Positions 1 to 35,502 of a stretch of 35,502 nt of DNA are shown piece after piece (the stretch's first letter is position 1; each line of letters begins with the position of its first letter). A program made the position numbers and the translations under genes. Below the pieces are notes generated by a model that was not told the DNA's origin, searched no databases, and saw nothing but the letters and a program-made list of their open reading frames with translations. The DNA is taken from the NCBI GenBank assembly GCA_017303655.1, contig JAFLCE010000041.1, positions 1 to 35,502 of the forward strand, written 5' to 3'. The DNA is from Anaerolineae bacterium. GTDB taxonomy: Bacteria > Chloroflexota > Anaerolineae > Anaerolineales > Villigracilaceae.

Positions 1-2
1 CT

Positions 3-1148
3 GCGGTGGAGTTCTTCCGTGGGGCAGTGGTGGTGATGGAAATCGATACGGGTCGCATCCTTGCCATGGCATCTGGACCCGACTTCGACCCGAATTATTT
101 TGACGCTGAGAACCCCAATAATTTAGGCTTGGGTGACTTGGTAAATGATTCCCGTACACCCATCCTTAACCGTGCCACGCAAGGGCAATATCCGCTGGGT
201 TCGGTTTTCAAGCTCATTACGTCTGCGGCTGGTTTGGAAAGCGGCTTGTATCTCAAAGATACGCCGTATGATTGTCAATACGAATTCACCGAAGTACAAG
301 GCTTTGTGCTTACAGACTGGACCTATACCAATTGCCAAGATGCGATTGCCCGTGGTGAAGCCTGTAATTCAGCAAGGACTCGTCCGGGTGGGCTGTTGAC
401 CCTGCAAGAAGGCTTGATGCGTTCCTGCAACCCCTATTTCTGGCATATTGGCAATGACCTGTATACCAACTGGCAGCGCCCGAATGACATTGCTAATATG
501 GCGCGTGGATTTGGTCTCGGTTCACTGACGGGCATTCAACAGATCCCTGAATCGGCTGGTCAGATCTCCGACCCGGCAACCCAGATCGATGCCGTCAATC
601 AAGCGATTGGTCAGGGTGATATGCTGGTGACGCCTTTGCAGGTCGCTCGTTTTATTGCAGCCATTGCAAATGGTGGGACTCTGTATCGTCCGCAAATTGT
701 AGAGAAGATTCAACCCGTAGAGGGTGCGGCAGAATTAATTTTTAAACCCGAAGCCAACGGCACCTTGCCCGTTCGTAGTGAAAACCTCGACATTATCCGA
801 GAAGCCATGTTCATGGTTACGGGTCCGAATGGAACGGCTCGCGCCGATATTCGTGGCTTGCAGTTTAATGTCGCTGGCAAGACAGGTACGGCTGAATCCA
901 GCAATGGGTTGCCGCATGCCTGGTTTGCGGGCTTTACCGATAATGAAGAGAATACCGGTTTGCCAGATATTGCCATTGCTGTCATTGTTGAGAATATCGG
1001 GCAGGGGTCCGAGTATGGTGTACCGATCTTCCGCGCGATGGTGGAAACCTATTACTACGGTGCGCCGCAGCGCCAGTACTATGACTGGGGTCAGATCGGC
1101 TACCCGCCCTACACGCCGACGCCTCCTGGCGGCGGGATCATCCCGTAA
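3..1148 (+). CDS. Penicillin-binding protein transpeptidase domain (PBP2/FtsI type), 5' end missing
   Basis: This is the C-terminal part of a class B penicillin-binding protein, which cross-links peptidoglycan stem peptides on the outer face of the membrane. The reading frame is open to the window edge, so the N-terminal anchor and dimerisation domain lie upstream. Numbering from the GTG at 6, the active-site tetrad SVFK is at residues 66-69 (Ser nucleophile, Lys base), SCN at 140-142 and KTGT at 292-295, all intact and well spaced. The opening segment (GAVVVMEIDTG...ILAMAS) is the typical beginning of the transpeptidase fold. The C-terminus ends in a Pro/Gly-rich tail. PBP2 (mrdA) is more likely than FtsI because of the gene's general look, but the two cannot be separated from this fragment. 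Family call is very secure; the exact paralog is not. Confidence 0.93.
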   Translation, partial: AVEFFRGAVVVMEIDTGRILAMASGPDFDPNYFDAENPNNLGLGDLVNDSRTPILNRATQGQYPLGSVFKLITSAAGLESGLYLKDTPYDCQYEFTEVQGFVLTDWTYTNCQDAIARGEACNSARTRPGGLLTLQEGLMRSCNPYFWHIGNDLYTNWQRPNDIANMARGFGLGSLTGIQQIPESAGQISDPATQIDAVNQAIGQGDMLVTPLQVARFIAAIANGGTLYRPQIVEKIQPVEGAAELIFKPEANGTLPVRSENLDIIREAMFMVTGPNGTARADIRGLQFNVAGKTGTAESSNGLPHAWFAGFTDNEENTGLPDIAIAVIVENIGQGSEYGVPIFRAMVETYYYGAPQRQYYDWGQIGYPPYTPTPPGGGIIP

Positions 1149-1155
1149 TACATCT

Positions 1156-1187
1156 AGGAGACAGTCACGAAAGAGTGACTGTCTCCT
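1156..1187 (+). terminator. Perfect 13-bp hairpin after the PBP gene
   Basis: The arm AGGAGACAGTCAC (1156-1168) is exactly complementary to 1175-1187 across a 6-nt loop. It starts 8 bp after the PBP stop codon. No T-run follows, so as a terminator it is atypical. It may work as a 3' end stabiliser, or it may set expression of rsgA, whose GTG lies 12 bp further on. Confidence 0.6.
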
Positions 1188-1198
1188 GAAAAGAGCAT

Positions 1199-2107
1199 GT
1201 GACGAATACACCAACTATACAAGGTCTGATCACGAAAGCCCAATCTGGTTTCTTTTGGGTGGAAACTGGAGAGGGCGTTATTGTTTGCCAATTGCGGGGG
1301 AAGTTGAAGCGCGGCAGAGCTACGGGTGACATTGCTGCTTTGGGAGACCGCGTCCACATTACGTTGTTGGAAGATGGCAGTGGGGCATTGGAAGAGGTCG
1401 AAGAGCGCAAGCAGGCTCTCGTCCGGTTGGACCCGCGCCCGCAGGGCGTCTATCAACAGGTGTTGCTGGCGAATGCCGATCAGGCGCTATTTGTCTTCGC
1501 CTGTGCAAACCCAGACCCCAAATTGAGAATGTTAGATCGTTTTCTCGTCATCACTGAAAAGCAGAAAATTCCTGTTGTGATCGTGGCAAACAAAATTGAT
1601 CTTGTGGATGACCCGAAGGAAATTTTTGGCATGTATGAAAAAATTGGCTATCGTGTCATTTATACATCCACCAAAAACGAAACGGGATTGGAAGAATTGC
1701 GCAGCCAGCTCCAGAAAAAGATCAGCGCGCTGGCAGGACCCAGCGGCGTGGGAAAATCAAGTTTGTTGAATGCGCTTCAGCCCGGGCTTGGGCTGGCGGT
1801 CAATGAGATCAGTGCAGTGATGAACAAGGGGCGCCACACCACTGTCATTCGGCAGATGTTCCCGCTCGAAGGCGGCGGCTATGTAGCGGATACACCCGGC
1901 TGGAAAAGCCTTGCCTTGTGGGACACTGAGCCCGAAGAGATCGATGCGTATTTTCCCGAATTGCGCGACCTCGTGCCGCATTGTCAATTCAGTGATTGCA
2001 CGCATCAACATGAACCCGGCTGTGCTGTACTTACGGCATTGAAAGAAGGCAAAATTCATGCGCAACGATATGAGTCATTTGTAAAGTTACGATCTGGGAA
2101 AGAATAA
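1199..2107 (+). CDS. rsgA: Ribosome small-subunit biogenesis GTPase RsgA
   Basis: RsgA is a circularly permuted GTPase that binds the 30S subunit late in its maturation and checks the decoding centre. The order of motifs shows the permutation: an N-terminal OB-fold (about residues 5-80), then G4 NKID at 131-134, then the P-loop GPSGVGKS at 180-187, the switch threonines in RHTT (212-215) and G3 DTPG at 231-234. The C-terminal zinc knuckle C262-x4-C267-x-H269-x5-C275 is complete. Length (302 aa) is normal for the family. The start is a GTG with no clear Shine-Dalgarno sequence; it is kept because the OB-fold needs the first residues and no better start lies nearby. The gene follows the PBP gene at 50 bp with a strong hairpin between them. 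Confidence 0.95.
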   Translation: MTNTPTIQGLITKAQSGFFWVETGEGVIVCQLRGKLKRGRATGDIAALGDRVHITLLEDGSGALEEVEERKQALVRLDPRPQGVYQQVLLANADQALFVFACANPDPKLRMLDRFLVITEKQKIPVVIVANKIDLVDDPKEIFGMYEKIGYRVIYTSTKNETGLEELRSQLQKKISALAGPSGVGKSSLLNALQPGLGLAVNEISAVMNKGRHTTVIRQMFPLEGGGYVADTPGWKSLALWDTEPEEIDAYFPELRDLVPHCQFSDCTHQHEPGCAVLTALKEGKIHAQRYESFVKLRSGKE

Positions 2108-2148
2108 CGCAATTTGTAAATTTCTTTTACACATCACGTTTCCGCCAC

Positions 2149-2177
2149 TTGACACCTGAAACCTGACCCCTGATACT
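2149..2177 (+). promoter_or_regulatory. Possible promoter for holB, made of heptad repeat DNA
   Basis: TTGACA (2149-2154), 17 bp, then GATACT (2172-2177). The -35 box is a full consensus match and the -10 box matches 4 of 6. The predicted start of transcription falls within a few bases of the holB ATG at 2186, which has no Shine-Dalgarno sequence, so the mRNA could be leaderless. The same bases form a 7-bp tandem repeat, so the match may be accidental. Confidence 0.35.
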
Positions 2178-2178
2178 T
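2151..2178 (+). repeat. Degenerate 7-bp tandem repeat (4 units)
   Basis: Four head-to-tail heptamers of the form GAnnCCT fill 2151-2178; the first two are GACACCT and GAAACCT, and the last diverges to GATACTT. The tract lies in the 78-bp gap between rsgA and holB and ends 7 bp before the holB ATG. It resembles in type, but not in sequence, the other heptad tracts at 9903, 24802 and 33413. Confidence 0.7.
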
Positions 2179-2185
2179 ACAACCA

Positions 2186-3187
2186 ATGGATAACTGGAAT
2201 CTTCTCGGGCACGAATGGGCAGTGGACATGCTTCGCCGTCATGTGACGCGCGGAGACCTCCGCCATGCCTATCTTTTCTCTGGTCCTCCCGGCTTGGGTC
2301 GGCGGACATTGGCATTGCGCTTGGCTCAAGCCTTGAACTGCGAAAGACCCGTCGCACCGGGGGAGCCGTGCTTTAACTGTCGCACCTGCAAACAGATCGA
2401 AGCCATGCAACATCCTGATCTGAATGTTATCCAAGCCATGGATGATGGTGTTGCCAAAGAAGGCGGCACCTTGCGCGTGGACCAGATCCGCGAAGTGCAG
2501 CGCACGCTTAACCTCAAACCGTATCAATCTCAATATCGTGTGGCGATCTTCCTACGATTTCAAGAAGCCAATGATAGCGCTGCGAATGCTTTGCTTAAAA
2601 CATTGGAAGAAGCCCCGGCTCACGCTATTCTGATTTTGACTGCTGATACCCCCGAACAATTGCTCCCGACGATCAATTCCCGCTGCGAGATATTACGTCT
2701 GCGCCCCTTGCCGATCGAAGCCGTAACCGCCGATTTGATCGAGCGCGGCTTGGATGAAGACCGCGCTCGTCTGCTTGCCCACATCTCTGGCGGACGACCC
2801 GGCTTTGCACGCAGGCTTGTGGACGATGTGACCGTCCTTGAAAAACGCGAAGAGCGCCTCAATGACTTGCAAACTCTATTGCCTGCTGCACGCGTCGAAA
2901 AATTCTCCTACGCCGAAAAACTCGCCAAAGACAAAGATGTCATGCGACAGACGATCTTGGTATGGCTTTCTTACTGGCGTGATGTACTTCTGCGCGTGGC
3001 AGGCGCTGAGTCGCCACTTATAAACATTGACCGCAACATGGAGATCGAATTCCTCGCAGGACGCTTAGATCTTTCTACTGCGCGAAAAGTGGTCAGCGCC
3101 CACGAAGAGACCCTGGAAAAATTGGAAAGAAATGTCAACGCGAGACTACTGGCAGAGATTTTATTATTAGATCTACCGAAGGTTTAA
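2186..3187 (+). CDS. holB: DNA polymerase III delta-prime subunit (clamp-loader)
   Basis: Delta-prime is the stator of the bacterial clamp loader and helps place the beta sliding clamp on primed DNA. The protein is an AAA+ ATPase-like fold: the Walker A-like loop GPPGLGRRT is at residues 33-41, where the usual catalytic Lys is Arg39, as expected for the ATPase-inactive delta-prime. A four-cysteine zinc site (C52, C62, C65, C68) interrupts the domain, and ALLKTLEE (135-142) and the sensor region INSRC (163-167) follow. The C-terminal helical collar domain fills the remainder. At 333 aa it has normal length. It lies convergent to the malic enzyme gene with only 9 bp between the stop codons and no terminator visible, so the two transcripts probably overlap. 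Confidence 0.93.
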   Translation: MDNWNLLGHEWAVDMLRRHVTRGDLRHAYLFSGPPGLGRRTLALRLAQALNCERPVAPGEPCFNCRTCKQIEAMQHPDLNVIQAMDDGVAKEGGTLRVDQIREVQRTLNLKPYQSQYRVAIFLRFQEANDSAANALLKTLEEAPAHAILILTADTPEQLLPTINSRCEILRLRPLPIEAVTADLIERGLDEDRARLLAHISGGRPGFARRLVDDVTVLEKREERLNDLQTLLPAARVEKFSYAEKLAKDKDVMRQTILVWLSYWRDVLLRVAGAESPLINIDRNMEIEFLAGRLDLSTARKVVSAHEETLEKLERNVNARLLAEILLLDLPKV

Positions 3188-3196
3188 GCGCAGTAT

Positions 3197-4546
3197 TTAC
3201 TCTTCCACATACGGCACATACTCGGCGCGCGCAATGCCTTGCTTGATGGCAGTCTGTGCTACAACACGTGCCACAGCATGATGTACTTTCTTATCGAGTG
3301 GGTTGGGCACCAATTCGCCCGAGGGGGTCATATCCGCGATGGTTTCTGCGGCAGCCACCAACATTTCATTGGTGATGCGTGGAGCATTCGAGTCCACGGC
3401 ACCGCGAAAAATTCCTGGAAAGCCTAAAACATTATTCACTGATTTTCCATCCGCGGCGAAGGCGGCACCATGCTCCATGGCAACATCCGGGTCGATCTCT
3501 GCATTCGGGTTGGAAAGCGCCAGAATGATCTGTCCTTTGCGCACCATCTCCGGCTTGATGAGATTCGGCGCACCCGTCGTCGCCACCACAATATCGCATT
3601 TCGCCATGATCTCTTTTAAATCTGATTTGATACCGCCAGACCTCTCAAAGCGACTCAACGCCTCGGGGCTTAAGTCGGCACCATACACCGGATTCCCTGT
3701 CAGGCGCATCACCATCTGACCGATGGCATGCCCAGCCGCCCCAAGCCCGATCTGCCCGACGACGGCTTTATTCAAGTTCATGCCTGTCTCACGCGTGGCA
3801 ACCATCAATGCCGCCGTAGAGACGACAGCTGTGCCGTGTTGGTCATCATGCATAACGGGAATATCAAGCATGGCTTGCAGACGCTCTTCGATCTCGAAAC
3901 AACGCGGCGCAGAAATATCTTCCAATTGGATTGCGGCAAAGGTTGGCGCGATCGCTGCCACAGCCTGGATGATCTCATCGGTATTTTTTGTGTTCAAAAG
4001 AATCGGAATGCCAGAAAGCCCAACCAGGGTTTCCATCAACATGGCTTTGCCTTCCATCACCGGCATGGCTGCCAGTGGACCAATATCGCCCAGCCCCAAT
4101 ACCGCCGTGCCGTCTGTGACAATGGCAACCATATGACTAATACTGGTATAGAGCCGCGCTTGCGATGGGTCTTTCGCAATCCGCAAACAGACTTCTGCCA
4201 CACCGGGAGTGTAGACACGCCGCAGCGTAGTCAATGAATCAATCGGGTAGCGCGAGCGGATGGCGATCTTGCCTTTTTGATGCAGTTCCAGTACTTCATC
4301 CCGCACTTCGATGATCTTTGTGCCTTCATTGACTCGCATGGCATCCAGCACAGTTGCTAACGAAGATTCGTTTTCTACGGTGATGGTGATGTCGCGTACT
4401 ACATGTAGAGACGTTTCTGTGACTAGGACAATACTGCCAATGTTCCCACCTGATTCGGCAATGGCGGTCAGCAATTTTGCCAGCACGCCTTTTTTCTGTG
4501 AATTTCGAACGCGCACAATACGGAAGATTTTTTGACTCCACGTCAT
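3197..4546 (-). CDS. NAD(P)-dependent malic enzyme with N-terminal ACT domain
   Basis: The enzyme oxidatively decarboxylates malate to pyruvate and CO2 with NAD or NADP. The 449-residue protein begins with an ACT-type domain (about residues 7-82), a small-ligand sensor that usually allows amino-acid control. The malic enzyme core follows: VYTPG with Tyr112, the catalytic Lys in EGKA (K167), the metal-binding DDQHGT (234-239), the dinucleotide-binding GLGAAG (267-272) and NNVLGFPGIFRGA (371-383). The frame is open further upstream, but the ATG at 4546 has AAGGAG 8 nt ahead (4555-4560), and the extra residues would overlap the neighbouring HAD gene and look non-coding. Hence this start. It follows moaA and the HAD gene on the same strand with a 61-bp gap that may carry its own promoter (TAAAAT at 4573-4578). 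Confidence 0.94.
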   Translation of the reverse strand: MTWSQKIFRIVRVRNSQKKGVLAKLLTAIAESGGNIGSIVLVTETSLHVVRDITITVENESSLATVLDAMRVNEGTKIIEVRDEVLELHQKGKIAIRSRYPIDSLTTLRRVYTPGVAEVCLRIAKDPSQARLYTSISHMVAIVTDGTAVLGLGDIGPLAAMPVMEGKAMLMETLVGLSGIPILLNTKNTDEIIQAVAAIAPTFAAIQLEDISAPRCFEIEERLQAMLDIPVMHDDQHGTAVVSTAALMVATRETGMNLNKAVVGQIGLGAAGHAIGQMVMRLTGNPVYGADLSPEALSRFERSGGIKSDLKEIMAKCDIVVATTGAPNLIKPEMVRKGQIILALSNPNAEIDPDVAMEHGAAFAADGKSVNNVLGFPGIFRGAVDSNAPRITNEMLVAAAETIADMTPSGELVPNPLDKKVHHAVARVVAQTAIKQGIARAEYVPYVEE

Positions 4547-4554
4547 GAGATCTG

Positions 4555-4560
4555 CTCCTT
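4555..4560 (-). promoter_or_regulatory. Shine-Dalgarno sequence fixing the malic enzyme start
   Basis: AAGGAG on the minus strand, 8 nt before the ATG at 4546. It decides against the longer open frame that would reach 4663 and run into the HAD hydrolase gene. Confidence 0.8.
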
Positions 4561-4607
4561 TTTGATACCCCCATTTTATCGCTTGTTGACCTGCCGGATG
4601 AAAGTTG

Positions 4608-5318
4608 TTATTGGAGCGAGTTGGGCAATTCATCGAACGAGCGGATGACAGCACACTCGGCATCGGGGAAGAGCTGCTTTGGGTCGAAGAGAACAGGCAT
4701 CAGCCCGGCACGATGCGAGCCGACGATATCCGCAAAATAATTATCGCCAACATAGGCTGCTTCGTTGGCTGTCACTCCGGCAAGTTTCAGGGCATGTTCA
4801 AAAATAAGTGGATCTGGCTTGAAGGAATTCACTTCCCCGGCTGCCAGAGTAAAGTCAAAATAAGAATCGAGTCGCAGGTCTTTCAGTTCCTCGTCGAAGC
4901 GTTCATCACGATTTGAGACAACGCCTAGAATGTGCCCAGAGTCCTTTAGTTGAGTCAACACCATGGGCGCTTCTTCGGGGATGTACACCTCGGGTTTGTA
5001 ACTCGAGCCCATATAGGCGGAAATTTCCGGTGCGAGTTCTGTGGCTTGTTTTTTATCCAAGCCGAGCGCAGTCAGGCGGCGCTGTGAGAAATTTATCCAA
5101 AAGCTTTTTGTGTCCGTTTTGAAGCGATCCCGGTCCGTTTGGATCTCAAGCGAGTAGGCGAAATAAAAATGCTCCCAGCGTTCTGCGCGCAGTTCTTCCT
5201 CGTGTGTGATGTGAATGTTACGCGCTTTGAGGTATTGCACAAAAACCTCCCCGCCAGTGGGGAGGTGGTGACGCAATGTACCGTCGAGATCGAACAAGAC
5301 TGCTCTTAATCGAGTCAT
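4608..5318 (-). CDS. HAD-superfamily hydrolase (YjjG/phosphatase-like)
   Basis: A haloacid dehalogenase-fold phosphatase of 236 aa. All four HAD motifs are visible: motif I DLDGT at residues 10-14 (nucleophile D10, acid D12), motif II Ser135 in VVSNRD, motif III Lys167 in FKPDP, and motif IV GDNYFAD (191-197). The long helical stretch between motif I and motif II (about 20-105) is a C1-type cap, as in phosphoglycolate phosphatase and nucleotide phosphatase relatives. Substrate cannot be told from sequence. It starts 9 bp after moaA, and its Shine-Dalgarno sequence TAGGA overlaps the moaA TAG stop, so the two are probably co-transcribed and translationally linked; a role in cofactor metabolism is possible but not shown. 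Confidence 0.88.
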   Translation of the reverse strand: MTRLRAVLFDLDGTLRHHLPTGGEVFVQYLKARNIHITHEEELRAERWEHFYFAYSLEIQTDRDRFKTDTKSFWINFSQRRLTALGLDKKQATELAPEISAYMGSSYKPEVYIPEEAPMVLTQLKDSGHILGVVSNRDERFDEELKDLRLDSYFDFTLAAGEVNSFKPDPLIFEHALKLAGVTANEAAYVGDNYFADIVGSHRAGLMPVLFDPKQLFPDAECAVIRSFDELPNSLQ

Positions 5319-5327
5319 GGATTTTTC

Positions 5328-6332
5328 CTAACCGCCAATATGAGACATCTCCACTTTAGGAAGTGGAATGGTATTTTCGGAACGAATTTCAGAATAACGG
5401 TCAGCGCGTTTGCCCCAAACCGTTTCGATCTTTTGTAGGATATCTGCATCGCTTGCGCCATTGCGAAGCAGGTCGCGGAAGTCATGTCCCTTCACTGCGA
5501 ACAAGCAAGTGTAAAGCTGTCCTTCTGCCGAGAGGCGCGAACGGTTGCAATCGCGGCAAAATGCCTGCGTGACCGAGGCGATCACACCGACCTCGCCACT
5601 GCCGTCTTTGTAACGCCAGCGTTCTGCCACCTCACCGCGATAATTGGGGTCGGCTGGTTCGAGCGGCATTTCAGTGTTGAGCATACTTATGATCTCTTTA
5701 GCTGAGACAACATCGTTCGTGCGCCAACCATTGGTTTGACCAACATCCATGTATTCGATGAAGCGCAGGATGAAGCCTTTCTCACGGAAGAAGCGCGCCA
5801 TGGGCAAAATGCTTTGTTCGTTCACACCGCGCTTGACCACCATATTCACCTTGATTGGTTCAAGCCCGGCGGCTTTGGCAGCGTCCATACCTTCGAGTAC
5901 TTTTTCCACAGGAAAGTCCACATCGTTCATGGCTTTGAAGATTTCATTATCCAGCGAGTCGAGGCTGACGGTGAGGCGCTTCAGTCCGGCTTTTTTAAGC
6001 TGGCTCGCAAAGCGCGGTAGAAGGGAACCATTGGTCGTCATGGTCAGTTCCATATCTGGGATGTGCGACAACATGGCAACCAGTTCCGGCAGGTCTTTGC
6101 GGACGAGCGGTTCGCCGCCGGTCAGGCGGATTTTTTTGACTCCCACCGAAGCAAACAAACGTGCCAAGCGTGTGATCTCTTCAAAGGTCAATACTTTGTC
6201 ACGCGGCAGAAACTGATATTCAGGTCCAAATATTTCCTTGGGCATGCAGTACACGCAACGGAAGTTACAGCGATCTGTTACTGAAATGCGTAAGTCACGC
6301 AGAGGGCGATTGAGGGTATCAAGCAGAGGCAT
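5328..6332 (-). CDS. moaA: GTP 3',8-cyclase MoaA (molybdenum cofactor biosynthesis)
   Basis: MoaA is the radical SAM enzyme that, with MoaC, turns GTP into cyclic pyranopterin monophosphate, the first step of molybdopterin synthesis. Numbering from the ATG at 6332, the radical SAM cluster motif C22-x3-C26-x2-C29 is near the N-terminus, followed by the SAM-binding TGGEP. The second, C-terminal 4Fe-4S cluster has its three cysteines in FCRDCNRSR and, 13 residues further on, in LYTC. The protein ends in the conserved Gly-Gly tail (SHIGG) that reaches into the active site. An ATG at 6350 is in frame, but AAAGGA stands 9 nt before the ATG at 6332, which also gives the usual MoaA N-terminus. No other moa genes are in the window. 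Confidence 0.95.
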
Positions 6333-6403
6333 GGCTGGTATTCCTTTCATCGAACCGGTTAATTATCGGGAAATAAAGCTGATTTATTCTCAAATTTCAA
6401 AGG

Positions 6404-6412
6404 ATTATAACA
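6404..6412 (-). promoter_or_regulatory. Extended -10 promoter for moaA
   Basis: On the minus strand TGTTATAAT, a perfect TATAAT (6404-6409) preceded by the TGn extension. No good -35 box is seen, as is common for extended -10 promoters. Transcription would begin about 65 nt before the moaA start and read moaA and the HAD gene. Confidence 0.55.
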
Positions 6413-6438
6413 ACTTTATTAAACACTCTTCCCTGCAA

Positions 6439-6467
6439 TTGACGCGTGATACCAGCCATGCTATGAT
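6439..6467 (+). promoter_or_regulatory. Sigma-70-type promoter for the PIN-TRAM gene
   Basis: TTGACG (6439-6444), a 17-bp spacer, and TATGAT (6462-6467): 5 of 6 matches in each box at the ideal distance. The mRNA would start near 6474, about 30 nt before the ATG at 6504, with AGGAG at 6493-6497 as ribosome binding site. It is divergent from the moaA promoter. Confidence 0.75.
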
Positions 6468-6503
6468 GACATTGTATTTATTCTTTATTTTCAGGAGTTT
6501 TTG

Positions 6504-7577
6504 ATGAGTTTTGAATTTATTTTGCGTATTATTGGTATGGTAGTCCTAGGTATTGCTGGGGGATACTGGGGATTTGATGTTTCTCGCTTTACACCAGAAG
6601 ACGCTGTTCGCACCATTCTTATCTTCAGCCTGGTCGGCGCACTGACGGGGTTGATCCTGACCCCATACTTTACCACACGCCCTGCCCGAGCCATTCGTGC
6701 CCTGCTTGGGCGGATGACCGCTGAAAGCCTGTTCGCCGGATTGACCGGTCTGGTGGTTGGACTGCTGATTGCGGCATTACTTGCATTTCCGCTTTCCATG
6801 CTTCCGGCTCCATTCAGCCAGATATTGCCATTCATTGGTGTGTTGGTCTTTTCGTACTTTGGCGTCTCGCTCTTCGTCATGCGTCAGGGTGACATTATGG
6901 GATTGCTTAGCGCCCTGAGCGGACGTAGTGAAGGCGGCAGTTCTTCTTCATGGAGTAACCTCAACCGCAACATCCTGCTTGACACCAGCGTCATCATTGA
7001 CGGACGTGTATCTGACATCGCCAAGACCGGCTTCCTACCAGGTACACTACTCATTCCGCGCTTTGTGCTGAATGAACTGCAATACATCGCTGACTCTGCT
7101 GATGGGATGCGTCGTCAACGCGGGCGACGCGGCATGGAAGTGCTCGGCGAACTGCAAAAGTTACCCAATATCCTCGTACGCATCTCCGACATCAATGTAG
7201 ATGGTGTGCGTGAAGTAGACGATAAACTGGTGGTACTTGGCAAACAACTCAAGAGTCCCATCCTCACCAACGACTATAACCTCAACCGCGTTGCCGAACT
7301 GCAAGGCGTTACCGTCCTTAACATCAACGAACTGGCGAACGCCGTCAAATCCGTGGTGTTGCCGGGTGAAGCCCTGCGCATTAACATTATGCAGGAAGGC
7401 AAGGAACACGGTCAGGGTGTGGGCTACATGGATGATGGCACGATGGTCGTCGTCGAAAACGGACGCGAATACATCGGCGAATACATGGACGTGAACATCA
7501 CCAAAGTCCTGCAAACTGCCGCGGGGCGTATGATCTTCGGACGGGTGGAAGAAGAGAACGGGAAGAAAAGAAAGTAA
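6504..7577 (+). CDS. Membrane-anchored PIN-TRAM protein (YacL family)
   Basis: The 357-residue protein joins three parts. Residues about 4-128 hold four hydrophobic membrane segments. A PIN domain (about 155-275) begins with NILLDTSVIIDGR and keeps the acidic residues of the metal site (D160, E191, D240, D257), so an active RNase is plausible. A TRAM domain (about 287-348), a small RNA-binding fold, closes the protein. This is the layout of Bacillus YacL, a conserved protein of uncertain role. The ATG at 6504 is chosen over the adjoining TTG at 6501 because AGGAG (6493-6497) lies 6 nt ahead of it. A clear promoter precedes it and a strong terminator follows, so it is a single-gene unit. Family call is secure; the RNA target is unknown. 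Confidence 0.92.
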   Translation: MSFEFILRIIGMVVLGIAGGYWGFDVSRFTPEDAVRTILIFSLVGALTGLILTPYFTTRPARAIRALLGRMTAESLFAGLTGLVVGLLIAALLAFPLSMLPAPFSQILPFIGVLVFSYFGVSLFVMRQGDIMGLLSALSGRSEGGSSSSWSNLNRNILLDTSVIIDGRVSDIAKTGFLPGTLLIPRFVLNELQYIADSADGMRRQRGRRGMEVLGELQKLPNILVRISDINVDGVREVDDKLVVLGKQLKSPILTNDYNLNRVAELQGVTVLNINELANAVKSVVLPGEALRINIMQEGKEHGQGVGYMDDGTMVVVENGREYIGEYMDVNITKVLQTAAGRMIFGRVEEENGKKRK

Positions 7578-7598
7578 TCAGGAAACAGAATCAGGTAA

Positions 7599-7628
7599 CA
7601 GGGCGTCGAGAGGCGTCCTGTTTTTTTT
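7599..7628 (+). terminator. Intrinsic terminator of the PIN-TRAM gene
   Basis: CAGGGCGTC (7599-7607) pairs with GGCGTCCTG (7612-7620), with two G-U pairs and a GAGA tetraloop, and eight T follow directly (7621-7628). Confidence 0.88.
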
Positions 7629-7720
7629 ATCCCGAAAAAATATATTCGAACAAGTATCTGCGGTAAAATACATCCGCTTTAAAAATCTTTATTTATCTTA
7701 TTCGCCCTTGGTGGTAAAAA

Positions 7721-9118
7721 ATGCTAAAACTCTATAACACACTCACCCGCAAAACCGAAGAATTTCAGACCCTCGAACCTAACAAAGTTAAACTATATGT
7801 CTGTGGTGTCACAGTCTATAACGACGCGCACGTTGGGCACGCCATGTCTGCCATCGTCTTCGACATCATCCGCCGCTACCTTGAATATCGCGGATACAAC
7901 GTCAAGCACGTGATGAACTACACCGACGTGGATGATAAGATCATAAACCGCGCCAAGCAGCTCAACGAAGACCCGCTTAAACTTTCGGCGCGTTACATTG
8001 CCGATTATGCTGCCGACCTTAAGAGTCTCAACGTCTTGCCCGCTACGTCCAATCCGCAGGTCAGCACGACCATGCCGCTCATCATCCAATTCATCGAAGG
8101 GCTGATCCAAAAAGGTCACGCCTACGCCGCGGAAAATGGTGATGTCTACTTCCGCGTGACCAGTGACGATGACTATGGTCGCCTCTCGGGTCGCAAGCTG
8201 GACGACATGCAAGCTGGTGCGCGCATCGAAGTCGGTGAACAAAAAGAACACCCGATGGACTTCGCGCTATGGAAAGCCGCCAAGCCTGGCGAAATTTCTT
8301 GGGATAGCCCGTGGGGCAAGGGGCGTCCTGGCTGGCATATCGAATGCTCTGCCATGAACCTCGCTGAACTCGGCGAACAGATCGACATCCACGGCGGCGG
8401 CAACGACCTGATCTTTCCGCATCATGAAAACGAAATCGCCCAAAGCGAATGCTACACCGGCAAAGAATTTTCGCGCTACTGGATCCACAATGGCATGCTG
8501 CAACTTGGCGGCGAGAAAATGTCGAAGAGCCTCGGTAACATCATCAGCATCAAGGATTTTCTCTCCAAGCGCTCTTCCGATGTCATGCGTATGTTGGTTT
8601 TGAATGGGACATATCGCGCCCCGCTCATGTTCAATGATGACACACTGGATGCCGCCGAAAAGAACGTCGAGCGCCTCAAATCTACGCTCAAGCCTGCTTC
8701 TCCCTCCGCAAAAGGACTCGTCGCTGATGCGGTTTCTGCCCTCGACGCCACCAGCGAATCTGCCAAATCTAATTTTACCGACGCCATGGACAATGACTTC
8801 AACACCGCCGGGGCTGTGGCAGCCTTGTTTGAGTTGGTCAAAGCCATCAACACCGCCCGCGATAATGGCGCGAATAGCGAACAGCTTAGCTCCGCTCAAA
8901 ACATCTTCCGTGACCTAGCTACTGTGCTGGGACTGACCCTCGAAGAGAAGAAAGGCTCCAGCGAAGATGAAGCTCAAGTGGAAGCCCTCATCGCCGAACG
9001 TACGCAAGCCCGCAAAGATAAAAACTGGAAGCGCTCTGATGAGATTCGTGACCAGCTCAAAGCGATGGGCGTCACCATCGAAGATAGCAAAGACGGCACG
9101 ACCTGGAAATGGGGATAA
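7721..9118 (+). CDS. cysS: Cysteinyl-tRNA synthetase
   Basis: A class I aminoacyl-tRNA synthetase that charges tRNA-Cys. The HIGH motif appears as HVGH (37-40) and the KMSKS motif is exact (266-270). The zinc site that recognises the cysteine thiol is complete: C28, C209, H234 and E238, the same positions as in the Escherichia coli enzyme. The 465-residue length is normal, and a Lys/Arg-rich C-terminal tRNA anticodon-binding region is present. GGTGG at 7710-7714 is a weak ribosome binding site. A TAAAAT box at 7664-7669 could be the -10 of its promoter, though no good -35 is seen. It stands between two strong terminators and is therefore probably monocistronic. Confidence 0.97.
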   Translation: MLKLYNTLTRKTEEFQTLEPNKVKLYVCGVTVYNDAHVGHAMSAIVFDIIRRYLEYRGYNVKHVMNYTDVDDKIINRAKQLNEDPLKLSARYIADYAADLKSLNVLPATSNPQVSTTMPLIIQFIEGLIQKGHAYAAENGDVYFRVTSDDDYGRLSGRKLDDMQAGARIEVGEQKEHPMDFALWKAAKPGEISWDSPWGKGRPGWHIECSAMNLAELGEQIDIHGGGNDLIFPHHENEIAQSECYTGKEFSRYWIHNGMLQLGGEKMSKSLGNIISIKDFLSKRSSDVMRMLVLNGTYRAPLMFNDDTLDAAEKNVERLKSTLKPASPSAKGLVADAVSALDATSESAKSNFTDAMDNDFNTAGAVAALFELVKAINTARDNGANSEQLSSAQNIFRDLATVLGLTLEEKKGSSEDEAQVEALIAERTQARKDKNWKRSDEIRDQLKAMGVTIEDSKDGTTWKWG

Positions 9119-9124
9119 CCCGCC

Positions 9125-9163
9125 AAAAACAAACAGTCACTTTTAAAGTGACTGTTTGTTTTT
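9125..9163 (+). terminator. Long perfect hairpin terminator after cysS
   Basis: The 19-bp arm at 9125-9143, with core AACAGTCACTTT, is the exact complement of 9145-9163, and the 3' arm ends in a T-run. A-rich on one side and T-rich on the other, it could act in both directions. Its inner core ACAGTCAC/GTGACTGT is shared with the hairpin at 1156. Confidence 0.85.
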
Positions 9164-9169
9164 ATCAAG

Positions 9170-9175
9170 TAAAAT
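9170..9175 (+). promoter_or_regulatory. -10 box close to the rlmB start
   Basis: TAAAAT lies 10 nt before the ATG at 9186, and no Shine-Dalgarno sequence is present between them. If used, it gives an mRNA with a leader of only a few bases. The -35 region would fall in the preceding terminator and is not recognisable. Confidence 0.35.
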
Positions 9176-9185
9176 TCAACCGCTT

Positions 9186-9914
9186 ATGAAAGAATACATT
9201 TACTCACGCAACGCCGTCCATGAAGCCCTGCGTGCCAAACGCAGGCAGATATTTTCGATTGACATCGCCGAGGGGGCACAGGAAAAAGGCACCCTGGCTG
9301 AGATCGTCAAACTCGCTGGTCTGCAGAAGGTCAAGGTCAACCGCGTGCCGCGTGGCAAGTTGGATAAGGTCCATCAGAACCATCAGGGTGTGGTGGCGGA
9401 AGTCAGCGGCTACCCGTATTCGGACTTGGTCGATATTCTGGATGGCATCAAGGACGAACCGCCTTTTATCCTTATTCTCGACTCACTGCAAGACCCGCAA
9501 AACTTTGGCACGCTCATCCGCACTGCGGAAGCCGTGGGTGTGCATGGCATCATCATTCCGCTGGCGCGCGCGGTGGAGGTGACTCCGTCTGCGGTGAATG
9601 CGTCTTCGGGGGCGAGCGAGCATATGCTCATTGCCAAGTCGAATCTTTCGCAGGCGATGGATGCGCTTCGAGATGCAGACGTCTGGCTGGTAGGGTTGGA
9701 CCAAGCCGGGGCGGAGGTGGAGGCGGGCTCGCGTCATCTCAAAGGTGCGTTGGGACTCATCGTCGGTTCCGAGGGCGAAGGTCTGCATGACCTCACGCGC
9801 AAGAAGTGTGACATCGTTTTGAAATTGCCGATGAAGGGCAATATCGAATCATTGAATGCGGCGGTGGCGGGGTCAGTGGCGTTGTATTTGGCGTATCTTA
9901 ACCGTAATGCGTAA
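9186..9914 (+). CDS. rlmB: SpoU-family rRNA/tRNA 2'-O-methyltransferase (RlmB type)
   Basis: A SPOUT-class methyltransferase that puts a methyl group on the 2'-OH of a ribose, in RlmB's case G2251 of 23S rRNA. An N-terminal substrate-binding domain (1-75) leads into the knotted catalytic domain with motif 1 (DPQNFGTLIRTAEA, N106 and R112), motif 2 (IVGSEGEGL, 192-200) and motif 3 (IESLNAAVAG, 220-229). The 242-residue length fits. An in-frame TTG at 9156 lies within the upstream terminator, so the ATG at 9186 is preferred and gives the usual N-terminus. It is next to cysS, a pairing found in many bacteria. Its stop codon is part of a heptad repeat tract. Confidence 0.92.
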   Translation: MKEYIYSRNAVHEALRAKRRQIFSIDIAEGAQEKGTLAEIVKLAGLQKVKVNRVPRGKLDKVHQNHQGVVAEVSGYPYSDLVDILDGIKDEPPFILILDSLQDPQNFGTLIRTAEAVGVHGIIIPLARAVEVTPSAVNASSGASEHMLIAKSNLSQAMDALRDADVWLVGLDQAGAEVEAGSRHLKGALGLIVGSEGEGLHDLTRKKCDIVLKLPMKGNIESLNAAVAGSVALYLAYLNRNA

Positions 9915-9940
9915 TTACGCATCACGCATTACGAATCACG
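9903..9940 (+). repeat. Degenerate heptad repeat with internal inversion
   Basis: Two heptamers in one orientation (CGTAATG, CGTAATT) are followed by three in the opposite sense (ACGCATC, ACGCATT, ACGAATC). The tract begins inside the last codons of rlmB, includes its stop codon, and ends against the GGAG ribosome binding site of the next gene. Confidence 0.75.
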
Positions 9941-9949
9941 GAGACTAAA

Positions 9950-11275
9950 ATGCCTCAAGGAACATATCATTTTCCAAAAGGATTTTTATGGGGGACGGCG
10001 ACGGCGTCGCATCAGGTGGAAGGCGGCAACACAAACAACAACTGGCACGCCTGGGAAGAAGCCGGGCACACGGTGCATAAATCAGGGCTGGCTGCCGATT
10101 GGTGGAATGGACGCTGGCGCGAGGACTTTGACCGCGCCGCCGAAACGGGACAGAACGCGCATCGTTTATCCATTGAATGGAGTCGTGTGCAACCGACACC
10201 TGATAAATGGGATGAAGAAGCCATCGAAAAATACCGCCTCATACTGCGCGGACTGCGGGAACGCAATATGACGGCTTTGGTGACGTTGCATCATTTCACT
10301 GAACCGCTGTGGGTGACAGAGCGTGGCGCGTGGGAAACTGAAGAGATCGTGCCGTTGTTTGAGAAGTACGTGCGCAAGATGGTGGATACGTTGAAGGAAT
10401 ACACCAACCTGTGGGTGACGATCAACGAGCCGAATGTGTACGCCTTGAGTGGTTATGCAGTGGGAGCCTTCCCGCCGGGTAAAAAGGATTTGAAGCTTTC
10501 GATGCATGTCCTCGCCAACATGCTGCGCGGACATGCCGCTGCTTATCGCGCCATCCATGAGCTACAGCCTGAGTCGCGTGTGGGTTATGCCTTGCACTTC
10601 CGCCCGATGGTGCCGCGTACCGGCTGGAACCCGTTGGATCGACTCATGCACAACATCCGCTATGAGGGAGTCAACATGGGCTTCCCAACTGGCATTTCAA
10701 CCGGTGTGATGAAAACTCCGTTGGGCAGCTTCAATATTCCAGAAGCTAAAGGCACCCAAGATTATCTCGGCTTGAACTATTACTCTGTGGATACGGTCTG
10801 GTTTGACATCACCAAGCCCGGCGAGATGTTTTCAAATAGCGGCTACCCCAAAAATGCTGATATGAGCGACACGAATTTCCTTGCGAACATCCCTGAGGGA
10901 ATTTATGACTCGGTCAAGTGGATCGTGCGTACCTACCCGAACCTGCCCATCATCATCACCGAGAACGGCGTGGAAGATTACGATGATCACATGCGTCCGC
11001 GTTATCTGGCGCAGCATTTGCATCAGGTTTGGCGCACGGTCAATTTCAACTGGCCCGTGAAGGGCTACTTCCACTGGTCGCTGGTGGATAACTTCGAATG
11101 GGAGCGCGGCTGGACTCAACGCTTCGGTCTGTGGGGCTTGGACCTGGATACCCAAAAGAGAATCAGACGCCCGTCTGTAGATTTTTATGCGGAAATATGT
11201 AAAGAGAATGGAATTTCCAGCGAGATGGTGCAGAAGTATTGCCCCGAGGTGTTTGAGAAGTTGTTTCCGTCATAA
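9950..11275 (+). CDS. Glycoside hydrolase family 1 beta-glycosidase
   Basis: A retaining glycosidase, most likely a cytoplasmic beta-glucosidase or beta-galactosidase that cleaves small beta-glycosides. The N-terminal family signature (FLWGTATASHQVEGG, 12-26), HRLSIEWSR (71-79), the acid/base Glu160 in TINEP and the nucleophile Glu338 in ITENG are present, and the sugar-binding WSLVDNFEW stretch (376-384) is intact. There is no signal peptide, so it acts inside the cell. Length is 441 aa, normal for GH1. GGAG (9940-9943) is 6 nt before the ATG. A strong terminator follows, so the gene is probably expressed alone or by read-through from rlmB. No sugar transporter is adjacent, but a GPH-type symporter lies at 31467-32882. 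Exact sugar preference is unknown. Confidence 0.95.
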   Translation: MPQGTYHFPKGFLWGTATASHQVEGGNTNNNWHAWEEAGHTVHKSGLAADWWNGRWREDFDRAAETGQNAHRLSIEWSRVQPTPDKWDEEAIEKYRLILRGLRERNMTALVTLHHFTEPLWVTERGAWETEEIVPLFEKYVRKMVDTLKEYTNLWVTINEPNVYALSGYAVGAFPPGKKDLKLSMHVLANMLRGHAAAYRAIHELQPESRVGYALHFRPMVPRTGWNPLDRLMHNIRYEGVNMGFPTGISTGVMKTPLGSFNIPEAKGTQDYLGLNYYSVDTVWFDITKPGEMFSNSGYPKNADMSDTNFLANIPEGIYDSVKWIVRTYPNLPIIITENGVEDYDDHMRPRYLAQHLHQVWRTVNFNWPVKGYFHWSLVDNFEWERGWTQRFGLWGLDLDTQKRIRRPSVDFYAEICKENGISSEMVQKYCPEVFEKLFPS

Positions 11276-11280
11276 AGGCT

Positions 11281-11349
11281 TAAGCACAAAGGGCACGAAG
11301 GAAACTAAGGCTTTAAGTTTCGCTTCGTGCTCTTTGTGCTTATTTTTTT
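11281..11349 (+). terminator. Large inverted repeat with T-run after the GH1 gene
   Basis: The arm at 11281-11305, starting TAAGCACAAAG, pairs almost fully with 11317-11342, with one mismatch and one bulge, around an 11-nt loop, and TTTTTTT follows (11343-11349). The arms carry the CACAAAG/CACGAAG wording seen in dispersed intergenic repeats of other bacteria. It lies between convergent genes. Confidence 0.85.
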
Positions 11350-11371
11350 CACAAAAAATAGGGCGGACTGG

Positions 11372-13051
11372 TCAATCTGAATAGATATTGAACTGACCCT
11401 TCCCTGCTCGTTTGGCATGATACAACGCTTGGTCTGCACGATTTAGAAGCTCATCGAGTGTTCTGGGCGCTTCGTCGGTTCCATGTATGGCGCAGGCAAT
11501 CCCAATACTTAGAGATAATTCAATCGCGTTTTCCTGGTCACTGCTTAGAGTATATTCCTTGACGGTTTGTAATAACCGTTCTGCCACTTGGATGCCATTC
11601 TGTGCCAGAGTTTCGGGCAAGAGAACGACGAATTCATCTCCGCCATAGCGCCCCGCGATCTCGCTGGAACGCAATGTGGCTCGCAGAGCATGCGCGATGG
11701 TGCTCAGTGCCTTGTCGCCGTAAGCGTGACCGTATTGATCGTTGATCTGTTTGAATTGATCTACATCCAACATTAACGCGCTGATCGGATGCTGGTAACG
11801 CATTGCCCGTTTCCACTCTTGCTCCGCCAGATGAAGGAAGTGTCTGCGGTTGAATAGATTGGTCAAGGGGTCGCGGGTTGCCAGCTCTTCCAAGATGGCA
11901 TAAATGCGTTTTTGTTCATCCAGTTCGTTCTGTAGTTTTTCTTTTTGCAGCCGATGGAGATTGGCGTCGTGTTGGGCGGTTTCGATCTGGTGAGATACAC
12001 GCAGCGCGGCAAGCTGCTTGAGGGCAGTCTCTCCGACAATGCTCTCCCGCAGATCATGGAATTTTTTGTGTTGTTCCAGCGCCTGCTCGAACCTACCCTG
12101 TCTTTCATAGATTTCGGAAAGAGCCAGGTGACAGCGCGCCTGTTCATTACGCATTTCTGTTTTCTGTGTAATTGCAAGCGCTTTGAGTAATTCCTGTTCG
12201 GAGCGTTCCAGGTCGTTCTTTTTTAAGAACATTTCGCCCAAATCTACCTGAATATACACGGAGCTGATATCGTGGGGATATTGATCGAAGAGTAGTGTGG
12301 CACCATGCAAGCCAGACTGTGACTGTTCGTAATCGCCAGTGGCGGTGTGGATCTCCCCGATCGTGGCGGCAACATTGACCACGTCCTGTTTTATGCCCGC
12401 ATCCTTTGCCAATTGTTGGCTCTTTGTTGCAAGTTCAAGAGCGGCAACGTATTCCTTTGCTTCCAACAAGGTATATGCCCAATTATTAAGAATGCGTGAT
12501 TGTCCTACAATGTCCGCATTTTTTTCGAATATATCGTAGGCATTCTTATACATTTGCAGAGCCTGAGCATGGTCCTTATACGTACTTGCCACCAGGTCGA
12601 GGCACCAGCCTTCCCATTCGATCAACCCGACATCACGCGCCAGTTTGAGCGCTTTCAATCCATACTCAAGTGAAACGGGATAGTCGCTGAGATAGTAATT
12701 TGCCCACCCTAATGTATACCAGGCACCGATCAGAATATCGGGCTCGGGTTTTTCTTTGAGATAGGAAAGCGCTTCAAGCGAACGGGAAAGGGAATCTTCC
12801 AATTTGCCTTTTTCGCCATCGAGAAAGGAAAGCGTCACAAGGCTTTTGGCGATGCCGTGCTCATCGGCAGGGACGTTATTTTTGGACAACTCCAACGCTT
12901 CGGTACTGAGGGTCAGCGCGCGTTCAGGATCCCAGATGCGCAACTGCCATGCCAGGTTGTTCATTGCGAGGATCTTCCCTTGAATGGAGGTTGCCTGCGC
13001 GATCTGCTCTTCGAGTTGATTAATCGGTTGAGTGGGTTGTTCGATTTCCAC
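11372..13051 (-). CDS. TPR-repeat diguanylate cyclase (GGDEF protein)
   Basis: The 559-residue protein has about 340 residues of tetratricopeptide-type helical repeats, a coiled-coil linker (about 345-392) and a C-terminal GGDEF domain that makes cyclic di-GMP from two GTP. The cyclase part has DPLTNLFNRRHF (394-405), the metal Asp in DVDQFKQIND (429-438) and an exact GGDEF (470-474). The inhibitory I-site RxxD is altered to RSSE (461-464), so product feedback may be weak. No signal peptide or membrane segment is seen, so this is a cytosolic sensor whose TPR array probably binds a partner protein. The start is a GTG with only a poor ribosome binding site; ATG30 is an alternative but would cut the first TPR. 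Convergent with the GH1 gene. Confidence 0.9.
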   Translation of the reverse strand: MEIEQPTQPINQLEEQIAQATSIQGKILAMNNLAWQLRIWDPERALTLSTEALELSKNNVPADEHGIAKSLVTLSFLDGEKGKLEDSLSRSLEALSYLKEKPEPDILIGAWYTLGWANYYLSDYPVSLEYGLKALKLARDVGLIEWEGWCLDLVASTYKDHAQALQMYKNAYDIFEKNADIVGQSRILNNWAYTLLEAKEYVAALELATKSQQLAKDAGIKQDVVNVAATIGEIHTATGDYEQSQSGLHGATLLFDQYPHDISSVYIQVDLGEMFLKKNDLERSEQELLKALAITQKTEMRNEQARCHLALSEIYERQGRFEQALEQHKKFHDLRESIVGETALKQLAALRVSHQIETAQHDANLHRLQKEKLQNELDEQKRIYAILEELATRDPLTNLFNRRHFLHLAEQEWKRAMRYQHPISALMLDVDQFKQINDQYGHAYGDKALSTIAHALRATLRSSEIAGRYGGDEFVVLLPETLAQNGIQVAERLLQTVKEYTLSSDQENAIELSLSIGIACAIHGTDEAPRTLDELLNRADQALYHAKRAGKGQFNIYSD

Positions 13052-13170
13052 TAGTAGACTCTTTCAGTGTATTCGATCGAAACCGTTTTGAAACAATCGT
13101 GCTTAGAGGATGTTTTTTTTTTTATATCTGCCGCTTTTAAGAGTATAGCATATCTGAAGTGTGAGACCAA

Positions 13171-13211
13171 AATCAAAACGGGACTGGGTTGTTCGCAGTC
13201 CCGTTTTGATT
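13171..13211 (-). terminator. Hairpin terminator of the alkylation-repair gene
   Basis: AATCAAAACGGGACTG (13171-13186) is a perfect 16-bp complement of 13196-13211 with a 9-nt loop, and on the minus strand it ends TTTTGATTTTGG. It overlaps the TAA stop of the gene. Confidence 0.8.
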
Positions 13212-13965
13212 ACGCTTCATGTAATTTTCGAATCTCACGTAGTCTAGTGCGTTCTTTGGCTCTCATTCGTTCAACCGCTCTCGAAAAAGCTGGCGTGCTT
13301 AATCTGCCTGCGTGGGTCTCCAAATATTTTGTAACTTCACTTTTATATACCAGCCCCATCTCTCGTAAAACCCAACCCACAGCAGTTTGGACATAATAGC
13401 GTTCATCATCCAGACAGTTTGTCACCAACGGCAGGACTTTCTTCAACGGCATAAAGACGGCATTCTTGCCGCTGTAATGGATGAGACTGACCAAAGAGAT
13501 GCGCCTCAACCACTCACCCTCGGCTTGATTCCACTCTACAAGCTGGGGATACACTTCTTTTTGATTGCTCTCTAAAATCCGCGAGTAGATCGAGCTTAAT
13601 CCGTCACTGTGACACCAATTGTCAATGCGTGGAGCCCAGCCCTTCACGACAGACCATAAATTTGCAGGGACTTGCTTTTTCACAATGGGGAGATAATATT
13701 CAAGCGCGGCAAAAAGCACGTCACCGTATGGCGAGGTTTTCCAGAGCGCATCCCACACTTCTAATATTTGATCTTCTGGCAATTCGTAAAAAGAGAACCC
13801 TTGTTTCACCCTGCGCCTTAACGCAGGGAACTTAATCCCAAGATGCTTGAGCTTCGAGCCACGGTCTTGCTGCACGGCTTTTCCAAAGGCAGGGTTGCTG
13901 ATGGCAGTTAATGCTTCCACAACTTCGCGGTGGTATTGTTTGAACTTTGTACGATTTATGTTCAT
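13210..13965 (-). CDS. DNA alkylation repair protein (AlkD-like HEAT-repeat glycosylase)
   Basis: An all-helical protein of the AlkC/AlkD family (PF08713), whose characterised members remove positively charged alkylated bases such as 3-methyladenine and 7-methylguanine from DNA. The 251-residue product is a chain of HEAT-like helix pairs. The family's central region is seen as WAPRIDNWCHSDGLSS, with the Asp/Trp combination used to hold the damaged base, and further aromatic residues follow in EWLRRISLVSLIHY. The frame is open up to a GTG at 14013, but the ATG at 13965 begins at the usual family N-terminus; the choice is not certain because neither has a strong ribosome binding site. It stands alone, with a terminator behind it, next to the HNH-like gene. 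Confidence 0.85.
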   Translation of the reverse strand: MNINRTKFKQYHREVVEALTAISNPAFGKAVQQDRGSKLKHLGIKFPALRRRVKQGFSFYELPEDQILEVWDALWKTSPYGDVLFAALEYYLPIVKKQVPANLWSVVKGWAPRIDNWCHSDGLSSIYSRILESNQKEVYPQLVEWNQAEGEWLRRISLVSLIHYSGKNAVFMPLKKVLPLVTNCLDDERYYVQTAVGWVLREMGLVYKSEVTKYLETHAGRLSTPAFSRAVERMRAKERTRLREIRKLHEA

Positions 13966-14053
13966 ACTTTTCAGGATTGATTCTGTATGATAGATTTTTA
14001 TTCGAAACCGCACTTCATCCTTATACCTGTTTTTTTATAATTGCTCTTGTTAA

Positions 14054-14833
14054 TTAAAGATTGTACTTTGCACGTAATACATTTAGTCGATACATTCGAA
14101 TATAGACTTCAAAGGGAGCTTTTTCTGCTATTTGCTCCAAACGTTGTTGTACTGAGTAGTCAAGTTCTGGTAATGCATCAGATATAACAGCTATATACAA
14201 AACAAATTTCTGAAAGCGTTCAAATTTCAATTTAGCGCCTAGTTCAACTAGATATTCAATCTGGAAATAAGGAAGTCCCTGACCTTTGAATTCGTGAATG
14301 TCAATAGCAACAAGGTCTTCCCTCCGAACAACTGCTGCATGGAGATTTATCCAACCATTACCTGATGGGACTCTAACATCTGGTGTAACTTCGCAACCAA
14401 ATTCTTCAGATAGTGCCCGAATTGTAGCTAACTCACCAATAGTAAGTTCTTGAATAAGTTCACTCGGTGCAATAGGTCGAAACTCTGTACCTGCTGCCAA
14501 TAGAGAAGAAGCTGCGCGCTCGGCTTGCAACTTCCACTCACGTAACAGCGAGACTGTAAAACGTAAACGATCACGATCAATTAAAGTTCCACAACTTTGA
14601 CATAGCCAAATCGCATTCTCGATAGATGAACGTTGTTCGGCAGTAAGAGAAGAATCAAATCGAGGTCCACCAGGAGCTGCTGCTGTTATATGAGCGGCAA
14701 CCCCAATATTTAGTGCCCGATTTGGATCACTATCTGGACCACTTGTCAGCTTTCGGCATGACGGGTTAGAACAATGAAAACCTACTCTGGCTGCAACTTT
14801 TTGCTTTATATTTTCTTTGAAGTCATCACGCAT
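14054..14833 (-). CDS. HNH-like zinc domain protein, possible nuclease
   Basis: A 259-residue protein of unknown job. Residues about 10-90 look like an HNH/zinc-finger domain that also occurs at the N-terminus of many defence-type proteins: C21-x4-C26, then GVAAHITAA with H48, and NAIWLCQSC with N73, C78 and C81. The conserved HITAA..GGPR and IWLCQ.C..LID wording is clear. After a linker, residues about 125-215 contain alternating strands with DLVAIDIHEFKG (E181, K183) that resembles the E-x-K half of a PD-(D/E)XK nuclease core, but the upstream acidic residue is not obvious. The gene is visibly richer in A/T than its neighbours, stands alone, and has a TAAAAT box 7 nt before ATG with no ribosome binding site. 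It looks acquired. Nuclease activity and a defence role are inferences. Confidence 0.75.
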   Translation of the reverse strand: MRDDFKENIKQKVAARVGFHCSNPSCRKLTSGPDSDPNRALNIGVAAHITAAAPGGPRFDSSLTAEQRSSIENAIWLCQSCGTLIDRDRLRFTVSLLREWKLQAERAASSLLAAGTEFRPIAPSELIQELTIGELATIRALSEEFGCEVTPDVRVPSGNGWINLHAAVVRREDLVAIDIHEFKGQGLPYFQIEYLVELGAKLKFERFQKFVLYIAVISDALPELDYSVQQRLEQIAEKAPFEVYIRMYRLNVLRAKYNL

Positions 14834-14840
14834 AATGGCA

Positions 14841-14846
14841 ATTTTA
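14841..14846 (-). promoter_or_regulatory. -10 box 7 nt before the HNH-like gene
   Basis: TAAAAT on the minus strand, 7 nt ahead of the ATG at 14833, with no Shine-Dalgarno sequence. The spacing would place the mRNA start at or next to the A of ATG. No convincing -35 box is visible. Confidence 0.4.
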
Positions 14847-14905
14847 GCGTGTATTTCGATAACCGGTAGGATAATTAACGGATTTTACTTTTATGTTTAG
14901 TATAT

Positions 14906-14944
14906 AAAAAATAGAGTAAAGACTGTAGAGAAGCCCTTTACTCT
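14906..14944 (-). terminator. Terminator of the DAO-family oxidoreductase gene
   Basis: AGAGTAAAG (14913-14921) is complementary to CTTTACTCT (14936-14944), with a 14-nt loop. Read on the minus strand the stem is followed by ATTTTTT. It overlaps the TAG stop of the oxidoreductase. Confidence 0.75.
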
Positions 14945-16112
14945 ACTTCCAAATATTCCCATAGCCATATTCACCCTCGAGTAATTTCCCTTCGGCGAAG
15001 CGGCTGAATCGAAATGGTGAGATGTCCACAGTTTTTGGTTTTCCATCCAGAATTAGCTCAACCATGCTTGCTCCTGCGGCGGGGGAGGTCTTGAAGCCCG
15101 TGCCGCTTAAACCACAAGCGAGGTAAAAGCCTTTCAATTCTGTGTCGCTATAAATGGCGCGTTGATCGGGGGTGATGCCATCGCGCCCAACATGCACGGA
15201 ATGCAAGCCGCTCTCTTCGATCTTTGGCATGCGCTGCACCATCGCGTCGATAAGCTTTTCGAGGAAAGTGGGCGTTGGCGTTTGGTCTTCGGCATCGGGC
15301 GCTTCGCCACGTAATGATTCATCTTCGCCCGCGGCAAGGATCAATGCACTGCCCTCAGGGCGGAAATAACAGTTGATGACATCATCGATCACGGCAGGAA
15401 ATTTTCCCAACGTGGGCGGACGATGCAGAAAGGCGACATCGTGAGTCCACGTGACGAGTGGGACATCGATTCCAGCTAAACTGGCGACATGCTTCGCCCA
15501 CGGTCCCGCCGCATTGATGACGACCGGAGCTGAAAATTCGCCTTTGGTCGTTGTTACGCCGGTTACCTTGCCGCCGCTGACTTGGATGGCGGTTACTTCG
15601 CAGTTTTGAATCAGTGTGGCATCGTTTCGTTTTGCAGACTCAAGGAACGAGTTGGTTGTGAGCGTTGCATCCGCATAGCCTGAGTCGGGTTCGTAGGCGG
15701 CATAATCAAAATGTTCGGTGAGGAGGTCGGGGAAGAGTTTGCGCACTTCATCCACTGAAATGACCGAGGTGTTGATGCCGATCTTTTGTTGGTTTGCCAC
15801 ATTGCCACGCAATTTATCTTCATGCTCGCGTTTGGCGATTTGCAAGAAGCCAGTTTGTTGAAAACCGCATTCTCCGCCCACACGGTCTTTCCATACGTTG
15901 AAGTAATTTTTATAGCTGGTAAAAGTTAAGTGTGATTCGGCGGCGAGGTCATAATGCATGCGGACAAGCCCGCTGGAGTGACCGGTGGCGCCCGCCGCGC
16001 TGACGGTGCGTTCGAGGATGGCGGTTTTGAGTCCGCGTTCGGCGAGGTGAAAGGCGATGCTTGCACCCATCACACCTGCACCGATAACAATAGCATCATA
16101 GGTTTGAGTCAT
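14943..16112 (-). CDS. FAD-dependent amine/amino-acid oxidoreductase (DAO family)
   Basis: A 389-residue flavoprotein of the D-amino acid oxidase superfamily, nearest in look to the beta subunit of sarcosine oxidase and glycine/sarcosine oxidases. The N-terminal Rossmann motif GAGVMG (11-16) is followed by the ADP-ribose-binding Glu34. AATGHSSGLVR-type wording (about 40-51) lines the flavin, and the C-terminal CGLSGTGFKTSPAAG closes the FAD pocket. Such enzymes oxidise the C-N bond of a secondary or primary amine and yield an imine and peroxide or reduced carrier. Substrate cannot be read from sequence. No tetrahydrofolate-binding or other sarcosine oxidase subunits are nearby. AAGGA lies 9 nt before the ATG. 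TAAAAT at 16146-16151 (minus strand) may be its -10 box. Confidence 0.87.
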   Translation of the reverse strand: MTQTYDAIVIGAGVMGASIAFHLAERGLKTAILERTVSAAGATGHSSGLVRMHYDLAAESHLTFTSYKNYFNVWKDRVGGECGFQQTGFLQIAKREHEDKLRGNVANQQKIGINTSVISVDEVRKLFPDLLTEHFDYAAYEPDSGYADATLTTNSFLESAKRNDATLIQNCEVTAIQVSGGKVTGVTTTKGEFSAPVVINAAGPWAKHVASLAGIDVPLVTWTHDVAFLHRPPTLGKFPAVIDDVINCYFRPEGSALILAAGEDESLRGEAPDAEDQTPTPTFLEKLIDAMVQRMPKIEESGLHSVHVGRDGITPDQRAIYSDTELKGFYLACGLSGTGFKTSPAAGASMVELILDGKPKTVDISPFRFSRFAEGKLLEGEYGYGNIWK

Positions 16113-16165
16113 GGAGAGATTCCTTTACGCGATTCGAATGGAAAGATTTTAACAGAGCGAAATGA

Positions 16166-16594
16166 TTATTGCCGTTCCAAAATTACCAGCGGAATGCGGC
16201 GGGATGTCCATGAACGGTATTGCTCGTAATCGGGAGTCTTTTTAGCAAGCGCCTGCCAGATGCTTTCACGTTCATGCTCTTGTGCTTCGCGAGCATGAAC
16301 GGAGATGTGTGAGCTTCCGATCTGCACACCTGCTTTTGGCTCTGCCTGTAGGTTGAACCACCAAGCAGGGTGATTATCTTTCCCTAAATTCGAGGCGATG
16401 ACAACGAAGTTATTGTTGTAGGGCAAATACATCAATGCTTTGGTGCGAAGTTGACCAGTTTTTTTGCCTTTGGTGGTTAGCAGGAGAACGGGCAGTCCAC
16501 GAATCATGTTGCCAATGCGCCCGGATGTCCATTGATAGAGTTTCAGGTGAATTGCCCAGAATAATTTAATCGCAGGGTTATGTTTTGTTGTCAT
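16166..16594 (-). CDS. Deazaflavin (F420)-type nitroreductase family protein
   Basis: A small protein (142 aa) of the Ddn-like family (PF04075), a split beta-barrel that in Actinobacteria binds the deazaflavin F420 or a flavin. The recognisable run is LLLTTKGKKTGQLRTKALMYLPYNNNFVVIASNLGKDNHPAWW split over residues about 35-80: a Lys/Thr-rich phosphate-binding turn, the central strand, and the conserved NHPAWWFNL. Whether this organism makes F420 is not shown in the window. The ATG at 16594 is chosen because it gives the family N-terminus and follows the upstream gene's TAA by 4 nt; there is no Shine-Dalgarno sequence, so translation is probably coupled to the phosphodiesterase gene at 16599. 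Confidence 0.82.
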   Translation of the reverse strand: MTTKHNPAIKLFWAIHLKLYQWTSGRIGNMIRGLPVLLLTTKGKKTGQLRTKALMYLPYNNNFVVIASNLGKDNHPAWWFNLQAEPKAGVQIGSSHISVHAREAQEHERESIWQALAKKTPDYEQYRSWTSRRIPLVILERQ

Positions 16595-16598
16595 AAGG

Positions 16599-17636
16599 TT
16601 AAGGAGTAGTTCCAAGGCAGCCACGCTGCTGTAAAGGGTCAACAGGCAAGCCGAAGGCTTCGTAGACGGGTGAACCTTCCCATTCGAGTTGCATCGGCAA
16701 GCCAAGTGCAAAGGCGATAGTGGCAGCCGTATCCATGATATAGATCGGAGTTTGCAATTCGCCGGGGACGATTTGTGGTCCGCTGATGATCCAGGGAATG
16801 GTCAGGTCTTCGGGTAGGTCTGTGCCGTGAGTGCTATCATGCCCACCATGGTCAGATGTGATGATGAACAAGGTGTCATTGAATATATTGCGGCTTTTTA
16901 ATATTTCGATAAATAAGCCTAAATTATCGTCGTCACGCTTGTACGCGCTTAATTGTTGTTTCGACATCCATCCGAATTCATGACCGGCAATATCTCCATC
17001 TGGAAAGTGCATGAGCATCAAGCCAAAATCTTGACGCAGTTGTTCGATTGCCATACTCTCGAGGGGGATGGCGTCTTTGAAGCGGTCGGTAATGTCGACG
17101 AAGCCGAAGTAATCAGTGCTGCCCGGCTCGGTGAGGTGGCGTAACTTTTCTTTGCCTGCCACAATGACCGTCCGCAGCCCGGCGGCATGGGCAAGGTCGA
17201 AGATATCGGTGCCGAGGGCAAATCCGTTTTCGGGCACGTATTCATTCCAGCGGACAATATGTTTTGCTGGGCAGGTGCCGGTCACCATGGAAGCATGCGC
17301 GGGCAGAGTAAGGCTTGGGATGATGGTCTGTGCAGATAAAGTATATGCGCCAGTTTGCATCAGTGCTTTTAAATTTTTCATATCGGCAGCTTCGATGGCA
17401 TCGGGGCGGAGACCGTCGAAGGTGATGAGCATGACGCGATTAATTGGCTTAGGTGGCAGCGGCGTGGAAGTTGGAAGAAAGACTTCGGCTGTGGGGGGCG
17501 GAAGTGTCGGTGTAAGTATGGCTGTGGGTGGTGAAGCAAGCGTCGGCGTGGAAGTGGCGGCGGGCACTGTCGCAGGGGCACAGGCTTGAATCAGAAATCC
17601 AAGCAGAATGAATAATAGATAGAGTCGTCGAATCAT
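16599..17636 (-). CDS. Lipoprotein phosphodiesterase/nucleotide pyrophosphatase family, copy 1
   Basis: A secreted lipoprotein of 345 aa. The signal peptide ends in a lipobox (IQAC, lipidated Cys19), and a Thr/Pro-rich linker (about 20-63) holds the enzyme away from the membrane. The catalytic part is an alkaline-phosphatase-fold type I phosphodiesterase: metal Asp74 in TFDGLRPD, nucleophile Thr110 in SLTLPAHASM, D215 and H219 in DGDIAGHEFGW, and D262-H263 in SDHGGHD with a further His at 266/270. All zinc ligands look present, so it should hydrolyse phosphodiester or pyrophosphate bonds outside the membrane, substrate unknown. It is a paralog of the gene directly upstream (25-bp gap) and 4 nt ahead of the nitroreductase-like gene: one operon. 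Confidence 0.88.
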   Translation of the reverse strand: MIRRLYLLFILLGFLIQACAPATVPAATSTPTLASPPTAILTPTLPPPTAEVFLPTSTPLPPKPINRVMLITFDGLRPDAIEAADMKNLKALMQTGAYTLSAQTIIPSLTLPAHASMVTGTCPAKHIVRWNEYVPENGFALGTDIFDLAHAAGLRTVIVAGKEKLRHLTEPGSTDYFGFVDITDRFKDAIPLESMAIEQLRQDFGLMLMHFPDGDIAGHEFGWMSKQQLSAYKRDDDNLGLFIEILKSRNIFNDTLFIITSDHGGHDSTHGTDLPEDLTIPWIISGPQIVPGELQTPIYIMDTAATIAFALGLPMQLEWEGSPVYEAFGLPVDPLQQRGCLGTTP

Positions 17637-17661
17637 GAGTTGTTTTTATAAAAAGGCTGGC

Positions 17662-18756
17662 TTAATATTTGCACGGATAGCCTTCGTGAACTTTGATCTG
17701 AGGTTCGCCAAAGGCTTCGTAAACAGGAATGCCATCCCACTCTTCTTGCAGCGGAAGTTTTAGAGCGTGAGCGGCTGTGGCGGCGGTATCCATGGTGAAG
17801 ATGAGGCGGGTGAGTTCTTGCGGCACAATGCCGGGTCCGTGCGCGATCCATGGAATGCGGAAGTCTTCGATGATGGTGCCGATGTGGTTTTTGTCGTGCC
17901 CGCCGTGGTCGGCAGAGACGATGATGAGCGTGGTTTCGAAGAGTCCATTGTCTTTGAGTGATTGAATGATATTGCCCAAGACTTCGTCACCTTCACGCAA
18001 TACCTTCATGTATTCACCAGACATCCAACCGTATTTATGTCCGCGATTGTCACCACCGGCAAAGTGAATGAACATTAGCCCAAAGCCTTCTTCGATCTGC
18101 GGTAGGACGGCGCGTTCGATGGCAGGCTCGCCATATGCCACTTCGAACACATCAGTGGTTTCGGGTTCTGCCAGTTGACGCAGCTTATCTTTGCTGACGA
18201 TCATGACAGTTCTCAACCCGGCTTCGTGGGCAAGCTGAAAGATATCGGGACCTTGTGCATAACCCATGTACATGAAGAATTTGTTGTAAATGACACCATG
18301 ATCTTCCATGCACAAGCCAGTCAGCATGGAGGCATGGCTGGGTGAAGTGGCGGGATAGTCAATGGTGGTTGCGCTGGTATAGGAGTAGGCGCCGTTGGCT
18401 GACAGTTCCATTAAATTGGGCATGGGTGCCTGGTCAATTGCATCGGGGCGTAAGCCGTCATAACTAATGATGAGTACACGTTCAATGCTGGCAATTGAAG
18501 GCGTTAGTGTAAGCGTGACAGTTGCTGTCGGGCTGGGCGTTAGTGTGAGAGTGGCAGTTGCCGTGGGTAATGCAGTGAGAGTTGCCGGTGAGGTTGGTGT
18601 AGGGGCATCTGTATTGGTAGGCAGGATGATGACCGTTGGCGTGGGAACAGGCGGCAACGAGCTACCCCAGATGTTAGGCAGGCTTGCACAACCGGTGAGA
18701 ATGAAAGCAAGTAAAGCAAGGGTAAAGCGTTTCAGGGAAAGACTCCAAATATGCAT
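17662..18756 (-). CDS. Lipoprotein phosphodiesterase/nucleotide pyrophosphatase family, copy 2
   Basis: This 364-residue lipoprotein has the same build as its downstream neighbour. Lipobox LTGC (Cys23) is followed by an unusually long Thr/Pro/Ala linker (about 32-88) and the phosphodiesterase domain: D100 in SYDGLRPD, nucleophile T137 in PATSPSHASM, D236 and H240 in GDNRGHKYGW, D283-H284 in ADHGGHD. The C-terminal EEWDGIPVYEAFGEP matches EWEGSPVYEAFGLP in copy 1, so the pair is a tandem duplication that has diverged. The ATG at 18756 is the only plausible start and lies at the foot of a perfect 16-bp hairpin which also covers the place where its ribosome binding site should be. Expression is therefore likely to be limited or controlled at this point. 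Confidence 0.88.
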   Translation of the reverse strand: MHIWSLSLKRFTLALLAFILTGCASLPNIWGSSLPPVPTPTVIILPTNTDAPTPTSPATLTALPTATATLTLTPSPTATVTLTLTPSIASIERVLIISYDGLRPDAIDQAPMPNLMELSANGAYSYTSATTIDYPATSPSHASMLTGLCMEDHGVIYNKFFMYMGYAQGPDIFQLAHEAGLRTVMIVSKDKLRQLAEPETTDVFEVAYGEPAIERAVLPQIEEGFGLMFIHFAGGDNRGHKYGWMSGEYMKVLREGDEVLGNIIQSLKDNGLFETTLIIVSADHGGHDKNHIGTIIEDFRIPWIAHGPGIVPQELTRLIFTMDTAATAAHALKLPLQEEWDGIPVYEAFGEPQIKVHEGYPCKY

Positions 18757-18797
18757 ATAAAGATGCCCCGTATGATAACAGACGGGGCATCTTTATA
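18756..18797 (-). terminator. Perfect 16-bp hairpin between hutU and the phosphodiesterase genes
   Basis: The arm TATAAAGATGCCCCGT (18756-18771) is the exact complement of 18782-18797, loop of 10. On the minus strand it comes 12 nt after the hutU stop and its last paired base is the A of the next gene's ATG. It can serve as the hutU terminator, though the T-run is weak, or as a structure that hides the next gene's ribosome binding region. Confidence 0.75.
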
Positions 18798-18809
18798 TAA
18801 ACTTTCTAA

Positions 18810-20462
18810 TTATTTCAACATCGGCATCTTAATGCCATGTCGTTTCGCGGCGTCGATGGCGATATCATAACCTGCATCGGCATGACGTACCACACCCATG
18901 CCTGGGTCGGTGGTGAGTACACGCTCGAGTCGTTTCGCGGCTTCGGGGGTCCCATCCGCGACGATGACTTGACCTGCATGTTGACTATACCCCATGCCCA
19001 CACCGCCGCCATGATGGAACGACACCCAAGTCGCGCCGCCCACAGCGTTGATCATGGCATTGAGGATTGCCCAATCTGAAATCGCGTCTGAGCCGTCTTT
19101 CATCGCTTCGGTTTCGCGGTTGGGCGAGGCGACAGAACCTGAATCCAAATGGTCACGCCCGATCACAATCGGCGCTTTGACCTTTCCGCTCGCGACGAGT
19201 TCATTGAACATCAAACCCGCTTTGGCGCGTTCGCCATAACCAAGCCAGCAAATGCGCGAGGGTAAACCCTGAAACGGAACTTTCTCGCGCGCCATCTTGA
19301 GCCAGCGATGCAAATGTTCATCTTCAGGGAAGAGTTTCATAATAGCTTTATCAGTCGTGTAAATATCTTCCTTGTCGCCCGAGAGCGCCACCCAACGAAA
19401 CGGTCCCTTGCCTTCGCAAAACAGCGGTCGGATATAAGCAGGCACAAAGCCGGGGAATTCAAAGGCATCACTCACGCCATGATTGAGTGCCTGTTGACGT
19501 AAATTATTTCCATAATCAAACACTTCCGCGCCAGCACGTTGAAAGGCGAGCATGGCGCGCACATGTTTCGCCATCGAATCCATCGCCATGGACTTATATT
19601 TTTCGGGATCTGATTCGCGCAGTTGATTGGCTGCCGTAATGCTCAAGCCCGATGGGACATAAAACAGCGCCTCATGTGCCGACGTTTGGTCTGTCACTAC
19701 ATCCGGAATGATTCCACGCTGTGAGAGTTCCGTGTACACATCGGCTGCGTTGCCAATTAATCCAATCGACTTTGGCGTGCCATTCTTGACGTTCTCTTCC
19801 ACGAGAGTCATGGCTTCTTCGAGATTATCCACGACCATATCGACATAGCCAATCGCGCGGCGACGCTCTGCTCGCTCAGGGTCTACTTCCACAATCAGAC
19901 CCACACCTTCGTTCATCGTAATGGACAAGGGTTGTGCGCCGCCCATGCCACCCAACCCAGCTGTGAGCACAAACTTACCTTTGAGCGAGCCCCAGCCTTT
20001 GAGTTTGGCAAGCGCGCCGAAAGTTTCATACGTCCCTTGCAAGATGCCTTGCGTACCGATGTAGATCCACGAACCGGCAGTCATCTGCCCGTACATCATG
20101 AGACCTTTTTTATCGAGCTCGTCAAACTTTTCCCAGGTTGCCCAATGCGGCACAATGTTGGAGTTGGCGATCAAGACCTTGGGTGCATCTTTGTGTGATT
20201 TAAAAACGACCACTGGCTTGCCCGATTGAACGAGTAAGGTTTCATCTTCTTCGAGATTCTTCAGCGATTCAAGGATGGCATCGAAGGCTTCCCAATTTCG
20301 GGCGGCTTTTCCACGTCCACCATAGACGACCAGGTCTTCGGGTTTCTCCGCCACTTCAGGGTCGAGGTTGTTTTGGATCATGCGATAAGCGGCTTCGCTC
20401 ATCCAGTTCTTACAGGTCAGTTCGGTGCCACGCGGCGCACGGATCACACGAGGTTGGGGCAT
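18810..20462 (-). CDS. hutU: Urocanate hydratase
   Basis: HutU converts urocanate to 4-imidazolone-5-propionate, the second step of histidine breakdown, using a tightly bound NAD+ as electrophile. The 550-residue length is normal. The NAD-binding [12 protein letters not shown] is at 167-178, and other family blocks are easy to see: [36 protein letters not shown], and the region [13 protein letters not shown] with the conserved active-site Cys, followed by [13 protein letters not shown] near the end. AAGGAG is 7 nt before the ATG. No hutH, hutI, hutG or ftcD is in the window, so the other steps must be encoded elsewhere or the enzyme works alone. Annotation as urocanate hydratase is very secure. 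Confidence 0.97.
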
Positions 20463-20489
20463 GAAAATCTCCTTGAAAGGATGTTAAGT

Positions 20490-21290
20490 TTACTTTGGCA
20501 GGTCTTCAAGCCAGTAGAGCGAGTCGAGCAGGTCTTGCAAGATCGTATCTGCCTGATCTTTGACCTTGCCGGGAATAGTCAAGGTGAAAAGAGTCATGGC
20601 AGAGTCTCTTTTGAAAATGATGGCATACTGACGCACGTTGACATTTTTCGATCCCTGATTAACATTGTTTTCCATAACGATATAGCCGTATTCGACCTTG
20701 TTCTTATTGGTCTTCACCCCAGAGTCGATTACCTCGGCATTCAAGTTGCTTTCCTTGATCTGTTCTACATTCAGTTCCACCAGAAAATCTAGCGGCAATG
20801 ATTTGATAACTGCATCTTCCAATGTCACTACGATCAGGTTCGGGAAATTCGTGCCATCACGATAGCTCTTATTTGTGTTGTAAGCGAGCAGACGCAGAGT
20901 ATCATCTTGAATGATCTCATTGAGGTTCTTAAGCGTTTCTCCCAACTCAGGGTTATCTTCTGAGGCGGTATCTACAGCCTTTTTAAGGTCTTCCGCATTG
21001 GCGGGGATGGGCAACCAGTCTTCGGAAAGTAGCAGGGCATATTCAAAGTCATAGTCAATGACCTTGGTGGAGCCATCCGCGAGGCTTTCGCTTTGGACGC
21101 CGGTTGGTAAAGGCGTGGGTGATGGTGTGAATGTAGGCGAAGGTGTAACAGTAGGGGTGGGCGTAGATGTATTCGTGGGCGTGGGGGTTGCTGTGGCAAA
21201 TAACCCACCCAGTGGACCCGAGGACTGACAAGCCAGGCTTACAAAAATAAACGTGACGACAAGCAGAGGTACTGCGAGTTTTGTTTTCAT
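20490..21290 (-). CDS. Lipoprotein of unknown function with Thr/Pro linker (second of pair)
   Basis: A 266-residue exported lipoprotein: signal peptide with lipobox SLAC (Cys21), then a Thr/Pro/Ser linker (about 34-64) and a globular domain of about 200 residues. I do not recognise a named family with certainty; the alternation of strands and the phrases YALLLSEDWLPIP and YGYIVMENN recall the PsbP/Mog1-like fold found in other bacterial surface lipoproteins, where the domain follows the sentence 'protein is exposed to high load/solute stress' only as a general suspicion. It lies 8 bp behind the gene at 21299-22150, has the same build and similar length, and the two are probably paralogs in one operon. 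No catalytic motif is evident, so no function is proposed. Confidence 0.75.
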   Translation of the reverse strand: MKTKLAVPLLVVTFIFVSLACQSSGPLGGLFATATPTPTNTSTPTPTVTPSPTFTPSPTPLPTGVQSESLADGSTKVIDYDFEYALLLSEDWLPIPANAEDLKKAVDTASEDNPELGETLKNLNEIIQDDTLRLLAYNTNKSYRDGTNFPNLIVVTLEDAVIKSLPLDFLVELNVEQIKESNLNAEVIDSGVKTNKNKVEYGYIVMENNVNQGSKNVNVRQYAIIFKRDSAMTLFTLTIPGKVKDQADTILQDLLDSLYWLEDLPK

Positions 21291-21298
21291 TGAGGAGG

Positions 21299-22150
21299 TT
21301 ATTCAAAGATATTAAAGGACTCAATGATTGTATCGAAGGACGGTTCGCTGACGGATTGCCATTTTTCAGTGGTCGAGAGCGTAACTGAGAGCGTACCGAC
21401 TGGCAGATCGAAGAAGACTAGTTTTTGAAAAGCATTGATCTTGACGCCTTCCGCAGTGAAGATGGGGGTGCGGGTGGTGATGACTCCCATGGAAATGCCG
21501 CTTTGGGTGGTTTTCAGTTCGGTGCTCAAGATCTCAGAATCTTTCAACGACTCTTTCAGTGAGTCTGCCAGACCTTCCACATCCACAACGGAATTGAAGA
21601 TGACTTCCAATTGTTTATCCCATACCAAATTGATGTTCGTGACAAAGCCGCCGTCGATATGTTCTTCGTTGATATCGAGCATGAAGAGACGGAAGATGTC
21701 TGGGTTTTGATTTTTGATAGTCGTGAGTGAGCGTTGAATGGCAGGGTTCTGCACTTCTGGCAGTAGACCGGCATCCAGAAATTCCTGTCCGTCAATGCGG
21801 ACGGTCAACCATTCGGCGGGCACGCTGAGTTGGTATTTTCCGCTTACATCGCTGAAGAGATTACCGCCTTCGGCGGTTTTCTCCAGGGTGGTATCCACGG
21901 CTTCGGTTTCAGGGATGACAATGGGCGTGACGGTTGGAAAAGGTGTGGGAGATGGCGTCAGTGTGGGTTCGGGCGTGACTTGTTGGGTTAAGACAAGGGC
22001 GGCGGAAACCGTTTCAGCGACCATGCGTTCCAGTCGTGTATCAGGCGTCGGCGTGGTAGATGAGGCGGATTGTGTGCTTGGCAAAACGCAAGCCAGGGCA
22101 GTTATCCATAACAGGACTGCTGTCAAAATTCCAGATCTATTTTTTTTCAT
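21299..22150 (-). CDS. Lipoprotein of unknown function with Thr/Pro linker (first of pair)
   Basis: A 283-residue lipoprotein: lipobox ALAC (Cys21), a helical piece with RMVAETVSAALVLTQQ (about 42-58), a Thr/Pro linker (about 59-78), and a globular domain starting near GKYQLSVPAEWLTVRID. The phrase 'YQLSVPAEW' is typical of the PsbP-like/DUF1795-type fold, in which a short beta-hairpin opens an alpha-beta sandwich; this is a fold-level impression only. It ends 8 bp before its paralog at 20490-21290, so the two are expressed together. The transcript would begin in the 73-bp gap behind the Rrf2 gene, whose terminator (22175-22209) separates them. Function unknown. Confidence 0.75.
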   Translation of the reverse strand: MKKNRSGILTAVLLWITALACVLPSTQSASSTTPTPDTRLERMVAETVSAALVLTQQVTPEPTLTPSPTPFPTVTPIVIPETEAVDTTLEKTAEGGNLFSDVSGKYQLSVPAEWLTVRIDGQEFLDAGLLPEVQNPAIQRSLTTIKNQNPDIFRLFMLDINEEHIDGGFVTNINLVWDKQLEVIFNSVVDVEGLADSLKESLKDSEILSTELKTTQSGISMGVITTRTPIFTAEGVKINAFQKLVFFDLPVGTLSVTLSTTEKWQSVSEPSFDTIIESFNIFE

Positions 22151-22174
22151 GGTTCCATCCTAACGATTGAAATT

Positions 22175-22209
22175 AAAAAAGCCTCCCGGCAATTATAGCC
22201 GAGAGGCTT
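22175..22209 (-). terminator. Intrinsic terminator of the Rrf2 gene
   Basis: AAGCCTC and CGGC (22179-22190) pair with GCCG and GAGGCTT (22198-22209) with one mismatch and a 7-nt loop; on the minus strand six T follow. It lies 15 bp behind the Rrf2 stop codon. Confidence 0.88.
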
Positions 22210-22223
22210 GCATTTCCATGACC

Positions 22224-22640
22224 TTATGCCGCAGACGTTTGACCTTTGGAGATCATATCGGCAAAGTTGGTGCCTTTGAGCCGCCCCACCAATTCTTCTT
22301 GGGCTTCACACCAGACCGGGCGCAGCGGGCAATCTTTATCGAAGGAACAGGTGTTGGTGTTGCCAACGCACTCATTAAGTTGGATCGGACCATCGATGGC
22401 TTCGATAACTTCCAGCAGAGTGATCTCACCGGCTTGCCGTGCGAGCGTGACACCGCCGCGCGCTCCGCGAGACGTGTGCAACAGCCCAGCGATCGAAAGC
22501 TGGGAGATGATCTTGGCAAGGAAAGAGGGGGGAATCTTCTGCTCTTCAGCAATAACGCTGGTGGCGGTACGAGTATCGCCGCTGCGAGCTAAATGTAAAA
22601 CGGCACGGACGGCATAATCGGCTTGACGGGTAATTTGCAT
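22224..22640 (-). CDS. Rrf2-family transcription regulator with Fe-S type cysteines
   Basis: A 138-residue DNA-binding protein of the Rrf2 family (IscR, NsrR, RsrR, CymR relatives). The winged helix-turn-helix fills residues about 1-80, starting MQITRQADYAVRAVLHLA, with the recognition segment near IPPSFLAKIISQLSIAGLL and the wing GARGGVTLAR. Cysteines C91, C98, C104 and C111 sit in the loop that holds an iron-sulfur cluster in IscR/NsrR, so it probably senses Fe-S state, oxygen or nitric oxide. It is transcribed alone: promoter at 22685-22713 and terminator at 22175-22209. A 23-bp inverted repeat just after the promoter suggests that it represses itself. Other targets are not visible in this window. 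Confidence 0.92.
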   Translation of the reverse strand: MQITRQADYAVRAVLHLARSGDTRTATSVIAEEQKIPPSFLAKIISQLSIAGLLHTSRGARGGVTLARQAGEITLLEVIEAIDGPIQLNECVGNTNTCSFDKDCPLRPVWCEAQEELVGRLKGTNFADMISKGQTSAA

Positions 22641-22656
22641 GATGACCTCACTTCAT

Positions 22657-22679
22657 TTGTAGGTAAAAATTACCAACAA
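22657..22679 (-). promoter_or_regulatory. Probable Rrf2 operator: 10-3-10 inverted repeat
   Basis: TTGTAGGTAA (22657-22666) and TTACCAACAA (22670-22679) are inverted copies with 9 of 10 matching positions around a 3-bp centre. It begins 5 bp after the -10 box and ends 16 bp before the Rrf2 ATG, covering the likely transcription start. Autoregulation is inferred. Confidence 0.65.
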
Positions 22680-22684
22680 TCACG

Positions 22685-22713
22685 ATTTTATTGTGAATAC
22701 CTGAACAAGGCAA
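22685..22713 (-). promoter_or_regulatory. Promoter of the Rrf2 gene
   Basis: On the minus strand TTGCCT (22708-22713), 17 bp, TAAAAT (22685-22690). The -35 matches 4 of 6 and the -10 matches 5 of 6 consensus bases. The inverted-repeat operator lies directly downstream. Confidence 0.6.
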
Positions 22714-22756
22714 GTGATAGAGGTCACGGATGAATTATGACCTTTTACGCCGAATT

Positions 22757-22793
22757 AAAAAAGACCTGACAGGTTTTAAAACCCGTCAGGTCT
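22757..22793 (-). terminator. Intrinsic terminator of the toast_rack lipoprotein gene
   Basis: AGACCTGAC (22762-22770) pairs with GTCAGGTCT (22785-22793), and GGTTTT with AAAACC inside, with one mismatch. Minus-strand T-run follows (22757-22762). Hairpins with this AGACCTGAC...GTCAGGTCT wording occur as dispersed repeats in several bacterial groups. Confidence 0.85.
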
Positions 22794-22799
22794 AATGTT

Positions 22800-23642
22800 T
22801 TATCTCGCGAGGGTGAGATTGCCCGCTCCCATTTCGATGACAAAAGTGAGTGTGGGACCTTCGCCTTCCTGGACGTAGTCACTGCCGCTTCTTTCCCAGC
22901 CGGAGCCTGCGTTCACATTCGACAGCCCACTCTCCACTGTGACCACTGCACTCACTCCCTCTGGGACGATGATGATGAGGTTGCTGAGTCCGCTTTCGAT
23001 CTTTATAGAAGCGTCACGCTGAAGCTCGCCCGAAAAATCGAGGGTGTAATCACCTGCGCCAGCAGAGAAGTCAAGCAGACTGAAATTGGCGTTTGCTAAG
23101 CCGGTAATTTTCACATTTGATGCACCGGTGTTGTAGGTGAAGGTGCTCATCTCAACCGGGTTTGGTTCAGAGAATGAAACTTCTACATTTGCTGCGCCGT
23201 CTTTGATCTCAAGGCGGGTAAGCGAGAGTCCGCCCAATTCCAAAGTGCCATCATAGGCGCCCGAGTCAATCGACAGATTCATGGGCTGGTCGCCGAGTTT
23301 CAAATCCCATTCGTTTTTGAGGTCATTGAGATTCGGCAGGATATTGAAGTCTTCATTCCCAACACGGACTTCGACATCGCCTCTGTCGGTGATGACTTCT
23401 GGCTTGAGTTCGGCGTAGTTATAAGTGGCAGTGCCATCTACGAGCACGTCTGCGCCGGGGTTGAGAGTCAACTCACCTGCGCCAAAGGACAACTTCAAGT
23501 TGACCTCGTCCGAATCGGGGTACGGTACATTGATCTCATCGGTCATGTCGGGACCAGGTTGTGGCGCTTGCGGGACGTTAAAGCCGCACGCGAGGGTCGT
23601 TAGCGCGAGAATCGCGAAAAAGATGATGATTTTACGGTACAT
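22800..23642 (-). CDS. Lipoprotein with toast_rack/LiaF-like beta domain
   Basis: A 280-residue lipoprotein (lipobox TLAC, Cys19). The mature part is almost all beta-strand with repeating turns: LKLSFGAGELTLNPG near residue 50, a middle part with ASNVKITGLANANFSLLDFSAGAGDYTLDFSG, and a closing ESGLSNLIIIVPEGV...ESGLSNV...IEMGAGNLTL. This matches the toast_rack (DUF2154) plus LiaF-like (DUF4097/DUF2807-type) adhesin-like beta-helix arrangement. LiaF relatives take part in cell-envelope stress sensing, but this copy has no attached sensor kinase. Function is therefore open. GGAGG is 8 nt before the ATG and is mirrored by a complementary run just upstream, so translation may be adjusted by a hairpin. 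It is a single-gene unit with its own terminator. Confidence 0.8.
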   Translation of the reverse strand: MYRKIIIFFAILALTTLACGFNVPQAPQPGPDMTDEINVPYPDSDEVNLKLSFGAGELTLNPGADVLVDGTATYNYAELKPEVITDRGDVEVRVGNEDFNILPNLNDLKNEWDLKLGDQPMNLSIDSGAYDGTLELGGLSLTRLEIKDGAANVEVSFSEPNPVEMSTFTYNTGASNVKITGLANANFSLLDFSAGAGDYTLDFSGELQRDASIKIESGLSNLIIIVPEGVSAVVTVESGLSNVNAGSGWERSGSDYVQEGEGPTLTFVIEMGAGNLTLAR

Positions 23643-23650
23643 AAGAAAAA

Positions 23651-23676
23651 CCTCCTCAGGTTATTGTCTAAGGAGG
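23651..23676 (-). promoter_or_regulatory. Hairpin that can hide the ribosome binding site of the lipoprotein gene
   Basis: On the minus strand CCTCCTTAG (23668-23676) and CTGAGGAGG (23651-23659) can pair with one mismatch around an 8-nt loop; the second arm contains the GAGGAGG ribosome binding site, 8 nt before the ATG. TTTTTC follows, so an attenuator is also possible. Confidence 0.45.
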
Positions 23677-23714
23677 TATACGGTGGAAAGGGGGATGAGG
23701 TTGCGAAGGAATTT

Positions 23715-24515
23715 CTATGTGCCAAAAAGCCACCACTTTGGGTGATTCTTTTCTCGCAGAATTTTCATGGCTTCAGGTGTGCCAATCTGAATAAGAACAT
23801 CATGGGCATGCTTACTCACATTTGGGCTTTCATCAGAAAGTAAATCTCCAATCGCTTGCACTGCCTCTGCAGCTTTGAGCTTTCCAAGTGCATCCAAAGC
23901 AAAAAAACGTACAGCAGGGTGTTCATCATTAAGCGTCTCAACCAATGCTGAAACTGCCGACTGATCCCTAATTTCACCCAAGGCACGTGCTGCGCCATAA
24001 CGGGCGTCTATATCTTTGCTTTTCAGCAATGCTGTTAAATATTCTATAGCCTCTACACCAAAATATACGATTCCCGGAATTGCCATGGGATGATTGGCAG
24101 GATCGTCTAATTGCAATAACAAGCGTTTTAAGTTCGCATGGACATCTTGTTTGATCTCTTGCAGCTTTGTTTGTCGTTCCTTTTCATGCTGTTCTCTTTC
24201 AGAAAGCCAGGCTTGTTGTTTTTTCCATGCTTTGCGCAGATCTACACCACATTGTTTGCAATACCGTGAGCTCAAGCTATTTTGGGTATAACAAAATGGA
24301 CATCCCGCCTGCAAACGGGCATTGCATGAATCGCAATATGTATTCTTCCCCGCATTAACTGTCCGGCAACCGGAACAGATCAGTTCGCCAGAGGTTGTCC
24401 AATCGGTGGAGACAATGGTGGAGTTACAGGCTTTGCAAACGAACGGCTGATTTGGGTTAACGATACTTTCTATGGGAGCGCCACAAGATGGGCAATTTAA
24501 AGACAGAAGTTTCAT
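23715..24515 (-). CDS. Triple zinc-ribbon protein with HEAT repeats
   Basis: A 266-residue cytosolic protein of two parts. The N-terminus carries three consecutive four-cysteine zinc ribbons: C8, C11, C27, C30; C47, C50, C61, C64; and C72, C75, C86, C89. A charged helix (about 95-132, Glu/Lys/Gln-rich, coiled-coil-like) leads to HEAT/PBS-lyase-type repeats (about 135-260; ARYGAARALGEIRDQSAVSAL and VRFFALDALGKLKAAEAVQ are two of them). This is a scaffold for protein or nucleic-acid binding, not an enzyme. No clear ribosome binding site precedes the ATG; a TATACT box lies 9 nt upstream. I do not know a characterised relative. Its gene stands alone between the lipoprotein gene and DUF2277. Confidence 0.85.
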   Translation of the reverse strand: MKLLSLNCPSCGAPIESIVNPNQPFVCKACNSTIVSTDWTTSGELICSGCRTVNAGKNTYCDSCNARLQAGCPFCYTQNSLSSRYCKQCGVDLRKAWKKQQAWLSEREQHEKERQTKLQEIKQDVHANLKRLLLQLDDPANHPMAIPGIVYFGVEAIEYLTALLKSKDIDARYGAARALGEIRDQSAVSALVETLNDEHPAVRFFALDALGKLKAAEAVQAIGDLLSDESPNVSKHAHDVLIQIGTPEAMKILREKNHPKWWLFGT

Positions 24516-24524
24516 ATTTATTTA

Positions 24525-24530
24525 AGTATA
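24525..24530 (-). promoter_or_regulatory. -10 box 9 nt before the zinc-ribbon/HEAT gene
   Basis: TATACT on the minus strand (5 of 6 matches) lies 9 nt before the ATG at 24515, with no Shine-Dalgarno sequence between them. The -35 is not clear: TTGCAA is 20 bp upstream. Confidence 0.35.
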
Positions 24531-24562
24531 CGGGAGAAAATGGTCAATCGTTGCAAATCAGA

Positions 24563-24784
24563 CTATGCTTGTGGTTTTTGAAAACTTACTGATTTCAGAT
24601 TTAAAAGTATCTTCCTCGTGGACTCCGCCACTTCTTCTATCGCCTTGTTGAAAACCTCTTCATTCGCTTTGGACGGCTTGCGATATCCGCTCACTTTGCG
24701 CACATATTGCAGGGCGGCTTCATAGATCTCCTGCTCAGTGACGGGGTGATCCATATTTCTAAGGGGTTTAATGCTTCGGCACAT
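24563..24784 (-). CDS. DUF2277 family small protein
   Basis: A 73-residue protein that begins MCRSIKPLRNMDHPVTEQEIYEAALQYVRKVSG, the hallmark of DUF2277 (PF10041): a CRSIK..RN start, then two helices rich in Ala/Glu. Function is unknown in the whole family. The one early cysteine and the conserved basic pair might bind a ligand or metal, but that is speculation. It starts 41 bp after the radA stop on the same strand, with AAGGAAAGAG as a possible ribosome binding site, and the gap is filled by a heptad repeat. Co-transcription with radA is likely because no terminator is seen between them. Confidence 0.85.
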   Translation of the reverse strand: MCRSIKPLRNMDHPVTEQEIYEAALQYVRKVSGYRKPSKANEEVFNKAIEEVAESTRKILLNLKSVSFQKPQA

Positions 24785-24801
24785 TTCAACACTCTCTTTC
24801 C

Positions 24802-24829
24802 TTATTACTCGTTACTCATCACTTTTTAC
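24802..24829 (+). repeat. Degenerate heptad repeat between radA and DUF2277
   Basis: Four head-to-tail heptamers ending in AC (TTATTAC, TCGTTAC and two more) run to 24829. The last unit includes the TAA stop of radA. The same TCGTTAC unit recurs inside the exonuclease gene at 33413. Confidence 0.75.
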
Positions 24830-26223
24830 TTTTCTTTCTTCAACGCCTTATCCAATGCCTGATCCAACGAGCGGACTTCGATGATCTCGATACCCTTCGG
24901 ATATTCTTCACCCTTGCGAATCGCCTTCGGGATGATGGCAGTTTTGAAACCGAGCTTCTGCGCTTCTTTCAAACGTGCCACCATCTGACTGGGCATACGC
25001 AATTCGCCTGCCAGACCAATTTCACCGATCAATACCGCCTCGGCGCGGACAGGCACATCCTTCCACGAAGAAGCGATGGCGGCAGCGACGGCTAAGTCTG
25101 CAGCGGGTTCGTCGATCTGAATGCCGCCCACCACGTTGACGAAGACATCCTGCTCGGCAAGTTTCAATCCGACACGACGGGTCAACACAGCCGTGATGAG
25201 CAACAGACGGTTGAAGTCCACACCGTTGGGCGTGCGGCGCGCATTCCCGAATTGAGTCGGTGACGTTAATCCTTGAATTTCCACGAGAATAGGACGCGTC
25301 CCTTCCATGGTCACAGCAATGGTGGAGCCTGCCGCGTTAATTAATCTCTCTGCTAAAAAAGCCTCAGACGGATTGGTCACTTCGATCATGCCGCCTTCGC
25401 GCATTTCGAAGACACCCACTTCCGAAGTCGCACCGAAGCGGTTCTTCACCGAGCGCAACAAACGATACGCCTGGAAGCGATCCCCTTCGAGATACAAGAC
25501 TGTATCCACGATGTGTTCCAACACACGCGGACCGGCAATCGCGCCTTCTTTTGTGACATGCCCGATCATAAAGACCGACACGCCCGAAGACTTCGCCAAC
25601 TCGCGCAACTGTGACGAACACTCACGCACTTGCGAAACGGAGCCCGCTGAAGAATCCAACCCGGTCAGATAGGTGGTCTGGATGGAGTCGACGATCAACA
25701 GGTCCGGTTTGGTATCGCGGACGTGGTTCATGATCACTTCCAGATTCGTCTCGGTCACCAGTAAAAGATTCTTCGGTAATTCTTTGCTCGCGTTATACAG
25801 ACGCACGGCGCGCATCTTGATCTGCCGTTCCGACTCTTCGCCGGAGACATACAACACACGCTGCACCTTCGCCATCTCCATTGCCATTTGCAACATCAAT
25901 GTCGATTTGCCGATGCCCGGGTCACCGCCCACGAGCACGATGGAGCCGGGGACGATGCCGCCGCCGAGCACGCGTGCGAATTCACCGATAGGTAGGTGGA
26001 CACGATCTTCCGCATCACCACTGACCTCGGAGATGGGTCGCGGTTCCGAACGTCCGCTCAAGCCGCGAACGGCTCCCGACCCCTTCGAGACCGGTTCATC
26101 GTGGACGACTTCTTCGACCATGCTATTGAAGGCATTGCATTGCGGGCACTTGCCCATATATGAAGCAGCGACACGTCCGCATTGCTGACATACAAATCGG
26201 GTATGAGTTTTTGTTTTTGCCAT
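24826..26223 (-). CDS. radA: DNA repair protein RadA (Sms)
   Basis: RadA is a RecA-like ATPase with a Lon-type C-terminal domain that acts as a branch-migration helicase in recombination and repair. Numbering from the ATG at 26223, the N-terminal zinc finger is C12-x2-C15 and C26-x2-C29, the Walker A motif GGDPGIGKST is at 99-108, the Walker B DLLIVDS follows (174-180), and the RadA-specific KNRFG motif is at 260-264. The C-terminal part (about 300-450) is the Lon-like domain without protease residues. The frame is open to a GTG at 26244, but AGGTG stands 6 nt before the ATG at 26223, which gives the normal N-terminus. 465 aa, normal length. Confidence 0.97.
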   Translation of the reverse strand: MAKTKTHTRFVCQQCGRVAASYMGKCPQCNAFNSMVEEVVHDEPVSKGSGAVRGLSGRSEPRPISEVSGDAEDRVHLPIGEFARVLGGGIVPGSIVLVGGDPGIGKSTLMLQMAMEMAKVQRVLYVSGEESERQIKMRAVRLYNASKELPKNLLLVTETNLEVIMNHVRDTKPDLLIVDSIQTTYLTGLDSSAGSVSQVRECSSQLRELAKSSGVSVFMIGHVTKEGAIAGPRVLEHIVDTVLYLEGDRFQAYRLLRSVKNRFGATSEVGVFEMREGGMIEVTNPSEAFLAERLINAAGSTIAVTMEGTRPILVEIQGLTSPTQFGNARRTPNGVDFNRLLLITAVLTRRVGLKLAEQDVFVNVVGGIQIDEPAADLAVAAAIASSWKDVPVRAEAVLIGEIGLAGELRMPSQMVARLKEAQKLGFKTAIIPKAIRKGEEYPKGIEIIEVRSLDQALDKALKKEK

Positions 26224-26238
26224 GATTTCACCTGTGGG

Positions 26239-26323
26239 TGTCACCCTGAGCGGAGCGAAGGGTCTCTACGATAATTGTAGAGATTCTTCGCCGCAAGGAG
26301 CAAGAGCGCGGCTCAGAATGACA
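26239..26323 (+). repeat. Large palindromic intergenic element upstream of radA
   Basis: Outer ends TGTCACCCTGAG and CTCAGAATGACA are near-inverted copies, and the centre is a perfect hairpin TCTCTAC...GTAGAGA (26263-26283, 7-nt loop). The 3' arm holds about 20 bp more than the 5' arm. The wording CCCTGAGCGGAGCGAAGGGTCTC is that of a dispersed repeat seen in many Chloroflexota and other genomes. REP/MITE-like; mobility is not shown. Confidence 0.7.
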
Positions 26324-26366
26324 ATGGTCGTCAGTATAACAGAATTTTTGTTCTGTTTTTAGAGTC

Positions 26367-26375
26367 TGCTATACT
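26367..26375 (+). promoter_or_regulatory. Extended -10 promoter for the DUF1304 gene
   Basis: TGCTATACT: a TATACT box (26370-26375) with the TGn extension. TTGTTC (26348-26353) may serve as a weak -35 at 16 bp. Start of transcription would be about 18 nt before the ATG, leaving room for the AAGGAG at 26387-26392. Confidence 0.55.
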
Positions 26376-26398
26376 CGCATGAACCAAAGGAGAACCCC

Positions 26399-26746
26399 AT
26401 GAAAATCGTATCAGACATTCTTATCGTGATCGTTGCCCTCTTGCACTTTTATTTCCTCTACCTCGAAATGTTCCAATGGGACAAGCCGCGCGGGATGAAA
26501 TCCTTCCGCATGACGGAGGAGCAAGCGAAGCAGTCCAAGACTCTGGCTGCCAATCAAGGCTTATACAACGGCTTCATCGCCGCTGGTCTGCTGTGGGGAT
26601 TAATCGCAGGCGACCCGGTGAAGATCTTCTTTTTGAGTTGTGTCATCATTGCGGGAATTTTCGGTGCGTTCACCGTAAGCAAACGCATCTTTTATATTCA
26701 AGCTGTCCCCGCTATTTTGGCGTTGGTGGTGTTGTTGGTGTTTTAA
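26399..26746 (+). CDS. DUF1304 family membrane protein
   Basis: A 115-residue integral membrane protein with four hydrophobic helices (about 3-22, 50-68, 72-90, 98-115). The early HFYFLYLEMFQWDKP and the central ANQGLYNGFIAAGLLWG are the conserved blocks of DUF1304 (PF06993), a family of unknown function that is widespread in bacteria. AAGGAG lies 6 nt before the ATG. The gene has its own promoter and stands alone on the plus strand, convergent with homoserine dehydrogenase; a 29-bp palindrome separates the two stop codons. Confidence 0.87.
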   Translation: MKIVSDILIVIVALLHFYFLYLEMFQWDKPRGMKSFRMTEEQAKQSKTLAANQGLYNGFIAAGLLWGLIAGDPVKIFFLSCVIIAGIFGAFTVSKRIFYIQAVPAILALVVLLVF

Positions 26747-26752
26747 ATTATT

Positions 26753-26781
26753 GTAGGGGCGCAGCAATGCTGCGCCCCTAC
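26753..26781. repeat. 29-bp palindrome, copy 1 (between convergent genes)
   Basis: Arms of 13 bp (GTAGGGGCGCAGC) with a 3-nt centre AAT form a perfect hairpin. The same 29 bp occur again, without a change, at 27841-27869, on the other side of homoserine dehydrogenase. Here it may act as a terminator for both convergent genes. Confidence 0.85.
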
Positions 26782-26785
26782 GTTC

Positions 26786-27820
26786 TTATTTCACGATATT
26801 CACAAAATCCGCGAACAGACCATATGCGGTTTCGACAGGTCCGCCGGTCATGCCGGGTTTCTCGGATAAAACGATTGAGTAATCAATGATGACATCGGTG
26901 CGGAAGGTAATGCCCGTGCTGGAGTTCATCATGCCGTACAGCGACGAAGACGAATCCACCAATTGCGGGGCAACGCCAACTTTAATGTCTCCATTCACTT
27001 TTTCAGCAGAGCAAACCAATTTATAACGCTTGCCTTCTGCCTTCGCTTTGGCGATCATCTCAGAGGTGATGCCGCGAATGCCGGTGGGATTTACTTGCTG
27101 CGGCGTCATGGGCGTATCCCATAACACGGTTACCAACGCGGCAACTTTGATGGCGGCATCCCAACCGTCCACGTCGTTGGTGGGGTCGGTTTCAGCCAAA
27201 CCGATCTTCTGCGCGTACTTGAGCGCTTCGTCATAGGTCTCGCCACTTTCCATGCGAGATAAGATGACATTGGTCGTGGCGTTGAAGATACCCTTGAAGG
27301 ATTCCAACTCTGCCAGCGGGAACGCCTCACGCATGACCGAGAAAACGGGTGCACCTCCCAGAACCGCGGATTCATGCCGGAAGGTTCTTCCCTTCGATGC
27401 CGCTAACGCGGTCAATTCACGATAACCATGCACCACCGGACCTTTATTCGCAGTGCTGACGTGCATGCCCAAATTCAATGCGGTGCGGATGTGATCCAGC
27501 GCAGGTTGACCGGTCTCTGTATTGACGGGGGAGTTTTCGAACATGAAATTGGCTTGGGAATGATGAATCACTTCCATTGAATCTGCCAATGGCTTAACAG
27601 ATAATGCCGAAATATCCTTGCCACTCTCCACAAGTTCAAGCGCTTTCTGAATATCCAGCCCATTCGGGTTGACGGCGTGTCCGTGCCTGCCGGTGGAGAT
27701 GCCAGTGAACGAAAAGGTAACATCATGTTTGGATTTCAATATATCTTGTTTACGAACCAACAAGCGTGCCAATGCGCGGGCGACATTTCCAAAACCGATG
27801 AGGGCGAGGTTGTAGTGCAT
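26786..27820 (-). CDS. Homoserine dehydrogenase
   Basis: The enzyme reduces aspartate-4-semialdehyde to homoserine with NAD(P)H, the branch point to threonine and methionine. The 344-residue protein has an N-terminal Rossmann fold (LIGFGNVA, residues 7-14), a nucleotide/substrate lysine K126 in TANKGPVV, and the catalytic region DPTNDVDGWDAAIK (212-225), with D221 and K225 at the positions of the catalytic Asp-Lys pair of the family. There is no C-terminal ACT domain, so it is the short, allosterically simple type. AGGAG is 7 nt before the ATG. It follows the SCO1664-family gene on the same strand with a 52-bp gap that holds the second palindrome copy. No thrB, thrC or aspartate kinase is near. 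Confidence 0.95.
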   Translation of the reverse strand: MHYNLALIGFGNVARALARLLVRKQDILKSKHDVTFSFTGISTGRHGHAVNPNGLDIQKALELVESGKDISALSVKPLADSMEVIHHSQANFMFENSPVNTETGQPALDHIRTALNLGMHVSTANKGPVVHGYRELTALAASKGRTFRHESAVLGGAPVFSVMREAFPLAELESFKGIFNATTNVILSRMESGETYDEALKYAQKIGLAETDPTNDVDGWDAAIKVAALVTVLWDTPMTPQQVNPTGIRGITSEMIAKAKAEGKRYKLVCSAEKVNGDIKVGVAPQLVDSSSSLYGMMNSSTGITFRTDVIIDYSIVLSEKPGMTGGPVETAYGLFADFVNIVK

Positions 27821-27840
27821 GGATATTTCTCCTAATTGTA

Positions 27841-27869
27841 GTAGGGGCGCAGCAATGCTGCGCCCCTAC
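27841..27869. repeat. 29-bp palindrome, copy 2 (upstream of homoserine dehydrogenase)
   Basis: Identical base for base with 26753-26781. It fills the gap between the SCO1664-family stop (27873) and the ribosome binding site of homoserine dehydrogenase, which are read in the same direction. Confidence 0.85.
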
Positions 27870-27872
27870 GGG

Positions 27873-28583
27873 TTATATAGGTGGATACGGATATGCTCTT
27901 CGTCCCTGCAATGGGCGCGGGAAGAGCTTTGATTCACATAACTCTTCTGCGCGGAAGAGCAGGGCTTCGATCTCGTTTGCGTTGAGATACGGCTCGAAGC
28001 GCTCCACCCAACTGGCGGCGGAGGAAAGAGGCGCGAGCAATTCATCCGCTATAGACTGACCGGCAAAGTCCCAGATCACGGTGCGGAGTTTATCTTCTTC
28101 GTGGAAGCAAATGCCGTGATCGATGGCGAAGAGGCGGTGGGTGTCGTCTTCAAAGAAAACGTGACTGCCTTTGCGGTCGGCGTTGTTGGCGAGGATGTCG
28201 AAGAGCACGACCGGGCGGAGCTTTTGTTTGTCTTCAACGCTGAAGTTGAAGTAATGATATTCAACATCATATTCGATGTATTGTTGCAGTGAACCGGGTC
28301 CATGTGGTCCATCGTCACGATAAACAGTGACGGGGACGAGGTTGAAGCCAAGCGCTTCACTCAGTTGATAGGCAGCGACTTCGCGCAACGCAAGTGTATT
28401 ATCTGGGAAGTCCCACAGAGGCTGTTCGCCTTTGCTGGGTTTGTACACGGCTTTTACAGTTTCACCTTCATGGTGAACATCGACAAGGAATGTGTAATTC
28501 GAACCCAGCATGAATTGACCACGAAGCTCGTAGTCGCCGTGAGTGAGGATGTTTTGGATTTCAGAGGGAGATTGAGTTACCAT
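27873..28583 (-). CDS. SCO1664-family protein (PI3/4-kinase-like fold)
   Basis: A 236-residue member of the SCO1664 family, first noted in Actinobacteria. It has the skeleton of the phosphatidylinositol-kinase-like fold: a strand ending in VYKP with K48, a helix Glu (E68 in LREVAAYQL), a catalytic-loop-like DILANNADRKGSH (129-141; D136, H141) and a metal-type Asp in FAIDHG (D155). These are the parts that bind ATP and Mg in HipA- and PI3K-like kinases, so phosphotransfer activity is plausible; substrate is unknown. Its ATG overlaps the stop of the TPR gene in ATGGTAA. With that gene and the DUF3090 gene 27 bp further upstream it forms a three-gene unit. In Actinobacteria SCO1664 and DUF3090 genes also occur together. 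Confidence 0.83.
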   Translation of the reverse strand: MVTQSPSEIQNILTHGDYELRGQFMLGSNYTFLVDVHHEGETVKAVYKPSKGEQPLWDFPDNTLALREVAAYQLSEALGFNLVPVTVYRDDGPHGPGSLQQYIEYDVEYHYFNFSVEDKQKLRPVVLFDILANNADRKGSHVFFEDDTHRLFAIDHGICFHEEDKLRTVIWDFAGQSIADELLAPLSSAASWVERFEPYLNANEIEALLFRAEELCESKLFPRPLQGRRAYPYPPI

Positions 28584-29068
28584 GTTTCGTCGAGTTTGTC
28601 TGCGTAGAATTGAATGGCATTCCGATACGCGATCACGCCTTCATCGTTCGATGTTTCGACCAGACTGTTCAGAAGTAGTTCCATTGCTTTCGCAGGCTGA
28701 CCAAGGTTGTACCAGGTTATGGCAAGAAAGACGCGGAATTCATGCCGTGCAGGGAAAAGGGCAATGGCTTGTTGAAACGTATCGTGGGCTTTTTGGTATT
28801 CCCCAATGCAACGATAGGTACTGCCCATGCCGAGCAGGGCACCTTGCAGGTCTTCACCGCTCAAACCGGTTTGAACAGCTTTCTCGTAAAAAGGGATGGC
28901 TTCGCGCTCCAGTCCGAGCAGGTCATGCACCCAGGCGCAATGATAGTTGACCTGCGCATTGCTGGGGTAGTCGGCATACAGGGCAAGCATTAGTTCACGT
29001 GCTTCTTCAACTTTTTTTTCTTTTCGCAGTTGAATGGCGCGAGATAATCGTTCTTCCATTGAGTTCAT
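28577..29068 (-). CDS. Tetratricopeptide-repeat protein between DUF3090 and SCO1664-family genes
   Basis: A 163-residue helical protein with three to four TPR-type helix pairs: SRAIQLRKEKKVEEARELMLALYADYP, VNYHCAWVHDLLGLEREAIPFYEKAVQ and GSTYRCIGEYQKAHDTFQQAIALFP can be read as consecutive repeats with the usual Gly/Ala/Tyr spacing (around residues 5-150). There is no signal peptide. TPR proteins bind peptides or other proteins. Its last codons overlap the start of the SCO1664-family gene by 7 nt, so translation is coupled, and it starts 27 nt behind the DUF3090 stop. The tight position between two conserved partners suggests it belongs to the same process. Confidence 0.85.
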   Translation of the reverse strand: MNSMEERLSRAIQLRKEKKVEEARELMLALYADYPSNAQVNYHCAWVHDLLGLEREAIPFYEKAVQTGLSGEDLQGALLGMGSTYRCIGEYQKAHDTFQQAIALFPARHEFRVFLAITWYNLGQPAKAMELLLNSLVETSNDEGVIAYRNAIQFYADKLDETW

Positions 29069-29095
29069 GCAGAGCTATTCATCTATAAAAGAAAT

Positions 29096-29623
29096 TTAAT
29101 GCAGATGTCCGTTTTTCTTTGGGCAGAAATGACCGCCCGGCTCCATGGGCTGACCGCACTGCGGGCACATGGGGCGACCACGCGAAGAGACTTCCTGTCC
29201 CCAGCGGGCGAGCTGACGCAGTTGTGTGCGCGTTGCCCAATAGCGAATTTGTGAACCTTCTTCGGGGTCTTGTTCTTCAGTGAGCAATTCTTTGGCGAAG
29301 ACGACGACGCGGTCGCGGTCTTTATCGTAGCCGAGACCGATCTCACCAGCGCGGAAGAGCGGGTCTACGGGCGGGTTGATGCGCATGACTTCTTCGACAT
29401 AATCGCCCGAGGCTTCTTCTAACTCGGGGTATTGCTGGCTAAGCTGCGCGAGAAATTGTTCCACACCAATGGCAAGCGAAATCAACTGCGCCTTTTCAAT
29501 GATGATGGTGATGGTGCGATGATCAGAATAGGCATGTAAATAAAACACACGCTGACCAGGTTTGCCAATGGCGTCAGCGGTGATGTGGTCACAGGGATCA
29601 ACGTCAATATCAATGCGGGACAT
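29096..29623 (-). CDS. DUF3090 family protein with C-terminal zinc knuckle
   Basis: A 175-residue cytosolic protein of the DUF3090 family (actinobacterial type, also in Chloroflexota). The N-terminal domain has repeated family phrases (RVFYLHAYSD, ITIIIEKAQLISLAIGVEQFL, FRAGEIGLGYD, VVVFAKEL). The C-terminus has a short zinc site C153-x2-C156 and C167 with His173 (RPMCPQCGQPMEPGGHFCPKKNGH), as in other members. Function is unknown. AAGG stands before the ATG. It opens the DUF3090-TPR-SCO1664 unit. In Actinobacteria the same pair sits close to a histidine-phosphatase-like gene and often to mycothiol genes, neither of which is seen here. Confidence 0.87.
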   Translation of the reverse strand: MSRIDIDVDPCDHITADAIGKPGQRVFYLHAYSDHRTITIIIEKAQLISLAIGVEQFLAQLSQQYPELEEASGDYVEEVMRINPPVDPLFRAGEIGLGYDKDRDRVVVFAKELLTEEQDPEEGSQIRYWATRTQLRQLARWGQEVSSRGRPMCPQCGQPMEPGGHFCPKKNGHLH

Positions 29624-29648
29624 AAGTTACCTTTTTGTGAGTATACCA

Positions 29649-29725
29649 GACCCCCTCCGCCCTGCGGGCACCTCCCCCAAATACAACGGACGAGCTCCCG
29701 TTGTATTTGGGGGAGGCTGGGGGTC
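29649..29725 (+). repeat. Cruciform-forming palindromic element upstream of the mutase gene
   Basis: Outer arms GACCCCC (29649-29655) and GGGGGTC (29719-29725) enclose a small hairpin (GCCC TGC GGGC at 29659-29669) and a 19-bp perfect hairpin (29671-29689 with 29698-29716; arm starts CCTCCCCCAAATAC). REP/MITE-like. It ends 3 bp before the TATAAT of the next gene, so it lies where that gene's -35 should be. Confidence 0.75.
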
Positions 29726-29728
29726 AGT

Positions 29729-29734
29729 TATAAT
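29729..29734 (+). promoter_or_regulatory. -10 box for the mutase gene
   Basis: A perfect TATAAT followed after 20 nt by AAAGGAG (29749-29755) and the ATG at 29761. No good -35 box is seen, because that place is taken by the palindromic element. Confidence 0.55.
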
Positions 29735-29760
29735 CTCTTCAACTCGCCAAAGGAGCTGCC

Positions 29761-31440
29761 ATGTACGATAAAAAAATTCTCGATGAATTAAGTAAATCGC
29801 TTTCCAAGTGGGAAGAAACATCTCTCAAGAAAGCCTTGAGTCAATTACCCGAACGCGCCGACGAATTTATCACGACATCCTCCGACCCGATCAACCGACT
29901 TTATACGCCACTCGATATCGAGGATATGGACTACAACGCCTCACTCGGTCTTCCGGGTGAGTATCCCTACACAAGAGGAGTCCACCCGACTTTGCATCGC
30001 TCCAAGTTGTGGACGATGCGCATGTTCGCTGGCTTTGGCACCGCAGAAGAGACGAACCAGCGCTTCAAATACTTACTCGAGCAGGGTCAGACCGGTTTGA
30101 GCATTGCCTTCGACCTAGCCACTCTGATGGGCTACGACACCGACCAACCCGAAGCGCTGGGCGAATTCGGGAAATGCGGTGTGGCAGTCTCTTCGTTGAA
30201 AGATATGGAAATTTTGCTGGACGGTATTCCGCTCGATAAAGTTTCCTCCAGCATGACCATCAACTCGCCTGCTGCGATCATTTGGGCGATGTATCTCGTT
30301 GCTGCTGAAAAGCAAGGCGTACGACTCGATCAATTGCGAGGCACACTTCAGAACGACATTCTCAAAGAGTTCATCGCACAGAAGGAATTCATCTTCCCGC
30401 CGGAACCGTCCATGCGCCTCGTTGTGGATACGATGGAATACGGCTCGAAATACGTGCCGCAGTGGAATACCATTTCCATTTCGGGCTATCACATCCGTGA
30501 AGCTGGTTCGACCGCCGCACAGGAACTGGCATTCACGTTGGCAGACGGCATGGAATACGTCCGCTGGGGCATTGCGCGTGGCATGGACGTGGACGAGTTC
30601 GCACCGCGTTTATCTTTCTTCTTCAATGCACATAACGACTTCTTCGAAGAAATTGCAAAATATCGTGCTGCTCGCCGCATTTGGGCGCGTGAGATGCGTG
30701 AGACCTTCAAAGCGAAGAATCCGCGCTCGTGGCTAATGCGCTTCCACACGCAGACGGCGGGAGTCTCGCTCACAGCGCAGCAACCGGAGAACAATATTGT
30801 CCGTGTGGCGCTGCAAGCTCTCGCCGCTGTCCTCGGCGGAACGCAAAGTCTGCATACGAATTCAATGGATGAAGCCCTCGCGCTCCCCTCTGAACATGCG
30901 GTCAAAGTTGCTTTGCGGACTCAGCAAGTCATCGCCGAAGAATCTGGCGTGACGAATACGGTGGATCCGCTTGGGGGTAGTTTCTTCGTCGAAGCGCAAA
31001 CAGACCGAATGGAGAAAGAGGCGTACGCCTACTTCCGCCATATCGAAGATTTGGGCGGCGTCATCCCTGCGCTCGAAAAAGGCTTCATGCAAAGTGAAAT
31101 ATCCGACGCGGCGTATCGTTATCAACGCGAGATCGACAGTGGGCGCAGAAAAATTGTCGGTGTAAATGCTTATATGGAGGAGAAACCTGCTGTTATTCCC
31201 ATCCTGCGCATGGACCCGAATGGATACACCCGCCAGATGTCGCGCTTGAACGAAGTTAAGAAGACACGCGATAGCGGGCAAGTTGGGCAGACGCTTGATA
31301 AACTGCGCATCGCCTGCGAAGGCACAGAGAATACGATGCCTTATATCGTGGATTGTGTGCGCGCGTATTGCACGTTGGGGGAGATCATTGGTGTGATGAC
31401 GAAGGTCTTCGGGAAGTATGAAGAACCGACAATGATTTAG
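29761..31440 (+). CDS. Acyl-CoA mutase large subunit (methylmalonyl-CoA mutase family)
   Basis: The substrate-binding barrel of a B12-dependent acyl-CoA mutase, 559 aa, of the split type: no C-terminal cobalamin-binding domain is fused, so a separate small subunit must exist elsewhere. The family blocks are all there: [23 protein letters not shown] begins at 71, [12 protein letters not shown] at 117, TLQNDILKE at 195, PSMR with R219, SGYHIREAG with the cofactor-side His244, and [18 protein letters not shown] near 335. Methylmalonyl-CoA to succinyl-CoA is the default reaction, but isobutyryl-, 2-hydroxyisobutyryl- and ethylmalonyl-CoA mutases share this build. The segment [11 protein letters not shown] differs from the usual methylmalonyl wording RG(P/V/I)(Y/H)..MYRGR. 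AAAGGAG precedes the ATG. No meaB is near. Substrate therefore is open. Confidence 0.9.
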
Positions 31441-31443
31441 AGC

Positions 31444-31475
31444 GTAAGGGCGGGGTAACCCCGCCCTTACTTTTT
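31444..31475 (+). terminator. Terminator between the mutase and symporter genes
   Basis: GTAAGGGCGGGG (31444-31455) pairs perfectly with 31459-31470 over a 3-nt centre TAA, and TTTTTATT follows on the plus strand. It lies between two convergent genes and resembles in plan (12-13 bp arms, 3-nt centre) the palindromes at 26753 and 27841. Confidence 0.85.
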
Positions 31476-32882
31476 ATTCTTACGAACAGCCAGCAACTTC
31501 TGAATGCGTTGATATTTCTCGCGTGAGAGCGGATACGACCATGCAAGGATAATCGTCCCCACTAGGATGCCCGCGCCAATGAACGAGTCCATGGCGCGGA
31601 TCATGAACAGGGCAGATTCAGGTTGTTGAAATTGGGTCACGCCTTCGGGGGGAGCCTGATAGCCAGACCAGCCCAAAATTTGCAAGGTCACGAAAATCAC
31701 CCCTGCCCCGGTCAACTTGCGGATAAGCGTGCGGATGCCATAATAAATTCCCTCCTGCCGCCGACCTGTGCGCAGTTCGTCCCAATCGATCACATCGGGC
31801 AGAATCGAGTCGGGCAGAATATACGCCGCTGAAACGCCAATACCTGCCAGCGCCGCAATGAGCAAGAGATAATTCGTATCACCGGGTTGAATGGTAAAGA
31901 TCAACAACTGCACGATGATCCAGGATGCCATGCCCGCAATGTAAGCCTGTATCTTGTTAAATCGTTTCGAGATCCATAACCAGAACGGCACAAACAGGAT
32001 ACAGACGAACATCATCACGCCAAAGAACGCCGACTCAAGTGCCAGGTCCACGCCAAAGATGGTGATCTTCGCTAATAGATTCCCCTGTGCGATCCAATAC
32101 AAAAGAAAAAATGGGAAGGTGATGGCAACCATGTCCACTGCGGACCAATTGAACATATAAATGCCGACCGCATAACGGAACGGAATGTTTTGCCATGCCA
32201 GCTTTAACGTTTCACGGAACGAAAGCGTTTCCTGTTCCACCGCCGTGGATGCATAGCGTTCGCGCACGAACAAGCCGACCAGAAACAATGGCACTGCGCC
32301 AATCGCGCCGAAGACCGCACCCGCTGCCATGAAACCTTGTTGCTGTGAGCCGCCGCCCAACATTACAGAGTCTACGATCATGGGTGCGGCAATCACCACG
32401 ATCATGGCGCCAAGCAATTGAAAGACAGTGCGAAAACTTGAAAGCGACGTACGTTCATCATAGTTCTGCGTCAGTTCAGGCGTCAGCGAAAGATAGGGAA
32501 CTGCCACCAGCGTTGTCAATGTATCTGAGATCATGAATGCAAGGGTTACGTAAATGAGCAAGCCGATCTGGCTTTCCCAATTTGGCGCAGACCACAGCAT
32601 GATAAAACTTAACCCGAACGGAACAGCAAACCACAAAAGGAAAGGTCGGCGCCTGCCAAGTTTCGATTTCACACGGTCGCTCAGCATGCCTATCAACGGG
32701 TCATTGATGGCGTCCCACACGATGCCCGCCAACGCGCCCAGCGAAGCCAGTCGCGGTTCGATGCCGACCACATCCGTTAGATAAATGGCGTAAAAAATGG
32801 AACGCATCATACCGATGCTGGCAATGCCCCAATCGCCGGAACCATATAAAGTCTTTAACCAAAATGGAAGTTTTGCATTCAT
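31467..32882 (-). CDS. GPH-family sugar/cation symporter (MFS type)
   Basis: A 471-residue membrane transporter of the glycoside-pentoside-hexuronide:cation symporter group (MelB/XylP relatives) with about twelve membrane helices. The signature DPLIGMLSDRVKSKLGRRRPFLLW, with an acidic residue in helix 2-3 and basic loop, is clear; a second one, PDVIDWDELRTGRRQEGIYYG, follows in the later half. It probably brings in a glycoside with H+ or Na+. The ATG at 32882 is preferred to an upstream frame extension to 33068, which would overlap the divergent exonuclease gene. The two starts are 40 bp apart, so promoters overlap. The GH1 enzyme at 9950-11275 could use such a substrate, but the genes are far apart. 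Substrate is unknown. Confidence 0.88.
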   Translation of the reverse strand: MNAKLPFWLKTLYGSGDWGIASIGMMRSIFYAIYLTDVVGIEPRLASLGALAGIVWDAINDPLIGMLSDRVKSKLGRRRPFLLWFAVPFGLSFIMLWSAPNWESQIGLLIYVTLAFMISDTLTTLVAVPYLSLTPELTQNYDERTSLSSFRTVFQLLGAMIVVIAAPMIVDSVMLGGGSQQQGFMAAGAVFGAIGAVPLFLVGLFVRERYASTAVEQETLSFRETLKLAWQNIPFRYAVGIYMFNWSAVDMVAITFPFFLLYWIAQGNLLAKITIFGVDLALESAFFGVMMFVCILFVPFWLWISKRFNKIQAYIAGMASWIIVQLLIFTIQPGDTNYLLLIAALAGIGVSAAYILPDSILPDVIDWDELRTGRRQEGIYYGIRTLIRKLTGAGVIFVTLQILGWSGYQAPPEGVTQFQQPESALFMIRAMDSFIGAGILVGTIILAWSYPLSREKYQRIQKLLAVRKNKK

Positions 32883-32910
32883 TAAAATATTCGCGCAAGT
32901 GTAACATGGA

Positions 32911-32916
32911 TATAAT
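32911..32916 (+). promoter_or_regulatory. -10 box 6 nt before the exonuclease start
   Basis: A perfect TATAAT ends 6 nt before the ATG at 32923. The usual spacing puts the start of transcription on the A of ATG, and there is no Shine-Dalgarno sequence, so the mRNA is probably leaderless. The divergent symporter gene starts 40 bp away. Confidence 0.5.
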
Positions 32917-32922
32917 ACTGCC

Positions 32923-34143
32923 ATGCCATCGTTAGCGGATAAACTCAAATCACTCGGCGTGAAGACGGCGAACACGCTTCCTTCCCCGCCCCAGCCTGAG
33001 AAACGTTCCATCGACTCGGTCGTCGCTGGGAGCTTTCTCTCCACACCGCGCGGCGAGGCGTTTGTCACCGAGCAGGTTTTCGAACAAGATTACTTCCACG
33101 GCGGCATCTCTCCCTACTCTGCTTTCCCACTCTCAATCATCTCGCAATGGACAAAAGACCCGCGCATCGCGGAATTGCCCATTCATAAATTCGCTTTCCT
33201 CGATACCGAAACCTCCGGCGTCTCTGGCGGGACTGGCACTTATGCCTTTCTCGTCGGTGCGGCTCGTTTCGTGGACGGGAAGTTCACCCTGCAGCAATTC
33301 TTCTTGCGTGACCCAGCCGAAGAACCTGCCATGCTCGAAGCGCTGATCAACTTCCTTGCGCCATGCGAGGGCTTGGTCACGTTTAATGGCAAATCGTTTG
33401 ATGCGCCCTTGCTCGTTACCCGTTACTCATTACACAGAATCCCAGTTCCATTCAAGAGTTATGCTCACATTGACCTTTTGCCATTAGCAAGAAGATTATG
33501 GCGCGACCGTTTGCCTTCGCGCGCGTTGAAATATCTCGAAGAACATGTGATGGGCTTTACCCGCTCCTCCGAAGAAGTGCCAGGCTATGAGATTCCCTGG
33601 CTGTATTTTGATTATTTGCGCAGCGGCGATGCCCGTCCGTTGGGCGGCGTGTTCTATCACAACGCCATGGATATAGTGGCGATGGCGGCGTTGCTTGGGC
33701 ACGTCAGTGAGATCCTTGCCGACCCATACAACGGGCGAGTGGAACATGGATTGGATTTCATTGCCATGGGCAAACTATTCGAAGACCTCGGTCACTGGGA
33801 CGAAGCGGCTCGTCTGTTCGAGCGTGGACTCGAGCTTGGGCTTGGCGAATCAGATTTCGGCGTGGCAGTGAAGCGGATCTCCATCCTGCAAAAGAAGCGT
33901 GGAGATATGGATCGCGCTGTCGAGTTATGGAAGGCTGCGGCGAAGCAAGGTCATATTTATGCTCATATTGAGCTCGCCAAACATTATGAACATAAAATGC
34001 GTGATGTGAAGACTTCACTTAAGTGGGCGAAGTCTGCGCGGGCTGAAGCCGAAAAAGCAAACCTGCCGGGCTATGTGCGCACCCATTGGCTGCATGAAAT
34101 TGATCACCGCTTGGAACGCCTTACGCGTAAAGCGGGTTTATAA
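32923..34143 (+). CDS. YprB-like RNase H-fold exonuclease domain with TPRs
   Basis: A 406-residue protein. An RNase H-like 3'-5' exonuclease domain of the YprB type (about 86-260) has the metal-binding acidic residues FLDTET (D94, E96), D160 in NGKSFDAP, and the late HNAMD (H246, D250). A helical TPR-like region (about 268-385; AARLFERGLELG, MDRAVELWKAAAKQGH, SLKWAKSARAEAEKANL) completes it. The Bacillus YprB protein is known only as a putative exonuclease, often found with a helicase; here none is near. The two-part build fits a DNA or RNA exonuclease with a binding partner. A 21-bp heptad repeat lies within the exonuclease part (residues about 163-171). The start is the first ATG, with TATAAT 6 nt upstream. 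Confidence 0.85.
   Translation: MPSLADKLKSLGVKTANTLPSPPQPEKRSIDSVVAGSFLSTPRGEAFVTEQVFEQDYFHGGISPYSAFPLSIISQWTKDPRIAELPIHKFAFLDTETSGVSGGTGTYAFLVGAARFVDGKFTLQQFFLRDPAEEPAMLEALINFLAPCEGLVTFNGKSFDAPLLVTRYSLHRIPVPFKSYAHIDLLPLARRLWRDRLPSRALKYLEEHVMGFTRSSEEVPGYEIPWLYFDYLRSGDARPLGGVFYHNAMDIVAMAALLGHVSEILADPYNGRVEHGLDFIAMGKLFEDLGHWDEAARLFERGLELGLGESDFGVAVKRISILQKKRGDMDRAVELWKAAAKQGHIYAHIELAKHYEHKMRDVKTSLKWAKSARAEAEKANLPGYVRTHWLHEIDHRLERLTRKAGL
33413..33433 (+). repeat. Heptad repeat inside the exonuclease gene
   Basis: Three heptamers in a row (TCGTTAC, CCGTTAC, TCATTAC) within the reading frame, where they encode part of LLVTRYSLH. 21 bp is a multiple of three, so the frame is kept. Two of the units resemble those at 24802-24829. 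Confidence 0.75.
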
Positions 34144-34171
34144 TTGGGCAACCAACGATTGGAGATGCATT

Positions 34172-34585
34172 ATGGACATAAATGTTTCGCAAGAAAATGG
34201 GAAAGTTTCGGTTACTGTTATTAAAGTAGCGGGGCAACTGGACGGGCAATCGTATAAAGAGTTGATCGCTTCTGCTCAACAGGCGGTTGGCAGTGGGTCC
34301 AAGAATCTCTTGTTGGATCTCAGTGAACTCACTTTCGTTTCCAGCGCAGGCTTGGTTTCATTGCATGTGGTGGCGTTGATCATGCGCGGTGAGGCGTTGC
34401 CAGACCTCGAACATGGTTGGGCTGCCCTGAAATCGGTCAGCTCTTCGCGTGAGAGCGGTATTCAAAAGCATGTCAAACTGCTCAACCCGCGTCCTCAGAT
34501 TGTCAGCACCTTGGAGATGGTCGGCTTCTCGGCATTCTTCGAGATCTTCACCGATAAGCAAAAAGCACTCGAATCATTTTCATAA
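34172..34585 (+). CDS. STAS-domain protein (anti-sigma factor antagonist-like)
   Basis: A 137-residue single STAS domain, the fold of SpoIIAA/RsbV, which bind anti-sigma factors. The central NLLLDLSELTFVSSAGLVSLHVV (45-67) has the conserved Ser pair S57-S58 at the phosphorylation site before Ala-Gly-Leu. A loop of about 30 residues rich in charged and polar residues (73-103, LPDLEHGWAALKSVSSSRESGIQ) is longer than in classical RsbV. The ATG at 34172 has GGAG 7 nt ahead; a longer frame that overlaps the exonuclease gene is rejected. It follows the exonuclease gene after 28 bp and is closed by a terminator. No anti-sigma kinase, phosphatase or sigma factor is adjacent. Confidence 0.85.
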   Translation: MDINVSQENGKVSVTVIKVAGQLDGQSYKELIASAQQAVGSGSKNLLLDLSELTFVSSAGLVSLHVVALIMRGEALPDLEHGWAALKSVSSSRESGIQKHVKLLNPRPQIVSTLEMVGFSAFFEIFTDKQKALESFS

Positions 34586-34593
34586 TTCACTCT

Positions 34594-34633
34594 GCAACAG
34601 CGATGTGGGTCTTGCCTGCATCGCTGTTGCTTT
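34594..34633 (+). terminator. Terminator after the STAS gene
   Basis: GCAACAGCGATG (34594-34605) is a perfect 12-bp complement of 34619-34630 with a 13-nt loop, followed by TTTATAT. It starts 8 bp after the STAS stop codon. Confidence 0.85.
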
Positions 34634-34649
34634 ATATAGGTAACTTTAT

Positions 34650-35502
34650 ATGAAACGCAACCTGGGAAATATTCTCTTTATTATTTTGGCAGTCACTACC
34701 GTCCTCGTTTGGACAATCTTCCCGCCTGAAAGTGAAGGCGTGGAAAACTATCTTCGTTATCGAGTCGGAATGACCATTGGCTCTTTGGTCATTACACTGA
34801 TGTCTTTTTCCTTGTTCATCTCCACGCGCCCGCGTTGGGCAGAGCCGTATTTCGGCGGCTTGGACAAGATGTACATCACCCATCGTTATACATCCACTGC
34901 GGCATTCTTGTTGATGTTCGTGCATATTTTGATCGTGCCGCTACATTTGGTGGATCTGGCAATTGGGAATTATCTGGCGATCGTTTCTTTCCTAGGCTTC
35001 ATAGCCATCGTCCTGCCGACGCTTGCGCCTCGCATTCCCTACCTCAGTAAACTGACCAGTGGCACCTATGAAGGCTGGAAACGCCTGCATAGCTTCATTG
35101 GCATTTTCTTTATCCTCGGCTACCTACATTCGATCACGGTCAATGCGCCGACCACCAAGATCGCCATCAATTGGAATCAGATCTTTGTTTTCCTTGGCAT
35201 TGGTTCTTATATTTACACCGAAATCCTCGGGCGTTTTCTGGGCAAGCATGTCCCATACAAGGTTGAAGCGGTTAACCATCCCAATACCTCCACTACTGAA
35301 GTGGTGATGCGTGCCAAGGGCAAACCGATCAAGCATGCTCATGCGGGACAATTCCTATTCGTGCGCTTCAAAGGTGATAAGGGATTGGATGAAACGCATC
35401 CCTTTACCATCTCCAGTGCGCCTCATGAGGATGTGCTGCGCGTCACGATCAAAGCCTGCGGCGATTTCACCCGGCATCTTTTTCAAAACCTCAAGCCCGG
35501 CA
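34650..35502 (+). CDS. Ferric-reductase-like transmembrane flavoprotein, 3' end missing
   Basis: The frame opens at the ATG at 34650 and runs off the window (284 residues seen). The N-terminal half has about six hydrophobic helices of the ferric reductase/NOX-like type, with histidines on them at H78, H92, H147 and H160 that could hold two hemes. From about residue 200 an FAD-binding ferredoxin-reductase domain begins, with the FAD motif HPFTISSAP (250-258) and GDFTRHL. The NAD(P) domain should follow beyond the window. Such proteins carry electrons from NAD(P)H through FAD and heme across the membrane to iron, copper or oxygen. A weak AGG stands 9 nt before the ATG. It follows the STAS terminator by 16-19 bp. 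Family secure, acceptor unknown. Confidence 0.87.
   Translation, partial: MKRNLGNILFIILAVTTVLVWTIFPPESEGVENYLRYRVGMTIGSLVITLMSFSLFISTRPRWAEPYFGGLDKMYITHRYTSTAAFLLMFVHILIVPLHLVDLAIGNYLAIVSFLGFIAIVLPTLAPRIPYLSKLTSGTYEGWKRLHSFIGIFFILGYLHSITVNAPTTKIAINWNQIFVFLGIGSYIYTEILGRFLGKHVPYKVEAVNHPNTSTTEVVMRAKGKPIKHAHAGQFLFVRFKGDKGLDETHPFTISSAPHEDVLRVTIKACGDFTRHLFQNLKPG

Follow-up and report, generated by a model that had tools for sequence, protein, structure and literature searches.

The DUF3090–SCO1664 gene pair of an Anaerolineae genome as the probable half of a split kinase/phosphatase trio

The DUF3090 and SCO1664 genes in the window (the whole 35,502-nucleotide stretch of Anaerolineae DNA that was analysed) are probably one half of a known, uncharacterised kinase/phosphatase trio, which is split in this genome and carries a TPR gene as a passenger between the pair. 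The trio consists of an MSMEG_4193-type histidine phosphatase (TIGR03848, where MSMEG_4193 is named as a putative phosphomutase), DUF3090 (TIGR03847) and the putative kinase SCO1664 (TIGR03843), and the TIGRFAM notes are said to describe TIGR03848-TIGR03847-TIGR03843 as a system of three genes, one of them probably for a kinase. In the window's family, the phosphatase gene appears to lie downstream of rarA; in the window, the pair is flanked by genes for methylmalonyl-CoA mutase and homoserine dehydrogenase. The trio occurs commonly in Chloroflexota, is also found in Actinobacteria and presumably extends to mycobacteria. It has no known role, and that role is of real interest. As the initial annotation of this DNA had supposed, DUF3090 and SCO1664 are without proven function in the searched literature: the accessible parts of one open-access collection (including PMC13118837, PMC10127668 and PMC10433963) name none for either family.

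The gene pair and its histidine phosphatase

The pair sits on contig C109 of the window genome (G000), between genes that Pfam assigns to Homoserine_dh (26786-27820) and MM_CoA_mutase (29761-31440). The coordinates, the shared minus strand, the 27-bp gap between the DUF3090 and TPR genes (29069-29095) and the 7-nt overlap of the TPR stop with the SCO1664 start (ATGGTAA, 28577-28583) were all confirmed, as was the presence of the VYKP, NNADRKGSH and IDHG motifs and of the DUF3090 zinc knuckle (Table 1). Two perfect inverted repeats flank the genes. One, with 19-nt arms and an 8-nt loop (29671-29716), separates the DUF3090 gene from the divergently oriented methylmalonyl-CoA mutase gene and has an arm pattern found at this single site in the whole genome. 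The other has 14-nt arms and a 1-nt loop (27841-27869) and lies between the SCO1664 and homoserine dehydrogenase genes.

Table 1. Features of the window locus and of related loci (positions are those of the window unless a contig or locus is named).
Feature	Position	Strand	Evidence
DUF3090 / TIGR03847 protein, 175 aa	29096-29623	(-)	PF11290 147.7 bits (cut-off 27); TIGR03847 134.5 bits (cut-off 117.25); AlphaFold pLDDT 91.4
CxxC...HxC zinc-knuckle-like stretch, DUF3090 residues 153-167 (C153-x2-C156-x8-H165-x-C167)	29123-29167	(-)	Sequence; conservation in alignment
TPR-repeat protein, 163 aa, probable passenger in variable slot	28577-29068	(-)	TPR_2 47 bits (cut-off 27); genome comparison
SCO1664 family (TIGR03843), PI4K-II/HipA-like putative kinase, 236 aa	27873-28583	(-)	TIGR03843 252.6 bits (cut-off 172.4); model; conservation
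VYKP, SCO1664 residues 46-49, putative ATP-binding lysine K48	28437-28448	(-)	K48 in 79/79 sequences
NNADRKGSH, SCO1664 residues 133-141, predicted catalytic-loop motif with D136 and H141	28161-28187	(-)	D136, R137, K138, H141 in 79/79
IDHG, SCO1664 residues 154-157, putative metal-binding D155 (DFG-like)	28113-28124	(-)	D155 in 79/79
Histidine phosphatase candidate of the window genome	G000:C13:43131-43712		TIGR03848 175.5-176.1 bits (cut-off 203.85)
Phosphatase-DUF3090 fusion ORF, 405 aa	L115:8711-9928		His_Phos_1 166 bits; DUF3090 153.6 bits

Across 301 Chloroflexota genomes, SCO1664 was detected in 166 (one of them, G063, with a score of just 27.9 bits), DUF3090 in 197 and both in 157; DUF3090 occurred without SCO1664 in 40 genomes and SCO1664 without DUF3090 in nine. 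Since both families share 157 of the 301 genomes, mostly as adjoining genes, their pairing is far beyond chance, and the linkage claimed by the initial annotation is supported. Outside the window's family, DUF3090 lies upstream of SCO1664 on one strand and within 2.5 kb in 81 of the 98 genomes for which both gene positions are given; the other 17 have the two genes on separate contigs or farther apart, and they are not adjacent in G065, G145, G161 and G153. Within the family (100 genomes), each gene was found in 87 genomes and both credibly in 86, as the SCO1664 match in G359 (19.7 bits) is not credible. The pair is ordered on one contig and strand in 78 of these 86. Seven of the eight exceptions have the genes on different contigs, and in G332 they are 107 kb apart on opposite strands. 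Six of the eight belong to a single genus (g4: G096, G332, G339, G346, G358 and G363), so the pair is separable. Among 14 control genomes, DUF3090 was found in none and SCO1664 solely in Corynebacterium glutamicum.

A second sample came from a scan with the patterns FDx[LVI]xNNADR and [ED][PYD]KLRT[VI][LI]W, of which the best 80 of 582 loci were used. These named loci overlap with the surveyed genomes (L136/L050, L126/L052 and L026/L057 form identical pairs in the concatenated tree described below). Because our own ORF caller was imprecise and predicted ORFs on the antisense strand of GC-rich loci, gene counts are based on tblastn.

The usual third part of the system is a TIGR03848-like histidine phosphatase. 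Among the best 80 of 582 loci, 52 have an MSMEG_4193-type phosphatase gene upstream and in the same orientation, 78 have DUF3090, and 51 have the full trio; the 14 of these 80 that are actinobacterial by title have the phosphatase in 13 cases and DUF3090 in all 14. Three sampled clustered phosphatases scored 307.7 (L093), 220.4 (L074) and 200.4 bits (L096) against TIGR03848, so that the third narrowly misses the cut-off of 203.85. In one locus, L115, phosphatase and DUF3090 are fused in a single ORF.

In the window genome, the three genes do not form a single run. The phosphatase candidate lies on contig C13, where a single acyltransferase gene separates it from rarA upstream. Its score is under the TIGR03848 cut-off, which weighs against a trio in this genome, and weak matches to this model mean little, since they occur in 13 of 14 control genomes and in 187 of 201 surveyed genomes (29 of the 201 are above the cut-off). 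In a phosphatase tree listed without support values, however, the G000 gene falls among the clustered phosphatases with L072 as its neighbour, and the phosphatases of the window's family (L140-L144) nest there too, beside L072 and near L059, L060, L062 and L070. These five loci all have the order rarA, phosphatase, DUF3090, SCO1664 on one strand, the genes not being immediate neighbours in every case. A RarA gene and this phosphatase share a strand in 16 loci (RarA of L140 being assigned by Pfam). From the nested phosphatases and the gene order of the five nearest loci, the split of one ancestral cluster would be the simplest history of the trio in the window's family. Against the unity of the trio stand the split pairs in 8 of 86 family genomes, the 40 DUF3090-only and nine SCO1664-only genomes among 301, the C. 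glutamicum SCO1664 without DUF3090, and G055, which keeps rarA and the phosphatase and lacks both pair genes.

Neighbouring genes and the putative kinase

The trio could instead be a metabolic route with no part in regulation, in which SCO1664 would be a small-molecule kinase (acting on a sugar, inositol or nucleotide), the phosphatase an enzyme of repair or of the following step, and DUF3090 a scaffold. This is a possible reading, and a doubtful one. Rv2135c is presumably the actinobacterial counterpart of the trio's histidine phosphatase. According to the accessible sections of PMC3866925, Rv2135c has acid phosphatase but no phosphoglycerate mutase activity, and small molecules are poor substrates for it; its weak hydrolysis of phosphoenolpyruvate and fructose-6-phosphate (Km 8-14 mM) would suit a metabolic role. 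SCO1664 is described in the accessible part of PMC4255298 as invariably and closely linked to mycothiol genes (mshC), and in L093 the trio is followed by an mshC gene (603 bits). Of the best 80 of 582 loci, 25 also have, after SCO1664 and within 3 kb on the same strand, a gene homologous to the homoserine dehydrogenase-type gene of the window (recurrent neighbour cluster c2). However, those 25 loci bear Chloroflexota-type titles, mostly of Anaerolineae, and the linkage may thus be lineage synteny. Neither mshC nor the homoserine dehydrogenase-type neighbour recurs across all lineages. Two other recurrent neighbour clusters (c3 and c4) were set aside as apparent antisense ORFs over the trio genes, judged by strand and position. 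The printed SCO1664-mshC link (accessible part of PMC4255298) and the NCBI models for all three trio families also mean that the description of the locus as a candidate undescribed system was not borne out.

The predicted structure of SCO1664 (79 sequences, pLDDT 93.9, pTM 0.91) resembles that of kinases. In a Foldseek search, the top 11 PDB matches were to PI4K type II (best E 4.5e-7, TM 0.62/0.46), followed by Helicobacter pylori CtkA. A search with the family profile also found FAM20A (E 6.8e-5) and PI4K2B (5e-4) by sequence, while single-sequence searches for PDB relatives returned nothing useful. The SCO1664 alignment covers 78 of the best 80 of 582 loci (L104 and L109 were left out), and in all 79 sequences, of which those 78 are part, K48, E68, D136, R137, K138, H141, D155, R167 and W171 are invariant. 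Because the scan patterns favour their own residues, invariance at those positions is partly a result of selection; K48, E68, K138, H141 and D155 lie outside the patterns. In the model, E68 falls in the first long helix past the K48 strand, matching the position of the alpha-C glutamate. Taken alone, the window protein stays under the cut-offs of established kinase profiles: it scores 19.2 bits against PF00454 (cut-off 27.1; E 0.0012), which matches 75 of 79 family members at E <= 0.1, and 19.6 against PF20613 HipA_2 (cut-off 27). Model and conservation together support a PI4K-II/HipA-like kinase fold with an intact ATP site; catalysis is inferred. The kinase-like reading of SCO1664 in the initial annotation is supported, with the modelled fold nearest to PI4K type II and the lysine, glutamate and two aspartates invariant. 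The same annotation had suggested a phosphorylation system with a protein partner, of which the kinase-like part stands and the choice of the TPR protein as partner does not.

Whether the fold transfers phosphate bears on a further alternative. H141 presumably occupies the position of the metal-binding asparagine in PI3/PI4 kinases, and such an Asn-to-His change could alter or abolish activity. On this basis SCO1664 might be no phosphotransferase at all, and instead a pseudokinase, a sensor that binds nucleotides or a kinase fold that transfers AMP. The histidine is found in all 79 sequences (78 from the best 80 of 582 loci), and the best PDB matches of the family profile are to the pseudokinase FAM20A. 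We regard this as unlikely, however, given the invariant ATP-site lysine, glutamate and both aspartates, and a phosphatase as the usual partner.

Genomes with SCO1664 and no DUF3090 were inspected at loci L188-L195 and L197. Those of family f16 (L188, L190, L192 and L193) have longer SCO1664 frames of 319-343 aa, with IDN[AG] in place of IDHG. In f16 loci L188-L192, a gene of about 170 aa was seen by eye near SCO1664 on the opposite strand; in L191 it is DUF7768-like by Pfam.

DUF3090 and its phosphatase partners

In its AlphaFold model (76 sequences; 75 come from the 78 loci with a match among the best 80 of 582, with L068, L119 and L122 left out), DUF3090 is predicted to open with four strands and one helix; three further strands and a second helix come next, ahead of the zinc stretch. 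The CxxC..HxC motif has already been noted (in the accessible part of PMC9425974). Its first cysteine is kept in 66 of the 76 aligned sequences (loci from the best 80 of 582), replaced in three and gapped in seven, of which five are, by eye, true absences and two are cut matches. L067, L071 and L092 have other residues in place of all knuckle cysteines, and L078, L090, L095, L098 and L116 lack the knuckle; consequently, zinc is not essential to the family. The top seven Foldseek matches of the model are all to PUR-alpha (best E 5.7e-3, none <= 0.001), and a profile search with DUF3090 gave no PUR match. The likeness is a hint, short of significance, of a nucleic-acid-binding fold.

Family f19 offers a natural variation on the trio. 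SCO1664 is absent from all 22 of its genomes and DUF3090 is present in 17, and in 14 of these 17 a phosphatase gene of the DSP/PTP superfamily directly follows DUF3090 on the same strand; the three exceptions are of one genus (G384-G386). The DUF3090-DSP loci are L158-L169, L173 and L175, and L146-L150 are partly of the same genomes. Two of these phosphatases scored 41.2 and 46.5 bits against PF22785 (cut-off 27), and a DSP-type phosphatase was found at none of the best 80 of 582 loci. In DUF3090-only genomes outside f19 (L151-L157), common neighbours were seen by eye just within families (L151/L152 and L154/L157). The DSP swap and the L115 fusion tie DUF3090 more closely to the phosphatase than to the kinase.

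In the mechanism that we propose, SCO1664 would phosphorylate a substrate with ATP via K48, E68, D136 and D155, and the histidine phosphatase would take the phosphate off again, by analogy with the measured acid phosphatase activity of Rv2135c, its presumed orthologue. DUF3090 would have no catalytic role of its own and would bind the substrate or present it, with its closest tie to the phosphatase. The split locus, the fusion and the phosphatase swap together suggest that DUF3090 is the partner of the phosphatase, and that kinase and phosphatase act on a single shared target. A bolder and rather improbable extension is that DUF3090 is a general, substrate-binding and perhaps PUR-like phosphatase partner, serving phosphatases of two unrelated folds: a histidine phosphatase opposed by SCO1664 in many lineages, and a DSP-type phosphatase without the kinase in another; the trio would then be a reversible phosphorylation cycle with one conserved target in Chloroflexota and Actinobacteria. 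Rv2134c is presumably the mycobacterial DUF3090 gene. In the accessible part of PMC11329110, it appears among tabulated mutants whose sensitivity to rifampicin is altered.

The slot between the pair and comparison with known systems

In 66 of the 78 family genomes with an ordered pair, at most 217 bp separate the profile matches of DUF3090 and SCO1664, which leaves no room for a TPR-type gene. The other 12 slots hold genes of at least six kinds: a TPR gene in two (G000 and G377), a GNAT acetyltransferase in four (G343, G350, G328 and G314), a PIN-domain protein in two (G374 and G355), a HIT protein (G324), a PD-(D/E)XK protein with a 66-aa ORF (G361), aldehyde dehydrogenase and transporter-like genes including an ABC ATPase (G353), and one short ORF without assigned identity (G312). 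TPR matches occur in six of the 100 family genomes. G377 has the same arrangement as the window, with TPR proteins 68% identical; in G375, G365 and G318 homologues (41-45% identity) lie elsewhere in the genome, and G352 has a weak one. In both G375 and G365, a MOSC gene comes after the homologue, while the genome's DUF3090 and SCO1664 genes are immediate neighbours (114 and 70 bp between them), and in G318 it is present where the pair was not detected. A TPR match was found at none of the best 80 of 582 loci.

A tree of concatenated SCO1664 and DUF3090 sequences places the window with L087 and L046, and G377 with L051 and L135, all four of which have no TPR gene; TPR presence is not monophyletic. 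The gene was gained twice, moved sideways or lost many times, and given the tree and its scattered occurrence, none of these histories fits an obligate third part. The initial annotation had named a TPR gene lying elsewhere in related genomes as evidence against its module, and the neighbourhood survey that it proposed found relatives without the gene, with it elsewhere or with an unrelated gene at the slot. That the TPR protein is the functional third part of an undescribed kinase system is therefore largely refuted and highly improbable, despite the close packing of the window's three genes, with their start/stop overlap, and the matching arrangement in G377: slot counts (two of 78 family genomes, none of the best 80 of 582 loci), slot contents (unrelated genes in ten family slots), homologues beside a MOSC gene or in a pairless genome, and close relatives without it (L046 and L087) all speak against it. 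Most likely, the TPR gene is a passenger in a variable slot, and it is dispensable for further work on the trio. The window locus is an ordinary, well conserved member of the trio, in split form and with a passenger.

Comparison with known systems places the locus accordingly. The window shares with the TIGR03848-TIGR03847-TIGR03843 trio a DUF3090 and an SCO1664 protein above the curated cut-offs, in the same order and on the same strand, but differs in having its phosphatase elsewhere and under the cut-off, and a TPR gene inside the pair. Rv2135c and the phosphatase candidate of the window genome are both histidine phosphatases and may be orthologous. With PI4K type II, CtkA, HipA and FAM20 kinases, SCO1664 shares a modelled kinase fold and the ATP-site lysine, glutamate and two aspartates; it differs from them in its length of 236 aa, its conserved KLRTxxW stretch and the histidine that presumably takes the place of asparagine in its putative catalytic loop.
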